This document shows positions 1 to 37,877 of a stretch of 37,877 nucleotides of DNA, one piece after another (the stretch's first letter is position 1; each line of letters starts with the position of its first letter). The DNA comes from Novosphingobium sp. (GTDB lineage: Bacteria; Pseudomonadota; Alphaproteobacteria; Sphingomonadales; Sphingomonadaceae), in NCBI GenBank assembly GCA_013822005.1, contig PNJT01000005.1, positions 1 through 37,877 on the forward strand, written 5' to 3'. The notes beneath the pieces were generated by a model. The model did no database searches and was not told the DNA's origin. It saw only the letters and a list, made by a program, of their open reading frames with translations. Both the position numbers and the translations under genes were made by a program.

Positions 1-1
1 C

Positions 2-709
2 TCGGCCGCTTTCACCGGTGACAAAGTGATCGGCGCGATCCTGTTCGAACGCACCATGGACGGCGCGGTCGATGGCGTTCCCACTCCGGCGGCGCTGATC
101 GCCAAGGGCGTGGTGCCCTTCATCAAGATCGACAAGGGCCTGGAAGACGAAGCCAATGGCGTCCAGCTGATGAAGCCGATGCCCGAACTCGATGCGCTGC
201 TGGCGCGTTCGAAGGCGTTGGGTGTCTTTGGCACCAAGGAACGCTCGGTGATCAATTCGGCCAATGCCGCTGGCATCGCCGATGTGGTTGCGCAGCAGTT
301 TGAAATTGGCCGTCAGGTGCTCAGCCACGGCATGATGCCGATGCTCGAGCCCGAGATCAACATCAAGAGCGACACCCGCGCGGCCTGTGACGCGCTGATG
401 CTGGCCGAGATCCTCAAGCACCTTGATGGGATGAGCGAGCAGGTAATGCTCAAGCTGTCTCTGCCGGTGGTGCCGGGCACGTTCGATCCGCTGGTCAGCC
501 ACCCCAAGGTGCTGCGCGTGGTCGCGCTGTCGGGCGGTTACAAGCGCCCCGAAGCCTGCGTCGAACTGTCGAAGAACAAGGGCATCATCGCCAGCTTCAG
601 CCGCGCGCTGCTCGAAGACCTGCGCGCGCAGATGAACGACGCCGAATTCGACGCCGCGCTGGGCGAAGCGATCGACGCGATCTACAAGGGTTCGACTGAG
701 AAGAACTGA
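2..709 (+). CDS. fda: Class I fructose-bisphosphate aldolase (5' end outside window)
   Basis: Glycolytic/gluconeogenic enzyme that splits fructose-1,6-bisphosphate into dihydroxyacetone phosphate and glyceraldehyde-3-phosphate through a lysine Schiff base. The frame is open from base 2 to the stop, so the ORF-track GTG at 26 is only an internal codon and the true start lies upstream. About 235 residues are visible of a family usually near 295-300. Seen motifs are FIKIDKG, MLEPEINI and VMLKLSLP; the last holds the lysine expected to form the Schiff base. The context, with thiE 17 bases downstream, suggests an operon. Identification as class I rather than the zinc-dependent class II is firm because these motifs are class I-specific and no class II metal motif is visible. 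Confidence 0.93.
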   Translation, partial: SAAFTGDKVIGAILFERTMDGAVDGVPTPAALIAKGVVPFIKIDKGLEDEANGVQLMKPMPELDALLARSKALGVFGTKERSVINSANAAGIADVVAQQFEIGRQVLSHGMMPMLEPEINIKSDTRAACDALMLAEILKHLDGMSEQVMLKLSLPVVPGTFDPLVSHPKVLRVVALSGGYKRPEACVELSKNKGIIASFSRALLEDLRAQMNDAEFDAALGEAIDAIYKGSTEKN

Positions 710-726
710 TCGGCTAGGGGGCTGGC

Positions 727-1344
727 ATGACCCAATGCCAACTCTACCTGATCTCCCCGCTCGATGTCTCCGGCGCTTTCCCGGACCGGCTAGCCCGAGC
801 CTTGGACGCCGGGCCGGTCGCGGCGTTCCAGTTCCGCGTCAAGGACATCGACGAGCATCAGGCCGCAAAGCTGGCCGAGCCGCTGCAGGCGATCTGCGCG
901 GAGCGCGAGGTGGCGTTCATCGTCAACGATTCGATCGCGCTGGCCAAACGGATCGGGGCCGATGGGGTGCATCTGGGGCAGGGCGACGGCGATGTACGGG
1001 ATGCCCGCGCGCGGCTGGGCAAGGAGGCGCAAATCGGCGTCACCTGCCACAACAGCCGCGATCTGGCGATGGAAGCCGGTGAGGCCGGGGCCGACTATGT
1101 TGCTTTCGGGGCGTTCTTTCCCACGCAAACCAAGGACACCGATCACCGCGCCGAGCCCGAACTGCTCACCTGGTGGCAGAACCTGATGGAGCTTCCTTGC
1201 GTCGCGATCGGCGGGATCACACCGGAGAATTGCGCTCCTTTGGTCGAGGCCGGAGCCGATTTCCTGGCGGTCAGCCACGCGGTCTGGGGCGGCGACGAGG
1301 CCGCTGCGGTGCGGGCCTTCGCACGAATTCTGGGTGGGGATTGA
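727..1344 (+). CDS. thiE: Thiamine-phosphate synthase
   Basis: Joins hydroxymethylpyrimidine diphosphate and thiazole phosphate to make thiamine phosphate in the cytoplasm. It is a 205-residue TIM-barrel protein, close to the usual length. Seen family motifs in order: FQFRVK (diphosphate binding), IVNDSIALAKRIGADGVHLGQGD (quoted in part; the metal/diphosphate Asp loop), GVTCHN, ADYVAFGAFFPTQTK and AIGGI near the C-terminus. The start ATG at 727 has a purine-rich AGGGGG ribosome site five bases upstream. It lies 17 bases after the aldolase stop and is probably cotranscribed with it. That gap is too short to hold a TPP riboswitch, so any thiamine control would have to act at the upstream promoter outside the window. 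Confidence 0.94.
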   Translation: MTQCQLYLISPLDVSGAFPDRLARALDAGPVAAFQFRVKDIDEHQAAKLAEPLQAICAEREVAFIVNDSIALAKRIGADGVHLGQGDGDVRDARARLGKEAQIGVTCHNSRDLAMEAGEAGADYVAFGAFFPTQTKDTDHRAEPELLTWWQNLMELPCVAIGGITPENCAPLVEAGADFLAVSHAVWGGDEAAAVRAFARILGGD

Positions 1345-1427
1345 GCGTTCAAAGCAGTTGACCTACGCAAATTCATGGAGTTGGTTAACGCCATGACGCA
1401 GGCGCGCCTGCCACGGAGGGGTTGATC

Positions 1428-2300
1428 ATGGCTGAGAACGAACCGAACGCAGAGGTTGATGTCACCAAGGCCTGGGCCGCAACGCAGGACCAGAAAGGCC
1501 AGGCGAAGAAGCTCAGAATCTATGCCGCGCTGTGCTGGGTGGTGGCAATCGGGACCGAGATTGGCGGAATCGTCATGCTTAAGCAGGGCAAGTTCCAGTC
1601 GGGCAACATGGCGCTGCTGATCGGCCTGCTGGTGGTGATCGCGGCCTTCGCGATCGGCGGCAGCCTGATGTGGAAGGCCGCCAACCGCCACGATCCGGCC
1701 AGCCGCGCCGATGGTTTCCGCTTCTTCGTCCAGAACCAGCTGGGCGCGATCATCACGGTCCTGGCGTTCCTGCCGCTGCTTGTCCTGATCTTCATGGACA
1801 AGGACATGGATCCCAAGAACAAGAAGATTGTCGGCGGCGTCGGCGTGGTGCTGGCCTTGCTCGCGACCACGATCGGGATCGATTTCAATCCGGCCTCGGT
1901 CGAACAGTACACTGAGGACATGAATCTCTGCGCCAGCCAGATCAAGAGCGGCCAGCCGACCACTGCCTGCTCGCCCGCGGTGGCTGAGCAAGCCAAGGAC
2001 ATCGCTCGCGATTCCGCGGCGGTGGCCGATGCGACCAAGACCGCCGCCAACCCGGGCGGGGTCGATACGGTCTATTGGATCGCGTCGGAAAAACCGGGTG
2101 AGAAAGCCTCTGACCAGCGCGTCTTCCACTTGTGCGCCGATGTCACGCCCTTGCGCGGCAAGCAGGTCAAGAGCGGTTCGGTGACCGAAGCCTACAAGGA
2201 AAACGCCACCCGCATCACCAAGCAGATCCCGATGGAACAGCGCCAGTGCGGGTTTGGGGCTCCGGCTCCGGCCAAGGCGGAAGCCACGACTGCGCCTTAA
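1428..2300 (+). CDS. Four-helix membrane protein of unknown function, partner of OPT transporter
   Basis: I do not recognise the family. The ORF track begins at TTG 1422, but an ATG at 1428 follows GGAGGG with seven bases spacing and is the better start (290 residues). The protein has a charged cytoplasmic-looking N-terminus, then four hydrophobic stretches at roughly residues 30-50, 60-80, 105-125 and 135-153. A soluble C-terminal half of about 135 residues follows, with four cysteines (LCAS, TACS, HLCAD, RQCGF) that could form disulfides if it faces the periplasm. It is 48 bases upstream of the OPT transporter on the same strand, so an accessory role in that transport is an inference from position only. 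A 10-codon ATG ORF (1393-1425) sits directly before it. Confidence 0.75.
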   Translation: MAENEPNAEVDVTKAWAATQDQKGQAKKLRIYAALCWVVAIGTEIGGIVMLKQGKFQSGNMALLIGLLVVIAAFAIGGSLMWKAANRHDPASRADGFRFFVQNQLGAIITVLAFLPLLVLIFMDKDMDPKNKKIVGGVGVVLALLATTIGIDFNPASVEQYTEDMNLCASQIKSGQPTTACSPAVAEQAKDIARDSAAVADATKTAANPGGVDTVYWIASEKPGEKASDQRVFHLCADVTPLRGKQVKSGSVTEAYKENATRITKQIPMEQRQCGFGAPAPAKAEATTAP

Positions 2301-2348
2301 GACCGCCTTAAGACCGCATAGTAACAGAACACGAGGGGGTACCGGGCT

Positions 2349-4313
2349 ATGACTACACCGACCAGTCCCAAGGAAATGACCCTGCGCGGGATCGTGCTGG
2401 GCGCGCTTCTGACCGTTATCTTCACCGCTGCCAACGTCTATCTGGGGCTCAAGGTGGGCCTGACTTTCGCCACCTCGATCCCGGCTGCGGTGATCTCGAT
2501 GGCGGTGCTCAAGATCTACGCGGATTCGACGATCCAGGAAAACAACATCGTCCAGACCATCGCCTCATCGGCGGGGACACTGTCGGCGATTGTCTTCGTG
2601 CTTCCGGGTCTGGTCATGATCGGCTGGTGGCAGGGCTTTCCCTATTGGCAATCGGTGGCGATCATCGCGATCGGCGGGGTCCTGGGGGTGATGTATTCGG
2701 TGCCGCTGCGCCGTGCGCTGGTGACCGGTTCCGACCTGCCCTATCCCGAAGGCGTGGCCGCGGCCGAAGTGCTCAAGGTTGGGTCCGGGGTAGGCGGTGC
2801 GGAAGAGAATGCCCGCGGCCTGCGCGCAGTGATTTTCGGCACGGTGATTGCGCTGGGCCATGCTTTTCTGGCCAAGGCCAAACTGGTCTCCGAAGGCTGG
2901 GCCAAGGCGTTCGGCATTGGCAGCGGGGGCAGTTTCGTTTCGCTGACATTCTCGTTCGCGCTGCTGGGCGTCGGGCACCTGGTGGGCATGGCGGTAGGCC
3001 TCGCCATGCTGGTCGGCGTAGTGCTGAGCTACTTCATCATCCTGCCCCAGCTGAGCGCGACCGGCATGCCGGCGGGCGAAGAGATGATGGGCTTCCTGCG
3101 CGGCATGTTCCGCACCGAAGTGCGCATGATCGGCGCCGGGACGATCGGCATTGCGGCGATCTACACCCTGTTCAAGGTGATCGGTCCGATCGTCAAGGGG
3201 GTGCTCAACGCGGTCGAGGCCGATGTCACCCGCAAGATCCAGGGCGGCATGGAAACGATGGAGCTGACCGAGCGCGACTTGCCGATTGGGATAGTCGGCG
3301 GCTCGATACTGGGGCTTATGGTGCCGATCGCGATCCTGCTGGCCGCCGTATCGACCAGCGGCCCGGTCTCGCAATTCCTGGGGATTTCGCTGCTGGCCAG
3401 CGTGATCTACATCATGATCATGGGCGTGATTATCGCTTCGGTCACCGGCTACATGGCCGGGCTGATCGGCGCGTCGAACAGCCCGGTTTCGGGTGTCGGG
3501 ATCCTTTCGGTGCTGGGCATTTCGTTGCTGCTGGTCTCGATGTTCGGGCGCGATCTTTCGCCTGACGATACCAAGGCGCTGGTTGCTTTCGCGCTGTTTG
3601 TCACCGCGATCATCTTTGGCATTGCGACGATCGCCAACGACAACCTGCAGGACCTCAAGACCGGTCAGCTGGTCGGCGCTACCCCCTGGCGTCAGCAAGT
3701 CGCGCTGATCCTGGGCGTGCTGTTCGGGGCCATGGTGATCCCGCCGATCCTGACCATGCTCAACGATACTTTCGGTTTCCAGGGTGCGCCGGGCGCGGGC
3801 GACAATGCGCTGGGCGCACCGCAGGCGGCGCTGATCAGCTCGATTGCGCAAGGCGTGCTGGGCGGGGATCTCAACTGGGGCCTGATCAAGACCGGGGCGA
3901 TCATTGGCGCGGTTGCGATCGTGATCGACGAAGTGCTCAACCGCACCGGCAAAGGCTCGCTCCCGCCGCTCGCGGTGGGCATGGGCATGTACCTGCCGAC
4001 CGATTCGACCGGCTTTGTGGTGGTGGGGGCCTTCCTTGGCTATCTCTACAACAATTGGGCGTCGAAACAGAACGACCCAGGCTTTGCCAAGCGCATCGGG
4101 GTGCTGACTGCGACCGGCCTGATCGTGGGCGATGGGCTGTTCAACGTGCTCTATTCGGCCGTGGTCTGGACGACCGACGATCCGCACGCCTTTGCCGTGT
4201 TTGGCGAAAACCCCTGGGCCTTGCCGATGGGCGTGGTGCTGTTCACCGCATTGACGGTCTGGGCCTATGCCCGGATGCGCAGCGACGCCTCGCGGCCGGT
4301 TGGGGATGCCTGA
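2349..4313 (+). CDS. OPT family oligopeptide transporter
   Basis: Inner-membrane transporter of the oligopeptide transporter superfamily, whose members import small peptides or metal-peptide/siderophore complexes, probably driven by protons. The protein has 654 residues and is almost entirely hydrophobic with more than a dozen predicted helices, as expected for bacterial OPT proteins of about 600-680 residues. Seen family features include an early AANVYLGLKVGLTF segment, NNIVQTIASSAG, the signature-like LPYPEG loop near residue 133, and IGASNSPVSGVGI in the middle. An ATG start with a GAGGGGG ribosome site upstream is clear. The substrate cannot be told from sequence. The large ORF on the opposite strand (2565-4187) is an antisense shadow of this GC-rich gene. 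Confidence 0.93.
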   Translation: MTTPTSPKEMTLRGIVLGALLTVIFTAANVYLGLKVGLTFATSIPAAVISMAVLKIYADSTIQENNIVQTIASSAGTLSAIVFVLPGLVMIGWWQGFPYWQSVAIIAIGGVLGVMYSVPLRRALVTGSDLPYPEGVAAAEVLKVGSGVGGAEENARGLRAVIFGTVIALGHAFLAKAKLVSEGWAKAFGIGSGGSFVSLTFSFALLGVGHLVGMAVGLAMLVGVVLSYFIILPQLSATGMPAGEEMMGFLRGMFRTEVRMIGAGTIGIAAIYTLFKVIGPIVKGVLNAVEADVTRKIQGGMETMELTERDLPIGIVGGSILGLMVPIAILLAAVSTSGPVSQFLGISLLASVIYIMIMGVIIASVTGYMAGLIGASNSPVSGVGILSVLGISLLLVSMFGRDLSPDDTKALVAFALFVTAIIFGIATIANDNLQDLKTGQLVGATPWRQQVALILGVLFGAMVIPPILTMLNDTFGFQGAPGAGDNALGAPQAALISSIAQGVLGGDLNWGLIKTGAIIGAVAIVIDEVLNRTGKGSLPPLAVGMGMYLPTDSTGFVVVGAFLGYLYNNWASKQNDPGFAKRIGVLTATGLIVGDGLFNVLYSAVVWTTDDPHAFAVFGENPWALPMGVVLFTALTVWAYARMRSDASRPVGDA

Positions 4314-4322
4314 GTCTGGTAT

Positions 4323-4439
4323 CCGTTCGTCCTGAGGAGCGGCTGAACGCAGTGAAGACGCGTCTCGAAGGACCGCGTGCGCACGCAGTGGTTCGAGGCG
4401 GGCCTTCGCATGCGCTCAATCCCTCCTCACCACGAACGG
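4323..4439. repeat. Palindromic intergenic repeat, degenerate copy (family A)
   Basis: The element begins with CCGTTCGT and ends with its inverse ACGAACGG, the same termini as the copies at 11815 and 20051. The inner arms are more diverged here. It lies between the convergent OPT gene and the minus-strand small exported protein gene, where it could act as a transcription terminator in both directions. The assignment to a family rests on the shared ends. Confidence 0.6.
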
Positions 4440-4455
4440 GGATTGGGCCAGAATT

Positions 4456-4815
4456 CTAGGAGTTGTTCACCACCCGGCGCACACAGCGCAACGACCCTTC
4501 CTGGCCGTCTGCACCCAGCTTGCGCAGGAAGTTGTTGCTGATCAGGCGGTACTTGTCCCCGTTCTTGGGCCCGCTGGTCAGCACCAGCAGGTCGCCGGTC
4601 AGCAGGTAAGTGCCGCGCCCCTTGGCGGTGCGATAGGTGTTGGCGTTGACCACCACGAAATCCTCGTCCGGCACGCGCAGGCCGACTGCGCCAGTGGCAT
4701 CGCCGGGCATCTCGCACAGGAAATTGCCCGGCGGGATCTGCCCGATCGGGCCGCCTGGAACCGCCAGCGCAGGGGCGGCCAGGGCCAGCAGCAGAGGGGC
4801 AATGCGAAGTTTCAT
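4456..4815 (-). CDS. Small exported protein of unknown function
   Basis: 119 residues. The N-terminus MKLRIAPLLLALAAPALA is a typical Sec signal peptide with likely cleavage after ALA near residue 18. The mature part of about 100 residues is rich in Gly and Pro at its start, holds two cysteines (FLCEM and LRCVR) that could form one disulfide, and has a beta-rich look (DFVVVNANTYRT, GTYLLTGDLLVLTSGP). I do not recognise a named domain. It is transcribed alone, converging on the OPT gene and diverging from efp. Codon use matches the neighbours and two overlapping alternative frames are shadows. The signal peptide and coding pattern support a real gene; the function is unknown. Confidence 0.8.
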   Translation of the reverse strand: MKLRIAPLLLALAAPALAVPGGPIGQIPPGNFLCEMPGDATGAVGLRVPDEDFVVVNANTYRTAKGRGTYLLTGDLLVLTSGPKNGDKYRLISNNFLRKLGADGQEGSLRCVRRVVNNS

Positions 4816-4898
4816 GACGCTTCCCTAAGCGCAGAGCAGCTTAGCGGCAAGTGAACGACTTGCCGTCAGGCGCGCCGCAGGCTATGGGCGCGGCCTTC

Positions 4899-4930
4899 CG
4901 GTGCCTTGCGGCACCTGGTTCTTTCTCATT
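4899..4930 (+). promoter_or_regulatory. Hairpin followed by T-rich run in the efp leader
   Basis: A six-base stem GGTGCC / GGCACC with a four-base loop (4900-4915) is followed by TGGTTCTTTCTCATTCTT, just upstream of the efp ribosome site. It resembles a weak intrinsic terminator or attenuator, or simply a leader hairpin. There is no convincing gene upstream on this strand for it to terminate, so a role in efp expression is possible but unproven. Confidence 0.35.
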
Positions 4931-4946
4931 CTTGAAGGCAGGCACC

Positions 4947-5513
4947 ATGGCCAAGATCAGCGGCGTGGACATCCGTCCCGGCAATATTATCGAGTACGAA
5001 AAGGGCATCTGGAAGGTGGCCAAGACCCAGCATACCCAGCCGGGCAAGGGCGGTGCCTTCATGCAGGTCGAAATGAAGAACCTGATCGATGGCCGCAAGA
5101 CCAACGTCCGCTTCCGCAGCCAGGACACAGTCGAAAAGGTCCGCCTCGACACCAAGGACTTCCAGTACCTCTACGCCGACGGCGATGCCCTGGTGTTCAT
5201 GGACAAGGACAATTACGAGCAGATCAACCTGGACAAGGACCTGCTCGGCGATGCCGCGGACTTCCTCCAGGACGGCATGGATGTCGTGCTCGAACTGTGG
5301 GACGAGCGCCCGGTCAGCGTCGAACTGCCCGCGCAGATCGAAGCCACCATCGTCGAAGCCGACGCGGTGGTGAAGGGCCAGACCGCTTCGTCCAGCTACA
5401 AGCCCGCAGTGCTCGACAACGGGGTGCGTGTGATGGTCCCGCCGCACATTTCCAGCGGCACCCGCATCGTGGTCGACGTTTACGAGCGTACCTACGTCGG
5501 CAAGGCGGACTGA
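4947..5513 (+). CDS. efp: Translation elongation factor P
   Basis: Binds stalled ribosomes between the P and E sites and relieves arrest at polyproline stretches. The 188-residue length and three-domain, all-beta architecture fit the family. With the ATG at 4947 the loop lysine falls exactly at position 34 (TQPGKGGAF), the residue modified in EF-P proteins with a conserved Lys34. The ORF-track start at 4851 adds 32 residues with no family match and is rejected. The C-terminal domain carries the EF-P signature region [13 protein letters not shown] and [14 protein letters not shown]. The next gene starts eight bases after the stop, so the two are probably cotranscribed. No EpmA/EpmB modification genes are in the window. 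Confidence 0.97.
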
Positions 5514-5521
5514 GACAGACC

Positions 5522-6343
5522 ATGGCAGTCATTTCCGGCCTCATTCGCGTGATGGAAAAGGCCGCCCGCAAGGCGGGTGGCCGCTTGCGCCGCGATTTCG
5601 GCGAGATCGAGCACCTGCAGGTCTCAAAGAAAGGCCCGGCGGACTTCGTCTCGAAAGCCGATCAGCACGCCGAACGCACCATCTGGGACGAACTGCGCGC
5701 CGCGCGGCCCGACTGGGGCTTCCTGATGGAAGAGGGCGGCGAGATCCCGGGCGAGGACGGCAAGCCGCGCTTCATCGTCGATCCGCTCGACGGGACCAGC
5801 AACTTCCTCCACGGAATTCCGCACTTCGCGGTCTCGATCGCGGTGCAGGAGCCCAGGCTGGATGGCTCAGGCTGGGGCGATGTGACTGCCGCAGTGGTCT
5901 ATCAGCCGGTTACCGACGAAACCTATTGGGCCGAGAAAACTCGCGGAGCCTGGCTGCACGACCGGCGGCTGCGCGTTTCGGGACGGCGGCACCTCGATGA
6001 AAGCCTGATCGCCACAGGCATTCCCTTCGCCGGGCACGGCGATAGCGCAGAATGGTCGAAAATCAATGCCGCGCTGGCCCCGCAAGTCGCGGGTATCCGC
6101 CGCTTCGGTGCGGCCAGCCTCGATCTCGCCTGGGTCGCGGCGGGACGCTACGAAGGTTTCTGGGAAAGCAGCCTGTCTCCGTGGGATACCGCCGCGGGGT
6201 GCCTGCTGGTGCGCGAAGCTGGCGGTTTCGTCACCGACTGGCGCGGAATTTCCCAGCAGATTTGCGATGCGCAAGTGCTGGCGGGCAACGATGCCTTGCA
6301 TTCAAGACTGCACAAGATATTGGCGAACACGCTGAAAGGGTGA
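5522..6343 (+). CDS. Inositol monophosphatase family protein
   Basis: Mg2+-dependent phosphatase of the FIG superfamily, 273 residues, the standard length. Seen motifs are EEGGE near residue 70, the metal-binding motif DPLDGTSNFLHG at 87-98 and the second signature LSPWDTAAGCLLVREAGG near 215. All catalytic acids expected for the fold are present. Family members hydrolyse inositol-1-phosphate and also related sugar phosphates, so the substrate is not fixed by sequence. The start ATG at 5522 lies eight bases after efp, and the ORF track extends it wrongly through efp in another frame. tRNA-Leu begins 16 bases after the stop. efp followed by this phosphatase is an arrangement I recall from sphingomonads. 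Confidence 0.93.
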   Translation: MAVISGLIRVMEKAARKAGGRLRRDFGEIEHLQVSKKGPADFVSKADQHAERTIWDELRAARPDWGFLMEEGGEIPGEDGKPRFIVDPLDGTSNFLHGIPHFAVSIAVQEPRLDGSGWGDVTAAVVYQPVTDETYWAEKTRGAWLHDRRLRVSGRRHLDESLIATGIPFAGHGDSAEWSKINAALAPQVAGIRRFGAASLDLAWVAAGRYEGFWESSLSPWDTAAGCLLVREAGGFVTDWRGISQQICDAQVLAGNDALHSRLHKILANTLKG

Positions 6344-6359
6344 ATCGCCCGCAAAGCAT

Positions 6360-6443
6360 GCCCCTGTGGCGGAATGGTAGACGCGAACGATTCAAAATCG
6401 TTTGTCGCAAGGCGTGCCCGTTCGAGTCGGGCCAGGGGCACCA
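6360..6443 (+). tRNA. tRNA-Leu (anticodon CAA)
   Basis: The acceptor stem GCCCCTG pairs perfectly with CAGGGGC (6433-6439), followed by discriminator A and an encoded CCA (6441-6443). The anticodon stem AACGA/TCGTT closes a seven-base loop TTCAAAA, giving anticodon CAA at 6393-6395, which reads UUG leucine. A long variable arm (TGTCGCAAGGCG region) marks a class II tRNA, and the T loop GTTCGAGTC is standard. It begins 16 bases after the phosphatase gene, so it may be processed from the efp transcript. Confidence 0.97.
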
Positions 6444-6479
6444 TTGCCGAGTTTGACAAAGCCGCTTAGGCTGGCCAGC

Positions 6480-7796
6480 ATGATCAAACACTTCATCGCA
6501 ACAGTCGCGCTCTCTGCGCTTGTCGTCGCGCCCGCCTGGGCCGATCCGGTCCGTGATCGGATCGCGGCCGATCTGCCGGGCCTGATGGCGATCTACCGCG
6601 ACTTGCACCAGAACCCAGAGCTTTCGGGGCAAGAGTTCCGGTCCTCGAAGATCATGGCCAACGAGGCGCGCAAGGCCGGTTTTGACGTGACCGAAGGCGT
6701 GTTCAAGACCGGTGTGGTCGCGGTGCTGAAGAATGGCCCCGGGCCGGTGGTGATGATCCGCGCCGATATGGACGCTCTGCCGGTCGAGGAGCAGACCGGG
6801 CTGCCCTATGCCTCAAAGGCCCGCGGCAAGTCGCAAGCCGGGACCGAAAGCGGGATCATGCATGCCTGCGGGCACGATACCCACATGACCGCCTGGATCG
6901 CCACCGCCCGGGTAATGGCCGCCAACCGCGACAAGTGGTCGGGCACCTTGATCATGATCGGCCAGCCAGCGGAAGAGGCCATCGGCGGGGCAGGTGGCAT
7001 GGTCCGCGACGGGCTGATGACCCGCTGGCCCAAGCCCGGTTTCGTCCTGGCGATCCACGATTCCGACCTGCCCTCGGGCGTCATCGGGGTGAAAAGCGGT
7101 TTCGCGCTCGCCAATGTCGATAGCGTCGATATCACGGTGAAGGGCGTGGGCGGCCACGGGGCCTATCCGCACAACACCAAGGATCCGATCGTGCTGGCCA
7201 GCGCGATCGTGATGCGGCTGCAAACGCTCGCGAGCCGGGAGAACAACCCGCTCGATCCGGTAGTGGTTACGGTTGGCAGCTTTCACGCCGGTTCGAAGCA
7301 CAACATCATTCCCGATGAGGCGCGGCTGCAACTGACCGTGCGCTCCTATACCGACAGCTCGCGCAAGCTGCTGCTCGACGGGATCAAGCGGATCGCCAAG
7401 GCCGAAGCCGAAGCTTCGGGCCTGCCTGCCGACAAGCTGCCGGTGGTCAAGATCGAGGAGCCCGGCGGCCGCGCGACCTGGAACACGCCCGAACTGGCCG
7501 AACGGATGCGCAAGCTTTTCACTGCAAGGTTCGGCGCGGCCCGCGTGATCGATCCGCCGCCGTCGATGGCGTCCGAAGACTTTGGCGATCTGGCTCGCGC
7601 GGCCGGACCTGGAACGCAATCGCTGATCCTATGGGTCGGCGGACGGCCCAAGGAGCAGATCGACGCCGCCGCGCGCGAGGGCAAGCAATTGCCCGGCCTG
7701 CACAGCCCGTTCTGGGCGCCCGAGGCCGACAAGGTGATCTCGGCCGGGGCTGAGGCGCTGGTGGTCGCGGCGATGGACTTGATGCCGCGCAAGTAA
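6480..7796 (+). CDS. Exported M20-family amidohydrolase/peptidase
   Basis: Metal-dependent amidohydrolase of the M20D type (hippurate hydrolase / N-acyl-amino-acid amidohydrolase group). The ATG at 6480 gives 438 residues. The ORF-track start at 6402 lies inside the tRNA and is rejected. The first 21 residues (ending APAWA) form a clear signal peptide, so the enzyme should act in the periplasm, unlike most cytoplasmic members. Seen metal-site motifs are HACGHDTH, GQPAEEAIGGAGGM and MASEDFGD; the dimerisation-domain histidine motif is GVGGHGAYPH. The physiological substrate (N-acyl amino acid, dipeptide or hippurate-like amide) cannot be decided. It sits alone between tRNA-Leu and a convergent small gene. 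Confidence 0.92.
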   Translation: MIKHFIATVALSALVVAPAWADPVRDRIAADLPGLMAIYRDLHQNPELSGQEFRSSKIMANEARKAGFDVTEGVFKTGVVAVLKNGPGPVVMIRADMDALPVEEQTGLPYASKARGKSQAGTESGIMHACGHDTHMTAWIATARVMAANRDKWSGTLIMIGQPAEEAIGGAGGMVRDGLMTRWPKPGFVLAIHDSDLPSGVIGVKSGFALANVDSVDITVKGVGGHGAYPHNTKDPIVLASAIVMRLQTLASRENNPLDPVVVTVGSFHAGSKHNIIPDEARLQLTVRSYTDSSRKLLLDGIKRIAKAEAEASGLPADKLPVVKIEEPGGRATWNTPELAERMRKLFTARFGAARVIDPPPSMASEDFGDLARAAGPGTQSLILWVGGRPKEQIDAAAREGKQLPGLHSPFWAPEADKVISAGAEALVVAAMDLMPRK

Positions 7797-7986
7797 CTGC
7801 CCGGCTAGCGGCAACCAGGCAAGTGCCGTGCATGTCCTGCAGTGCGGCTTGCCGGCAGGGGCGATTGCCGGGAGGAAGTCCGGTGGCGGCCCTGCAATGC
7901 TGGTGATCGCTCGCCCCAATTGCGGTAACGCCGCCCTGATCGGTTCAGACGCGCGGGAATTCCTCGTGGCGGAATGCTTCTAGCCA

Positions 7987-8514
7987 TCAATCGCCACCCT
8001 GGCTGCTGCTGCCGGTGCGCTGGCGCGAATTGGCCTTGATCTGTTCGATCTGCTCAGAGTTGGGCCGGAACTGTTCACCGGTCTTGCGCTTGCGTTCGCG
8101 CGGATCGGGCTGGAGCGCGTCTTCCAGATCCATGCCCGACACGGTGACTGTCGCGCCGGGCCGCTGTTCGAGCTGTGGAATTCCAGTGGTGCGCAGGTTC
8201 GGCCGTTCCAGCCTTGCCGACGACTTGTTCGGTGCCCAACTGCCGCCGCCGCCACTGCCGCCTTCATCGGTTCCAAAGCCGCCCCCCGGCGTTTCGCGAA
8301 CCTTCATCTTGGACGCCAGTTTTTTGTGACCAAACTTCTCGGCCTCGGCAGCGGCCAGCTGGTTTTGGACCCGGTTGGCTTCAAGCTGGGCACTTGCCCC
8401 CCAATCCTCATCGGTCGCGAACAGGGCGAGCAACAGGGTGAGGGTCACGGTCGCTGCGGCAAAGTGCTTCAGCAGCTTTGGTGAAATGGCAAGGGTCGGG
8501 GCAGCTCTGCGCAT
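7987..8514 (-). CDS. Single-pass membrane protein of unknown function
   Basis: 175 residues. An N-terminal cytoplasmic tail is followed by one hydrophobic helix at about residues 18-34 (FAAATVTLTLLLALFA). Next comes a helical stretch (ASAQLEANRVQNQLAAAEAEKFG), a Gly/Ser-rich linker near residues 75-92, and a polar, charged C-terminus. The layout suggests a membrane-anchored protein with a mostly disordered periplasmic part. I recognise no named domain. An AGGACAGG string precedes the ATG. It lies downstream of aceA on the same strand, but a strong terminator separates them, so it is probably a separate unit. Confidence 0.7.
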   Translation of the reverse strand: MRRAAPTLAISPKLLKHFAAATVTLTLLLALFATDEDWGASAQLEANRVQNQLAAAEAEKFGHKKLASKMKVRETPGGGFGTDEGGSGGGGSWAPNKSSARLERPNLRTTGIPQLEQRPGATVTVSGMDLEDALQPDPRERKRKTGEQFRPNSEQIEQIKANSRQRTGSSSQGGD

Positions 8515-8561
8515 GGCACCTGTCCTAGCGCACGAAGGTTAACCGCCGCGTTTGAGCTTAT

Positions 8562-8615
8562 GGTTTCCAAAAAATTGACGGCCGCCGGGGTGAAAGGGGC
8601 ACCCCGACGACCGTC
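8562..8615 (-). terminator. Intrinsic terminator after aceA
   Basis: Read on the minus strand, GACGGTCGTCGGGGTG pairs with CACCCCGGCGGCCGTC (two mismatched positions) around a seven-base loop, followed by AATTTTTTGG. This GC-rich 16-bp stem plus T run, about 60 bases after the aceA stop, is the best intrinsic terminator in the window. Confidence 0.85.
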
Positions 8616-8647
8616 GTTTCTCCTCCCCAGGAGATCGTGGCGGCGCG

Positions 8648-8695
8648 TTATGCCGCGAATTGATTCCCCCCGCGGCTTTATGCCGCGAACTGATT
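8648..8695 (-). repeat. Tandem copy of the aceA 3' end
   Basis: The 18 bases ending aceA (TTATGCCGCGAACTGATT on the plus strand, 8678-8695) recur at 8648-8665 with one mismatch, a 30-base period. The second copy repeats the last codons and a TAA stop, as if a short slippage duplication had occurred beyond the stop. Confidence 0.75.
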
Positions 8696-10264
8696 CATCG
8701 TATTGTGCTCGCCGCCGGCCTTGAGCGCGGCCTCGCCAGCGAAGTATTCCTTGTGGTCATCGCCGATGTCCGAACCGGACATGTTCTGGTGCTTCACGCA
8801 GGCGATGCCCTGGCGGATTTCCTGGCGCTGGACGCCCTTGACGTAACCCAGCATGCCCTGATCGCCGAAGTACTCCTTGGCCAGATTGTCGGTGCTGAGC
8901 GCCGCGGTGTGATAGGTCGGCAGCGTGATCAGGTGGTGGAAGATCCCGGCCTGGGCTGCAGCATCGCGCTGGAAGGTGCGGATACGTTCATCGGCTTCGG
9001 CGGCCAGCTCGGTGGTGTCGTAATCGACACTCATCAGCTTGGCGCGGTCATAGGCCGACAGGTCCTTGCCCGCTTCAGTCCAGGCATCGAACACCTGCTG
9101 GCGGAAATTCAGCGTCCAGTTGAAGCTGGGCGAATTGTTGTAGACCAGCTTGGCATTGGGGATCACTTCGCGGATCCGGCTGACCATCCCGCCGATCTGG
9201 CCGATGTGCGGCTTTTCGGTTTCGATCCACAGCAGGTCGGCGCCGTTCTGCAAGCTTGTGATGCAGTCCAGCACGCAGCGGTCTTCGCCGGTGCCAGAGC
9301 GGAACTGGTAGAGGTTGCTGGGCAGGCGCTTGGGCTTGAGCAGCTTGCCGTCGCGGCTGATCAGCACGTCGCCGTGGCCGATCTCGGTCACTTCGTCGCA
9401 GTCGAGGAAGCTGTTGTACTGGTCGCCGATGTCGCCGGCTTCGCGGGTGAATGCGATCTGCTTGGTCAGGCCAGCGCCCAGCGAGTCGGTGCGGGCAACG
9501 ATGATCCCGTCATCCACGCCCATTTCCATGAAGGCGTACCGGATCGCGCGGATCTTCGCGAGGAAGTCTTCGTGCGGAACCGTAACCTTGCCGTCCTGGT
9601 GGCCGCACTGCTTTTCGTCGGAGACCTGGTTTTCGATCTGCAGCGCGCAGGCCCCGGCTTCGATCATCTTCTTGGCCAGCAGGTAAGTCGCCTCGGCATT
9701 GCCGAACCCGGCGTCGATATCGGCGATGATCGGCACGACGTGGGTTGCAAAGCCATCGATCTTGGCCTGGATCGCCTTGGCCGAAACTTCGTCGCCGCTC
9801 TTGCGGGCATCATCGAGTTCGCGGAACAGGCCGCCCAGTTCGCGCGCGTCGGCCTGGCGCAGGAAGGTGTAGAGTTCCTCGATCAGCGCAGGAACGCTGG
9901 TCTTTTCGTGCATCGACTGGTCGGGCAGGGGGCCGAATTCGCTGCGCAAGGCGGCGATCATCCAGCCCGAAAGGTAGAGGTAACGGCCCTTGGTGGTGCC
10001 GAAATGCTTCTTGATCGAAATCAGCTTTTGCTGCCCGATAAACCCGTGCCAGCAGCCCAGCGACTGGGTGTACTGCGCCGGATCGGCATCATAGGCGGCC
10101 ATGTCGCGGCGCATGATCCCGGCGGTGTACTTGGCGATTTCGAGGCCCGTCTTGAAACGGTTCTGCAGGCGCATGCGGGCAACCGATTCAGCATCGATCC
10201 CGTCCCAGGCGGGCTGAGCCCCAATGGTCTGGTCGGCGGCGGCGATTTCATTCGAGTAGGTCAC
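8678..10264 (-). CDS. aceA: Isocitrate lyase (long form)
   Basis: Splits isocitrate into glyoxylate and succinate, the first step of the glyoxylate shunt needed for growth on acetate or fatty acids. The signature DEKQCGHQDGKVTVPHEDF carries the catalytic cysteine; the KQCGH variant and the length place it in the long bacterial class (about 530 residues, Pseudomonas type) rather than the 430-residue E. coli type. The ORF-track ATG at 10297 has no ribosome site. A GTG at 10264 is preceded by CAGGAG with six bases spacing and gives 528 residues beginning MTYSNEI, so I prefer it. No malate synthase gene is adjacent. The divergent ScfR-type regulator and shared operators indicate control by acyl-CoA status. 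The 569-residue ORF on the plus strand is its antisense shadow. Confidence 0.95.
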   Translation of the reverse strand: MTYSNEIAAADQTIGAQPAWDGIDAESVARMRLQNRFKTGLEIAKYTAGIMRRDMAAYDADPAQYTQSLGCWHGFIGQQKLISIKKHFGTTKGRYLYLSGWMIAALRSEFGPLPDQSMHEKTSVPALIEELYTFLRQADARELGGLFRELDDARKSGDEVSAKAIQAKIDGFATHVVPIIADIDAGFGNAEATYLLAKKMIEAGACALQIENQVSDEKQCGHQDGKVTVPHEDFLAKIRAIRYAFMEMGVDDGIIVARTDSLGAGLTKQIAFTREAGDIGDQYNSFLDCDEVTEIGHGDVLISRDGKLLKPKRLPSNLYQFRSGTGEDRCVLDCITSLQNGADLLWIETEKPHIGQIGGMVSRIREVIPNAKLVYNNSPSFNWTLNFRQQVFDAWTEAGKDLSAYDRAKLMSVDYDTTELAAEADERIRTFQRDAAAQAGIFHHLITLPTYHTAALSTDNLAKEYFGDQGMLGYVKGVQRQEIRQGIACVKHQNMSGSDIGDDHKEYFAGEAALKAGGEHNTMNQFAA

Positions 10265-10318
10265 GGTATTCTCCTGGGGAGTTGTCGCCACCGCCATACC
10301 GCAATGCAGCGAGTCTCA

Positions 10319-10332
10319 GTAACGGAAGTTAC
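10319..10332. promoter_or_regulatory. Palindromic operator candidate 1, aceA/regulator intergenic
   Basis: GTAACGGAAGTTAC is a perfect five-base inverted repeat around four bases. It matches site 2 at 10383 in 12 of 14 positions. Placed 55 bases upstream of the aceA GTG start, it is a plausible binding site for the divergent HTH regulator. Confidence 0.6.
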
Positions 10333-10382
10333 AGAATTTGTTGTCACGATGCGGTCTGAAGCGAGTTAATGCTTGCAACAAT

Positions 10383-10396
10383 GTAAAGAAAGTTAC
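10383..10396. promoter_or_regulatory. Palindromic operator candidate 2, aceA/regulator intergenic
   Basis: GTAAAGAAAGTTAC repeats site 1 with two changes and has an outer inverted repeat TGTAA/TTACA. It ends 11 bases before the regulator ATG, a position suited to autorepression by blocking transcription or initiation. The two centres are 64 bases apart. Confidence 0.6.
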
Positions 10397-10407
10397 AAAA
10401 AGCTCGC

Positions 10408-11799
10408 ATGGCTGAAGCTGCTCTCCTGGCAGGACCTGCAATCCGCCGTTTGCGTCGCCGCGAAGGGTTGACCCAGGCGGCCATGGCTGCGCGGCTGGCG
10501 ATCTCGCCCAGCTACCTCAACCTGGTTGAGCGCAACCAGCGTCCGCTCTCCGCGCGGCTGCTGGTGCAACTAGCCGAACAGTTCGATTTCGATCCGCGCA
10601 GCCTGCGTCAGGACGAGGCGGTCGGCGGGATCGACGGCTTGCGCCGCCGCCTGGCCGACGAACGCTTTGCCGACCTGGGAATTGACCGTGACGAAGTGAC
10701 CGAATGGCTCGCCGCCGCACCGCAGGCCGCGCTGGCCTTTGCCCGGCTCTACGATGCCGGTGGCGGCGGTGAGGGATCGGCCCCGGTCAGCGACCCCATG
10801 GATCTGGCCCGGCGTGAAATCGAACGTTGGCGCAACCATTTCGCCGACCTTGACGTCGCGGCCGAGGAACTGGCCGACGAACTGCGCCTCTCCAACGCCG
10901 AGATCGGTGCGGCGCTCGCCGAGCGGCTGCGCCAGCGCCATCAGCTATCGGTGCGGATCCTGCCGGTCGATGTCATGCCCGACGCGCTGCGGCGGCTCGA
11001 TCTGCATGCCCGCCAACTGCAGCTTTCCGAACAGCTCGACCAGTCCTCGCGCAATTTCCAGGTCGCGGTGCAGCTCGCCATGCTGGAGCAGCGCGAGGCG
11101 ATTGCCGCGCTGGCCGATGGCGCGGGCTTTGCCGACCGGGCGGCCTGGCGGCTGTTCCGGCGGCATCTGGCGGGCTATTTCGCTGCCGCGCTGCTGATGC
11201 CCTATGGCCGCTTCCTGCGCGCTTGCGAAGCGACAGGCTATGATCTGCCGCTGCTGCAACGCCGCTTCAATGTCGGGTTTGAGCAGCTTGCGCACCGGCT
11301 CACCACCTTGCAGCGGGTCGGCCAGCGCGGCTTGCCGTTCTTCATGGCGCGGATTGACCGGGCCGGGCAGTTTTCCAAGCGTTATGCCGGGGCCAGCGGC
11401 ACCACTCTGCTCGAAAGCGGGGCGAGCTGCCCGCTGTGGAACGTCCACCGCGCGTTCGAGCAGGCTGGGCGGTTCTGCGTGCAGAACGTCGCGTTTACGG
11501 ACCCGGCCGGGCAGGCCTCGCAGTGGTTCACGCTCGCCCGCACGGTCGAGGGCAATGGTTCGCTGGGCGGAGAGGGGGCGCAGTTCGTGGTAGTGCTGGG
11601 GCTCGAGGCGGGCCTCGCCAGTCAACTCGCCCAGACGCGCGGAATTTCGCTCTCCGCCGGACAGGCCCTGGCGATCGGCGCAGGCTGCGCCTTGTGCCAC
11701 CGCGCCGATTGCCTGCAACGCTCGCTCCCACCGCGCGGGGCCGCGCTGGAATTCGATGAGCGGACGCGGGGGCTCACGCCCTTTGCCTTTGGGCGCTAA
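10408..11799 (+). CDS. ScfR/RamB-type short-chain acyl-CoA regulator
   Basis: Transcription factor of 463 residues with an N-terminal XRE helix-turn-helix (residues 9-65: LRRREGLTQAAMAARLAISPSYLN, quoted in part). A central IrrE/M78-like domain follows without an intact HExxH zinc motif, then the DUF2083-type C-terminal domain ending with cysteines CALCHRADC. This architecture is that of short-chain fatty-acyl-CoA regulators (ScfR) and RamB, which control acetate, propionate and glyoxylate genes. The family motif FEQLAHRLTTLQR is present at about residue 290. It is divergent from isocitrate lyase with two matched palindromes between, so it most likely controls aceA and itself. Whether it activates or represses cannot be seen. 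Confidence 0.9.
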   Translation: MAEAALLAGPAIRRLRRREGLTQAAMAARLAISPSYLNLVERNQRPLSARLLVQLAEQFDFDPRSLRQDEAVGGIDGLRRRLADERFADLGIDRDEVTEWLAAAPQAALAFARLYDAGGGGEGSAPVSDPMDLARREIERWRNHFADLDVAAEELADELRLSNAEIGAALAERLRQRHQLSVRILPVDVMPDALRRLDLHARQLQLSEQLDQSSRNFQVAVQLAMLEQREAIAALADGAGFADRAAWRLFRRHLAGYFAAALLMPYGRFLRACEATGYDLPLLQRRFNVGFEQLAHRLTTLQRVGQRGLPFFMARIDRAGQFSKRYAGASGTTLLESGASCPLWNVHRAFEQAGRFCVQNVAFTDPAGQASQWFTLARTVEGNGSLGGEGAQFVVVLGLEAGLASQLAQTRGISLSAGQALAIGAGCALCHRADCLQRSLPPRGAALEFDERTRGLTPFAFGR

Positions 11800-11814
11800 T
11801 CCCTAACCCAAGTT

Positions 11815-11932
11815 CCGTTCGCATCGAGCCCTTCGGCTTGCGGCTTAGCAGCCGCGCTCAGGGTAAACTTCGGCCCAAGGGCCGAAGTCGAGATGCCGCG
11901 CGCAGTGTCTCGACTTCGCTCGACACGAACGG
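11815..11932. repeat. Palindromic intergenic repeat (family A)
   Basis: Bounded by CCGTTCG and its inverse CGAACGG. It contains internal hairpins such as CTTCGGCCCAAGGGCCGAAG and the arm GTCTCGACTTCGCTCGACACGAACGG (quoted in part). It follows the regulator gene and precedes the exopolysaccharide operon, where it could help terminate transcription. Confidence 0.7.
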
Positions 11933-11988
11933 AGGTTAGGGGCGGGTGGTTGCAGGTGGCTGAATTTGTTGCCCCTTAACCAAACCCT

Positions 11989-11999
11989 GTAAAATTTAC
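11989..11999. promoter_or_regulatory. Palindrome upstream of the exopolysaccharide operon
   Basis: GTAAAATTTAC is a perfect five-base inverted repeat around a single A, 63 bases before the sugar transferase start, in the only AT-rich part of this intergenic region. It is a candidate operator or part of the promoter. The binding protein is unknown. Confidence 0.35.
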
Positions 12000-12032
12000 C
12001 GACATTTCACCTCTCTGTCCTAGGCAGGCACC

Positions 12033-12065
12033 ATGCAATTGCAAAAGGGCCGCCGCGGCAGATGA
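12033..12065 (+). CDS. Possible 10-codon leader ORF overlapping the sugar transferase start
   Basis: ATG at 12033 opens MQLQKGRRGR and stops at TGA 12063-12065, overlapping the sugar transferase ATG at 12062 as ATGA. The sugar transferase itself has no clear Shine-Dalgarno site, so translational coupling from this leader is possible. The ORF is too short for coding statistics and may be chance. Confidence 0.3.
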   Translation: MQLQKGRRGR

Positions 12066-13447
12066 TCCGTCTGTTCAAACATTACGTTCCCCATGCCGTG
12101 CTGCTGCTCGGCCTGATCGACGTCGCGCTGCTGCTGGCGGTTGGTGACTTCGCCTGGCGGCTGCGTTCCAGCCAGATCGGGATCGATCCTGGGCTGATCA
12201 CCGATCGGGCCTGGCAACTCGTTGGGTTTGCCGGCGTGGTGCTGACCGCGATGATCGCGGTGGGGGTCTATGGTGCCGACGCCTTGCGTTCGATGCGCTA
12301 TGCCACGGCGCGGATCCTGGTGGCGATTTCGCTCGGGATCATCGGCCTGGCCTTCCTCGATTTTGTGACCGGCGGGGGCAATTTCTGGCGCTCGATCCTG
12401 GCTTACGCGATGCTGGGTGCGGTCCTGGCCTTGGTGATAAACCGGCTGGTGGTCGGCGGGATCCTGGGTGCGGCTGCGTTCCGCCGCCGGGTCTTGGTGC
12501 TGGGCGCGGGCCTGCGCGCCGACCGCTTGCGCAAGCTGTCCGAACGGCCCGAGAGCGGCTTCGTAATCGTCGGTTATGTCGCGATGACCGAAAGCCAGCC
12601 AGTGGTCGAAGAGGCAATCGGTCGCGCCGCGATCCACAATCTGACCCGCTATGTTGAAAACCTGGGGGTCAGCGAAGTGGTACTGGCGCTCGAAGAACGG
12701 CGCAATTCGCTGCCGCTGCCCGACCTGCTGCGGATCAAGACCACCGGGGTCCACGTCAACGACTTCTCCAGCTTTATCGAGCGTGAGACCGGGCGGGTCG
12801 ACCTCGATTCGGTCAATCCCAGCTGGCTGATCTTCTCCGATGGCTTTTCCTCCGGCCGCGCGATTTCGAGTGTGGCCAAGCGCCTGTTCGATATTGCCGC
12901 AAGCTCTTTGCTGCTGGCGCTTTCGGCCCCGTTCATCGTGCTGTTCGCGCTGCTGGTGAAGCTCGACAGCCGCGGGTCGGCCTTCTTCCGCCAGACCCGC
13001 GTGGGGCTCTATGGCCAGGTGTTCGATGTGATCAAGCTGCGCTCGATGCGCACCGATGCTGAAGTGAACGGCGCACAGTTCGCGCAAAAGGACGATCCGC
13101 GCGTTACCCGGCTGGGGCGGTTCATCCGCAAGACCCGGATCGACGAGCTGCCGCAGACCTGGTCGGTGCTGAAGGGCGAGATGAGCTTCGTCGGCCCGCG
13201 CCCCGAACGCCCCGAATTCGTCGCCGAGCTGGAAAAGCAACTGCCGTTCTATGCCGAGCGTCACATGGTCAAGCCGGGGATCACCGGCTGGGCGCAGATC
13301 AACTATCCTTACGGTGCGAGCCTCGAAGATTCGCGGCACAAGCTGGAATACGATCTCTACTACGCCAAGAATTACACCCCGTTCCTTGACCTCCTGATCC
13401 TGCTGCAAACGCTCAGGGTCGTGCTGTGGCACGAGGGAGCACGCTGA
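12062..13447 (+). CDS. PEP-CTERM/XrtA-associated undecaprenyl-phosphate sugar transferase
   Basis: Initiating glycosyl-1-phosphate transferase that loads the first sugar onto the lipid carrier for exopolysaccharide. It has 461 residues. Four or five hydrophobic helices occupy residues 10-145, followed by a Rossmann-like segment (RVLVLGAGLRADRL), another helix near 285-300, and the C-terminal bacterial sugar transferase domain. That domain shows KRLFDIAASSLLL, FDVIKLRSMRTDAE, TRIDELPQTWSVLKGEMSFVGPRP (in part) and KPGITGWAQINYPYGAS. The last motif and the neighbours PrsK/PrsR point to the TIGR03013 branch tied to exosortase systems. It is the first gene of a four-gene operon; prsK begins one base after its stop. 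Confidence 0.92.
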   Translation: MIRLFKHYVPHAVLLLGLIDVALLLAVGDFAWRLRSSQIGIDPGLITDRAWQLVGFAGVVLTAMIAVGVYGADALRSMRYATARILVAISLGIIGLAFLDFVTGGGNFWRSILAYAMLGAVLALVINRLVVGGILGAAAFRRRVLVLGAGLRADRLRKLSERPESGFVIVGYVAMTESQPVVEEAIGRAAIHNLTRYVENLGVSEVVLALEERRNSLPLPDLLRIKTTGVHVNDFSSFIERETGRVDLDSVNPSWLIFSDGFSSGRAISSVAKRLFDIAASSLLLALSAPFIVLFALLVKLDSRGSAFFRQTRVGLYGQVFDVIKLRSMRTDAEVNGAQFAQKDDPRVTRLGRFIRKTRIDELPQTWSVLKGEMSFVGPRPERPEFVAELEKQLPFYAERHMVKPGITGWAQINYPYGASLEDSRHKLEYDLYYAKNYTPFLDLLILLQTLRVVLWHEGAR

Positions 13448-13448
13448 G

Positions 13449-15557
13449 ATGAGCGCCATCCTGGCAGGACTGGACGCGGCCGCCTGGAGCCTGGGCGCGC
13501 TGGCCTGTCTGCTGGCCGCGGCCTGGCTCCAGCGCTGCCGCTTGCGCTTTGGCACTGCGCGCCCCGCGCTGGTCCTGGCGCTGTGCACGACCGGGCTGTG
13601 GGCGCTGGTCGGTGCGGCCTGGGGGATCGATACCCTGGTCGAGGGTCTGGCCGAATCGCTGCGCAACCTGGCCTGGATCTTTGCGCTCTACCGCCTGTTC
13701 GAAGTCGATGGACGCCACGCGCTGGTCAAACCGGTGCGGCCGCTGCTGGCGGCGCTGGCTTTTGTCGAACTGCTGCAGGTCCCAATCGAGGCGCTGCTCT
13801 ATGCGCGCGCTGGCGGGTCGGCGGTTGGCTTCCAGACACTGACCATGTTCCGCCTTCTGGTGGTGACCGGCGGGCTGGTACTGCTGCACAACCTCTACAG
13901 CGGGGCCTCGAACCAGGCCCGCGCGGTCTTGCGCTGGCCGGCGCTGGCGTTGGCGCTGCTTTGGGGGGTTGACCTCAACTACTATGCCATCGCCTATCTG
14001 TCCGAAAGCACCCCGCAGGTGCTGGGTGTGGTGCGCGGGCTGCTGGGCCTGCCGGTGGCGGCGCTGCTGGCCTTTGGTGGGGCGCGCGATAGCGAAAGCC
14101 CGCGGCTGCGCCCCTCGCGCGCGGTGGCGTTCCAGTCGATCTCGCTGCTGCTGATCGGTGGCTATCTGGCGGCGATGGTTGCCATGGCGCAGTGGCTGGC
14201 CTTCGCCGGAAGCGACTATGCCGCGCTGCTTCAGATCGCCTTCGTGGCGGTCGCTTCGACAATTGCCGTGATGGTGCTCCCGTCCGAACGGCTGCGCGGC
14301 TGGCTGCGGGTCACAGCGGCCAAGCACCTGTTCCAGCATCGCTACGACTACCGGGCCGAATGGCTGCGCTTTACCCGCACGATCGGGCAAGGCGGGCAAA
14401 AGCAGGCGAGCCTGGAAGAACGCGTGATCCGCGCGGTCGCCGATATCACCGACAGCCCGGCGGGACTGCTGCTGACCCAGTCGGAAAGCGGCCAGTTCGA
14501 TCTGGCCGCGCGCTGGCAGTGGCCGACCGCCGAAGTGCCCGGCGAAGCGCTAGACCCCGCAGCTGTGCGCGCGATTGAACGCAGCAGCTATGTCGCCGAC
14601 CTTGACGCGCTGCGCAGCGGCAAACGGGATCGCAAGATCGATTTCGAACTGCCCGACTGGCTGATGAGCGAGCCGCGCGCCTGGGCGCTGGTTCCCTTGC
14701 TCCATTTCGAGCGGCTGGTGGGCGTGATCGTCCTCGCCCGCCCGGCGCATGCCCGCCCGCTTGACTGGGAAGACTTCGACCTGCTGCGCGTCGCCGGACA
14801 GCAATTGGCCAGCTACCTTGCCGAGCATTCCGGCCAGGCAGCTTTGGCCGAGGCTGCCCGGTTCGACGATTTCCATCGCCGCATCGCGTTCGTGATGCAC
14901 GATATCAAGAACCTGGCGAGCCAGCTGGGTCTGCTGGCCCGCAATGCCGAGGCGCATGCCGACAATCCCGAGTTCCGCGCCGACATGCTGGTGACGCTGC
15001 GCAATTCGGCCGACAAGCTCAACGCGCTGATCGCCCGGCTTTCGCGCTATGGCCCTGCCACTCATGTCGAACTCGCCAGCCTGCGTGCCGATACGGTAGC
15101 GCGCGCGGTCTTGACCCAGTTGCACAGCCACCATCCGGTTTCGTTGGTGGAGTGCGAGCCGATCAAGGTCGCCGCCGATCCTGAGCTGCTCGAACAAGTG
15201 CTACTGCACTTGGTTCAGAACGCGATCGATGCCAGCCCTGAGGATTCTCCGGTCTTCGTGCGAGTTGCCCACGATGGTCTGCACGGCGTGATCGAAGTGG
15301 TCGATTCCGGGATCGGGATGAGCGCCGAATTCGTTCGCACGCGGCTGTTCAAGCCGTTCGATTCGACCAAGCAGGGCGGCTTCGGGATCGGGGCTTACGA
15401 AGCGCGTGAACTGGTCCGGGCGATGCAGGGCCGGATCGACGTCGAAAGCCGCGAAGGGCTGGGCACACGATTCGTGATCCGCCTGCCGCTGGCTGAAACC
15501 GCCGAACTGATCAAATCCATGGCCGCGCAAAGCGGCGATTCCAAGAAGGTCGCTTAA
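13449..15557 (+). CDS. prsK: PEP-CTERM system sensor histidine kinase PrsK
   Basis: Membrane sensor kinase of 702 residues. The N-terminal third is a block of eight or so hydrophobic helices. A GAF-like cytoplasmic domain follows (about residues 320-465), then the kinase core. The phospho-accepting histidine is His484 in FVMHDIKNLASQLGLL, a motif typical of PrsK; the ATPase domain shows LVQNAIDASPED (N box), VVDSGIGMS (G1) and FGIGAYEA. It is known from exosortase/PEP-CTERM loci, where it pairs with PrsR. The ATG is one base after the sugar transferase stop, and the response regulator gene follows after one base. The sensed signal is not known. Confidence 0.93.
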   Translation: MSAILAGLDAAAWSLGALACLLAAAWLQRCRLRFGTARPALVLALCTTGLWALVGAAWGIDTLVEGLAESLRNLAWIFALYRLFEVDGRHALVKPVRPLLAALAFVELLQVPIEALLYARAGGSAVGFQTLTMFRLLVVTGGLVLLHNLYSGASNQARAVLRWPALALALLWGVDLNYYAIAYLSESTPQVLGVVRGLLGLPVAALLAFGGARDSESPRLRPSRAVAFQSISLLLIGGYLAAMVAMAQWLAFAGSDYAALLQIAFVAVASTIAVMVLPSERLRGWLRVTAAKHLFQHRYDYRAEWLRFTRTIGQGGQKQASLEERVIRAVADITDSPAGLLLTQSESGQFDLAARWQWPTAEVPGEALDPAAVRAIERSSYVADLDALRSGKRDRKIDFELPDWLMSEPRAWALVPLLHFERLVGVIVLARPAHARPLDWEDFDLLRVAGQQLASYLAEHSGQAALAEAARFDDFHRRIAFVMHDIKNLASQLGLLARNAEAHADNPEFRADMLVTLRNSADKLNALIARLSRYGPATHVELASLRADTVARAVLTQLHSHHPVSLVECEPIKVAADPELLEQVLLHLVQNAIDASPEDSPVFVRVAHDGLHGVIEVVDSGIGMSAEFVRTRLFKPFDSTKQGGFGIGAYEARELVRAMQGRIDVESREGLGTRFVIRLPLAETAELIKSMAAQSGDSKKVA

Positions 15558-15558
15558 G

Positions 15559-16923
15559 ATGGCACCCGACAAACCCAAGCTGCTGATCGTTGAAGACGAT
15601 GCCGGCCTGCAGGCCCAGCTCAAATGGGCCTGGCCCGATTTCGAGGTCTACATTGCCGGCGACCGCGCCAGCGCGATTGCCCTGCTGCGCGCCGAAGAGC
15701 CGCCGGTAGTAACGCTCGACCTGGGCCTGCCGCCCGATCCCGACGGGACCAGCGAAGGCTTTGCCGTGCTCGATGAGATCATGGCGATCAAGCCCGATAC
15801 CAAAGTGATTGTCGCATCAGGCCATGGCGCGCGTGAATCGGCTTTGCAGGCGATCGCCAAGGGTGCCTACGATTTCTACCAGAAGCCGGTCGATATCGAG
15901 GCGCTGGGGCTGATCGTGCGCCGCGCCTTGCAGCTCAGCAAGATCGAGAGCGAGAACCGCCAGCTTGCCGCGCGCGGCAGCGAGGACAACCGCGTGCTGG
16001 GCCGGATGATCACCGCCGCGCCTGAAATGCTCAAGGTTGCCCGCACGATCGAACGGGTCGCCAATACCAATGTCTCGGTGATGCTGCTGGGCGCGAGCGG
16101 GACCGGCAAGGAATTGCTGGCCCGCGGGCTCCACGATGCCAGCGACCGCACGGGCGGGGCCTTCGTGGCGATCAACTGTGCGGCTATCCCTGAAAACCTG
16201 CTCGAAAGCGAGCTGTTCGGGCACGAAAAGGGCGCCTTCACCGGCGCGGTCAAGACCACCGAGGGCAAGATCGAGCTGGCCGATGGCGGTACGCTGTTCC
16301 TCGACGAAGTGGGCGACATTCCGTTGCCCTTGCAGGTCAAGCTGCTGCGCTTCCTGCAGGAACGGGTGATCGAACGGGTCGGCTCGCGCAAATCCATTCC
16401 CGTCGATACCCGGATCGTCTGCGCCACCCACCAGGACCTTGAAGCGATGATCACCGATGGGCGGTTCCGCGAGGACTTGTTCTACCGCCTCGCCGAAATC
16501 GTGGTGAAGATCCCAAGTCTCGCCGAACGCCCCGGCGATGCCGCGCTGCTGGCCAAGGCGTTCCTGGCCCGCTTCGCCAAGGAAATGAACCCGGCGGTCA
16601 AGGGCTTTGCCCCCGATGCGCTGGCGGCGATCGACAGCTGGGGCTGGCCGGGCAACGTGCGCGAGCTGGAAAACCGGGTGAAGCGTGCAGTCATCATGAC
16701 CGAGGCCAAGCTGGTCGGTGCCGCCGACCTCGATCTGGTCGCGCCCGAGGCTGAAGGCTGCCAGGTGCTCAACCTCAAGACCGCGCGCGAGGCCGCCGAC
16801 CGCAAGGTGATCCGCCATGCGCTCGCCCGCAGCGAGGGCAATATCTCGAACACCGCCAAGCTGCTCGGGATCAGCCGCCCGACGCTGTACGACCTGCTCA
16901 AGCAGTACGACTTGCAGGCCTGA
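15559..16923 (+). CDS. prsR: PEP-CTERM-box response regulator PrsR, sigma-54 activator
   Basis: NtrC-type regulator of 454 residues. The receiver domain (1-130) has acidic pocket EDD at 12-14 and phospho-acceptor Asp54 ([11 protein letters not shown]). The AAA+ domain has Walker A GASGTGK at 178-184 and the sigma-54 contact loop GAFTGA at 225-230; Walker B reads [12 protein letters not shown] Fis-type HTH follows at the C-terminus ([20 protein letters not shown]). Paired with PrsK, it should switch on sigma-54 promoters of exopolysaccharide and PEP-CTERM genes. No sigma-54 promoter with correct spacing was found in the window, so its targets are probably elsewhere. The TPR gene starts at a GTG two bases after the ORF ends. 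Confidence 0.94.
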
Positions 16924-16924
16924 G

Positions 16925-18739
16925 GTGCGGTTTGCGCTGAAGCCCATGCTGGCAATTGCCGTCTTGGCGCTGGGTGCGCCGGGTCTGGCCATGCCCAAGG
17001 ATGCCGAGGGGAACTTCAAGGCGGCCAAGACTGCGCTGGCGCGCGGTGACGGGATCGCGGCCGAAGTCGAGCTGCAGAGCGCGGCCAAAGCCGGGGCAAG
17101 CCGGACTGAACTGTCCGCTTCGATGGGCGAGGCGCTGATCGCGCAGCGCGAATGGGGCAAGGCACGCGAATGGCTTGGCCCGGGACAGTTCGCCAAGGGT
17201 GAAGAAGCCTATGGCTGGCGCATGCTGGGCTTGCTTGAGCGGTTGCAAGGCAATCTTCCGGCCGCTGGCAAGGCGCTGGATCAGGCTCTGGCCATGGCCC
17301 CCAAGGACCCGCTGCTGTGGGTCGAGATCGGGCGGCTGCGCTATGTCGGGGGCGAGCACCTCCAGGCAATCGATGCGGCCGAGCGCGCGCTGGCTGCCGA
17401 CCCGGAGAATGTTCGGGCGCTTGAGTTCCGGGCACAATTGCTGCGCGATGCGGCGGGGCCGGTCGCGGCCTTGCCGCTCTACGAAAAAGCGCTGACGATT
17501 GCTCCCAAAGACCTGAACGTGCTGGGCGGCTATGCTGCCGCCTTGGGCGAGGCGGGCCGGGCCGAGCAGATGCTGGCGGTGACCCGGCGGATGCTGGCCC
17601 AGGACGCGAAGAACAAGCAGGCCTTTTACTTGCAGGCGGTGCTGGCCGCGCGCGCCGGCAATGTCGATCTTGGCCGGGCGATGCTGAACCGGATCGGGGA
17701 CAAGCTCGATGCCATGCCGGCCGCGCTGCTGCTGGCGGGCGCGCTGGAATTGCAGGCCGGTAACACCAATGTCGCGGCCAGGAAGCTGGCACTGCTGGTC
17801 GATCGCCAACCCGCCAACCAGCAAGCGCAAGTGTTGCTGGCCCGCGCGCTCTACGAGTCCGGGGATCACAACCAGCTGTTTGCACGCTTCTGGGGCCGGG
17901 CACTGCGCGGCGATGCCTCGCCCTATTTGCTCACCGTGCTGGGCCGCGCGCTCGAGGATCGCGGTGACCGCCTGACTGCCGCGCAATTTCTGGATCGCGC
18001 GGCTGCCGCGATTGACCAGCCGCTACAGCCGATTGCTGCACCCGCGCCGGGTGAGCTGGCCGCGCGCTGGGCGGCCAATCCTGCGGCGGCGGGTTTGGCG
18101 GTGCCCTATGTTCGCAGCTCGCTGGCGACCAACAACCTGGCCGAGGCCAGCAGCGCGGCGCAGAAGTTTCTCGATCTGCGGCCCGGTTCGGCCGAGGCAC
18201 TGGGGCTGGTCGGCGATGTCGAACTGGCCCAGGGCGCGGCGCAGTCGGCGCTGGAGCGTTACACGCTCTCGGCCAGGGTGCGCTTTCCGGCGCAGATGCT
18301 GCCGCGGATTGCCGGGGCCTATCAGCGGCTGGGGCAAGGCGGCATGGTTCAGCCGCTGACGGCGCAATTCCTCGCCGCTTTCCCGCGCAGCCGGATTGCG
18401 CTGCGGATGGCGGCCAATCAGGCCGCACTGGCTGGCGACTGGGCAGGCGCCCGGGCGATCCTTGAAAACCTGGTCCAACGCGGCGGCGGTGGCGACTGGC
18501 GGCTGCTCTGCGATCTCAGCCTGGCGCAATTGCGCGGCGGCGATGCCAAGGCTGCCAGTGACAGTGCGCGCAAGGCCTGGCTGCTCCAGCCCGCCAGCGC
18601 CTTGACCAACCAGGCCTACGGCATGGCCCTGGCCGAAGCGGGCGCCGATGCCGGACAGGCCCGGCAAGTGCTGGAAGCCGCGCGCCGGATCGGTGGGGAC
18701 AACCCGCTGCTGGTCGAAGCCCGCAAAAAGCTGAAGTAG
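16925..18739 (+). CDS. Exported TPR-repeat protein of the exopolysaccharide operon
   Basis: The ORF track starts at 16817 inside prsR; the first 36 residues there are out-of-context. A GTG at 16925 gives 604 residues beginning with a signal peptide (LKPMLAIAVLALGAPGLAMP) and is the better start. The rest is a run of helical tetratricopeptide repeats (for example LPAAGKALDQALAMAPKDPLLWVEIG and QAIDAAERALAADPENVRALEF, each quoted in part), with an Ala-rich C-terminal half. It should act in the periplasm as an assembly scaffold for polysaccharide export or protein sorting. PrsT, the TPR protein named for these loci, is usually larger (around 900 residues), so this may be a shorter relative. Confidence 0.85.
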   Translation: MRFALKPMLAIAVLALGAPGLAMPKDAEGNFKAAKTALARGDGIAAEVELQSAAKAGASRTELSASMGEALIAQREWGKAREWLGPGQFAKGEEAYGWRMLGLLERLQGNLPAAGKALDQALAMAPKDPLLWVEIGRLRYVGGEHLQAIDAAERALAADPENVRALEFRAQLLRDAAGPVAALPLYEKALTIAPKDLNVLGGYAAALGEAGRAEQMLAVTRRMLAQDAKNKQAFYLQAVLAARAGNVDLGRAMLNRIGDKLDAMPAALLLAGALELQAGNTNVAARKLALLVDRQPANQQAQVLLARALYESGDHNQLFARFWGRALRGDASPYLLTVLGRALEDRGDRLTAAQFLDRAAAAIDQPLQPIAAPAPGELAARWAANPAAAGLAVPYVRSSLATNNLAEASSAAQKFLDLRPGSAEALGLVGDVELAQGAAQSALERYTLSARVRFPAQMLPRIAGAYQRLGQGGMVQPLTAQFLAAFPRSRIALRMAANQAALAGDWAGARAILENLVQRGGGGDWRLLCDLSLAQLRGGDAKAASDSARKAWLLQPASALTNQAYGMALAEAGADAGQARQVLEAARRIGGDNPLLVEARKKLK

Positions 18740-18779
18740 CGCGGGACAGGACCGAACCTGCATCCCATCCCCGTCCATG

Positions 18780-18863
18780 CTGAGCTTGTCGAAGCATTGT
18801 CTTTTTCTTCGTGCCTCACGGCACGGTCGCCTGAAGAAAAGGGCAGTCCTTCGACAAGCTCAG
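18780..18863. repeat. Palindromic intergenic repeat (family A)
   Basis: Perfect 15-base inverted arms CTGAGCTTGTCGAAG (18780-18794) and CTTCGACAAGCTCAG (18849-18863) around a 54-base spacer. The same arms recur at 20059 and 24620. It lies between the TPR gene and the racemase gene on the same strand and may act as a terminator. Confidence 0.85.
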
Positions 18864-18982
18864 GACAGTCGGGGTTGGGGTGCAAGCCTGGGAATTTCTT
18901 CCCGCCGCGCTAACCCCCTCGACAAGTCCGCCGACCCGCTTAAAGGCAATTTCATCGCGCGATTAAATTCGAGGGTGAGAGC

Positions 18983-20041
18983 ATGGCAGGCGTTCTTCAG
19001 GGTGTGACCGTTATCGAACTGGCCGGGATCGGGCCGGGGCCGTTCTGCGGGATGATGCTGGCCGATCACGGCGCGCGGGTGATCCGGGTCGAGCGGCCGG
19101 GCACCAGCGGGCGGTTCGGCGACGGCGGCAACCGCGACATCCTGGGCCGCAATCGCGAGCGGATCGAACTCGACCTCAAGGACCCGGCGGCGATTACCCA
19201 GCTGAAAGAGTTGGTGAAGGGTGCCGATGCGCTGATCGAGGGCTATCGCCCCGGGGTGATCGAACGCATGGGGATCGGCCCCGATGTGCTGCTGGCGATC
19301 AACCCCAGGCTGGTGATCGGGCGGATGACCGGCTGGGGGCAGGACGGGCCGATGGCCCCGCTGGCCGGGCACGACATCAACTATATCGCGCTGGCGGGCG
19401 CGCTCCATTCCTATGGCCGTGCGGGCGAGAAGCCGACTTTCCCGGTCAATGCCGTGGGCGATTTCGGCGGCGGGGGCATGATGCTGGCCTTCGGCGTAGT
19501 CGCAGGCGTCCTGTATGCGCGTTCGGGCGGGCAGGGCCAGGTGGTGGACTGCGCGATGGTCGATGGCGCGGCGATCCTTTCGGCGATGACCTATACGTTC
19601 CTGGGCAACGGCCAGTGGCGCGACGAGCGCGGGGTCAACCTGCTCGATGGCGGCACGCATTTCTATGACACCTACGAAACCAGCGACGGAAAGTGGATCT
19701 CGCTCGGCTCGATCGAACCGCAGTTCTATGCCTTGCTGCTGGAAAAGACCGGCCTGACCGGCGATCCCGATTTCGCCCAGCAGATGAACCCGATGAAATG
19801 GGGCGAACTCAAGGAGCGCATGACCGCGCTGATCCTGACCAAGGCCCGCGACGAATGGTGCGCGATCATGGACGGGACCGACATCTGCTTCGCCCCGGTC
19901 CTCAGCCTCAAGGAAGCGCCGCAGCATCCGCACAATGTGGCGCGATCGACCTTCGTGGAGGACGGCGGGATGGTGCAGCCAGCACCGGCACCGCGCTTCT
20001 CCGTCACCCCCGCGCCACCGGTTAGGCTCGCAGGGCGTTAG
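18983..20041 (+). CDS. Alpha-methylacyl-CoA racemase (CaiB/BaiF family)
   Basis: Family III CoA-transferase fold, 352 residues. Known residues of the Mycobacterium racemase (His126, Asp156, Glu241) line up here as His130 (GHDINY), Asp160 (VGDFGGGG) and Glu245 (SIEPQF), all shifted by exactly four, which favours racemase over CoA-transferase activity. The enzyme interconverts R and S 2-methylacyl-CoA esters so that branched fatty acids or sterol side chains can enter beta-oxidation. It has a GAGGGTGAGAGC stretch before the ATG. It stands alone between two family-A repeats. No beta-oxidation genes are adjacent. Confidence 0.88.
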   Translation: MAGVLQGVTVIELAGIGPGPFCGMMLADHGARVIRVERPGTSGRFGDGGNRDILGRNRERIELDLKDPAAITQLKELVKGADALIEGYRPGVIERMGIGPDVLLAINPRLVIGRMTGWGQDGPMAPLAGHDINYIALAGALHSYGRAGEKPTFPVNAVGDFGGGGMMLAFGVVAGVLYARSGGQGQVVDCAMVDGAAILSAMTYTFLGNGQWRDERGVNLLDGGTHFYDTYETSDGKWISLGSIEPQFYALLLEKTGLTGDPDFAQQMNPMKWGELKERMTALILTKARDEWCAIMDGTDICFAPVLSLKEAPQHPHNVARSTFVEDGGMVQPAPAPRFSVTPAPPVRLAGR

Positions 20042-20050
20042 TCCCCAAAC

Positions 20051-20140
20051 CCGTTCGCCCTGAGCTTGTCGAAGGGCCGTACTTCTTCTTGCCGAGGTCT
20101 GAAGAACAGGACAGTCCTTCGACAAGCTCAGGACGAACGG
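20051..20140. repeat. Palindromic intergenic repeat (family A), best-preserved copy
   Basis: Ends CCGTTCG / CGAACGG enclose perfect inner arms CCTGAGCTTGTCGAAGG (20059-20075) and CCTTCGACAAGCTCAGG (20116-20132). It lies between the racemase stop and the symporter start, leaving only 15 bases for the symporter ribosome site. Confidence 0.9.
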
Positions 20141-20155
20141 AGTCAGGGTAGGGCC

Positions 20156-21118
20156 ATGTTGAGCCGGGTTGATCCGATGGTGCGGCTGCTCTTGGCCGCG
20201 ATCGCGCTGGCCTTGGTGCTGCCGGTGCAGGGCGAGTGGCGCGGAGCGGCGCAGTTCGTCTCGAACGCGGCGGTGTTCCTGCTGTTCTTCCTCAACGGCG
20301 TGCGACTGCCCCGGCACGAAGTGATGGCCGGGATCGGCAACCACCGGCTGCTCTGGCCGCTGGTGCTGTGGTGTTACGGCGCAATGGCGCTGGCCGGGTG
20401 GCTGGTCTGGCAAGGCGGGCAGGGCTGGATGCCGCCGCTGCTGGCGCTGGGGTTCCTTTACCTCGGCTGCCTGCCTTCGACCGTGCAGTCGGCCACGGCC
20501 TATAGTTCGCTGGCGGGCGGCAATGTCGCCAGTTCGGTGGTCGCCGCGGCCTTGCTCAACCTGCTGGGGGTGTTCATCACCGCGCCGTTGTTTTCGGCGC
20601 TGGCCGGATCGGCAAATGCCGGGTTCAATGCCGATGGGCTGATCAAAGTGGTGGGCATCCTGCTGGTGCCCTTCATCCTGGGTCAGCTTGCGCAGGGTCG
20701 GCTGGGGGGCTGGGTCAAAGGCAACCGTCCGCTGGTGACCGGCATGGACCGGACCTCAATCGCCATCGCGGTCTATGTCGCTTTCTCAGGCGCGGTCGAG
20801 CAGCGCTTCTGGACCCAGATTGATGCTGCCGGGTGGCTGTGGTTGGGCTCTGGTGTCGCTTTGGTGCTATTGGTCGGGCACTTTGGTGCATGGTTGGTGA
20901 GCGGCGTGTTACGGCTTGATCGCCCCAACCGGATCACCATGCTCTATGCCGGCGCGCAAAAGAGCATCGCGATGGGCGCGCCTTTGGCAGCCGTGCTGTT
21001 CCCCCCGGCAGTGGCCGGAGTGATCCTGCTGCCGATCCTGCTTTACCACCTGGTCCAGCTGGTCCTGGCCGCCCCGATCGCCGCACGGCTCAACGCTACT
21101 AATACCAACCTGCACTGA
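20156..21118 (+). CDS. Bile acid:sodium symporter family protein (YfeH-like)
   Basis: Inner-membrane protein of 320 residues with about nine to ten hydrophobic helices. The pattern LLFFLNGVRLP, GFLYLGCLPSTVQSATAYSSLAGGN (in part) and YAGAQKSIAMGAPLAAVLFPP is that of the SBF-like family to which E. coli YfeH belongs. The crossover region with Ser/Thr/Gln around CLPSTVQS matches the sodium-binding part of the fold. The true substrate is unknown. The ORF-track start at 20066 lies in the repeat, so the ATG at 20156 is chosen. The last codons and stop lie inside a 20-base perfect inverted repeat, so the C-terminus NTNLH is contributed by a repeat element. Confidence 0.87.
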   Translation: MLSRVDPMVRLLLAAIALALVLPVQGEWRGAAQFVSNAAVFLLFFLNGVRLPRHEVMAGIGNHRLLWPLVLWCYGAMALAGWLVWQGGQGWMPPLLALGFLYLGCLPSTVQSATAYSSLAGGNVASSVVAAALLNLLGVFITAPLFSALAGSANAGFNADGLIKVVGILLVPFILGQLAQGRLGGWVKGNRPLVTGMDRTSIAIAVYVAFSGAVEQRFWTQIDAAGWLWLGSGVALVLLVGHFGAWLVSGVLRLDRPNRITMLYAGAQKSIAMGAPLAAVLFPPAVAGVILLPILLYHLVQLVLAAPIAARLNATNTNLH

Positions 21119-21156
21119 TCCTGACCCATGAGGACGGGATCAGTGCAGGTTGGTAT
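21102..21156. repeat. 20-bp perfect inverted repeat overlapping the symporter stop
   Basis: The left arm ATACCAACCTGCACTGATCC (21102-21121) is exactly inverted at 21137-21156 with a 15-base loop. The last codons and TGA of the symporter gene sit in the left arm. There is no T run, but the very stable hairpin could terminate or protect the transcript. Confidence 0.9.
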
Positions 21157-21244
21157 AAGGCCGCCTTCGGCCCGACAAGCTCAGCCTAGGCGGGTTTAGG
21201 GTTAGGCCCCGCGCGTCCTGACGACATTTCGCAGAAACGCGAAG

Positions 21245-21330
21245 CCCCTCCCATGTGGGGAGGGGTTGGGGTGGGGGTTCCACGCTGGCGTCGAGCCCCA
21301 CCCCCGACCCCTTCCCGCCGGGGAGGGGAG
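21245..21330. repeat. Palindromic intergenic repeat (family B)
   Basis: Two GC-rich hairpins, CCCCTCCC..GGGAGGGG and CCCCTTCCC..GGGGAGGGG, face each other around a central GGTGGGGGTTCC/ CCACCCCCG pairing. The same layout recurs at 22877, 26507 and, with another stem, at 28669. Confidence 0.75.
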
Positions 21331-21360
21331 AACGCGGCATCAACTCAATGCCATCTGGCC

Positions 21361-21627
21361 CTAAGCCGCCTCGCTCAGCCGTACCGCCACCAACGAAGGC
21401 CGCGCCAACCGCACCTTGCGGACCGGCAGCGCCACAACCGTCCCGTCGTTCCACGAAACCACCGTCTCAGTGATGGTAAAGCGCATTTCGCGCGTGAGGG
21501 GAGTGGCAGCCAACTCCTCCCGCACCGCCTTGAACGCCGGAACCGCCGTACGCACCATCTGGACCAGCGAGCCCAGCGAAACGACCAGGGTGACTGCCAA
21601 AAGAACCGAAAACTCCGCACCCATCAT
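21361..21627 (-). CDS. Small membrane-anchored protein of unknown function
   Basis: 88 residues with a hydrophobic N-terminal helix at about 5-22 (EFSVLLAVTLVVSLGSLVQMV) and a 60-residue soluble part that looks beta-rich (REMRFTITETVVSWNDGTVVALPVRKVR, quoted in part). Two adjacent ATG codons open the frame. I do not recognise a family. The overlapping ORF 21375-21620 in the next frame is Arg/Trp-rich and is a shadow. Coding support is moderate: amino-acid composition is sensible and the frame ends just beside a family-B repeat. Confidence 0.6.
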   Translation of the reverse strand: MMGAEFSVLLAVTLVVSLGSLVQMVRTAVPAFKAVREELAATPLTREMRFTITETVVSWNDGTVVALPVRKVRLARPSLVAVRLSEAA

Positions 21628-21988
21628 CGCCCAAACCTCTCACCCGCGCCCTGTGGAAGGGCTTGTGGAAAACCTGTGGAGCGGTTAGGAAGAGTTCCTG
21701 TTTCGTTCCAGTGGGGTCTTTGTTTCTGATTTGTTCTGGTGTGTCAAGTGGGAAATGCCTGGCCTTTGTGTTGTCGAAGCGGACCATATCAATCGCTCGC
21801 GAGGATGCTTATTGTGAGTGATCCTCGGATAATGCGGGGTTGTTGCAGACTGTTGCCGCCCTTTTGCCATGCGAAAACGCTCTTTTGACACGCCAAGCAC
21901 CTATGCTATCGGCACGAAAGGAAGGGATGGCCTGCTGCCGGTTTGATGGACACCGAGATAAGGTGTTTTATCGAACTGGAGGACCAGC
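21628..21988. other. 360-base stretch without a convincing gene
   Basis: It holds TGTGGAAAA-like strings near 21650-21680 (see rejected items) and an imperfect inverted pair GAGGAT/ATCCTC at 21801-21826. From roughly 21930 there is AT-richer sequence leading into the transposase-like ORF, ending in AACTGGAGGACCAGC, a good ribosome site. This last part is probably the left end of a decayed IS3-family element. Its exact terminal repeat could not be fixed. Confidence 0.5.
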
Positions 21989-22189
21989 ATGGAACGAAGG
22001 AAGTTTACGCGCGAGTTTAAGCTCGAGGCAGTGAGGCTGATCAAGGACTACCTGGGCGTTTCCGACGAAAGCCACATTTTCTTCTGCGGCATCGCGATCG
22101 GTTACGGGATTGCCGACGATCCGGTGAACCAGTTTGACCGCAAGCGCGAGCCGCTGGACAGCAAGGTCAAGTTTCTGGGCTTTGAATAG
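21989..22189 (+). pseudogene. Chimeric ORF: IS3-type OrfA start fused to nitroreductase C-terminus
   Basis: 66 residues. Residues 1-20 (MERRKFTREFKLEAVRLIKD) match the start of IS3-family transposase OrfA. Residues 21-66 (YLGVSDESHIFFCGIAIGYG, then VNQFDRKREPLDSKVKFLGF, quoted in part) match the C-terminal tail of a nitroreductase. They align with the tail of the intact gene just downstream (DIPEDHIFFSGCAIGWGDRDAAVNQF, in part). The join is in frame at about 22048/22049. The simplest reading is that an IS inserted in a nitroreductase paralogue, followed by deletion of everything between. A GGAGG site and ATG make it translatable, but neither half carries a full domain. Confidence 0.8.
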
Positions 22190-22199
22190 GGGCATATCC

Positions 22200-22871
22200 A
22201 TGGACGTTTCGGAAGCCGTCGCCAGCCGCCGCTCGATCCGCGCATTCCTCGACAAGCCGGTCGATCAGGCCGTGCTGCGACGGGTATTGGAGAAGGCCCA
22301 GAACGCGCCGTCGGGCGGCAATACCCAGCCGTGGAACGCGGTGATGCTGACCGGCGAACCGCTGGCCAAGCTGATCGACCTGGTCGCCGAAACGATCCCG
22401 CAGGGGCTGGCCGCCTATTCGGCCGAGTATCCGATCTATCCGGCCGAGCTGGAAGGCCGCTATGCCGCCAGCCGCTTTGGCGTGGGCGAGGCGATGTACG
22501 CTGCCCTCGAAATCCCGCGCGAGGACAAGGCCCAGCGAATGGACGTGTTCCGCAACAACTTCCGTGCCTTCGGCGCGCCGGTGCTGATGCTGGTCCACAC
22601 GCCCCGCTATATGGGCCTGCCGCAGTGGAGCGACATCGGCATGTGGCTGCAGACCGTGATGCTGCTGCTGCGCGAGGAAGGGCTCGATTCGTGCGGGCAA
22701 GAGGCCTGGGCGGTTTACCAGAAGCAGATCCGCGAAGTGGTGGATATCCCGGAAGACCACATCTTCTTCAGCGGCTGCGCGATCGGCTGGGGCGACCGCG
22801 ATGCGGCGGTAAACCAGTTCCCGGTCCCGCGCGTGGGGATCGACGAGGCCGTGACCTGGGTGGGGTTTTGA
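22200..22871 (+). CDS. Nitroreductase family protein
   Basis: FMN-dependent NAD(P)H oxidoreductase of 223 residues. The start of the fold is clear (VASRRSIRAFLDKPV, then NAPSGGNTQPWNAVML), with the FMN-binding Arg-Arg-Ser motif near residue 10 and Ser-Gly-Gly-Asn near 40. The middle has DIGMWLQTVMLLLREEGLDSC, and the tail CAIGWGDRDAAVNQFPVPR closes the flavin site. Family members reduce nitroaromatics, quinones or enones, so the natural substrate is open. The ATG at 22200 replaces the ORF-track start at 22134, which lies in the preceding chimeric ORF. Being next to a decayed paralogue tail suggests an ancestral tandem pair. Confidence 0.92.
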   Translation: MDVSEAVASRRSIRAFLDKPVDQAVLRRVLEKAQNAPSGGNTQPWNAVMLTGEPLAKLIDLVAETIPQGLAAYSAEYPIYPAELEGRYAASRFGVGEAMYAALEIPREDKAQRMDVFRNNFRAFGAPVLMLVHTPRYMGLPQWSDIGMWLQTVMLLLREEGLDSCGQEAWAVYQKQIREVVDIPEDHIFFSGCAIGWGDRDAAVNQFPVPRVGIDEAVTWVGF

Positions 22872-22876
22872 ACAGT

Positions 22877-22983
22877 CCCCCTCCCGCATGCGGGAGGGGT
22901 TAGGGGTGGGCCAGTCCGCCTCAATCTAGAGCTCCGCTTTCCTTGACTCACCCACCCCCAACCCCTCCCGCAAGCGGGAGGGG
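22877..22983. repeat. Palindromic intergenic repeat (family B)
   Basis: Two perfect nine-base hairpins CCCCTCCCG-CATG-CGGGAGGGG (ending 22899) and CCCCTCCCG-CAAG-CGGGAGGGG (22962-22983, to the last G) flank a 60-base spacer with GGGGTGGG/CCCACCCC also inverted. It lies between nitroreductase and cysS. Confidence 0.9.
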
Positions 22984-23020
22984 AGTTGACCGGCGCGTCT
23001 CGATGCGTAAGGCCCGCGGC

Positions 23021-24583
23021 ATGTCAGACGCAATTCCCCTCAAGTTGTTCAACAGCCTGACCCGCCAGCTGGAACCGTTCCAGCCCGTCCATCCGGGAGT
23101 CCCGGGGGAGCCGGACAAGCCGGCGGAGGCGCGCGTCTATACCTGCGGGCCGACGGTCTATAACTACCCCCACATCGGCAACATGCGCGCCTATGTCTTT
23201 GCCGACGTGCTGGGCCGCACGCTCAGCTTCAAGGGCTACAAGCTGACCCACGTGATCAACATCACCGATGTGGGCCACCTGACCGACGATGCCGATGCCG
23301 GCGAAGACAAGATGGAGAAGGTGGCGGCCGAGAAGGCGCAGTCGATCTGGGACATCGCCCGCCACTACACCGAAGCCTATTGGGCCGACATCAAGGCGCT
23401 GAACATCCGCCAGCCGGCCCAGTGGACCATCGCCACCGATTACATCGATGAGATGATCCAGTTCGCCAAGGCCATTGCCGACAAGCACTGCTATGAACTG
23501 GACAGCGGGCTCTATTTCGACGTCTCGACCGTCGCCGATTACGGTCGCCTGGCCCGCGCCCAGACCGAGGACGGCGCCAATGAAATTATGGGCCGGATCG
23601 ACGAGGTTGAGGGCAAGCGCAACGCCGCCGACTTCGCGATCTGGCGCAAGACCCCGCCGGGCGAGAAGCGTCAGATGGAATGGGATTCGCCGTGGGGCCG
23701 GGGTGCGCCCGGCTGGCACCTTGAATGCTCGGTGATGAGCGGCGCGGTGCTGGGCTTTCCCTTCGATATCCACACCGGCGGGATCGACCACCGCGAAATC
23801 CACCACCCCAACGAGATCGCCCAGAACCAGGCGCATTGCTGCACCAATGGTTTGGATGTTGCATCAAATTCGGGTGCCAACGTGTGGATGCACAACAATT
23901 TCCTGATCGAACGCAGCGGCAAGATGAGCAAGAGCAGCGGCGAATTCCTGCGCCTGCAACTGCTGATCGACAAGGGCTATCACCCGCTGGCCTACCGGCT
24001 GATGTGCCTGCAGGCGCATTACCGGAGTGAGCTGGAGTTCAGCTGGGAGGGTTTGCAGGCCGCGCTGGTGCGGTTGAAGCGGATGGTGATGGCTGTCACC
24101 CAACTCAAAGCTCGTCATGCTGAACTTGTTTCAGCATCCATCGCGCCGTCGCAGGCATCGGTTGAAGGCGAGAAATGGACCCTGAAACAAGTTCAGGGTG
24201 ACGAATTTGAGATGTTTGTCGATCTGGTGATCAATTTTGAAGCGTCGGTATCTGACGATCTGAACACTCCGATTGCTGTTACTCTGCTTGAAGACGTTTT
24301 GGCCAAAAAGAAGGTGACGCCGGAGAAGAAGCTCGAAGTTCTGGCCGCGATGGATGCCGTCTTGGGCCTCAATCTCCTGACCTTGGAACGCCAGGACCTC
24401 CGCATCCGCCCCAAAGCCGCGACCATCACCGAAGCCGAAATCGACGCCAGGCTGGCCGAGCGCAAGGAGGCCCGCGCGGCGAAGGACTTTGCCCGGTCGG
24501 ACGCCTTGCGCGATGAGCTTGCGGCTGCCGGGGTCGAGGTGATGGATGGCGATTCGCTGGGGTGGGAGTGGAAACTGGGGTAA
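23021..24583 (+). CDS. cysS: Cysteinyl-tRNA synthetase with in-frame palindromic insertion
   Basis: Charges tRNA-Cys. 520 residues from the ATG at 23021; an ATG at 23003 would add six residues and the ORF-track start at 22943 lies in a repeat. Class I motifs are HIGN (51-54) and KMSKS (301-305). Zinc ligands are likely from YTCGPTVY, WHLECSVM and the HREIHH stretch. Residues about 365-395 (RHAELVSASI, then WTLKQVQGDE) are encoded by a palindromic repeat and have no place in the family. They fall between the stem-contact region (HYRSELEFSWEGL) and the conserved SDDLNTPIAV helix, probably on a surface loop. The gene stays in frame and is presumably functional as the essential enzyme. Base composition dips just after the insertion. 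Confidence 0.95.
   Translation: MSDAIPLKLFNSLTRQLEPFQPVHPGVPGEPDKPAEARVYTCGPTVYNYPHIGNMRAYVFADVLGRTLSFKGYKLTHVINITDVGHLTDDADAGEDKMEKVAAEKAQSIWDIARHYTEAYWADIKALNIRQPAQWTIATDYIDEMIQFAKAIADKHCYELDSGLYFDVSTVADYGRLARAQTEDGANEIMGRIDEVEGKRNAADFAIWRKTPPGEKRQMEWDSPWGRGAPGWHLECSVMSGAVLGFPFDIHTGGIDHREIHHPNEIAQNQAHCCTNGLDVASNSGANVWMHNNFLIERSGKMSKSSGEFLRLQLLIDKGYHPLAYRLMCLQAHYRSELEFSWEGLQAALVRLKRMVMAVTQLKARHAELVSASIAPSQASVEGEKWTLKQVQGDEFEMFVDLVINFEASVSDDLNTPIAVTLLEDVLAKKKVTPEKKLEVLAAMDAVLGLNLLTLERQDLRIRPKAATITEAEIDARLAERKEARAAKDFARSDALRDELAAAGVEVMDGDSLGWEWKLG
24113..24203. repeat. Palindromic element inside cysS
   Basis: Ends CGTCA/TGACG enclose perfect 15-base arms CTGAACTTGTTTCAG (24120-24134) and CTGAAACAAGTTCAG (24182-24196). 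Each arm is itself a hairpin, ATGCTGAA-CTTGT-TTCAGCAT on the left. The 91-base element is read through in frame as part of CysS. Confidence 0.92.
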
Positions 24584-24607
24584 TCCAGCCACAACCCGCC
24601 ACCCAAA

Positions 24608-24708
24608 CCCGTCTGTCCTGAGCTTGGCGAAGGATTGCCCTTCTTTCTGCGTTTGCACCTGAACCACGAAGAAGAGGAGAGTCCTTCGACAAGCTCAGGA
24701 CGAACGGG
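24608..24708. repeat. Palindromic intergenic repeat (family A)
   Basis: Starts CCCGT and ends ACGGG, with arms CCTGAGCTTGGCGAAGG and CCTTCGACAAGCTCAGG differing at one base. It follows the cysS stop and probably acts in transcript termination. Confidence 0.85.
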
Positions 24709-24812
24709 AAGTGCCCTAGGGTTTTGGGGCCAGTTCTGACGCCTTCGTGCAAGCGGCGCTTGGCAAGGCAGGCCAGGCTGTGCATCAACTGCACTGCACC
24801 TGAGGGCCTTCG

Positions 24813-25310
24813 ATGAACCGCTTGCTCAAGACTTTCGCTCTCGCCGCGCTGCTGATCGCCGCCTCGCCTGCGCCAAACCCGAACGCCGCGGCGGTCGATC
24901 TGACGCTCACGCGGGCCTATGGGGGCTACTTCAAGGAAAGCGGTCCGAGCGGCGGGGATTGGGATCAGCCGGTCTTTTCCGCCCAGACCACCAAGCTGAT
25001 CAAGGCCAGAAGAAAGCACAACGGCGCGGAGCTGACCGGGCTGTCGTCCTGTGGCTGGCTGTGCGAATGCCAGGACTGGCAGGCCAAGAAATTCGCCTGG
25101 AAACGCACCGCAATCCGCGCGACTGCGCCCGGCAAGCTGGAAGTGACAGTCAAGGTCAATCCCAGTTTCGGCGATTTCGTCACCCAGCGACTGGTGATGG
25201 TGCGCGAAGGCAAGCGTTGGGCGATTGACGACCTGTTCAGCGAAAGCGCACCGATCGGGATCAAGGCGGGCATGAAAAAAGAACTGACCGAGACCCCCGG
25301 CAGCCGATGA
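24813..25310 (+). CDS. Exported protein of unknown function (possibly DUF3828-like)
   Basis: 165 residues with a signal peptide MNRLLKTFALAALLIAASPA. The mature domain begins with a Tyr/Gly-rich segment and has two cysteines in CGWLCECQDW. It ends with a strand-rich part LEVTVKVNPSFGDFVTQRLVMVREGKRWAIDDLFSE (quoted in part). That last pattern, a charged hairpin with KRWAIDD, resembles small lipocalin/NTF2-like periplasmic proteins of the DUF3828 kind, but the match is only by look. A GAGGG site precedes the ATG. Its stop overlaps the next start as ATGA at 25307-25310, implying cotranslation with the RES-domain gene. Confidence 0.7.
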   Translation: MNRLLKTFALAALLIAASPAPNPNAAAVDLTLTRAYGGYFKESGPSGGDWDQPVFSAQTTKLIKARRKHNGAELTGLSSCGWLCECQDWQAKKFAWKRTAIRATAPGKLEVTVKVNPSFGDFVTQRLVMVREGKRWAIDDLFSESAPIGIKAGMKKELTETPGSR

Positions 25311-25777
25311 AACTCTGGCGGCTCACCCGCGCGCCGTTCGTCGCGCTCGACGGCAAGGGCGCGCAGCTGTACGGCGCGCGCTATGCCCCGCGCGGGGTTC
25401 CGGTGGTGAGCCTTGCCAGCGAGGTGGGCCTCGCGGTGCTGGTGGCGCTGCGTTACCAGCCCAAAAATGCCTTGGGCGACCTGGTGGGCATCCCCGACGA
25501 TTTCGTGCTGGGCTGGACTGAGGTGGACTCAGTCCCGGAACGCGTGCCCGATCGCGATGAGGATACGATCCGCGCTTTCGTCGGTGAGTGGCTCGAAACG
25601 CGGCGTTCGCTGACTTGCGCGATCCGTTCAAAAGTGTTGCCCGAAGCTGACGTGATCTACCTCAACCCACGCCACCCCGACGCCGCGCAGGTAGCCCCGC
25701 TCACCACCCGTCCGTTCAGCTTCGCCGAGTGCCTCCACACCCCGCCGATGTTGGACAGCTTTCGAGGCGAAAACTGA
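25307..25777 (+). CDS. RES-domain protein (NAD-targeting toxin family), unpaired
   Basis: 156 residues, matching the RES fold by its landmarks: MKLWRLTR at the start, LYGARYAPRGVPVVSLASEV (the Arg and Ser-bearing core) at 21-40, and SKVLPEADVIYLNPRHPDA at 108-126. Known RES toxins of Xre/RES pairs degrade or transfer from NAD+ and are held by an upstream Xre/MbcA/ParS-type antitoxin. Here the upstream gene encodes an exported protein instead, and no DUF2384-type antitoxin was found next to it. The start overlaps that gene by ATGA. It may be a non-toxic RES homologue, a solitary remnant, or part of a new pairing. Confidence 0.8.
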   Translation: MKLWRLTRAPFVALDGKGAQLYGARYAPRGVPVVSLASEVGLAVLVALRYQPKNALGDLVGIPDDFVLGWTEVDSVPERVPDRDEDTIRAFVGEWLETRRSLTCAIRSKVLPEADVIYLNPRHPDAAQVAPLTTRPFSFAECLHTPPMLDSFRGEN

Positions 25778-25793
25778 GCCGCGACGGGCGCTT

Positions 25794-25835
25794 GCCAATT
25801 CAGAATTGGCGGCTACCATAGTTGCATGTTGCAAC
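25794..25835. promoter_or_regulatory. Two perfect palindromes before a small membrane gene
   Basis: GCCAATTCAGAATTGGC (25794-25810) is an eight-base inverted repeat around one A. GTTGCATGTTGCAAC (25821-25835) is a six-base inverted repeat around TGT and covers the ATG of the next gene. Both are unusual in this GC-rich region and could be operators or translation-blocking structures. Confidence 0.45.
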
Positions 25836-26194
25836 CCATTGCCTGGCTCGCGCTTGCCGCGATTCACCTGTTGCCTGCGCTGGCGTTTTTTCGCCCCGGT
25901 ACCCTCACGTCGCTCTACCGGATCGCCAACGACAATCCGCTGTTCCTGTTGATGCACCACCGCGCGGCATTGTTCCTGGCGGTGTTCGTCTCCTGTCTAT
26001 GGGCGGCGTTTGACCCCGGTGCACGCAAGGTGGCCGGCGTGGTCACCGCGATCAGCATGCTGAGCTTCCTGGTGCTCTATTGGCGCGCCGGTTCGCCGTC
26101 GGCACTGCGCCAAATCGCATTGGTTGATTGCGCCGGGCTGCCTTTCCTCGCTATTGCGCTTTATGGTGCATTTTTCGCTTCGATCACTGATTGA
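25826..26194 (+). CDS. Small four-helix membrane protein of unknown function
   Basis: 122 residues with hydrophobic helices at about 4-22 (PIAWLALAAIHLLPALAFF), 42-61 (LMHHRAALFLAVFVSCLWAAF), 68-85 and 97-118. The conserved-looking HH near residue 43 and Asp near 101 sit at helix ends. I recall similar short sphingomonad proteins mislabelled in databases by loose similarity, so no function is offered. There is no strong ribosome site; the ATG is inside a palindrome. The overlapping ORF 25822-26013 is a shadow. Confidence 0.7.
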   Translation: MLQPIAWLALAAIHLLPALAFFRPGTLTSLYRIANDNPLFLLMHHRAALFLAVFVSCLWAAFDPGARKVAGVVTAISMLSFLVLYWRAGSPSALRQIALVDCAGLPFLAIALYGAFFASITD

Positions 26195-26210
26195 TCCGGC
26201 GCCTACCACC

Positions 26211-26501
26211 GTGCTCAACACCCGGCATAGGCCGCTGCTGGAAACGCGCCTGCCCGGTTGGATCGTGATCGCGGTCCCGGTCGCTGCCGAATCCGAGGGG
26301 GTGATCGGCGGGGCCTTGCGCGACGTCACCGCGCCCGAGCCGCTGCCGGCCGATCATTCGCTGTGGGGGCTGGAAAGTGCCCGGGTCACCATGCACCTCT
26401 AGGGCCGGGCGCAGGACCGGATGTTCGTGCGCTTGGCCGGACGGGTGGAACCGCAAGTGAATTACGCGGCGGGGTATCAGGGCTTCGCCTGTTTAGGCTG
26501 A
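26211..26501 (+). pseudogene. Possible decayed gene interrupted by an in-frame TAG
   Basis: From a GTG at 26211 the frame reads VLNTRHRPLLETRLPGWIVI, continues sensibly to VTMHL, meets TAG at 26400-26402, then continues in the same frame with GRAQDRMFVRLAGRVEPQVN to a TGA. Both parts have protein-like composition with alternating hydrophobics (GWIVIAVPVAAES; RMFVRLAGRVEP). I do not recognise the product. It could be one 97-codon gene with a nonsense mutation, or chance open frames in GC-rich DNA. Confidence 0.35.
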
Positions 26502-26506
26502 ATAGT

Positions 26507-26590
26507 CCCTCCCCGGCGGGGAAGGGCTGGGGATGGGGGCTCGACGCTGGCGTTGAACCCCCACCCCAACCCCTCCCCAAAGGGTAGGGG
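26507..26590. repeat. Palindromic intergenic repeat (family B)
   Basis: CCCTCCCCGGCGGGGAAGGG at the left and CCCCACCCCAACCCCTCCCC at the right pair across a spacer holding GGATGGGGGCTCGACGCTGG (a segment nearly identical to the one in the 21245 copy, inverted). It lies downstream of the 123-residue minus-strand gene. Confidence 0.7.
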
Positions 26591-26620
26591 CTCTGCGATT
26601 CTAAGCAAAGTCATCAGGCT

Positions 26621-26992
26621 CTAAGCCTCGTCCAGCGCCAACAGCTCGACCTCCACTTCCAGCCGTGGCTCGGGCAAGGCGGTGTGATCCACCCGTACCA
26701 CCGCGGCATCGGCGATGAGTAGGCGGGGCAGGGCAAACTCGTGCTCGGGCAGGGCATCGATCAGCGCCTCGCCCGCCGCCACCGCCTCAGCCCCGGTGAA
26801 GGCCAGAACTACCAGGTGTTTCGATCCCGAAAAGGTCACGCTGGCCCAGGCGCGTTCGGAGTGACGGACCAGTTCGGCCTGGCCCTGAGCCAGTTCCAGG
26901 ACGGCCGAAAGCAGCGCCATCCAGGGGGTCCGGCGGGCCTTGCGGCGCGCGGCTGCGACCAGAGCCTGGTCAAGCGTAAGGTCAATTTGCAC
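26621..26992 (-). CDS. Protein of unknown function coupled to a small HTH protein
   Basis: 123 residues from a GTG at 26992 that overlaps the end of the upstream HTH gene by 11 bases (stop at 26984-26982), so translation is probably coupled. The N-terminus MQIDLTLDQALVAAARRKAR is helical. The rest alternates strands and helices, with AWASVTFSGSKHLVVLAFTG and a C-terminal strand RLEVEVELLAL. No cysteine, signal or membrane segment. I do not recognise a family. Being cotranscribed with an HTH protein and divergent from an S24 repressor suggests a role in that switch, which is inference only. Confidence 0.7.
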   Translation of the reverse strand: MQIDLTLDQALVAAARRKARRTPWMALLSAVLELAQGQAELVRHSERAWASVTFSGSKHLVVLAFTGAEAVAAGEALIDALPEHEFALPRLLIADAAVVRVDHTALPEPRLEVEVELLALDEA

Positions 26993-27176
26993 GGCAGTCC
27001 TCGCGATAAATGTTCATGAAATGTTCCACACGTTTCGCTGTTGCACTGCGAGGTGTGCGGCCGTTGCGCAGGTCCTGGACAAAGCGCGGGTCATGGGCGG
27101 CAAGCCGCCCGAACTTGGTCCAGGGCATACCGGTTTCGCGCAGGAAGCGCTCGATCCGGGTGATCAGCATGGGCAT
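26982..27176 (-). CDS. Small HTH (Cro-like) DNA-binding protein
   Basis: 64 residues, MLITRIERFLRETGMPWTKF then DPRFVQDLRNGRTPRSATAK (in part). The middle helix pair with FVQDLRNGRTP fits the recognition helix of an XRE-like fold, followed by a helix and a short tail. A strong AAGGAG site lies five bases before the ATG. Such short proteins recur in sphingomonads and rhizobia beside regulators. It is divergent from the S24-type repressor gene with TAGGA operator-like repeats between, so it could play the Cro part of a CI/Cro-like pair. Confidence 0.8.
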   Translation of the reverse strand: MPMLITRIERFLRETGMPWTKFGRLAAHDPRFVQDLRNGRTPRSATAKRVEHFMNIYREDCRAN

Positions 27177-27217
27177 TGTTCTCCTTGTTTTGGCCCGGTT
27201 GCATGAGGCGAATCGTT

Positions 27218-27282
27218 GTAGGAATAATCCTGTTGTTTCCTGCGAAATCCTACTTGTCTAGGAAAAATACATCGTGTAGGAC
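27218..27282. promoter_or_regulatory. Repeated TAGGA/TCCTA half-sites in a divergent promoter region
   Basis: TAGGA occurs at 27219, 27259 and 27277; TCCTA at 27248 and TTTCCTG at 27236 are in the opposite sense. TCCTA-N6-TAGGA (27248-27263) forms an inverted pair, and GTAGGAATAATCCTG (27218-27232) another imperfect one. This AT-rich 110-base gap separates the small HTH gene and the S24 repressor and looks like a multi-operator region. Confidence 0.65.
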
Positions 27283-27288
27283 AAATTC

Positions 27289-27942
27289 ATGGTTACTCAC
27301 GATCCCCGCGCGCGGCTTTTGCAACTGGCCAGCGAGCAGAACGCCAGCCTCTCGGGCCTGTCCGAGCTGATTGGCCGCAATTCCACTTATCTCCAGCAGT
27401 TCATCCGCAAGGGCTCTCCGCGCAAGCTGGAAGAAACCGACCGGCGCACACTGGCCCGGTTCTTCGGCGTGGATGAGGGGGAACTGGGCGCGCCGGAGGA
27501 TTTTTCCAACGCGCCGCCCGCCGGAAAGCAGCCGCGCGGCGAATGGGTCGATGTGCCGCGCCTGCCGCTGGGTGCCTCGGCCGGGCCGGGGTTGCTGCCG
27601 GGCGAGGAGCTGCCGATCGGTGCCTTCCGCTTCTCCGCCCGCTGGCTGCGCGAGCAAGGCCTCGATCCCGCGCAGCTCTCGGCGATCCGGGTCGAGGGCG
27701 ATTCGATGGAAGCCACCTTGCGCGATGGCGACGAAATCCTGGTCGATCGCACCCCCCGCAACTGGCGCGACGGGATCCACGTGGTGCGGGCAGGCGACGC
27801 GCTGATGGTCAAACGCCTCGACCTCGCCCGGCCCGGCGTGGTCGCGCTGGTCAGCGACAATCCGGCCTACCGCACGATCGAACTGGATCCGGGCGAGGTT
27901 GAGGTGATCGGAAGGGTGGTGTGGAAGAGCGGGCGGCTGTGA
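27289..27942 (+). CDS. LexA/CI-like S24-family repressor
   Basis: 217 residues. An N-terminal helix-turn-helix (residues 5-66, with GLSELIGRNSTYLQQFIRKG, in part) is joined by a linker to a peptidase S24 domain. The Ser/Lys dyad is visible as Ser139 (EGDSMEATLRDGD) and Lys175 (DALMVKRLDL). A candidate self-cleavage site is Ala98-Gly99 in GASAGPG. LexA and phage CI proteins of this build are inactivated by RecA-stimulated self-cleavage, but many S24 regulators no longer cleave. No phage structural genes are nearby. It is divergent from the small HTH gene with shared TAGGA sites and likely represses both directions. Confidence 0.88.
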   Translation: MVTHDPRARLLQLASEQNASLSGLSELIGRNSTYLQQFIRKGSPRKLEETDRRTLARFFGVDEGELGAPEDFSNAPPAGKQPRGEWVDVPRLPLGASAGPGLLPGEELPIGAFRFSARWLREQGLDPAQLSAIRVEGDSMEATLRDGDEILVDRTPRNWRDGIHVVRAGDALMVKRLDLARPGVVALVSDNPAYRTIELDPGEVEVIGRVVWKSGRL

Positions 27943-27997
27943 CTGCCGCTCCCCGAAAAGCGTTGCCTGCCGCGCGATCCCTCGCCATGAAACCAGT

Positions 27998-28666
27998 ATG
28001 ACCGAAACTGCCGAACCGCCCGTGCGCGTCGGGATTATTCCCGTGACCCCGCTGGAGCAGAACTGCTCACTGATCTGGTGCACCAGGACGATGAAGGCCG
28101 CGCTGGTTGATCCGGGTGGGGATCTGGACAAGCTCAAGGCGGCCGTCGCCAAAGTCGGCGTGACGATCGAGAAGCTGCTGCTGACCCACGGGCACCTCGA
28201 CCATTGCGGGCAGGCCGGGATCCTGGCCAAAGAACTGGGCGTGCCGATCGAGGGGCCGCATGAAGATGACCGGTTCTGGATCGCGCGGCTGGGTGAGGAT
28301 GGCGGCAAGTACGGCATGCATGCCGAAACGTTCGAGCCCGACCGCTGGCTGAACGATGGCGATACCGTGACTGTGGGCGAGGCGGTACTCGATGTGATCC
28401 ACTGCCCGGGGCACACGCCGGGCCACGTGGTGTTCCACTATCCGCTGGGGCACCTGGCGATTGTCGGCGACGTGCTGTTTGCAGGCTCGATCGGACGGAC
28501 CGATTTCCCGCGCGGCAATCACCAGGATCTGATCGATTCGATCACCAAGAAACTCTGGCCGCTCGGCAACGACGTAACCTTCATCCCCGGCCATGGCCCG
28601 ACCAGCACTTTCGGACGCGAGCGGCAGGTCAACGGCTTTGTCAGCGACTATGCGCTGAGCAATTAG
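27998..28666 (+). CDS. Metallo-beta-lactamase-fold hydrolase, glyoxalase II-like (YcbL type)
   Basis: 222 residues. The metal motif THGHLDH is at residues 63-69. Further ligand histidines lie in CPGHTPGHVVFH and FIPGHGPTSTFG, and the bridging Asp in IVGDVLFAGSIGRTDFP. The short length, about 215 residues without the C-terminal helical domain of classic glyoxalase II, and the GSIGRTDFPRGNH loop are those of the YcbL-type branch. It probably hydrolyses S-lactoylglutathione or related thioesters in the cytoplasm. It begins 55 bases after the S24 gene and ends at a bidirectional palindromic repeat. Confidence 0.9.
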   Translation: MTETAEPPVRVGIIPVTPLEQNCSLIWCTRTMKAALVDPGGDLDKLKAAVAKVGVTIEKLLLTHGHLDHCGQAGILAKELGVPIEGPHEDDRFWIARLGEDGGKYGMHAETFEPDRWLNDGDTVTVGEAVLDVIHCPGHTPGHVVFHYPLGHLAIVGDVLFAGSIGRTDFPRGNHQDLIDSITKKLWPLGNDVTFIPGHGPTSTFGRERQVNGFVSDYALSN

Positions 28667-28668
28667 GC

Positions 28669-28776
28669 CCTCCCCGAGCTTGCTCGGGGAGGGGGACCGT
28701 CGCCGCAGGCGATGGTGGAGGGCCCCCTCCGTCAGTTGCTGCGCAACTGCCACCTCCCCGAGCAAGCTCGGGGAGG
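28669..28776. repeat. Palindromic repeat between convergent genes (family B variant)
   Basis: CCTCCCCGAG-CTTG-CTCGGGGAGG (28669-28692) and CCTCCCCGAG-CAAG-CTCGGGGAGG (28753-28776) are perfect 10-base hairpins in inverse orientation, so the element can also fold as one long stem. It sits exactly between the hydrolase stop and the MAPEG stop and probably terminates both. Confidence 0.92.
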
Positions 28777-28784
28777 GTTGAGTG

Positions 28785-29183
28785 TTACATCCTCCCCAGC
28801 GCGGTCATCACCGCCACCACGGCCAGGCCGATCTGGGCCAGCATGGTGACCATCACGCCAAGGCCGCGGCCGGCCTCAAGCTTGCCGCCGTCCATGCCCA
28901 GGCCGTGCGCCACGCGGGCCAGAATATAGGCACCGGCAACATAGGGTAGCCAGGTGCCACCCCGGCCGGCCAGCTCGATCAGACCCACCAGCGCCAGCAC
29001 CCAGGGGGTATTCTCGGCAAAGTTCAATTGCGCGCGCATCCGCCGTTCGAGCAGATCATTGCCGCCGCTGCCGACGCTGACTTTCTCTTTGGCGCGGACC
29101 TGGCCGCAGCGCAGCGCCAGCCAGAAATTGACCAGCGCCGCGGCCGCCGCCATGCACAGCGTGGTGGGTAGCAGCATTTCCAT
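28785..29183 (-). CDS. MAPEG family membrane protein
   Basis: 132 residues from an ATG at 29183 that follows GGGGAGA with good spacing; the ORF-track start at 29273 adds 30 residues without support. Four hydrophobic helices lie at about 3-24, 60-76, 80-98 and 110-130. The segment LLERRMRAQLNFAENTPWVLALVGLIEL (in part) is the MAPEG signature, where Arg-x-x-x-Asn-x-x-Glu binds glutathione in eukaryotic homologues. Bacterial MAPEG proteins often have unknown substrates. Divergent from the rpmF operon. Confidence 0.88.
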   Translation of the reverse strand: MEMLLPTTLCMAAAAALVNFWLALRCGQVRAKEKVSVGSGGNDLLERRMRAQLNFAENTPWVLALVGLIELAGRGGTWLPYVAGAYILARVAHGLGMDGGKLEAGRGLGVMVTMLAQIGLAVVAVMTALGRM

Positions 29184-29232
29184 CGACTTGTCTCCCCTGT
29201 CAGGCCATCCCCGAAATGGGGACGGGTAGTGC

Positions 29233-29260
29233 TTGCAACGGCCAAGAAATTCGCTATAGG
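29233..29260 (+). promoter_or_regulatory. Probable promoter of the rpmF-plsX-fabH operon
   Basis: TTGCAA (29233-29238) and TATAGG (29255-29260) with a 16-base spacer resemble housekeeping -35 and -10 boxes, 84 bases before rpmF. The GCTATAGG string is of the kind seen before sphingomonad stable-RNA and ribosomal genes. Prediction only. Confidence 0.45.
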
Positions 29261-29343
29261 CGCGCCTTCGCAAGCCGCCGGCCCCTGTGGCCCGGGCATG
29301 GCTTATCTAGACGAAACCGGAATTTGCAGGAACAGGTGCCGCG

Positions 29344-29523
29344 ATGGCTGTCCCCAAAAGAAAAACTTCGCCCTCTCGCCGGGGCATGCGCCGCAGCCAT
29401 GATGCGCTGAAGGTCGAAGCATTCCATGAATGCCCGAACTGCGGCGAACTCAAGCGTCCGCACAACCTGTGCAGCGCCTGCGGCCACTATAATGGCCGCG
29501 AAATCATCGCGGTCGGGCTCTAA
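29344..29523 (+). CDS. rpmF: 50S ribosomal protein L32
   Basis: 59 residues, one below the ORF-track cutoff and so missing from it. The protein starts [20 protein letters not shown], the L32 hallmark, and carries a zinc ribbon [18 protein letters not shown] with two CxxC pairs. It ends [11 protein letters not shown]. It is part of the large ribosomal subunit near the peptidyl-transferase rim. plsX starts 25 bases later; the rpmF-plsX-fabH order is classical in proteobacteria and links ribosome and membrane-lipid synthesis. Confidence 0.98.
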
Positions 29524-29548
29524 GCTCACCTAACCGGAGATTGCGCAT

Positions 29549-30616
29549 ATGAGCCTGCCGCGTATCGCCGTTGATGCGATGGGCGGCGATGAAGGCGTGC
29601 GCGTGATGATCGAAGGGGCGGCGCTGGCACGGCGGCGCCATGATCGTTTCAAGTTCCTGCTGGTCGGCGATGAAGAGCGGATCAAGGCCGCGCTCGCTCA
29701 TCACCCCAACCTGCGCGAAGCCTCCGAGGTGCTGCACGCTCCCGATGTGGTGAGCGGCGATGAAAAGCCCACCCAGGCGCTGCGCCGGGCCAAGACCACG
29801 TCGATGGGCATGGCGATCGACGCGGTGAAACGCGGCGAGGCCGGGGGCGCGGTCAGCGCGGGCAACACCGGCGCACTGATGGCCATGGCCAAGCTGGCGC
29901 TGCGGACCATGCCCGGGATCGACCGGCCCGCGCTTTCCGCGCTGCTGCCGACGCTGGGCGACAATGACCTGGTCATGCTCGATCTGGGTGCCAATACCGA
30001 ATGCGATGCCCGAAACCTGGTGCAATTCGCGGTGATGGGCGCGGCCTATTCACGGATCGTTACTGGCAACGAGGCACCGCGGGTCCGCTTGCTCAATATT
30101 GGCACCGAAGAGAACAAGGGCACCGAGAACCTCCAGTCCGCCGCCATGCAGCTCAAGGCCGCAGCTGCCGAGCTGTCGATCTCGTTCGACGGTTTCGCCG
30201 AAGCGGACAAATTGAACCGCGGCGATGTTGACGTGGTGGTGTCGGATGGATTTTCGGGCAACATTGCGCTGAAAGCCGTTGAAGGCACCGCGCGGTTTGT
30301 GACCGACCTGCTGCGCCGGGCCTTTGCCAGCTCGCTGCGCTCCAAGTTCGGGTTCCTGGTTTCGCGCCCGGCGACTGAGCTGTTGAAGCACCACCTCGAT
30401 CCCAACAACCACAATGGCGCGGTGTTCCTGGGCCTCAACGGGGTTGTCGTGAAAAGCCACGGATCGGCCAATGCGCTGGGCGTCGCCAATGCGGTGGCGG
30501 TTACCGCGCGGCTGCTGGAGGCCAACCTGACCGAACGCATCGCTGCCGACCTGGCGCGGCTGGGCGAGGAAAACCTGCGCCGGGCGTCCCAGTCATCCGG
30601 ACAGGCTTCGGCATGA
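29549..30616 (+). CDS. plsX: Phosphate acyltransferase PlsX
   Basis: Makes acyl-phosphate from acyl-ACP for phospholipid synthesis at the inner face of the membrane. 355 residues, the usual length. Family landmarks: [20 protein letters not shown] at the start, [15 protein letters not shown] near 108, [20 protein letters not shown] near 144, [13 protein letters not shown], and [20 protein letters not shown] (each quoted in part). An ATG with a CGGAGA site gives the expected N-terminus. Its stop overlaps the fabH start as ATGA (30613-30616), so the two are translationally coupled. Confidence 0.97.
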
Positions 30617-31581
30617 TCCGTCGTTCGGTTCTGCTGGGAACCGGCTCGGCCCTGCCCGAACGCGCGGTCAGCAATGCCGAATTGGCCAAGACTGTCGATA
30701 CCAGCGATCAATGGATCGTCGAGCGCACCGGGATCCGCAACCGTCACATCGCGGGCGAGGGCGAGACCACCGGGACTCTGGCGATCCTGGCAGCCCGGCG
30801 GGCGCTGGAAGCGGCGGGGCTTGAAGGCAAGGACATCGGCCTGATCGTGCTGGCCACCGCCACGCCCGACCAGACTTTCCCGGCCACCGCCGCCAAGGTC
30901 CAGCACGCGATCGGCGCGAACGGCGGGATCGCCTTCGATGTGGCGGCGGTCTGCTCGGGCTTTCTCTATGCCATCGCGGTCGCCGATTCGATGCTGCAAT
31001 CGGGCATGGCCCAGCGCGCGCTGGTAATCGGGGCCGAAACGATGAGCCGGATCCTCGATTGGGAAGATCGCACCACTTGCGTGCTGTTTGGCGACGGGGC
31101 CGGGGCCGTGGTGCTCGAATCGCGCGAAGTGGCCGAGGACGGCCCGGGGATCATCGCCTCGCGGCTCCACGCCGATGGCGCGCACTGCGATCTGCTCTGC
31201 GTCGATGGCGGGCCTTCGAGCACCGGCACGGTCGGCCATATCCGGATGCGCGGGCCCGAAGTGTTCAAGCACGCCGTGGTCAACCTCGCCGGGGTGCTCA
31301 CCGAAGTGCTGGCGGCGGCTGGCATCGAGCCCAAGGACGTTGACTGGGTGGTGCCGCATCAGGCCAACCAGCGGATCCTCGATGCGACCGCGCGCAAGTT
31401 CGGCCTGCCGCCCGAAAAGGTGGTGGTGACGGTTGACCGGCACGCCAATACCTCGGCCGCATCGGTGCCGCTGGCGCTCGATACTGCGGTGCGCGACGGG
31501 CGAATCAAGCCCGGCGACTTGCTGGTGCTTGAGGCGATGGGCGGCGGTTTCACTTGGGGTGCTTGCGTCCTGCGCGCCTAG
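30613..31581 (+). CDS. fabH: 3-oxoacyl-ACP synthase III
   Basis: Starts fatty-acid synthesis by condensing an acyl-CoA, usually acetyl-CoA, with malonyl-ACP. 322 residues with the full catalytic triad: Cys114 (DVAAVCSGF), His249 ([10 protein letters not shown]) and Asn279 ([12 protein letters not shown]). The first part [17 protein letters not shown] is the family N-terminal pattern. It overlaps plsX by four bases. About 105 bases separate it from ihfA, so the latter may also have its own promoter there (the region holds TGTCGGGAA-type sequence but no clear boxes). Confidence 0.97.
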
Positions 31582-31687
31582 TCCCCGAATTTCTGCGACC
31601 GATTCCCGACAGTTGCGTTGCAATCGCGGCGCGTTGGGTTATGCTTCGAATCGCGGGTCGTGCATACACATGTCAGGGAAGGGGCTG

Positions 31688-31984
31688 ATGCGCTCCATGA
31701 GTACTCTCACACGGGCCGATCTGGCCGAAGCACTGAACCGCAAGCTGGGGCTTTCGCGGTCCGAATCACTCACCATGGTTGAATCGATTCTCGATCACAT
31801 GTCGAACGCGCTCGAACAGGGCGAAAACGTCAAGATTTCAGGGTTTGGCACCTTCCTGCTGCGCGACAAGGGTGAGCGGATCGGACGCAATCCCAAGACC
31901 GGGGTGGAAGTGCCGATCACCCCGCGCCGGGTGCTGACCTTCCGGGCCAGCCAGATGCTGAAGGAACGGATCGCCCGCGGATGA
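31688..31984 (+). CDS. ihfA: Integration host factor subunit alpha
   Basis: DNA-bending nucleoid protein, forming a heterodimer with IhfB. Three in-frame ATGs are possible (31670, 31688, 31697). AGGGAAGG lies five bases before 31688, so that start (98 residues, [16 protein letters not shown]) is chosen; 31697 gives the more typical MSTLTRADL. The conserved arm [20 protein letters not shown] carries the Pro that intercalates at the DNA kink. The ORF-track version from 31433 runs through fabH in the wrong frame. The stop overlaps the next ATG by four bases. Confidence 0.95.
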
Positions 31985-32388
31985 CGGACGCTGCGCCTCC
32001 GACCTTCGCCGACGGCAAGGATCCGGAGGCGCTGCGCACGATCGGCGAAGTGGCCAAGGCGCTGGGAATCCGGCAGCATGTGCTGCGCTATTGGGAAGAA
32101 CAGTTCCCGATGCTGAAGCCGCTGAAGCGTAGCGGTGGGCGGCGGTATTATCGCAGTGAAGATGTCCGCATGGTCGAGGCGATCGACCGGCTGGTCCACA
32201 AAGAGGGCTATACCCTCAAAGGTGCCAAGCAGGCACTCCAGGGCCGGACCAGCAGCACAGCGCAGGCACCCAGTGCCCCGGCGACAACTCCGATCGCTTC
32301 AGAAGCGCCGATCAATTCCAACTTCGCCTATCGCGCGCGGTTGATTGCGCTGCGGACGACACTGGTAAACGCGCTCCACGACGCCTAA
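31981..32388 (+). CDS. MerR-family transcriptional regulator
   Basis: 135 residues. The winged HTH occupies residues 18-88 ([20 protein letters not shown], then [20 protein letters not shown], in part), followed by a coiled-coil-like helix and a Ser/Ala/Pro-rich tail of about 45 residues with no cysteines. It therefore lacks the metal-binding loop of MerR/CueR and is of the short class placed after ihfA in many alphaproteobacteria. The start overlaps the ihfA stop as ATGA, so the pair is coupled. The ligand and targets are unknown. Confidence 0.93.
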
Positions 32389-32420
32389 ATGGCCCTCACG
32401 AAAGTGAGGCATTCCGACAC

Positions 32421-33855
32421 ATGAGCAAGAGCTACGACGCCGATCTGGCGCTCTATATCAATGGCAGCTGGAAGAGCAGCGAGGGACGCGACATGTTCCC
32501 CGTGATCGACCCGGCGCTGGGCGAAACCATCGCCGAAGTGCCGCTGGCAAGCCCCGCCGACCTTGACGAAGCGCTGGGCGCGGCGGACAAGGGCTTTGTC
32601 TTGTGGCGCGCCACCCCGGTCGAACAGCGCGCCGCCGTGCTGCGCAAGACGGCCGACTTGCTGCGCGAACGCGCCGACGCGATTGCCCGCCTGCTCACGC
32701 TGGAACAAGGCAAGCCGCTGGCCGAGGCCCGCGCCGAAGTTGTCGGCAGCGCTGCCCTGTTCGATTGGTGCGCGGCCGAAGCGGTCCGGATCTATGGCCG
32801 GGTGCTGGTTCGCCCGACCGGCCAGCGCTCGATGATCAACAAGCAGCCGATCGGCCCGGTGGCGGCGTTCAGTCCGTGGAACTTCCCGATCTCGCTGATG
32901 GCCAAAAAGATTGCTTCGGCACTGGCAGTGGGCTGCTCGGTGATCGCCAAGCCGCCCGAGGAGACTCCGGGCTGCACGGGCGCATTGGTGCGCTGCCTGG
33001 CCGATGCCGGGCTGCCGGCGGGCGTTGTCCAGCTGGTCCACGGTGTGCCCGATACGGTCAGCCGGCATCTGCTGGCCTCGCCGGTGATCCGCAAGGTCAG
33101 CTTCACCGGCTCGGTCCCGGTCGGCAGGCACCTGATGCGGCTAGCCGCCGACGGGCTCAAGCGGGTGACGATGGAGCTGGGCGGCCACGCCCCGGTGCTG
33201 GTGTTTGACGATTGCGATCTGGAAAAGACGCTCGACATGGTCGTGGCGCAGAAGTTCCGCAATGCCGGGCAAGTCTGCGTCTCGCCGACGCGCTTCTACG
33301 TCCAGGAAAGCATCTACCAGCGTTTCGTCGATGGCTTTGCGGAGCGCACCCACGCGGTAACCACCGGGCACGGGCTCGATGCCGGGACCACGATGGGCCC
33401 GCTCGCCAATGTGCGCCGCCCCGGTGCGATCGAGGCGCTGGTTGAGGACGCTGCCGCCAAGGGCGCGCGGGTGATGGCCGGGGGCAAGCGCGGCAATGCC
33501 GGGCTACTTCTTCCAGCCGACGCTCCTCGCAGACGTGCCCGACAGCGCCGACATCATGAGCAACGAGCCCTTCGGGCCGGTCGCGGTCGCCGCGCCGTTC
33601 TCGACGCTCGAAGACGCCGTCACCAAGGCCAACCGCCTGCCCTTCGGCCTCGCCGCCTTCGCCTTCACCGAAGGCCTGCGCACCGCCAACCTCGTCGGCG
33701 ATGCGATCGAAGCCGGGATGGTCGGGATCAACACTTTCGCCATCGCCGGGCCCGATACCCCGTTCGGCGGGATCAAGGATTCAGGCTTTGGCAGCGAAGG
33801 CGGGATCGAGGGGATGGACAGCTACCTGGTGACCAAGGCGATCCATATGGCTTGA
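32421..33855 (+). pseudogene. gabD: NAD(P)-dependent succinate-semialdehyde dehydrogenase with a frameshift
   Basis: Aldehyde dehydrogenase of the GabD type, which oxidises succinate semialdehyde to succinate in GABA breakdown. Frame one (from 32421) carries FSPWNFPISLMAKK, KPPEETP, FTGSVPVGR, catalytic Glu252 (MELGGHAP) and nucleophile Cys286 (NAGQVCVSP). At GGG 33501-33503 the family sequence moves to another frame, which continues GYFFQPTLLADVP to KDSGFGSEGG and ends at 33855 (track ORF 33496). One extra G explains the break: removing it restores one 477-residue protein of normal length. A sequencing or assembly error in this G run is as likely as a true mutation. The rest of the first-frame ORF to 34337 is spurious. 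Confidence 0.9.
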
Positions 33856-33860
33856 GGGGG

Positions 33861-34256
33861 TTAGGGCTCGATCACCGGGATGGTGCTGAGCTTGGCCGCC
33901 GACTTGACGAAATGATTGTCAAAGCTGAGCATCGACGTGCAGCCAAGATCGGTTGCGACGGCGAGGTGAAGGGCGTCAGCGAAATCCATGCCCTGTCGAT
34001 ACCAGTCAAGTGCCGTTGCCAGCGCTTCGGGATTCTCAATGGTGATGGTCGGAATGCCTGCGAAGGCGGTCAGGCCATCTGCAATTGCGGCGCGAGACTT
34101 CTTGTAGATCGAGCCCAGGACCCAGGCTGCTTCCAGGCACACCGTCAGCGAAAGATAGATGTTACCCTTGGCAAGAGCTGCACTTGCCCGCCCCACTTGC
34201 TCGGCCTCGTCATTGGCGACGATTCGAACGACGATATTGGTATCAATAGCGATCAA
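33861..34256 (-). CDS. vapC: PIN-domain toxin VapC
   Basis: 131-residue PIN-domain ribonuclease. The acidic metal-binding residues are visible as Asp5 (MIAIDTNIVV), Glu42 (VCLEAAWVL), Asp91/Asp94 (MDFADALHLA) and Asp113 (LSFDNHF). VapC toxins cut tRNA or rRNA when free of VapB. The gene starts inside the end of the AbrB-type antitoxin gene (14-base overlap), a standard VapBC arrangement. It ends six bases from the stop of the gabD frame, in convergent orientation. Confidence 0.93.
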   Translation of the reverse strand: MIAIDTNIVVRIVANDEAEQVGRASAALAKGNIYLSLTVCLEAAWVLGSIYKKSRAAIADGLTAFAGIPTITIENPEALATALDWYRQGMDFADALHLAVATDLGCTSMLSFDNHFVKSAAKLSTIPVIEP

Positions 34257-34515
34257 GGCGCTTGGCTTCCCGCATCACTGCAGCATCCATTTCCTCAATC
34301 GAAATGGTCGGACCATCGTAACCGACACAGCCAATAACATCTTCGATTTTGGTCTCGGGAAAAATCCGTTCGGACTTGAGCAACACCCCGTTTCCGGATC
34401 GTTCAACCTTAAGCCGCGTCCCCGGTTTCCAGTTGAGCAGGTCGCGCAGTTCCTTGGGCAGGATCACCTGCCCTTTGGTCGAAACTGTTGTCGTCAACTT
34501 TTCATGCCTGCCCAT
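34243..34515 (-). CDS. vapB: AbrB/SpoVT-type antitoxin VapB
   Basis: 90 residues. The swapped-hairpin DNA-binding domain is at 5-50 (KLTTTVSTKGQVILPKELRD, then WKPGTRLKVERSGNGVLL, in part). The C-terminal part (EDVIGCVGYDGPTISIEEMD) should bind and block VapC. A strong AGGAGG site precedes the ATG. It binds its own promoter in known systems; the direct repeat just upstream is a likely site. Confidence 0.92.
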   Translation of the reverse strand: MGRHEKLTTTVSTKGQVILPKELRDLLNWKPGTRLKVERSGNGVLLKSERIFPETKIEDVIGCVGYDGPTISIEEMDAAVMREAKRLDRY

Positions 34516-34529
34516 CGCGGCCTCCTTTT

Positions 34530-34547
34530 GGTAAGATAAAGGTAAGA
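34530..34547 (-). promoter_or_regulatory. Direct repeat in the vapBC promoter
   Basis: GGTAAGA occurs at 34530-34536 and 34541-34547, an 11-base period, one helical turn, 15 bases before the vapB start codon. On the minus strand this is TCTTACC twice. It is a candidate site for autoregulation by VapB/VapBC. Confidence 0.5.
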
Positions 34548-34624
34548 CGAAATGGAACGAAAGTCAAATGAGGCGGGCTACGCGCTTGCGCAAAGGAAGC
34601 CGCAACATCCCGCATCTCCAACTC

Positions 34625-34796
34625 CGTCGCCCCGTGCTTGACACGGGGCTTGGCTTTTCTTCGGTAATCCTCCGGGTTTGGAGGCAAGAAAGCTGCGCGT
34701 GCGGTTGGGGCCGATGGTGTCGTGCCCCCGTTCAGCGGCAGTGCAACGATCAAGCGTCGCAAGGCAGCCAAGCCCCGTGTCAAGCACGGGGCGACG
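34625..34796. repeat. Nested 31-bp inverted repeat
   Basis: The 31 bases at 34625-34655 are exactly inverted at 34766-34796 with 110 bases between. Each arm also contains a hairpin CCCCGTG-CTTGA-CACGGGG. The element is larger than the other palindromic repeats and the spacer has no recognised gene. Confidence 0.92.
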
Positions 34797-34872
34797 ATGG
34801 GTGGTTGGGAGCTGGGGCCTTCGGTATGGCTTGGCGTGTGATTTTAACCGAAGGGTGTGCTACACTCTCACC

Positions 34873-34992
34873 ATGCAACGAGACACTTTCACCCGCCGCT
34901 GGGTCCGCTTTGTCGAACGGTCAATGGTGTGGTCATTCTGGGGGATTCTGGTGGTTTTCATCGTCGTATTGGTGACAAATCTGATCGGGTAG
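34873..34992 (+). CDS. Possible 39-residue single-pass membrane peptide
   Basis: Opens MQRDTFTRRWVRFVERSMVW, then a hydrophobic helix FWGILVVFIVVLVTNLIG. The positively charged N-terminus followed by one helix fits a small inner-membrane protein with its N-terminus inside. There is no clear Shine-Dalgarno site and the length is below what coding statistics can support. It follows the nested inverted repeat and converges on the phosphatase gene. Confidence 0.45.
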   Translation: MQRDTFTRRWVRFVERSMVWSFWGILVVFIVVLVTNLIG

Positions 34993-35001
34993 CGGTCAAC
35001 C

Positions 35002-35544
35002 TCAAGCCAGCTCCGGCCCCAACTCCGGATCCAAATCCCGCGGCCGCGTCAAATGAACCAGCCTTGCGCAGCGGTCCCTCAAATCCGACCACTTCTCAAT
35101 GTCCAGCTCCAACACCGCAAAACTAGCCGTCGGGAACTTCTCCTCGACCACATCCCGCAAGGGGCTTGAGCCGTCATCCGGCACCAGATCAAAGATCAGG
35201 TCTTCCAGTCCCGGATTATGGCCGACCATCAGGATCGAGGCCGGATCGCCGCTCTGTTCGCGCAGCAGATCGGCCAGAGTCACGCTGCTGGCGAGGTAGA
35301 TGCGGCGGTCCCATTGCACCGCGACCGGCTGGTCGGCGGCCTGGCAGGCGATTTCGATCGTTTCGGCGCAGCGGATTGCGGGGGAGGAGAGCATGCGCTC
35401 CCAGCGCACTCCGTGGTCACGCACGTGCTTGCCCATGATCGCAGCGCCCTTGCGCCCGCGCGCGTTGAGCGGGCGGTCGAAATCGCGGGCGCGCGGGTCT
35501 TGCCAGTCTGATTTTGCGTGGCGAAACAGGCCGAGGATCTTCAA
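35002..35544 (-). CDS. SixA-like histidine phosphatase
   Basis: 180 residues of the phosphoglycerate-mutase-like superfamily. The RHG-type motif is LFRHAKSDW with catalytic His9, with SSPAIRCAET as the phosphate-binding Arg loop and His109 in MVGHNPG. SixA removes phosphate from phosphohistidines in the E. coli ArcB and PTS-Ntr systems; the substrate here is not known. The start codon is TTG at 35544, overlapping the upstream helicase stop as TTGA, so translation is probably coupled to it. Confidence 0.9.
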   Translation of the reverse strand: MKILGLFRHAKSDWQDPRARDFDRPLNARGRKGAAIMGKHVRDHGVRWERMLSSPAIRCAETIEIACQAADQPVAVQWDRRIYLASSVTLADLLREQSGDPASILMVGHNPGLEDLIFDLVPDDGSSPLRDVVEEKFPTASFAVLELDIEKWSDLRDRCARLVHLTRPRDLDPELGPELA

Positions 35545-37877
35545 CGCGCGGGTTCTCCGTGAGCGGGCATTCCAGAAACACCGGATGCCACGCGGTGTAA
35601 AGCCTCATCCAGTGTCAATCGCGTGACGGGCGTGCCAGGCGGAAATGCGGACAAGAGTCGGCTGGGGAAAGCCGAGGACAGCACCACGAACATGCCGTGA
35701 TCGTCACGGCTGCGGATCAGCCGGCCAAAGGCCTGGGCGAGGCGTGCGCGGATGATCCGGTCGTCAAAGGCCGCCCCGCCGCCCGCCAGTCGCCGGGCGC
35801 GGTGGAGGATTGAGGGCTTGGGCCAGGGGACCTGCTCCATCACCACCAGCCGCAGCGAATGGCCGGGAACATCGACACCGTCGCGCAAGGCATCGGTGCC
35901 GAGCAGCGAGGCGCGCGGATCGTCGCGAAAGATATCGACCAATGTGCCGGTGTCGATCGGATCGACGTGCTGGGCGTAAAGCGGCAGGCCGCCGCGCGCC
36001 AGCCGGTCGGCGATCCGGCCATGCACCGCGCGCAGCCGCCGGATCGCCGTGAACAGCCCCAGCGCGCCGCCCTGCGCGGCCTCGATCAGCCGGGCATAGG
36101 CCCCGGCCAGCGCCGCGACATCGCCCTTGGGCACATCGGTGACGATCAGCACTTCGGCCTGCGCGCCATAGTCGAACGGGCTGTCAAAGCTGGAGAGGCG
36201 CGGGGCGAGGCCCAGCACCGGCGCGCCCGAGCGAGTCACCGCGCTGTCCCAGTCGTTGCCGTCCTTGAGCGTGGCCGAGGTCAGCATCACCCCGTGCGCG
36301 CCTTCCAGCACGACCTTGGCGAAGGGCTTCATCGGATCGAGCCAGCGGCGATGGATTCCGACATCGAATTCGCGCGCCTCGGCGCGTTCGACCGCCAGCC
36401 AGTCGACGAATTCGGGATCGGCCGGACCGCCCAGCCGTTCAAGCAGCGCTTCCCAGGCAGCGAGCAAGTCAATCCGCCAGCCGAGCGAATGGCGCGCACC
36501 TTCAATCCGCGCGCGGCCTGCGCCGTCGAGCCAGTCGGGCGGCTCGCTGAGGATCGCTTCAAGCCGCACGCCCAGACGGATCAGCGGTCCGCGCAGTTCG
36601 GCCAGCGCAGCCTGCGCTGCCCCTGCGCGTTCGATAAACGGCCCGTCAAGCTGCGCGGCCTCGGTCTCCAGGCCGTAACCCGCTTCCTGCCCGCCGCTTT
36701 CGTCGCGGGCATAAGTGGTGGCGCGTACTGCGGCGAGCAGTTCCTCGAGCGGTCCCGAGGGTGTGCCATCGCCCAGTCGCTGCAACCAGCCATCGCCCGG
36801 CAGCGATTCAGCAGCATAACGTGCGGCGGCGATGGCTTTGGCTCCGGCCTCGTCGTAGCTCGCGACATCGGCGAGGCGCGCGGAGAGGCCCCGGCGGCGG
36901 CCCTTCGAGCCTTTCTCCGGGCCGATTACCCAGCGCCTAAGCTCAATCGTCTCGCTGCCTGACAGCGCAGCGGCGAAGGTCGAATCCGCCGCCTCGAACA
37001 CATGGTGGCCTTCGTCGAACACGATCCGCGTCGGCCGCTGCGCCTGGTCGCGGCCACGTGCGGCATTGACCATCACCAAGGCATGGTTGGCGATCACCAG
37101 ATCGGCCTGCGCGCTGGCGCGGCTGGCGCGTTCGATGAAGCATTTGCGGTAGTGCGGGCAGCCGGCATAGACGCATTCGCCGCGCCGGTCGGTCAAGGCC
37201 GCGACCCCGCGCTGGCGGAACAGCGTGGCCAGCCAACCGGGCAGGTCGCCGCCGATCATGTCGCCGTCCTGGCTGTAGCTGGCCCAGCGCGCGATCAGCT
37301 GCGCCAGGATCGCGGCCCGGCCTGAGAAACCACCTTGCAAGGCGTCTTCAAGGTTCAGCAAACACAGGTAATTCTCACGCCCCTTGCGCACCACCACCGG
37401 GCGCGAGCCATCGGCGCGGTGCTCCGCCCAGGCGCGGCGGCTTTCGGCGCGGAGCTGGCGTTGCAGCGCCTTGGTAAAGGTCGAAACCCACACCGTCCCG
37501 CCCGATTCCTCGGCCCAGAGCGAGGCCGGGGCGAGGTAGCCCAGCGTCTTGCCGATCCCGGTTCCGGCCTGCGCCAGCAGCATCTGCGGCTGATCCTGCC
37601 GCCGGCGCGGCGCGAAGACGTGCGCGACTTCCTGGGCATAGGCCGCCTGGGCGCGGCGCTGCTCGGCATTGTCGCCGGTCAGCCGGGTCAGGCGGGAATT
37701 GACGTCGTCGGGGCGCAGCGCGACCTGGCCCGGCTGGGGCCGCTCGGGCGCTTCCTCCCATTCCGGCAGGCGCGCGAAGAGCCAGCGTTCGGCTTTGGTG
37801 GGCGGGGCGATTCGCGCGGTCAGCAGCGGCACCCAGGCCCAACGCAGCTTGGTCAGCGATTGCAGCGCGGTCCAGGC
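35541..37877 (-). CDS. DinG-type ATP-dependent DNA helicase (5' end outside window)
   Basis: Superfamily 2 helicase of the XPD/DinG branch. At least 778 residues; the frame is open to the edge of the window, so the GTG at 37832 given by the ORF track is not the true start. Motifs seen: Walker A AQAGTGIGKTLGYL, four cysteines for a 4Fe-4S cluster (YLCLLN, GECVYAGCPHYRKCF), DEAH-like FDEGHHVFEA, TSATLKDG and motif VI QAFGRLIRSRDDHG. It unwinds 5'-3' and in E. coli resolves R-loops and replication-transcription conflicts. The SixA-like gene is coupled behind it. Confidence 0.94.
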   Translation of the reverse strand, partial: AWTALQSLTKLRWAWVPLLTARIAPPTKAERWLFARLPEWEEAPERPQPGQVALRPDDVNSRLTRLTGDNAEQRRAQAAYAQEVAHVFAPRRRQDQPQMLLAQAGTGIGKTLGYLAPASLWAEESGGTVWVSTFTKALQRQLRAESRRAWAEHRADGSRPVVVRKGRENYLCLLNLEDALQGGFSGRAAILAQLIARWASYSQDGDMIGGDLPGWLATLFRQRGVAALTDRRGECVYAGCPHYRKCFIERASRASAQADLVIANHALVMVNAARGRDQAQRPTRIVFDEGHHVFEAADSTFAAALSGSETIELRRWVIGPEKGSKGRRRGLSARLADVASYDEAGAKAIAAARYAAESLPGDGWLQRLGDGTPSGPLEELLAAVRATTYARDESGGQEAGYGLETEAAQLDGPFIERAGAAQAALAELRGPLIRLGVRLEAILSEPPDWLDGAGRARIEGARHSLGWRIDLLAAWEALLERLGGPADPEFVDWLAVERAEAREFDVGIHRRWLDPMKPFAKVVLEGAHGVMLTSATLKDGNDWDSAVTRSGAPVLGLAPRLSSFDSPFDYGAQAEVLIVTDVPKGDVAALAGAYARLIEAAQGGALGLFTAIRRLRAVHGRIADRLARGGLPLYAQHVDPIDTGTLVDIFRDDPRASLLGTDALRDGVDVPGHSLRLVVMEQVPWPKPSILHRARRLAGGGAAFDDRIIRARLAQAFGRLIRSRDDHGMFVVLSSAFPSRLLSAFPPGTPVTRLTLDEALHRVASGVSGMPAHGEPAR

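Follow-up and report, generated by a model that had tools for sequence, protein, structure and literature searches.

A probable rearrangement scar linking an IS3-family left end to the tail of a distant nitroreductase gene in Novosphingobium

Rearrangement scars formed at short homologies, that is by illegitimate events, are known to yield chimeric ORFs. A second relevant system is the IS3-family element whose complete copies, found in three genomes (G008, G154, and G234) and on a Xanthobacter plasmid, measure 1239-1249 bp, possess both ends, and are flanked by 3-base target duplications (CCG, CAC, AAC, and AAA). The intact copy on the Xanthobacter plasmid (L049) encodes an OrfA with the HTH_Tnp_1 domain and an OrfB with the rve core. 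The third is NfnB, a nitroreductase of Sphingopyxis sp. HMH, whose C-terminal arm packs against the partner monomer (PMC8484813).

All three are touched by the locus described here. It lies in a stretch of 37,877 nt, referred to as the window, which is contig C5 of a single draft assembly (2.57 Mb, 287 contigs, 84% complete) whose nearest genomes are those of Novosphingobium. The original prediction from this DNA was an in-frame fusion of an IS3 OrfA start with the tail of a nitroreductase, recording an insertion plus a deletion in a tandem nitroreductase pair.

The IS3 remnant and the fusion ORF

The features around the fusion are the following; NR1 and NR2 denote the upstream and downstream nitroreductase of the pair, and L062 [GenBank:JAGXTB010000058.1] is the locus of the nearest relative.

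21928 to 22047 (at most), + strand: truncated left end of an IS3-family element, left inverted repeat (IRL) TGGCCTGCTGCCGG...; the true right limit lies between 22035 and 22047
21978 to 21982, + strand: GGAGG ribosome site of orfA, retained for the fusion ORF, six bases before the ATG, read from the sequence
21989 to 22189, + strand: 66-aa fusion ORF, with residues 1-16 from OrfA, 17-19 shared, and 20-66 from NR1
22036 to 22047, + strand: junction, a short homology (G)(C)TGATCAAGGA common to IS3 orfA and NR1; it is exact over 10 bp with the nearest known IS copy and may extend to 12
22048 to 22189, + strand: NR1 remnant, comprising the final codons and the stop of the upstream nitroreductase that was lost, from comparison with L062
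22200 to 22871, + strand: NR2, an intact nitroreductase near NfnB of the PnbA subgroup (PDB 7DP0), Pfam PF00881 with E 1.4e-27

A truncated IS3 left end is present as predicted, although it begins at 21928 and not at 21930, reading TGGCCTGCTGCCGGTTTGATGGACACCGAGATAAGG. Over 120 bases (21928-22047) it is 97.5% identical to IS3-type left ends on plasmid pSH2 of Sphingobium xenophagum [GenBank:NZ_CP076559.1] and in genome G103, and 82-86% identical to several further IS copies. The left repeat is in place at 21928; the right end and the target duplication are missing at the window. The rve domain, the DDE integrase core of OrfB, is absent from the remnant and from the whole assembly, in which the IS end occurs only once, with no second copy. 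The IS3 stretch is a remnant and not an element. A phage source was looked for as well and was not found.

Both parents of the fusion ORF were found by sequence comparison. Its start is 84% identical to the N-terminus of an intact IS3 OrfA over 25 aa (E 3e-11). The Pfam model HTH_Tnp_1 gave E 0.008 and 16.8 bits, below the cut-off of 24.1, because just 18 residues are left to match. The end of the ORF shows 85% identity over 59 aa to NR1 of L062 (E 4e-36) and 51% over 39 aa to NR2, the intact gene downstream. Thus, the predicted in-frame fusion is borne out, with its border drawn more finely. Twenty residues had been assigned to OrfA; this is certain for residues 1-16, while residues 17-19 (LIK) are common to both parents and residue 20 belongs to NR1. 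Accordingly, the nitroreductase part is correctly named, but it comprises 47 residues (20-66), not 46. The predicted ribosome site, GGAGG, is found at the same place in the IS copies of G103 and pSH2. The distance from the stop codon of the fusion ORF to the ATG of NR2 at 22200 is 10 bases, as stated originally and as in L062.

Intact NR1 proteins do not open with the first 20 residues of the fusion ORF, and no relative carries the 66-aa ORF. The ORF was detected in no other genome searched, the junction is absent from 196 genomes of the genus, and a literature search for the same construct returned nothing specific. No PF00881 match to the fusion ORF was obtained in the Pfam search; the FMN-binding core is missing, and the 66-aa peptide is probably idle and without function.

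Across the joint, the sequence is ...TTGATCAAGGAGCGC... in the nearest IS copies, ...AAGCTGATCAAGGACTAT... in NR1 of L062, and ...AGGCTGATCAAGGACTAC... in the window. The 10 bases TGATCAAGGA (22038-22047) are the longest word shared by the G103 IS stretch and NR1, and only 3.9e-5 of all possible joints between the two have a match of this length. Depending on the parent IS copy, the shared word may have been 12 bases long. It encodes LIK in orfA as well as in NR1; because it is read in the same frame in both genes, the fusion is in frame by accident.

The nitroreductase pair and the age of the fusion

NR2 contains the whole PF00881 domain well above the cut-off (97.4 versus 23.5 bits). In the nearest relative, L062, which is 92.8% identical at the DNA level over window positions 22036-22912, a complete NR1 of 225 codons directly precedes NR2. 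Comparison with loci retaining two full nitroreductase genes, as had been suggested, revealed an intact NR1 next to NR2 in L062 and at least 18 other loci, with a few to 26 bases between the NR1 stop and NR2. From this arrangement, the tandem pair is ancestral. NR1 is lacking beside NR2 at six loci (L063, L065, L066, L069, L070, and L074), and its presence changes at least nine times on the NR2 tree. These changes indicate repeated loss or gain of NR1; this gene is dispensable and its loss is tolerated. None of the NR1-less loci tested has kept an NR1 tail. At the window locus, the loss of the upstream copy was correctly predicted, only its tail being left; NR1 is dead there, whereas NR2 is intact and still follows the NR1 stop at an ancestral-type distance.

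Of the 141 bases of the NR1 tail, 15 differ between the window and L062, corresponding to 12 synonymous and two nonsynonymous codons. Judged by six outgroups, both amino-acid changes fall on the L062 branch, leaving about 6-7 changes on the window branch, all of them synonymous. With 73-79% of random changes being nonsynonymous, neutrality would give zero nonsynonymous changes in six with a probability of 1e-4 to 4e-4. This pattern argues that NR1 still functioned during most of the period after the split, and that the fusion is recent. Selection on the fusion peptide is a possible reading of the same pattern, but a less economical one than a recent event.

Two loci joined and the explanations considered

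The DNA to the left of the IS end contains two further conserved features.

20156 to 21118, + strand: SBF-like transporter (conserved part), the gene that closes the left synteny block (which spans window 1 to about 21092-21101), from synteny and family match
21361 to 21627, - strand: conserved 88-aa ORF between SBF and the IS, with homologues in two relatives

When the window was compared with the loci of relatives by blastn, two separate blocks were recognized. Positions 1 to about 21092 are collinear with G034:C64, G004:C13, G024:C3, and others, and the sequence from 22036 onward is collinear with a separate locus, tal-cobT-NR1-NR2-cysS, present without NR1 in G034:C22. In G034, G004, and G024 the two blocks are on different contigs. 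NR1 is preceded in relatives by a tal-cobT-DUF2846 region, and in every relative checked the DNA found here left of the IS is a different locus from NR1. Since the left flank is the SBF block and not the NR1 upstream region, the joint is a breakpoint at which two loci meet that lie apart in every relative examined. In G236, the sister genome, SBF (92% identity) is followed immediately by panB, a name read from the sequence and not from a family library, and NR1 has tal-cobT in front of it. In the window's own genome, contig C103 carries the corresponding panB side (92% identical to that of the sister), and C86 carries tal and the start of cobT, breaking off within the latter gene. Identity to the sister is equally high on both flanks of the joint, 92-93%. 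The reciprocal joint, the 5' part of NR1, and the rest of the IS were not found in the assembly, and a deletion, inversion, or translocation, or several steps in succession, would therefore all fit. A candidate for the displaced neighbour of SBF, a TerC-like gene on C97 (69%), was rejected; it sits among other genes of a different cluster, and no such gene follows SBF in the sister.

Homologues of the 88-aa ORF are located beside psd-pssA in G174 and G176, and the genome's own pssA is on C204. It is therefore likely that another breakpoint lies between 21101 and 21361, and the 88-aa ORF may itself be displaced.

Several other sequence elements were noted in these regions. Before the 88-aa ORF, 21694-21708 reads GTTC-N7-GTTC, the alphaproteobacterial LexA-box pattern; the homologous loci L192 and L193 have it too, followed there by a second such box. 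Back-to-back inverted copies of TACCAACCTGCACTGATC lie right behind SBF (21103-21155), and G240 has several near-copies, which are often paired in inverted orientation at a distance of about 270 bases, like the ends of a small mobile element. Palindromic G+C-rich repeats are found at 21242-21332 and 22877-22984, the former matching dozens of sites in the genus and more than 30 in the sister genome. All Rfam matches in the window, including those to both palindromic repeats, lay on repeats and below gathering scores and were taken as chance. At the panB-side end of C103, a stretch reads by eye as an IS630-like transposase tail, adjoined at the contig end beside panB by several tandem copies of GAGGGTATTTAGTGCACTGTCACCGTAATG (L181, C103 9084-9366). 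After cysS (24813-25777), a weak DUF3828 protein overlaps a RES-domain protein, an order kept in several relatives; the RES domain is known from toxin-antitoxin pairs.

Taken together, the comparisons make it very probable that the locus is a rearrangement scar in which an IS3 end downstream of the SBF block was joined to the distant NR1 through the shared word of 10-12 bp, leaving a 66-aa ORF that is likely functionless. An IS3-family element would have been located downstream of the SBF block, separated from it by the 88-aa ORF. The word common to its orfA and NR1 would have served as the join, by a recombination pathway that we infer, connecting the first approximately 110 bases of the IS to about codon 180 of NR1. 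The remainder of the IS and the 5' part of NR1 would have been separated or lost. The insertion plus deletion within a tandem pair proposed originally is upheld as far as the ancestral pair is concerned, but not as a local event. An IS3 insertion just upstream of or in NR1, followed by one deletion of most of the IS and the NR1 front, would account for the fusion and for the missing part of NR1, but cobT-side DNA would then be expected left of the IS; the flank is unlike tal-cobT-DUF2846 and consists of the SBF block and an 88-aa ORF found elsewhere. We regard this local event as very unlikely. A single long deletion from SBF to NR1 would have removed the intervening DNA, but the genome still contains panB, tal, and part of cobT.

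That the joint is absent from the cell and arose as an assembly or binning chimera is unlikely, even though the assembly is a draft, the contig is unique, and the reciprocal pieces stop at contig ends. Usual assembly overlaps require more than a word of 10-12 bp, the IS end is single-copy, and both flanks match the same sister genome at 92-93%. The least credible explanation is that the fusion has been kept as a functional small protein, which might for instance bind NR2 via a swapped C-terminal arm. The retained ribosome site and the purely synonymous changes in the tail on the window branch would agree with it, as would the packing of the NfnB arm on its partner (PMC8484813). A recent event explains the lack of change, however, and the ORF is confined to this genome among those searched; the relatives lacking NR1 do without the tail.

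Expression of NR2 and comparison with known systems

One further feature of the IS end concerns the expression of NR2.

21943 to 21971, + strand: candidate IS promoter TTGATG-N17-TTTTAT, weak, with 8/12 consensus matches, recognized by eye

A standard, stricter sigma-70 scan found no consensus promoter in the IS end. The likely effect today would be a short leader ORF, driven by the promoter and ribosome site of orfA and coupled to NR2, with NR2 possibly under the IS promoter. More specifically, the promoter and start of orfA might have been taken over for NR2 expression, the fusion ORF serving as a leader peptide with translational coupling; the stop codon is still 10 bases before NR2, so such coupling would be kept. 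This takeover is a tentative suggestion, and we consider it rather doubtful. If it applied, the rearrangement would have rewired the nitroreductase pair and not only damaged it.

Irrespective of this, the scar is an ordinary kind of genome decay and leaves general views unchanged. It offers a cleanly resolved case in which an IS remnant and a short shared word gave rise to a chimeric ORF and a genome rearrangement. It also shows that, in a nitroreductase pair with kinship to a herbicide-degrading enzyme, the upstream gene is readily gained and lost while the downstream gene persists.

With NfnB (PDB 7DP0; PMC8484813), the closest solved structure, NR2 aligns over its full length (E 1.1e-76), and NR1 of L062 aligns as well (E 1.4e-45); the NR1 remnant differs in lacking the FMN-binding core, of which the end is left together with the C-terminal arm. 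With IS3-family elements (orfA/orfB, about 1.25 kb) the window shares the left inverted repeat, the ribosome site, and the first 16-19 codons of orfA. In contrast to intact elements, approximately 110-120 bases remain, without orfB, right end, or target duplication. Like other short-homology rearrangement scars, the joint lies at a shared word, here of 10-12 bp, and fuses two unrelated genes; it differs from them in that the fusion happens to be in frame and the spacing to the following gene of the pair is kept.
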